Assembly: GCA_001563325.1 (NCBI GenBank)
Contig: LRSK01000164.1
Coordinates: 1-8,824, forward strand
DNA length: 8,824 nt
Source of the DNA: Candidatus Thorarchaeota archaeon SMTZ1-83
GTDB lineage: Archaea > Asgardarchaeota > Thorarchaeia > Thorarchaeales > Thorarchaeaceae
Direction of reading: 5' to 3'
Translations under genes and position numbers: made by a program
Notes under the pieces: model-generated
Databases searched by the model: none
The model's input: only the letters and a program-made list of their open reading frames with translations
Told to the model about the DNA's origin: nothing
Part shown: positions 1 to 8,824 of the stretch, one piece after another
Layout of the letters: the number at the start of each line of letters is the position of its first letter
How positions within the stretch are numbered: position 1 is the first letter of the stretch

Positions 1-64
1 ACGCTGCGGTTTCGGTCATAAAGTCTTCGTCTAGGATACTTGAGAAGCTCTCCAAGAATGACAT
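1..64 (-). CDS. Partial ORF coupled to the exporter gene, unknown product (5' end only)
   Basis: An ATG whose A is also the last base of the exporter's TGA stop (TGATG overlap) opens a frame that stays free of stop codons to the window edge, 21 codons. The visible residues begin MSFLESFSSILDEDF, an acidic, amphipathic-looking start with no recognisable domain. The one-base overlap is the kind seen in translationally coupled genes, and there is no clear separate SD motif. An open run of 21 codons can occur by chance, so the arrangement is the main support. Product unknown. Confidence 0.4.
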   Translation of the reverse strand, partial: MSFLESFSSILDEDFMTETAA

Positions 65-624
65 CACATGAAGCCCAGAATAATCAGGATTCCGAAGGCA
101 ATGAAGACAATTCCTGTGCCTTTTCTCACCATGGTCACTGGTATTCTATCGGCAAGTTGGTCGCCAGAATAAGCACCAACTAGGTTCACAAGAAAGAACC
201 CGGCAATGGCACCTGCAAATACCAACAGAGGAAACAAGGATTGAGCTGCAAGCGCCAGTATTGCTAGTTGGCTTTTGTCACCGAGTTCTGAGAGGAGAAC
301 CAGAGATACCATGCTGAGGAACGTTGTTGGTTGCTTGCAGTCTTCCGCATCTGGACTGTTCCTGATTAAGGCATGAACGCCCATTCCAATGAATAGCGCC
401 CCGGATAGATAGAGAATGAAGTCGATTGGAAGAGTTGCAGCCAGTACGACACCAACGAATACCGCGATAACAGATGCGAATGCAAGCGCCAGCATTGCTG
501 CAAGAAGCACTATGTGGGGGCGTCTGTATTGTGCACTTAGACATAGCGTCGCCAGCATCGTCTTGTCCCCTATCTCTGTCAGAAAGACAAGACCAAACGA
601 TGACAGCAGTGCTTGCAAAGGCAT
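64..624 (-). CDS. UPF0016 / GDT1 (TMEM165) family membrane cation exporter
   Basis: The 186-residue protein is almost entirely hydrophobic, with about six membrane helices arranged as two similar halves. Each half carries the family signature E-x-G-D-K-[TS]: E17-I-G-D-K-T22 and E113-L-G-D-K-S118. In this family the two motifs face each other and form the cation site. Characterised members move Mn2+ or Ca2+ in exchange for protons (bacterial and cyanobacterial Mn exporters, yeast Gdt1, human TMEM165). An Mn2+ or Ca2+ export role at the cell membrane is therefore likely, but the substrate cannot be read from the sequence. Length fits a two-motif family member. The start is the ATG at 622-624, with only a weak purine-rich stretch upstream. 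The gene has its own TATA-like box at 769-775 and a leader of roughly 120 bases. A further frame starts on its stop codon. Confidence 0.88.
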   Translation of the reverse strand: MPLQALLSSFGLVFLTEIGDKTMLATLCLSAQYRRPHIVLLAAMLALAFASVIAVFVGVVLAATLPIDFILYLSGALFIGMGVHALIRNSPDAEDCKQPTTFLSMVSLVLLSELGDKSQLAILALAAQSLFPLLVFAGAIAGFFLVNLVGAYSGDQLADRIPVTMVRKGTGIVFIAFGILIILGFM

Positions 625-715
625 CTTTACACTTCCCGGAGTTCACTCTCAGTCAAGGTACTTCTCTTGCATCTCTGTGGGGATTCAACGAAAGTTGGAG
701 ATTCTATCGTACAAG

Positions 716-727
716 TTGTGCTCACAA
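716..727. promoter_or_regulatory. Palindrome TTGTGCTCACAA in the exporter leader, possible operator
   Basis: A perfect 12-base palindrome lies about 20 bases downstream of the transcription start predicted from the TATA-like box at 769-775. A repressor bound there could block transcription of the exporter. It could equally be a small RNA hairpin in the leader. A second short inverted repeat, CAAC-GAAA-GTTG, lies nearby at about 688-699. No known metal-repressor box or Mn riboswitch core is recognisable. Confidence 0.25.
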
Positions 728-768
728 TTCACTGATATTTCCGATACTACCGCGATTGTTTCCCCCCG

Positions 769-775
769 ATAAAAG
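769..775 (-). promoter_or_regulatory. TATA-like box for the exporter gene
   Basis: On the minus strand this reads CTTTTAT, the same seven bases found 27 bases before tRNA-Val (1068-1074) and upstream of mbf1 (3861-3867). It lies in the untranslated stretch between the tRNA-like element and the exporter, and predicts transcription starting near 745. That would leave an untranslated leader of about 120 bases. The position fits an archaeal TATA box, but there is no direct evidence of use. Confidence 0.45.
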
Positions 776-803
776 TATCTCAATGTCACTTCCCAGAATG
801 AGA

Positions 804-844
804 TGGTGCGGAAGGTGGGATTTGAACCCACGAACTGCTTCCAG
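804..844 (-). tRNA. tRNA-like minihelix: acceptor stem, T arm and CCA, no D or anticodon arm
   Basis: On the minus strand, 831-815 is a perfect T arm (GTGGG, loop TTCAAAT, CCCAC). It is followed by acceptor strand CTTCCGC (814-808), discriminator A (807) and an encoded CCA (806-804). No matching 5' half of normal length is present: neither GCGGAAG nor a D-arm or anticodon-arm sequence occurs in the 90 bases back to tRNA-Val. Instead, directly upstream lies CTGGAAG (844-838), which pairs with the acceptor strand over five Watson-Crick pairs plus one G-T, with a C-C mismatch at the end. The linker to the T arm is CAGTTC, close to a normal variable loop. The whole therefore looks like a tRNA with positions 8-43 removed. 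It could be a tRNA pseudogene, the 3' half of a split tRNA, a 3'-end duplication left by an integrating element, or a real tRNA-like RNA. No isotype can be assigned. Confidence 0.5.
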
Positions 845-932
845 ACCAGATGTCCTATTCGTATGACCCGCATGAATCTGTAGGTGTAAATCGGGTTCTT
901 CAGTTCTTTTGTGATTTGTTGTGGGAGAGAAG

Positions 933-1041
933 TGGTGGGGCGGGCCGGATTTGAACCAGCGACCCTCGAGTGCCAAGGGGGAATTTCCCTTAGTCTTCTC
1001 GGTGTAAGCGAGACATCATAGCCGGGCTAGACTACCGCCCC
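933..1041 (-). tRNA. tRNA-Val(TAC) with a 31-base intron in the variable loop; CCA encoded
   Basis: The minus strand folds as follows. The acceptor GGGGCGG (1041-1035) pairs fully with CCGCCCC (943-937). The D arm GTCT/TGAT contains AGCCCGG. The anticodon stem TCTCG (1013-1009) pairs with CGAGA (1001-997) around loop CTTACAC, giving anticodon TAC (1006-1004), valine. The T arm is GCTGG-TTCAAAT-CCGGC (960-944). Discriminator A is at 936 and CCA at 935-933. Between the anticodon stem and the T arm lie 36 bases instead of about 5. Removing 995-965 leaves the canonical variable loop AGGTC and a 75-base tRNA before CCA. The removed part holds its own hairpin (CTAAGGG with CCCTTGG). CTCG near its 3' end can pair with the CGAG just before the 5' splice site, which gives a relaxed bulge-helix-bulge. 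Isotype is secure; exact splice points may shift by a base. Confidence 0.9.
965..995 (-). other. Noncanonical tRNA intron (between positions 44 and 45 of tRNA-Val)
   Basis: This 31-base segment interrupts the variable loop rather than the usual site after base 37. On the precursor, CGAG of the anticodon stem pairs with CTCG near the intron 3' end. Bulges AAG(A) on the 5' side and AGG on the 3' side flank this four-pair helix. Cutting after the second base of each bulge restores variable loop AGGTC. Archaeal splicing endonucleases of the broad-specificity types cut such sites. Confidence 0.7.
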
Positions 1042-1067
1042 TAGCCAGTTCGGGTTGTCCAATCCGA

Positions 1068-1074
1068 ATAAAAG
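1068..1074 (-). promoter_or_regulatory. TATA-like box of tRNA-Val
   Basis: The minus strand reads CTTTTAT, inside AATTCTTTTATTCGG. It lies 27 bases before the first base of the mature tRNA, which is the spacing of archaeal tRNA promoters. It sits just beyond the stop codon of the upstream methyltransferase gene, so the tRNA most likely has its own transcript. Confidence 0.6.
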
Positions 1075-1080
1075 AATTAC

Positions 1081-1755
1081 TCACTGACGGGCTGCAACTA
1101 TGTGGAACTCATGGAGGGTGTCATCAAGGACGATGCTTCGGACAATGGTGAATCCAAGGCTTGCGACCGAATCGCAGAGGTCGGAGATTGCTGCTGAAGT
1201 TGTTTTTGATTTAAAGGCAGCAATAAGCCACCCTTCGTTCTTCAATAGTACAGAGAATCTGTTGACAAGCATAAGTGTCCCTTGAGGATCAGTTGTGACG
1301 TCGACAAGCAATAGGTCGATTCTTTCATCTTCGCCAAGGATCATTGGGTCCATTGTGAAGGCGTCATCAAATAGGACTGAGATGTTTGGGTATTCGTTTA
1401 CAAGCCTCTCGAGAAACTGGGCGAATTCCTCCGAAACCTCGACACCAACTGCAGTTACACCGCACTCAGCCAAATACGTCAGAAAACCTCCTGCTGAGCT
1501 GCCAATGTCAAGAGCCAGTTTGGCTGAAGTGACAATGTTTCCTATAGCATCATCAATCTGCTTCAATTTCAGGTACCCAACAGGTGTGTCTTTCGATTCC
1601 TTGGAAACAGATACGAAATCTGAACCTTTGATTTGCTTCGAGGCCTTTGCCAGTTCGCCGTTTACCCTCACATGACCTGCTCTAACCGCGCGTTTGGCAG
1701 CTTGACGAGATGAGAAGTAGCCTTGTTCTACCAACCAGGTGTCAAGCCTTGGCAT
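1081..1755 (-). CDS. S4-domain plus FtsJ-type RNA methyltransferase (TlyA/hemolysin family)
   Basis: The 224-residue protein has an S4 RNA-binding domain at about 1-50 (start MPRLDTWLVEQGYFSSR, with R-A-G-H-V-R-V-N-G at 25-33). A Rossmann methyltransferase domain follows, with SAM motif LDIGSSAGGF at 82-91. The order K63 or K65, D152, K182, E216 matches the K-D-K-E tetrad of FtsJ/RrmJ 2'-O-methyltransferases. The bacterial relative TlyA methylates ribose in rRNA of both ribosomal subunits. An rRNA 2'-O-methyltransferase is the likely role here, with the target unknown. I place the start at the ATG at 1753-1755 because GGAGAGAGG lies just upstream; a TTG at 1768-1770 is an in-frame alternative. 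The start overlaps the end of the DUF2110 gene by 14 bases, so the two are probably translated together. Confidence 0.82.
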   Translation of the reverse strand: MPRLDTWLVEQGYFSSRQAAKRAVRAGHVRVNGELAKASKQIKGSDFVSVSKESKDTPVGYLKLKQIDDAIGNIVTSAKLALDIGSSAGGFLTYLAECGVTAVGVEVSEEFAQFLERLVNEYPNISVLFDDAFTMDPMILGEDERIDLLLVDVTTDPQGTLMLVNRFSVLLKNEGWLIAAFKSKTTSAAISDLCDSVASLGFTIVRSIVLDDTLHEFHIVAARQ

Positions 1756-2515
1756 TATACCTCTCTCCAACCTCTTCTGGGATGAATAGATGCATTGGCA
1801 CCCCTTTCAGTCTAGGGCCTATTGCGGCAAGAATGCCTGATGCACGAGTACTCCTCTTGCACCTTAGAGAGAACTCGAAGTGACCGAGTTTCTCTATTTG
1901 ATAGATATCCTGAGAGTGTCCAGACTTTGTCAAAGCGTCTTCAATGATGTTCTTGGTGCATCCTAGAACTAGCAATCGTTGGTGATCATCCCCTGCCCAC
2001 CTCTTGATTCGGGAGAGCGTTGACTCTGCAAGCTCTCCTGTGGTCTTATGATGGGCACTGTCTATTTCCGTGATACGTACTTCAACGGGAAGATGATCTA
2101 CTAGCACCAGGGTGCTAGAGATTGTCCTCAATGAAGACTTCGGCATTGATAGCTGACTTCGAAGGTTGTGAAGTGGAACGAGCACATCCATTTTGGGCGG
2201 CCCCATGATTCCAATGTCGCAGTACAATCCGTATCCTACCTTTCCGACATCGACTAACTGACCCCTGAATGTTGAATCAGTGGAAAGCGCGCCAAACTCA
2301 GAAACACCCCCATATCGTTGCAGCAGTACATTGCCGACAAACTCCTCGTCCTCACCCTCAATATCAACCGTTATGTGATTCCTCTTGTCCGTTCCCAGCT
2401 TCACCAGAGATGCACTCAGTTCTCTGACTATCTCAGTAACATCTATTCTCATATGATTGAGTAGTTGCCTACGGTATGGACCATATGCTTGAGCGTGAAG
2501 GATGAGGTGCCTCAA
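1742..2515 (-). CDS. DUF2110 family archaeal protein
   Basis: The 257-residue soluble protein looks like the archaeal DUF2110 family. Its N terminus (MRHLILHAQAYGPYRRQL) resembles the usual start of that family. Its C-terminal third has a region around LGCTKNIIEDALTKSGHSQD, then GHFEFSLRCKR and a final stretch IGPRLKGVPM, which also fit what I remember of the family. No catalytic motif is evident. Members often stand next to the gene for transcription factor E, as here, where it begins 69 bases after tfe; a role linked to transcription or RNA is an inference from position only. The start is a TTG (2513-2515) with AGGTGG seven bases before it; no ATG lies upstream in frame. Its 3' end overlaps the methyltransferase gene. 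The family call rests on memory of family sequences. Confidence 0.68.
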   Translation of the reverse strand: MRHLILHAQAYGPYRRQLLNHMRIDVTEIVRELSASLVKLGTDKRNHITVDIEGEDEEFVGNVLLQRYGGVSEFGALSTDSTFRGQLVDVGKVGYGLYCDIGIMGPPKMDVLVPLHNLRSQLSMPKSSLRTISSTLVLVDHLPVEVRITEIDSAHHKTTGELAESTLSRIKRWAGDDHQRLLVLGCTKNIIEDALTKSGHSQDIYQIEKLGHFEFSLRCKRSTRASGILAAIGPRLKGVPMHLFIPEEVGERYNAKA

Positions 2516-2584
2516 TGGCCTGCCACCTGATAGAGGCTGTACTTCTCGTGCTAAGTAGGTTTCCTTAAACGAGTGATTGAGTCC

Positions 2585-3112
2585 CTATGTTGTAGAGGTT
2601 GCCGATAGGTCAGCTTTCAGTTCTTCCACTCTCTTGCGGAGGAAACTGATTGCCTTCGTGTTGTCCACATACTCCAATTGCTCGTTACAGATTGGACAAC
2701 GGAATGAGAGATTCATGGCCTCCTCAAAGGGAACCGGTGAGGAATCGCGACTTACGCAGGCATAAAGGTCATTGTTGCTCTCATGTTCTAGTCTCTGTTC
2801 AAGTAGATTCAGAACTAGTCGTTTCTTTCGGTTGACAAGGGCTTGTGCTTTCTTTGGGTCTATCTTCCAGTAGTATAGGAACCAACCCGTGTTGGTATCG
2901 CGGATTCTTCGATAAGAGGCTAAGTGATTGTCGTGGAGTTTGTACAGGATTCTTCGAACAATGTTCAGCTTAAGATCGGTCTTGGTGGCAATCTCTTCAT
3001 CTGTGGTTTCCTCTGCATTGACAAGAACAGTTGCTATGTCCACTCCCTCTTTGCCTGCTATCTCCTCGACTACAAGGCGGAAAAGGTCATGGTTGATATT
3101 CGCATGTACCAT
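2585..3112 (-). CDS. tfe: Transcription factor E, alpha subunit (TFE/TFIIE-alpha)
   Basis: TFE helps open the promoter and stabilises the RNA polymerase-TBP-TFB complex. The 175-residue protein has an extended winged-helix domain at about 8-95 (LFRLVVEEIAGKEGVDIATVL, then the D-L-K-L-N-I-V-R-R-I-L-Y-K-L helix and wing residues G-W-F-L-Y-Y-W-K-I-D). A zinc-ribbon region (about 117-147) and a short C-terminal coiled coil follow. The ribbon is odd: C139-P-I-C142 is intact but the first knuckle is C119-V-S-R122, so one of four zinc ligands is missing. The start is the ATG at 3110-3112, with AGGTGATC nine bases upstream, which matches the 16S tail well. A TTG 63 bases further out is less likely because the extra residues do not resemble TFE. 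It leads an apparent operon with DUF2110 and the S4/FtsJ gene. Confidence 0.92.
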   Translation of the reverse strand: MVHANINHDLFRLVVEEIAGKEGVDIATVLVNAEETTDEEIATKTDLKLNIVRRILYKLHDNHLASYRRIRDTNTGWFLYYWKIDPKKAQALVNRKKRLVLNLLEQRLEHESNNDLYACVSRDSSPVPFEEAMNLSFRCPICNEQLEYVDNTKAISFLRKRVEELKADLSATSTT

Positions 3113-3243
3113 TTTGAAGTGATCACCTGAGCGTATCCGGAGGCTGGTCAGTCCACTGATTTCTAACGTAACCAAAAGCCCTGCGATTGAGAACTTGCAC
3201 TTACTATACTATTATTACCTAAGAGAGTATATATTCACTTCGT
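3103..3243 (-). promoter_or_regulatory. tfe promoter and leader region
   Basis: Between the mbf1 stop and the tfe start lies an AT-rich stretch. On the minus strand a TATA box, GAATATATACTC (TATATA at 3233-3228), predicts transcription from near 3203, giving a leader of about 90 bases that carries the strong SD. tfe can thus be transcribed apart from mbf1. Confidence 0.5.
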
Positions 3244-3819
3244 TTAGACCGTTTCTGAGTCTGACTTCTGCGACTTCTTTCGCTTCACAATGACTCGGTC
3301 TCCCAATGTAGGTCCGCTGCGAGATACTCCTTTGCTAGTTCGAACTGGAGTGGAGCTTATTGGTTCCAGAAGGGAAATGTCTAGCTCTCTTTCCAAGCCT
3401 CTAATTGTCTTCCCAGTGGGTTTCAGTCGTCCTGCCTCTATTGATTGAAGGGTCGAGATTCGTTCACCTACCTTCTGAGCAAGCTCTTCCTGACTTAGCT
3501 GCTTCTTCTGTCTAGCCATCCGGATTGTGCTTGCATAGTTCTCGATGAGGATCATATCCTCCAAGCGTGTTCCAGTCGTTGCACGAGGTTTTGATCTACG
3601 GGATGTGACCCGTCGAGGAACTTGTGGGGCTGGTTCTTTTGGCTCACCAATCCAAGAAGGTCGTATTCCGGATGCTGAAGAGCTCCTTCGATCTGTACCT
3701 GATGGTGATTTTCCGAATCTCGCCGCGCATTGAGGACAGACGTTCATCTTGGCTCCTTCGATTTCGACGTTTCTTCCGTGGCCCTTCATGTTTCGGCCGC
3801 ATAACTCACAGCTGGGCAC
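3244..3819 (-). CDS. mbf1: Archaeal MBF1 (multiprotein bridging factor 1)
   Basis: The 191-residue protein begins with a zinc ribbon: C4-E-L-C7 and C28-P-Q-C31. A variable basic linker (about 35-85) is followed by a Cro/C1-type helix-turn-helix at about 92-150 (IRMARQKKQLSQEELAQKVG and RISTLQSIEAGRLKPTGKTI). It ends in the segment TLGDRVIVKRKK, followed by a polar tail. This is the archaeal MBF1 layout; in archaea the protein binds ribosomes and may influence translation as well as transcription. The start is a GTG (3817-3819) with GAGGGAT six bases before it, and starting here gives the expected MPSCELCG sequence. It is divergent from pan, and a TATA-like box for it lies at 3861-3867. Confidence 0.92.
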   Translation of the reverse strand: MPSCELCGRNMKGHGRNVEIEGAKMNVCPQCAARFGKSPSGTDRRSSSASGIRPSWIGEPKEPAPQVPRRVTSRRSKPRATTGTRLEDMILIENYASTIRMARQKKQLSQEELAQKVGERISTLQSIEAGRLKPTGKTIRGLERELDISLLEPISSTPVRTSKGVSRSGPTLGDRVIVKRKKSQKSDSETV

Positions 3820-3947
3820 AAATAATCCCTCTTCAGGGCACCTCTGAACCTGAAGTGTTGATAAAAGTTGTCGACTGGCGCAGAATCATTGGGCCTCAAA
3901 GGAATCCTTAAATCAGTAGCAGAGGATGGGGTTTCGAGGTGCAGTGA
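3820..3947. promoter_or_regulatory. Divergent promoter region between mbf1 and pan
   Basis: Two TATA-like boxes face outward. CTTTTAT on the minus strand (3867-3861) lies about 45 bases before the mbf1 start, and CTTAAAT on the plus strand (3907-3913) about 35 bases before the pan start. The pan SD GAGGTG is at 3936-3941, close to its predicted transcription start, so the pan leader would be very short. Control of both genes from one region is possible but not shown. Confidence 0.5.
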
Positions 3948-5147
3948 TTGCCAGGGACTACTGATGCAAAGAAAGACAGCATCGATAATTCTACCTACAC
4001 TGAGACCTACACTAGACATCTAGAACGTCGTCTTCGTGCACTTGAAACAGAGAAGCAGATACTGCAAGCTGAACGTTCTAGACTTGAGAAGGAAACTCAG
4101 ACTCTGAGAACTGAGCTCGAGAAACTGAGGCAGTCTCCGCTTATCACAGCAACCGTCATCGAGATACTTGATGATGGAAGAGCGGTCGTGAAGAGTTCAA
4201 CAGGCCCCAATTTCGTGGTGCATATCTCGTCATCCATCCCCAAGGACAAGCTGCAACCCGGCATGAGAGTTGCGCTCAATCAACGATCCTTTGCAGTAAC
4301 ACAGGAATTGCCACCACCAAGAGATCCGATGATTAGGGCAATGGAGATTGAAGAGGCTCCTGATGTTTCCTATGCCGACATCGGTGGACTCAAGGAACAG
4401 CTTCGCGAGATAAAGGAAACAGTAGAATTGCCACTCCTGAAACCTGATCTGTTCGACCAGGTTGGTATCGAGCCTCCTAAAGGTGTCTTGCTGACTGGTT
4501 TCCCAGGTACTGGGAAGACCCTGTGCGCAAGAGCTGTGGCTCATGAAACAAATGCGACTTTCATCAGGGTCATTGGTTCTGAGTTGGTTCAGAAGTTCAT
4601 TGGTGAAGGCGCCAGACTTGTAAGGGAGATTTTCTTGCTTGCCAAGGAGAAGGCACCAGCTATTGTTTTTGTCGATGAGCTTGACGCAGTAGGTTCACAT
4701 AGACTGGACATTGCTACCTCAGGTGATAGGGAGGTCCAGCGCACACTGATGCAACTGCTCAGCGAGCTGGATGGTTTTGAGAATCGTGGACAGGTGGCGG
4801 TCCTTGGAGCTACCAACAGACCAGACATCTTGGATCCAGCTCTTCTAAGACCAGGGCGTTTTGATCGGATAATCGATTTTCCTGTTCCAGATGAGGAGAG
4901 TCGAAAGGAGATTTTCAAGATTCATACGCGCGGAATGAATGTTGATTCTGAGCTTGACTATGATAGGCTGGTATCTGCAACGTCGGAACTAACAGGTGCT
5001 GCCATCAAGGTAATCTGTATTGAAGCGGGCATGTTTGCTATTCGTGACAACAGAACCTTTGTGGTACAAAATGACTTCATCAAGGCCATTTCGAAGATTC
5101 GGGATAGAGGAAAGGGTGATGGTGCACCAAGTACCCTATATGCTTAG
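3948..5147 (+). CDS. pan: Proteasome-activating nucleotidase PAN (AAA+ ATPase)
   Basis: PAN is the hexameric unfoldase that feeds proteins into the archaeal 20S proteasome in the cytoplasm. The 399 residues follow the family order: a coiled coil (about 20-62), an OB domain (about 66-120) and an AAA+ module. Visible motifs are Walker A G184-F-P-G-T-G-K-T191, pore loop K216-F-I-G-E-G, Walker B I-V-F-V-D243-E244, and the second region of homology GATNRPDILDPALLRPGRFD (287-306) with arginine fingers R301 and R304. The C terminus S-T-L-Y-A fits the HbYX tail that docks into the proteasome alpha ring. Walker A has F where most relatives have P (GPPGTGKT). The start is a TTG, chosen because GAGGTG lies six bases upstream and the coiled coil would be lost with any later ATG. 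taw2 follows after 42 bases. Confidence 0.96.
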   Translation: MPGTTDAKKDSIDNSTYTETYTRHLERRLRALETEKQILQAERSRLEKETQTLRTELEKLRQSPLITATVIEILDDGRAVVKSSTGPNFVVHISSSIPKDKLQPGMRVALNQRSFAVTQELPPPRDPMIRAMEIEEAPDVSYADIGGLKEQLREIKETVELPLLKPDLFDQVGIEPPKGVLLTGFPGTGKTLCARAVAHETNATFIRVIGSELVQKFIGEGARLVREIFLLAKEKAPAIVFVDELDAVGSHRLDIATSGDREVQRTLMQLLSELDGFENRGQVAVLGATNRPDILDPALLRPGRFDRIIDFPVPDEESRKEIFKIHTRGMNVDSELDYDRLVSATSELTGAAIKVICIEAGMFAIRDNRTFVVQNDFIKAISKIRDRGKGDGAPSTLYA

Positions 5148-5189
5148 TACGCCTTCAAGTAATAGAGCTACTACGTCCTGTGGGTTGCG

Positions 5190-5975
5190 ATGAGATATAG
5201 AGAGTTTCTTAGGACTAGACTGAAGGACCAGATTCCGTCTGGCATTCCGTTTCCCAGTGGTTATCACCTCGTAGGACATGTTGCCCTACTGCATGCTGAT
5301 TCTAGGATGCAGCCGTATTTGGAGCTAATTGGGGAAACCACTCTTCAGTATGACTTGCGGATTGCCTCAGTTGCAGTGAGGGTTGGAGCTACGGCAGGAG
5401 TCACGAGATTACCTGACTACATTGTCATTGCTGGCGAGAGTCAGACCACTACAACACATGTTGAGAATGGCGTTCGGTTTAGACTCGATCCCACACGGAT
5501 TACTTTCTCGGGTGGAAACAAGGCCGAAAGACTTCGCATGGGATCTGTTGTCAGATCCGGAGAAACTGTTCTTGACATGTTCGCCTGTGTCGGTCAATTT
5601 GCCCTACATATGGCAAAGAACAGACAGACAAGAGTGAAGGCAATCGAGTTGAATCCGGAAGCGTACGAGTTTCTTGTTTCCAATGTTCGGCTGAATGATT
5701 TAGAAGACATGGTTGAAGCAGTCCTTGGTGACTGCAGAGAGATTCATCCTGTGCGTGCGTTCAATAGAGTGGTGATGGGGTATCTGCATGATACACATCT
5801 TTTCCTTCCATACGCCCTGAAATCACTGGTAGCCAAAGGAGGAACTGTTCACATGCATATCGCCCTGCCAGAAGGAGAATTAGAGCCGTTGACCTGTACT
5901 GTCAAAGAGTTGTGTCTAGAACAGAAACTCACCCCCCATGTTTCCATACGGCGGATCAAGACGTATGCGCTCTAG
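5190..5975 (+). CDS. taw2: tRNA-Phe wyosine-pathway transferase Taw2 (TYW2-like)
   Basis: The 261-residue protein has the Trm5/TYW2 fold: an N-terminal region, then a SAM-binding Rossmann domain with motif I V-L-D-M-F-A-C-V-G-Q-F (about 128-138) and an acidic strand end, IELNPEA. Where Trm5 has a catalytic N-L-P segment, this protein reads R-V-V-M-G-Y-L-H-D-T-H-x-F-L, followed by G-G-T-V-H-M-H, as in Taw2/TYW2. That enzyme moves the aminocarboxypropyl group from SAM onto 4-demethylwyosine at position 37 of tRNA-Phe, beside the anticodon. Length is close to that of known archaeal Taw2. The ATG start at 5190 has no strong SD. The 42-base gap after pan suggests one transcript. A Trm5-type methyltransferase is the alternative but fits less well. 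Confidence 0.82.
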   Translation: MRYREFLRTRLKDQIPSGIPFPSGYHLVGHVALLHADSRMQPYLELIGETTLQYDLRIASVAVRVGATAGVTRLPDYIVIAGESQTTTTHVENGVRFRLDPTRITFSGGNKAERLRMGSVVRSGETVLDMFACVGQFALHMAKNRQTRVKAIELNPEAYEFLVSNVRLNDLEDMVEAVLGDCREIHPVRAFNRVVMGYLHDTHLFLPYALKSLVAKGGTVHMHIALPEGELEPLTCTVKELCLEQKLTPHVSIRRIKTYAL

Positions 5976-6000
5976 AGATACAACTAACAGAGCACAACCA

Positions 6001-6006
6001 TTTTAT
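6001..6006 (+). promoter_or_regulatory. TATA-like box before NAC
   Basis: TTTTAT in CCATTTTATCCC lies in the gap after taw2 and predicts transcription from about 6030. That is close to the first ATG (6027), or about 30 bases before the ATG at 6060, which has GGGTGGG in front of it. Confidence 0.35.
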
Positions 6007-6026
6007 CCCTATCACAGAGTATCAGG

Positions 6027-6424
6027 ATGAAAGAACCTCATTTACCTCGGGTGGGCTTCATGACACGTAGACGTGGTATGTCACCAAGGGCAATTGCTCG
6101 AATGATGAAACAGATGGGAATAGAACAGAAAGATGTTAGTGGGGTAAGGAGTGGCTAATTACCGACCCCCAGGTCGTAATGATCAAGCAGGCTGGCAGCG
6201 AATCATACCAAGTGTCGGGTACCAAGTCCGAGAGGGGACCGACCACAGAAACGGGTGTTTCAGAAGGGGTAGAGCCAGAACCTAAGAGAGAGCTCGAGAT
6301 ACCTATGGAAGACGCTGCGCTTGTGGCCAGTCAGACCGGGGTCGATATCGAAACTGCAAAGGAAGCGCTGCGGAGTAGTGAAGGCGATTTGGCAGCTGCT
6401 ATCCTGAAACTAAGACAGACGTAA
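6027..6424 (+). pseudogene. nac: Archaeal NAC (nascent polypeptide-associated complex) gene with broken frame
   Basis: Archaeal NAC is a homodimer that binds nascent chains at the ribosome. The first part (6027-6158) encodes the typical N terminus, MTRRRGMSPRAIARMMKQMG, then stops at TAA (6156-6158). The remainder is in another frame: KEWLITDPQVV at about 6146-6178, then MIKQAGSESYQVSG from 6179 (NAC core), an acidic linker, and a C-terminal UBA domain (about 6297-6417, EDAALVASQTGVDIETAKEA). Joining the two parts needs a one-base shift at GGGG (6141-6144). Even then about eight residues of the first beta strand (normally EVIIRT... before KE-I-V-I) are absent. This fits a small deletion between short repeats, an assembly error or a true pseudogene. 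The ATG at 6060, with GGGTGGG before it, may be the real start. The C-terminal open frame alone is 6179-6424. Confidence 0.75.
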
Positions 6425-6454
6425 CGTAATACAAATAATACACGCACTGAAACG

Positions 6455-7084
6455 CTATTGTGCTTCCATTCGCTCCTTCAGAAACTTGAGTCTGAAGAAA
6501 TCCTCGCGCTCTCTCTCTTCGAGGGCTTGCTTCACATATCTTGCCGTAGCATCGAGCCTAGGGATCACTATTGTTTCGAGGGCTGACACTCGCCTCTTGG
6601 TGCGTTCAACTTCAATCGCAAGTCTCTTGACCGTCGAGTCGATTTCAGCAAGGCGCACCACTGCGTTCAATGCATCCTTGAACTTGGATGCCATCACATC
6701 GAGCTGGACACTTGAGTCTGGCAGTGAGTACGGGAGCTCTGGTACGTGTTGCTCAACAGATAGGACGGGGACCAGGACACCCATCATGGACCGCGTGGAG
6801 ATCTTCAAGTCTGCTAGAACTCTGCTCGAGTTGGCAAACTCCACCACTTCAGAGGGCCCCATTATCATCTTCGTCTTCGTCAGAGCGGAGAATGCTTCAG
6901 ACAAGGCAGTTTCGACCTTATCGCGGGTCTCTTTCACTTCAGCAAGAACATTGAACAGTTCCATGATTAGAGAGTCGCGCTTCTCCTTCAATAGATCATG
7001 ACCTCGTTCTGCCAGCCTCATCCGATTCTTCAATCGAAGGAGTTCCATCCTTGTTGTCTTGGTTCCTGGAAGAATCTTACTCAT
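6455..7084 (-). CDS. atpD: A/V-type ATP synthase subunit D
   Basis: Subunit D is the central-stalk coiled-coil shaft that couples ATP turnover in the A1 head to rotation of the membrane ring. The 209-residue protein starts S-K-I-L-P-G-T-K-T-T-R-M-E-L-L-R-L-K-N-R. It continues with the family segment L-L-K-E-K-R-D-S-L-I-M-E and ends with a long second helix (E-V-E-R-T-K-R-R-V-S-A-L-E, then P-R-L-D-A-T-A-R-Y). Length is normal. I take the ATG at 7082-7084; a GTG nine bases earlier is in frame. It converges with NAC, 30 bases apart. No other ATP synthase gene is visible in the window; the gene follows a small membrane protein and a possible 28-codon ORF. Confidence 0.95.
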   Translation of the reverse strand: MSKILPGTKTTRMELLRLKNRMRLAERGHDLLKEKRDSLIMELFNVLAEVKETRDKVETALSEAFSALTKTKMIMGPSEVVEFANSSRVLADLKISTRSMMGVLVPVLSVEQHVPELPYSLPDSSVQLDVMASKFKDALNAVVRLAEIDSTVKRLAIEVERTKRRVSALETIVIPRLDATARYVKQALEEREREDFFRLKFLKERMEAQ

Positions 7085-7085
7085 G

Positions 7086-7172
7086 TCAATCACTCTGAAG
7101 GGCTGAATCTAAGACTCGGACGTGGAGTCGTGTCACATCGTGAGGTCCTAAAACTCTTGTGATGAGCATCAT
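7086..7172 (-). CDS. Candidate 28-codon small ORF filling the gap before atpD
   Basis: The ATG overlaps the stop codon of the membrane-protein gene (ATGA), and the TGA stop ends one base before the atpD ATG. The frame thus exactly bridges the two genes, as in translationally coupled operons. The product would begin M-M-L-I-T-R-V-L-G-P-H-D and end A-L-Q-S-D; I recognise no family. It may simply be a reinitiation path for ribosomes, or chance. There is no good SD. Confidence 0.3.
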   Translation of the reverse strand: MMLITRVLGPHDVTRLHVRVLDSALQSD

Positions 7173-7447
7173 GCAAAGGTCACTACCAGTGCACTCACAA
7201 GTACTAGGAAGGCGCAGACAATGAGCCAGTCACGAAGATACTTCTTTACAAGCCTAGGTCGGTCATTGATCTGTCCGGTTACAATGAGTGTCATGAAGGA
7301 GATGGATAGAAAGGCAAACGGAAGAGCGACTGTTGAACCGGTAAGTGATGTGTCGGTAATCAGGATAATTGCGGACAACGCACCAAAGACGAGAAAACTG
7401 AGTATCATTAGCGAGTTCAGCACGTGTTGGATCCGGTCAACATCCAT
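7169..7447 (-). CDS. Small membrane protein with three predicted helices, function unknown
   Basis: I do not recognise the family. The 92 residues contain three hydrophobic segments: about 10-31 (SLMILSFLVFGALSAIILIT), 37-56 (VALPFAFLSISFMTLIVTG) and 73-90 (WLIVCAFLVLVSALVVTF). A short basic loop (R-P-R-L-V-K-K-Y-L-R) between the second and third probably faces the cytoplasm. I chose the ATG at 7445-7447 because AGGAG lies nine bases before it; an ATG at 7478-7480 would add 11 polar residues and has a poorly spaced GGGA. The gene lies upstream of atpD on the same strand. That position makes a link to the ATP synthase possible but unproven. Confidence 0.72.
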   Translation of the reverse strand: MDVDRIQHVLNSLMILSFLVFGALSAIILITDTSLTGSTVALPFAFLSISFMTLIVTGQINDRPRLVKKYLRDWLIVCAFLVLVSALVVTFA

Positions 7448-7570
7448 CGGAAGCTTCTCCTTTCCTTGTGGTGGGGCCATTCCCTGGCTTGTCCCCTCGC
7501 TGCTGCATCCTGTTCAAAAAGGTTGCGTCTCAGTCGCAGGCATGAATCAGCCGTGGCGGATTCACCGCGA

Positions 7571-7580
7571 TACTTATTAG
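7571..7580. promoter_or_regulatory. Shared TATA-like element between divergent genes
   Basis: TACTTATTAG reads as a plausible TATA box on both strands (CTTATTA on plus, CTAATAAGTA on minus). On the plus strand it predicts a start near 7600, about 45 bases before the ATPase ATG. On the minus strand it predicts a start near 7550, upstream of the membrane-protein gene. The 164-base region 7481-7644 shows no RNA gene or other structure. Confidence 0.35.
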
Positions 7581-7644
7581 GGGTGTAAGGTGAAACAAGC
7601 AGTTGTATTACAAGAAGTACATGTGATACCATGGGGTACACATC

Positions 7645-8619
7645 ATGACAATTGCGATTCACGAGAGTGCATTGATTCGCCACTTCAATACTCGCAAGGA
7701 AGTCTTGCGAGCGTGGGAAGAACGAATTGGTGCCCGCTTCTCTCCTTTTCGCGGCTACAAGATGCCAGACTCTCGTCTGTATATTGAATGGCCAGAATTC
7801 CTAGATCAGCTCGTGGACTTGATTCTCACCAATGAACGCCACATCTTTCTCAGGGGTCCGGTTGGTTCCGGGAAAAGCACGCTGATGTTGCTTGCATTGA
7901 GAGACCTGCCGACCCTGGCGGACCGCAGGGGAAACAAGTTTGTGACTGGCTATGTTGGAATGACAGGACTCTATGAGAAACAGATGGCCGCCGCCATTTC
8001 GGACTCTCTGAGAATCAAGTACCGGAGGTCATGGGAGTCGAGTCAGATTGTGGAGGCTGTTGCTCAGGAGTCGGTCAGAAGGTACATCCAGGAGAATTCC
8101 CGCACTGCGCTCTTTCTCGAGGATGTTGCGGACAATCAGGAGTCAGCGTTCCACAAACTGAGATATCTGGCAGACCTTCCAACGCAGGAGATGAAGAACG
8201 ATTATCCTGAAGTGCTTGATGAACCCATTATCACATTGATAATGTCTGGAACTGCAATCTATTGGAATGCCATGCTTTCCTTCCTTCCGCAGATTGCAGA
8301 CCGAACTGAACCCCTTGATGTTCCTCCGTTTGATGACCAGAAGGCAAAGGAGTTCATTGGGAGAAGAATCTACTACGCACAGGGACGCATTGATAACTTC
8401 AACCCCGATGACTTTGAGATATACCCGTTTGATGATGCCGCCATTGAGATCATCAACGAAGCTGCCAAGGGTAATCCACGAGACATCCGAATGTTGGCAC
8501 GGGGGTGCCAACAGGTAGCGGCTGAGAACTTCAGGCGGAGGGATGATCCAGTGGTGGATAGAGAAATCGCCAGACTAGTTTCAGAGGCATATGCTGAATT
8601 GCTTAGAGAGGTGCGTTAG
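7645..8619 (+). CDS. AAA+ ATPase of the Cdc6/ExeA-like type, function unknown
   Basis: The 324-residue protein has one AAA+ module: Walker A G71-P-V-G-S-G-K-S-T79, a Walker B strand A-L-F-L-E159-D160, a sensor-1 strand L-I-M-S-G-T (198-203), and sensor 2 in G276-N-P-R-D-I-R-M-L. The lid contains P-P-F-D-D-Q-K-A-K-E-F-I, as in Orc1/Cdc6, TniB and ExeA-like ATPases. The acidic pair in Walker B is E-D rather than D-E. There is no clear C-terminal winged helix, so a replication initiator is unlikely. The first about 45 residues are an extra basic, aromatic extension. The ATG at 7645 is the first in-frame start; its SD is weak. The next gene starts two bases after its stop, so they probably form an operon and may work together. 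Confidence 0.72.
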   Translation: MTIAIHESALIRHFNTRKEVLRAWEERIGARFSPFRGYKMPDSRLYIEWPEFLDQLVDLILTNERHIFLRGPVGSGKSTLMLLALRDLPTLADRRGNKFVTGYVGMTGLYEKQMAAAISDSLRIKYRRSWESSQIVEAVAQESVRRYIQENSRTALFLEDVADNQESAFHKLRYLADLPTQEMKNDYPEVLDEPIITLIMSGTAIYWNAMLSFLPQIADRTEPLDVPPFDDQKAKEFIGRRIYYAQGRIDNFNPDDFEIYPFDDAAIEIINEAAKGNPRDIRMLARGCQQVAAENFRRRDDPVVDREIARLVSEAYAELLREVR

Positions 8620-8621
8620 GT

Positions 8622-8824
8622 TTGAGTGTTCTTAAGAAGTATCGAGATGCTGAGGAAGATAGGGATGCAAGACCATCTACTGTGGAAAGACACAGAGTAG
8701 CAGAGTCGACGAGTAGATCTGTAGTTGCTGTGCCCAATAAGGAACGGAAGAGTCCAATCGTGTCGTTCTCATTTACGACCGAGCTTAGGTCCTGCCTCCA
8801 GAATGTTAGAAACGAAAAAGCGAT
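8622..8824 (+). CDS. Unknown basic protein, 5' part only (runs off the window)
   Basis: A TTG start (8622-8624), with GAGGTG eight bases before it, opens a frame that stays open to the end of the window (67 codons). The residues start M-S-V-L-K-K-Y-R-D-A-E-E-D-R-D-A-R and continue with a charged, serine-rich, probably disordered stretch. A likely folded segment then begins at S-P-I-V-S-F-S-F-T-T-E-L. No family is recognisable from this part. It starts two bases after the stop of the ATPase gene. The close spacing and good SD suggest that it is a partner expressed with that ATPase. Confidence 0.6.
   Translation, partial: MSVLKKYRDAEEDRDARPSTVERHRVAESTSRSVVAVPNKERKSPIVSFSFTTELRSCLQNVRNEKA

Follow-up and report, generated by a model that had tools for sequence, protein, structure and literature searches.

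A probable remnant of a tRNA-Leu(UAA) gene, reduced to exon 2 and part of its intron, in a Thorarchaeota contig

The element and its neighbours

The window, that is, the whole stretch of 8,824 nucleotides that was analysed (contig LRSK01000164.1 of Candidatus Thorarchaeota archaeon SMTZ1-83), contains at 804..869 of the minus strand a tRNA-like element flanked by genes encoded on the same strand. Its upstream neighbours are a gene for a TlyA-like S4/FtsJ methyltransferase (1081..1770, Pfam PF01479 and PF01728) and a tRNA-Val(UAC) gene (936..1041, with its CCA at 933-935), and downstream lies a gene for a GDT1-family cation/proton antiporter (64..624, Pfam PF01169, E 3.9e-40). The close relatives of the TlyA-like protein are metagenome proteins; among the best 120 of 359 matches, the named ones come from Thorarchaeota or Promethearchaeota and, in one case, from Hermodarchaeota, and the closest (P0002-P0012) share 75-82% identity with it. 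The tRNA-Val(UAC) gene, recognized by Rfam RF00005 with 50.6 bits against a gathering score of 29, carries an intron-like insert between the anticodon arm and the T arm, as do its homologues in the relatives. It was missed by ARAGORN in the window, and many of the homologues were given other names by that program.

Homology shows that the element at 804-869 comes from a type II tRNA-Leu(UAA) gene, of which it comprises exon 2 and a portion of the intron. A profile built from 25 Asgard tRNA-Leu(UAA) genes matches the window at 871-804 with 51.4 bits and an E value of 5.8e-16, the match starting at window position 871 and spanning model positions 55-122 of 122, and in a blastn search 66 nt of a complete gene in a related locus (L027:12169-12234) are 94% identical to the window. 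Exon 2 occupies 804..851, as supported by the profile match, by alignment with the 25 tRNA-Leu(UAA) genes and by the match to L027. Read in the direction of the minus strand, it comprises A38 and the 3' stem of the anticodon arm, TCTGG (stem at 850-846), a long variable arm with linker, TCTGGAAGCAGTTC (845-832), a perfect T arm, GTGGG-TTCAAAT-CCCAC (831-815), the 3' strand of the acceptor stem, CTTCCGC (814-808), the discriminator A73 at 807 and an encoded CCA at 806-804. It is preceded at 852..869 by the 18-nt 3' part of an anticodon-loop intron, GGGTCATACGAATAGGAC, which was recognized by alignment with the introns of the relatives and by the start of the profile match; the 37/38 splice position is assumed here from the usual archaeal one.

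An earlier note on this DNA had described an element at 804-844 with a T arm, an acceptor 3' strand, a discriminator A and an encoded CCA; all of these are present on the minus strand, and the profile E value of 5.8e-16 places such a tRNA-like 3' end far above chance. The core of the element was thus correctly placed, and its limits have to be moved out to 851 for exon 2 and to 869 for the intron. A different picture emerges for the acceptor-T minihelix, or armless tRNA, that the note had proposed. The heptamer CTGGAAG, taken there for the 5' acceptor strand, can pair with CTTCCGC at six of seven positions, one of them G-U, but in the alignment it belongs to the variable arm TCTG-GAAG-CAG of the relatives' tRNA-Leu, and CAGTTC, likened to a variable loop, is made up of the 3' side of this long variable arm and the linker. 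The predicted fold of the strand at 804-874 is unremarkable (z -0.38, 63 of 200 shuffles being as good). The minihelix was rejected on two grounds: what looks like a 5' acceptor strand belongs to the variable arm, and the fold is no better than those of shuffled sequences.

A normal intron-bearing tRNA drawing on 845-932, which the note had named as the outcome contradicting it, was sought with ARAGORN, Rfam, profiles and alignment and was not found. ARAGORN, run with or without introns, reports no tRNA in the window at 804-851, nor at the tRNA-Val site, and Rfam at permissive thresholds gives no tRNA match at the site of the element, the sole match there being a sub-threshold one to the T arm of tmRNA (12.3 bits against a gathering score of 47). 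No intact tRNA-Leu(UAA) cloverleaf, with 5' acceptor strand, D arm and anticodon UAA, was found in the window.

The corresponding slot in related genomes

With the TlyA-like protein as the anchor, a contig scan using an alignment of 23 TlyA-like proteins retrieved 74 loci, of which the Asgard loci L001-L032, labelled Thorarchaeota in 30 cases and Lokiarchaeota in two, were used. A contig scan with a single TlyA protein had given 41 pattern matches and no relative, and among viral contigs scanned with the TlyA alignment there were 33 pattern matches and no relative. In this comparison of the locus across related genomes, which the earlier note had suggested, exon 1, missing in the window, is present in 31 of the 32 related loci (29 by regular expression; L030 and L032 by eye), the remaining one, L031, having an assembly gap. 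ARAGORN reports a tRNA-Leu in 25 of the 32, and five more (L004, L011, L028, L030 and L032), whose T loop carries an insert, were judged complete by eye, so that complete single-locus tRNA-Leu genes were recognized in 30 of the 32. L015 lies near a contig end, with no acceptor 3' strand in view. The T-loop insert of the five genes is apparently a further intron; the anticodon-loop intron seems to be missing in L028, L030 and L032, and also in L001.

The surroundings of the gene are largely conserved, and the order of the genes flanking the element in the window is the one usual in the relatives. Matches to tRNA-Val are present in the TlyA-anchored loci, and in 24 of the 32 a homologue of GDT1 was detected. 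In 19 of 25 loci examined the 3' end of tRNA-Val lies at most 260 nt upstream of tRNA-Leu, and in L013, L014, L019 and L027 the complete tRNA-Leu is located about 1.3-4 kb further on; tRNA-Leu does not adjoin tRNA-Val in L026, and the tRNA-Val pattern was missed in L025. The closest counterparts of the window are the intron-bearing tRNA-Leu(UAA) genes of Thorarchaeota, for example those at L002-L003 and L005-L010, which share with it the slot after tRNA-Val, exon 2 and the downstream part of the intron; their 5' acceptor strand, D arm and anticodon, and the upstream part of their intron, are absent from the window.

A family-wide search gave matches from 32 of 47 genomes and none from the other 15; the match in each of the 30 loci retrieved falls within a tRNA called whole by ARAGORN. 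These 30 loci lie partly on the same contigs as L001-L032, and 20 further matches fall outside this set; a class-wide search covered the same 47 genomes. The nearest of L001-L032 by TlyA (81% identity over 101 residues) is L031, on CP070658.1 of genome G001, where the contig breaks within tlyA at a run of 100 N, leaving a gap at the tRNA-Leu locus. In this genome, gapped at the locus, neither GDT1 nor the tRNA-Val(UAC) of the window, an intact tRNA-Leu(UAA) or exon 1 was found. Rfam finds only 35 tRNA matches in it, and ARAGORN run on 30 of its tRNA loci reports no tRNA for Ala, Asp, Asn, His, Thr or Tyr. Since G001 is gapped and the set of tRNAs recognized in it incomplete, these absences say little, and neither support nor refute a 5' half dispersed elsewhere.

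Two of the related loci contain broken copies of the same gene. In L019, from SMTZ1-45, the 5' 103 nt of tRNA-Leu(UAA) (10943-11045), cut in the T loop, are followed by a 3.9-kb insert with a TnpB-like ORF (13933-14775, Pfam PF07282, E 1.8e-13), and a complete tRNA-Leu(UAA) stands beyond it at 14936-15055; the disruption resembles that caused by a mobile element. In L027 a stretch of 28 nt near tRNA-Val (10889-10916; 82-86% identity, E 0.006-0.039) is probably a decayed 5' piece of tRNA-Leu(UAA), an assignment less sure than that of L019; it is followed by 1.2 kb and then by the complete copy, which extends to 12234. That complete copy was labelled aag by ARAGORN owing to the placement of the intron, its loop reading CTTAAGA, and its variable arm matches that of the window although the TlyA proteins are only 45% identical.

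The spacer and the break within the intron

Between tRNA-Val and the element lies a spacer at 872..932, and in Smith-Waterman alignments the segment 909-868 of the minus strand matches the corresponding spacer of some of the relatives. When the spacer was compared with 28 flanks, against 1000 mononucleotide shuffles of the spacer, its score was reached by none of the shuffles for four flanks, all from similar loci, and by 4-6 for three more; for the other 21 flanks it was reached by 89-934 of the 1000 and is not significant. The similarity is modest overall, and these 21 include the flanks of L088 (590 of 1000) and L089 (144 of 1000), whose exon 2 is nearest to that of the window. The conserved block within the spacer reads CACCAAAGAGTTGAAGAG in the relatives and CACAAAAGAACTGAAGAA in the window, and the distance from it to a GCGG motif is 24 nt in 12 copies, 25 in L001 and, counted by hand, 25 in the window. 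The block CAAAGAGTTGAAGA and its variants occur upstream of 17 of 30 tRNA-Leu(UAA) copies, with the window's counterpart at 868-914, and GCGG stands 24-25 nt past the block in 13 of the 17 block-bearing copies. RNAalifold applied to the 17 spacers and that of the window predicts no pairs and no shared secondary structure.

After GCGG most of the relatives continue with TGAG, and the window with GGGTCATACG, which belongs to the intron. From the spacer and intron alignments a deletion junction can be placed at 868..871 of the minus strand, where the GCGG of the spacer would be joined to the GGGTCA of the intron, with GG at 869-868 shared between them. The interval corresponding to the deletion measures 84-105 nt in the 12 of 30 copies that have both anchors; left out of the measure were 13 copies without the spacer block, four that have the block but lack GCGG, and the intronless L001. 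As the spacer runs straight into the middle of the intron and the relatives' interval amounts to 84-105 nt, an in-place deletion has probably removed exon 1 together with the upstream portion of the intron, a conclusion with fair support from these alignments. Chance could account for the two shared nucleotides GG at the join, which are too few for any mechanism to be proved from them. Most simply, a single deletion in place would have joined GCGG to the mid-intron GGGTCA and removed the remaining spacer together with exon 1 and the 5' intron part, some 84-105 nt judged by the relatives. The suggestion of an internally deleted tRNA, one of those made in the earlier note, was therefore nearly right: it is the 5' half that is gone, apparently together with part of the upstream spacer.

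Searches for the missing half within the window gave no convincing candidate. An exon-1 profile has no significant match in the whole window, the best being at 4606-4619 (E 0.31), where blastn finds a 14-nt exact match to exon 1 of L027 (E 0.016); as it lies inside a proteasomal-ATPase-like gene, that is, within coding sequence, the match is taken as chance. A decayed exon 1 was sought in the spacer by Smith-Waterman alignment, and the score of 5 was reached by 1921-1962 of 2000 shuffles. The window downstream of the element holds no exon-1 match of the kind expected of a circularly permuted tRNA.

Taken together, an exon 2 and intron part homologous to those of tRNA-Leu(UAA), found in the orthologous slot with its flanks kept up to the break, make it likely that the element is the 3' remnant of a tRNA-Leu(UAA) gene at its ancestral chromosomal site, broken by an in-place deletion and non-functional. 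Such a remnant would make no working tRNA, because the 5' acceptor strand, the D arm and the anticodon are missing; it may be transcribed as the tail of pre-tRNA-Val. Codons UUA are in use in the reading frames of the window (8 of 2445 codons, 11 frames), so that a working tRNA-Leu(UAA) is to be expected somewhere, and since a broken piece coexists with a complete copy in L019 and probably in L027, the window's organism is likewise expected to have an intact tRNA-Leu(UAA) at another site of its genome, which would read UUA. Two features count against a relic: neither the T arm nor the variable arm has decayed, and the gene is interrupted within its intron, at the place expected for a split tRNA.

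These same features lead to the idea that the element represents the 3' half of a split tRNA-Leu(UAA) joined by trans-splicing, with exon 1 located elsewhere, transcribed separately, pairing with the retained arm of the intron and spliced at a bulge-helix-bulge at 37/38. The retained piece does begin with intron sequence, followed by an exon 2 without decay, and the intron arm CATACGA, which pairs with TCGTATG in the predicted fold of the L027 precursor, is kept; a published split tRNA-Asp is joined at 37/38 as well (PMC3218864). Against this stand the lack of a convincing exon 1 in the window, or in the gapped G001, and the complete single-locus genes of 30 of the 32 related loci. Moreover, the best TATA-like hexamer before exon 2 agrees at only 5 of 6 positions, which 501 of 2000 shuffles equal, and the leader, GCGGGTCATACGAATAGGAC, is not GC-rich throughout, unlike the 13-14 bp stems described (PMC3218864). 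A split tRNA is thus unlikely, and so is a recently split one, in which a deletion would have cut the intron of a formerly continuous gene whose exon 1 persists elsewhere and is joined in trans.

It is quite improbable that the real locus is intact and that about 90 nt were lost through an artefact of assembly or strain mixture, given flanks that stand in their usual order. An overlap of 2 nt would, besides, be too short to collapse an assembly graph. That the truncated gene functions as a small tRNA-like RNA, or yields 3' tRNA fragments, would be in keeping with the intact T arm, acceptor 3' strand and CCA, and the GCGG left by the join could pair with CCGC; it is very improbable all the same, the fold being no better than those of shuffles, no second example having appeared in the family-wide search, where each retrieved match lies in a whole tRNA, and the acceptor pairing supposed in the earlier note for a functional armless RNA relying on the variable arm of tRNA-Leu. 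An attachment-site duplicate, in which the tRNA 3' end would have been copied by an integrating element, is called to mind by the TnpB-like-ORF insert that disrupts the same gene in L019, but it is almost certainly not what is seen here, as the usual neighbours tRNA-Val and GDT1 flank the remnant directly with no element between it and either of them, the homology includes intron sequence and begins in mid-intron, and an exact 28-mer has no match in viral contigs.

Relation to known broken and split tRNA genes

Split tRNAs have been published for Nanoarchaeum, Caldivirga, Aeropyrum, Thermosphaera and Staphylothermus, and in the cases described both halves have been located, with a bulge-helix-bulge where they join, a pairing stem of 13-14 bp and promoters before the halves (PMC3218864). 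With the systems described there, the window shares only the start of a 3' half near the splice junction and a part of an intron as the leader; the partner half, a clear promoter and a GC-rich pairing stem were not found in it (PMC3218864). In Asgard archaea, tRNA genes have many introns, non-canonical ones included (PMC11291895); that paper reports introns, and its main text uses neither the word 'split' nor 'pseudogene' (PMC11291895). No report of a split tRNA in Thorarchaeota or Asgard archaea was found in the open PMC literature. If a partner half were found, the locus would represent a split tRNA in a lineage for which no report was found, and the direction of change would be evident from its intron-bearing orthologues; were the split a recent one, it would provide a natural experiment for the view of 'introns first, split tRNAs later'.

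Regarded as a remnant, the element is a small and clear example of the breakage of an intron-bearing tRNA gene in Asgard archaea, and further broken copies of this gene occur in L019 and, probably, in L027. A comparable case is the tRNA-Thr(GGU) locus of Caldiarchaeum subterraneum, described as grouping a 5' fragment (tRNAThr-F), an insert and a complete gene (PMC3293823). Like the element in the window, tRNAThr-F is a piece of an intron-bearing archaeal tRNA gene at a disrupted locus; according to that description it represents the 5' side and lies close to an insert with a predicted recombinase gene, whereas the window contains a 3' fragment and no insert (PMC3293823). L019, with its 5' piece, the insert carrying the TnpB-like ORF and a complete copy, is a closer parallel to the Caldiarchaeum subterraneum locus, as described, than is the window (PMC3293823).
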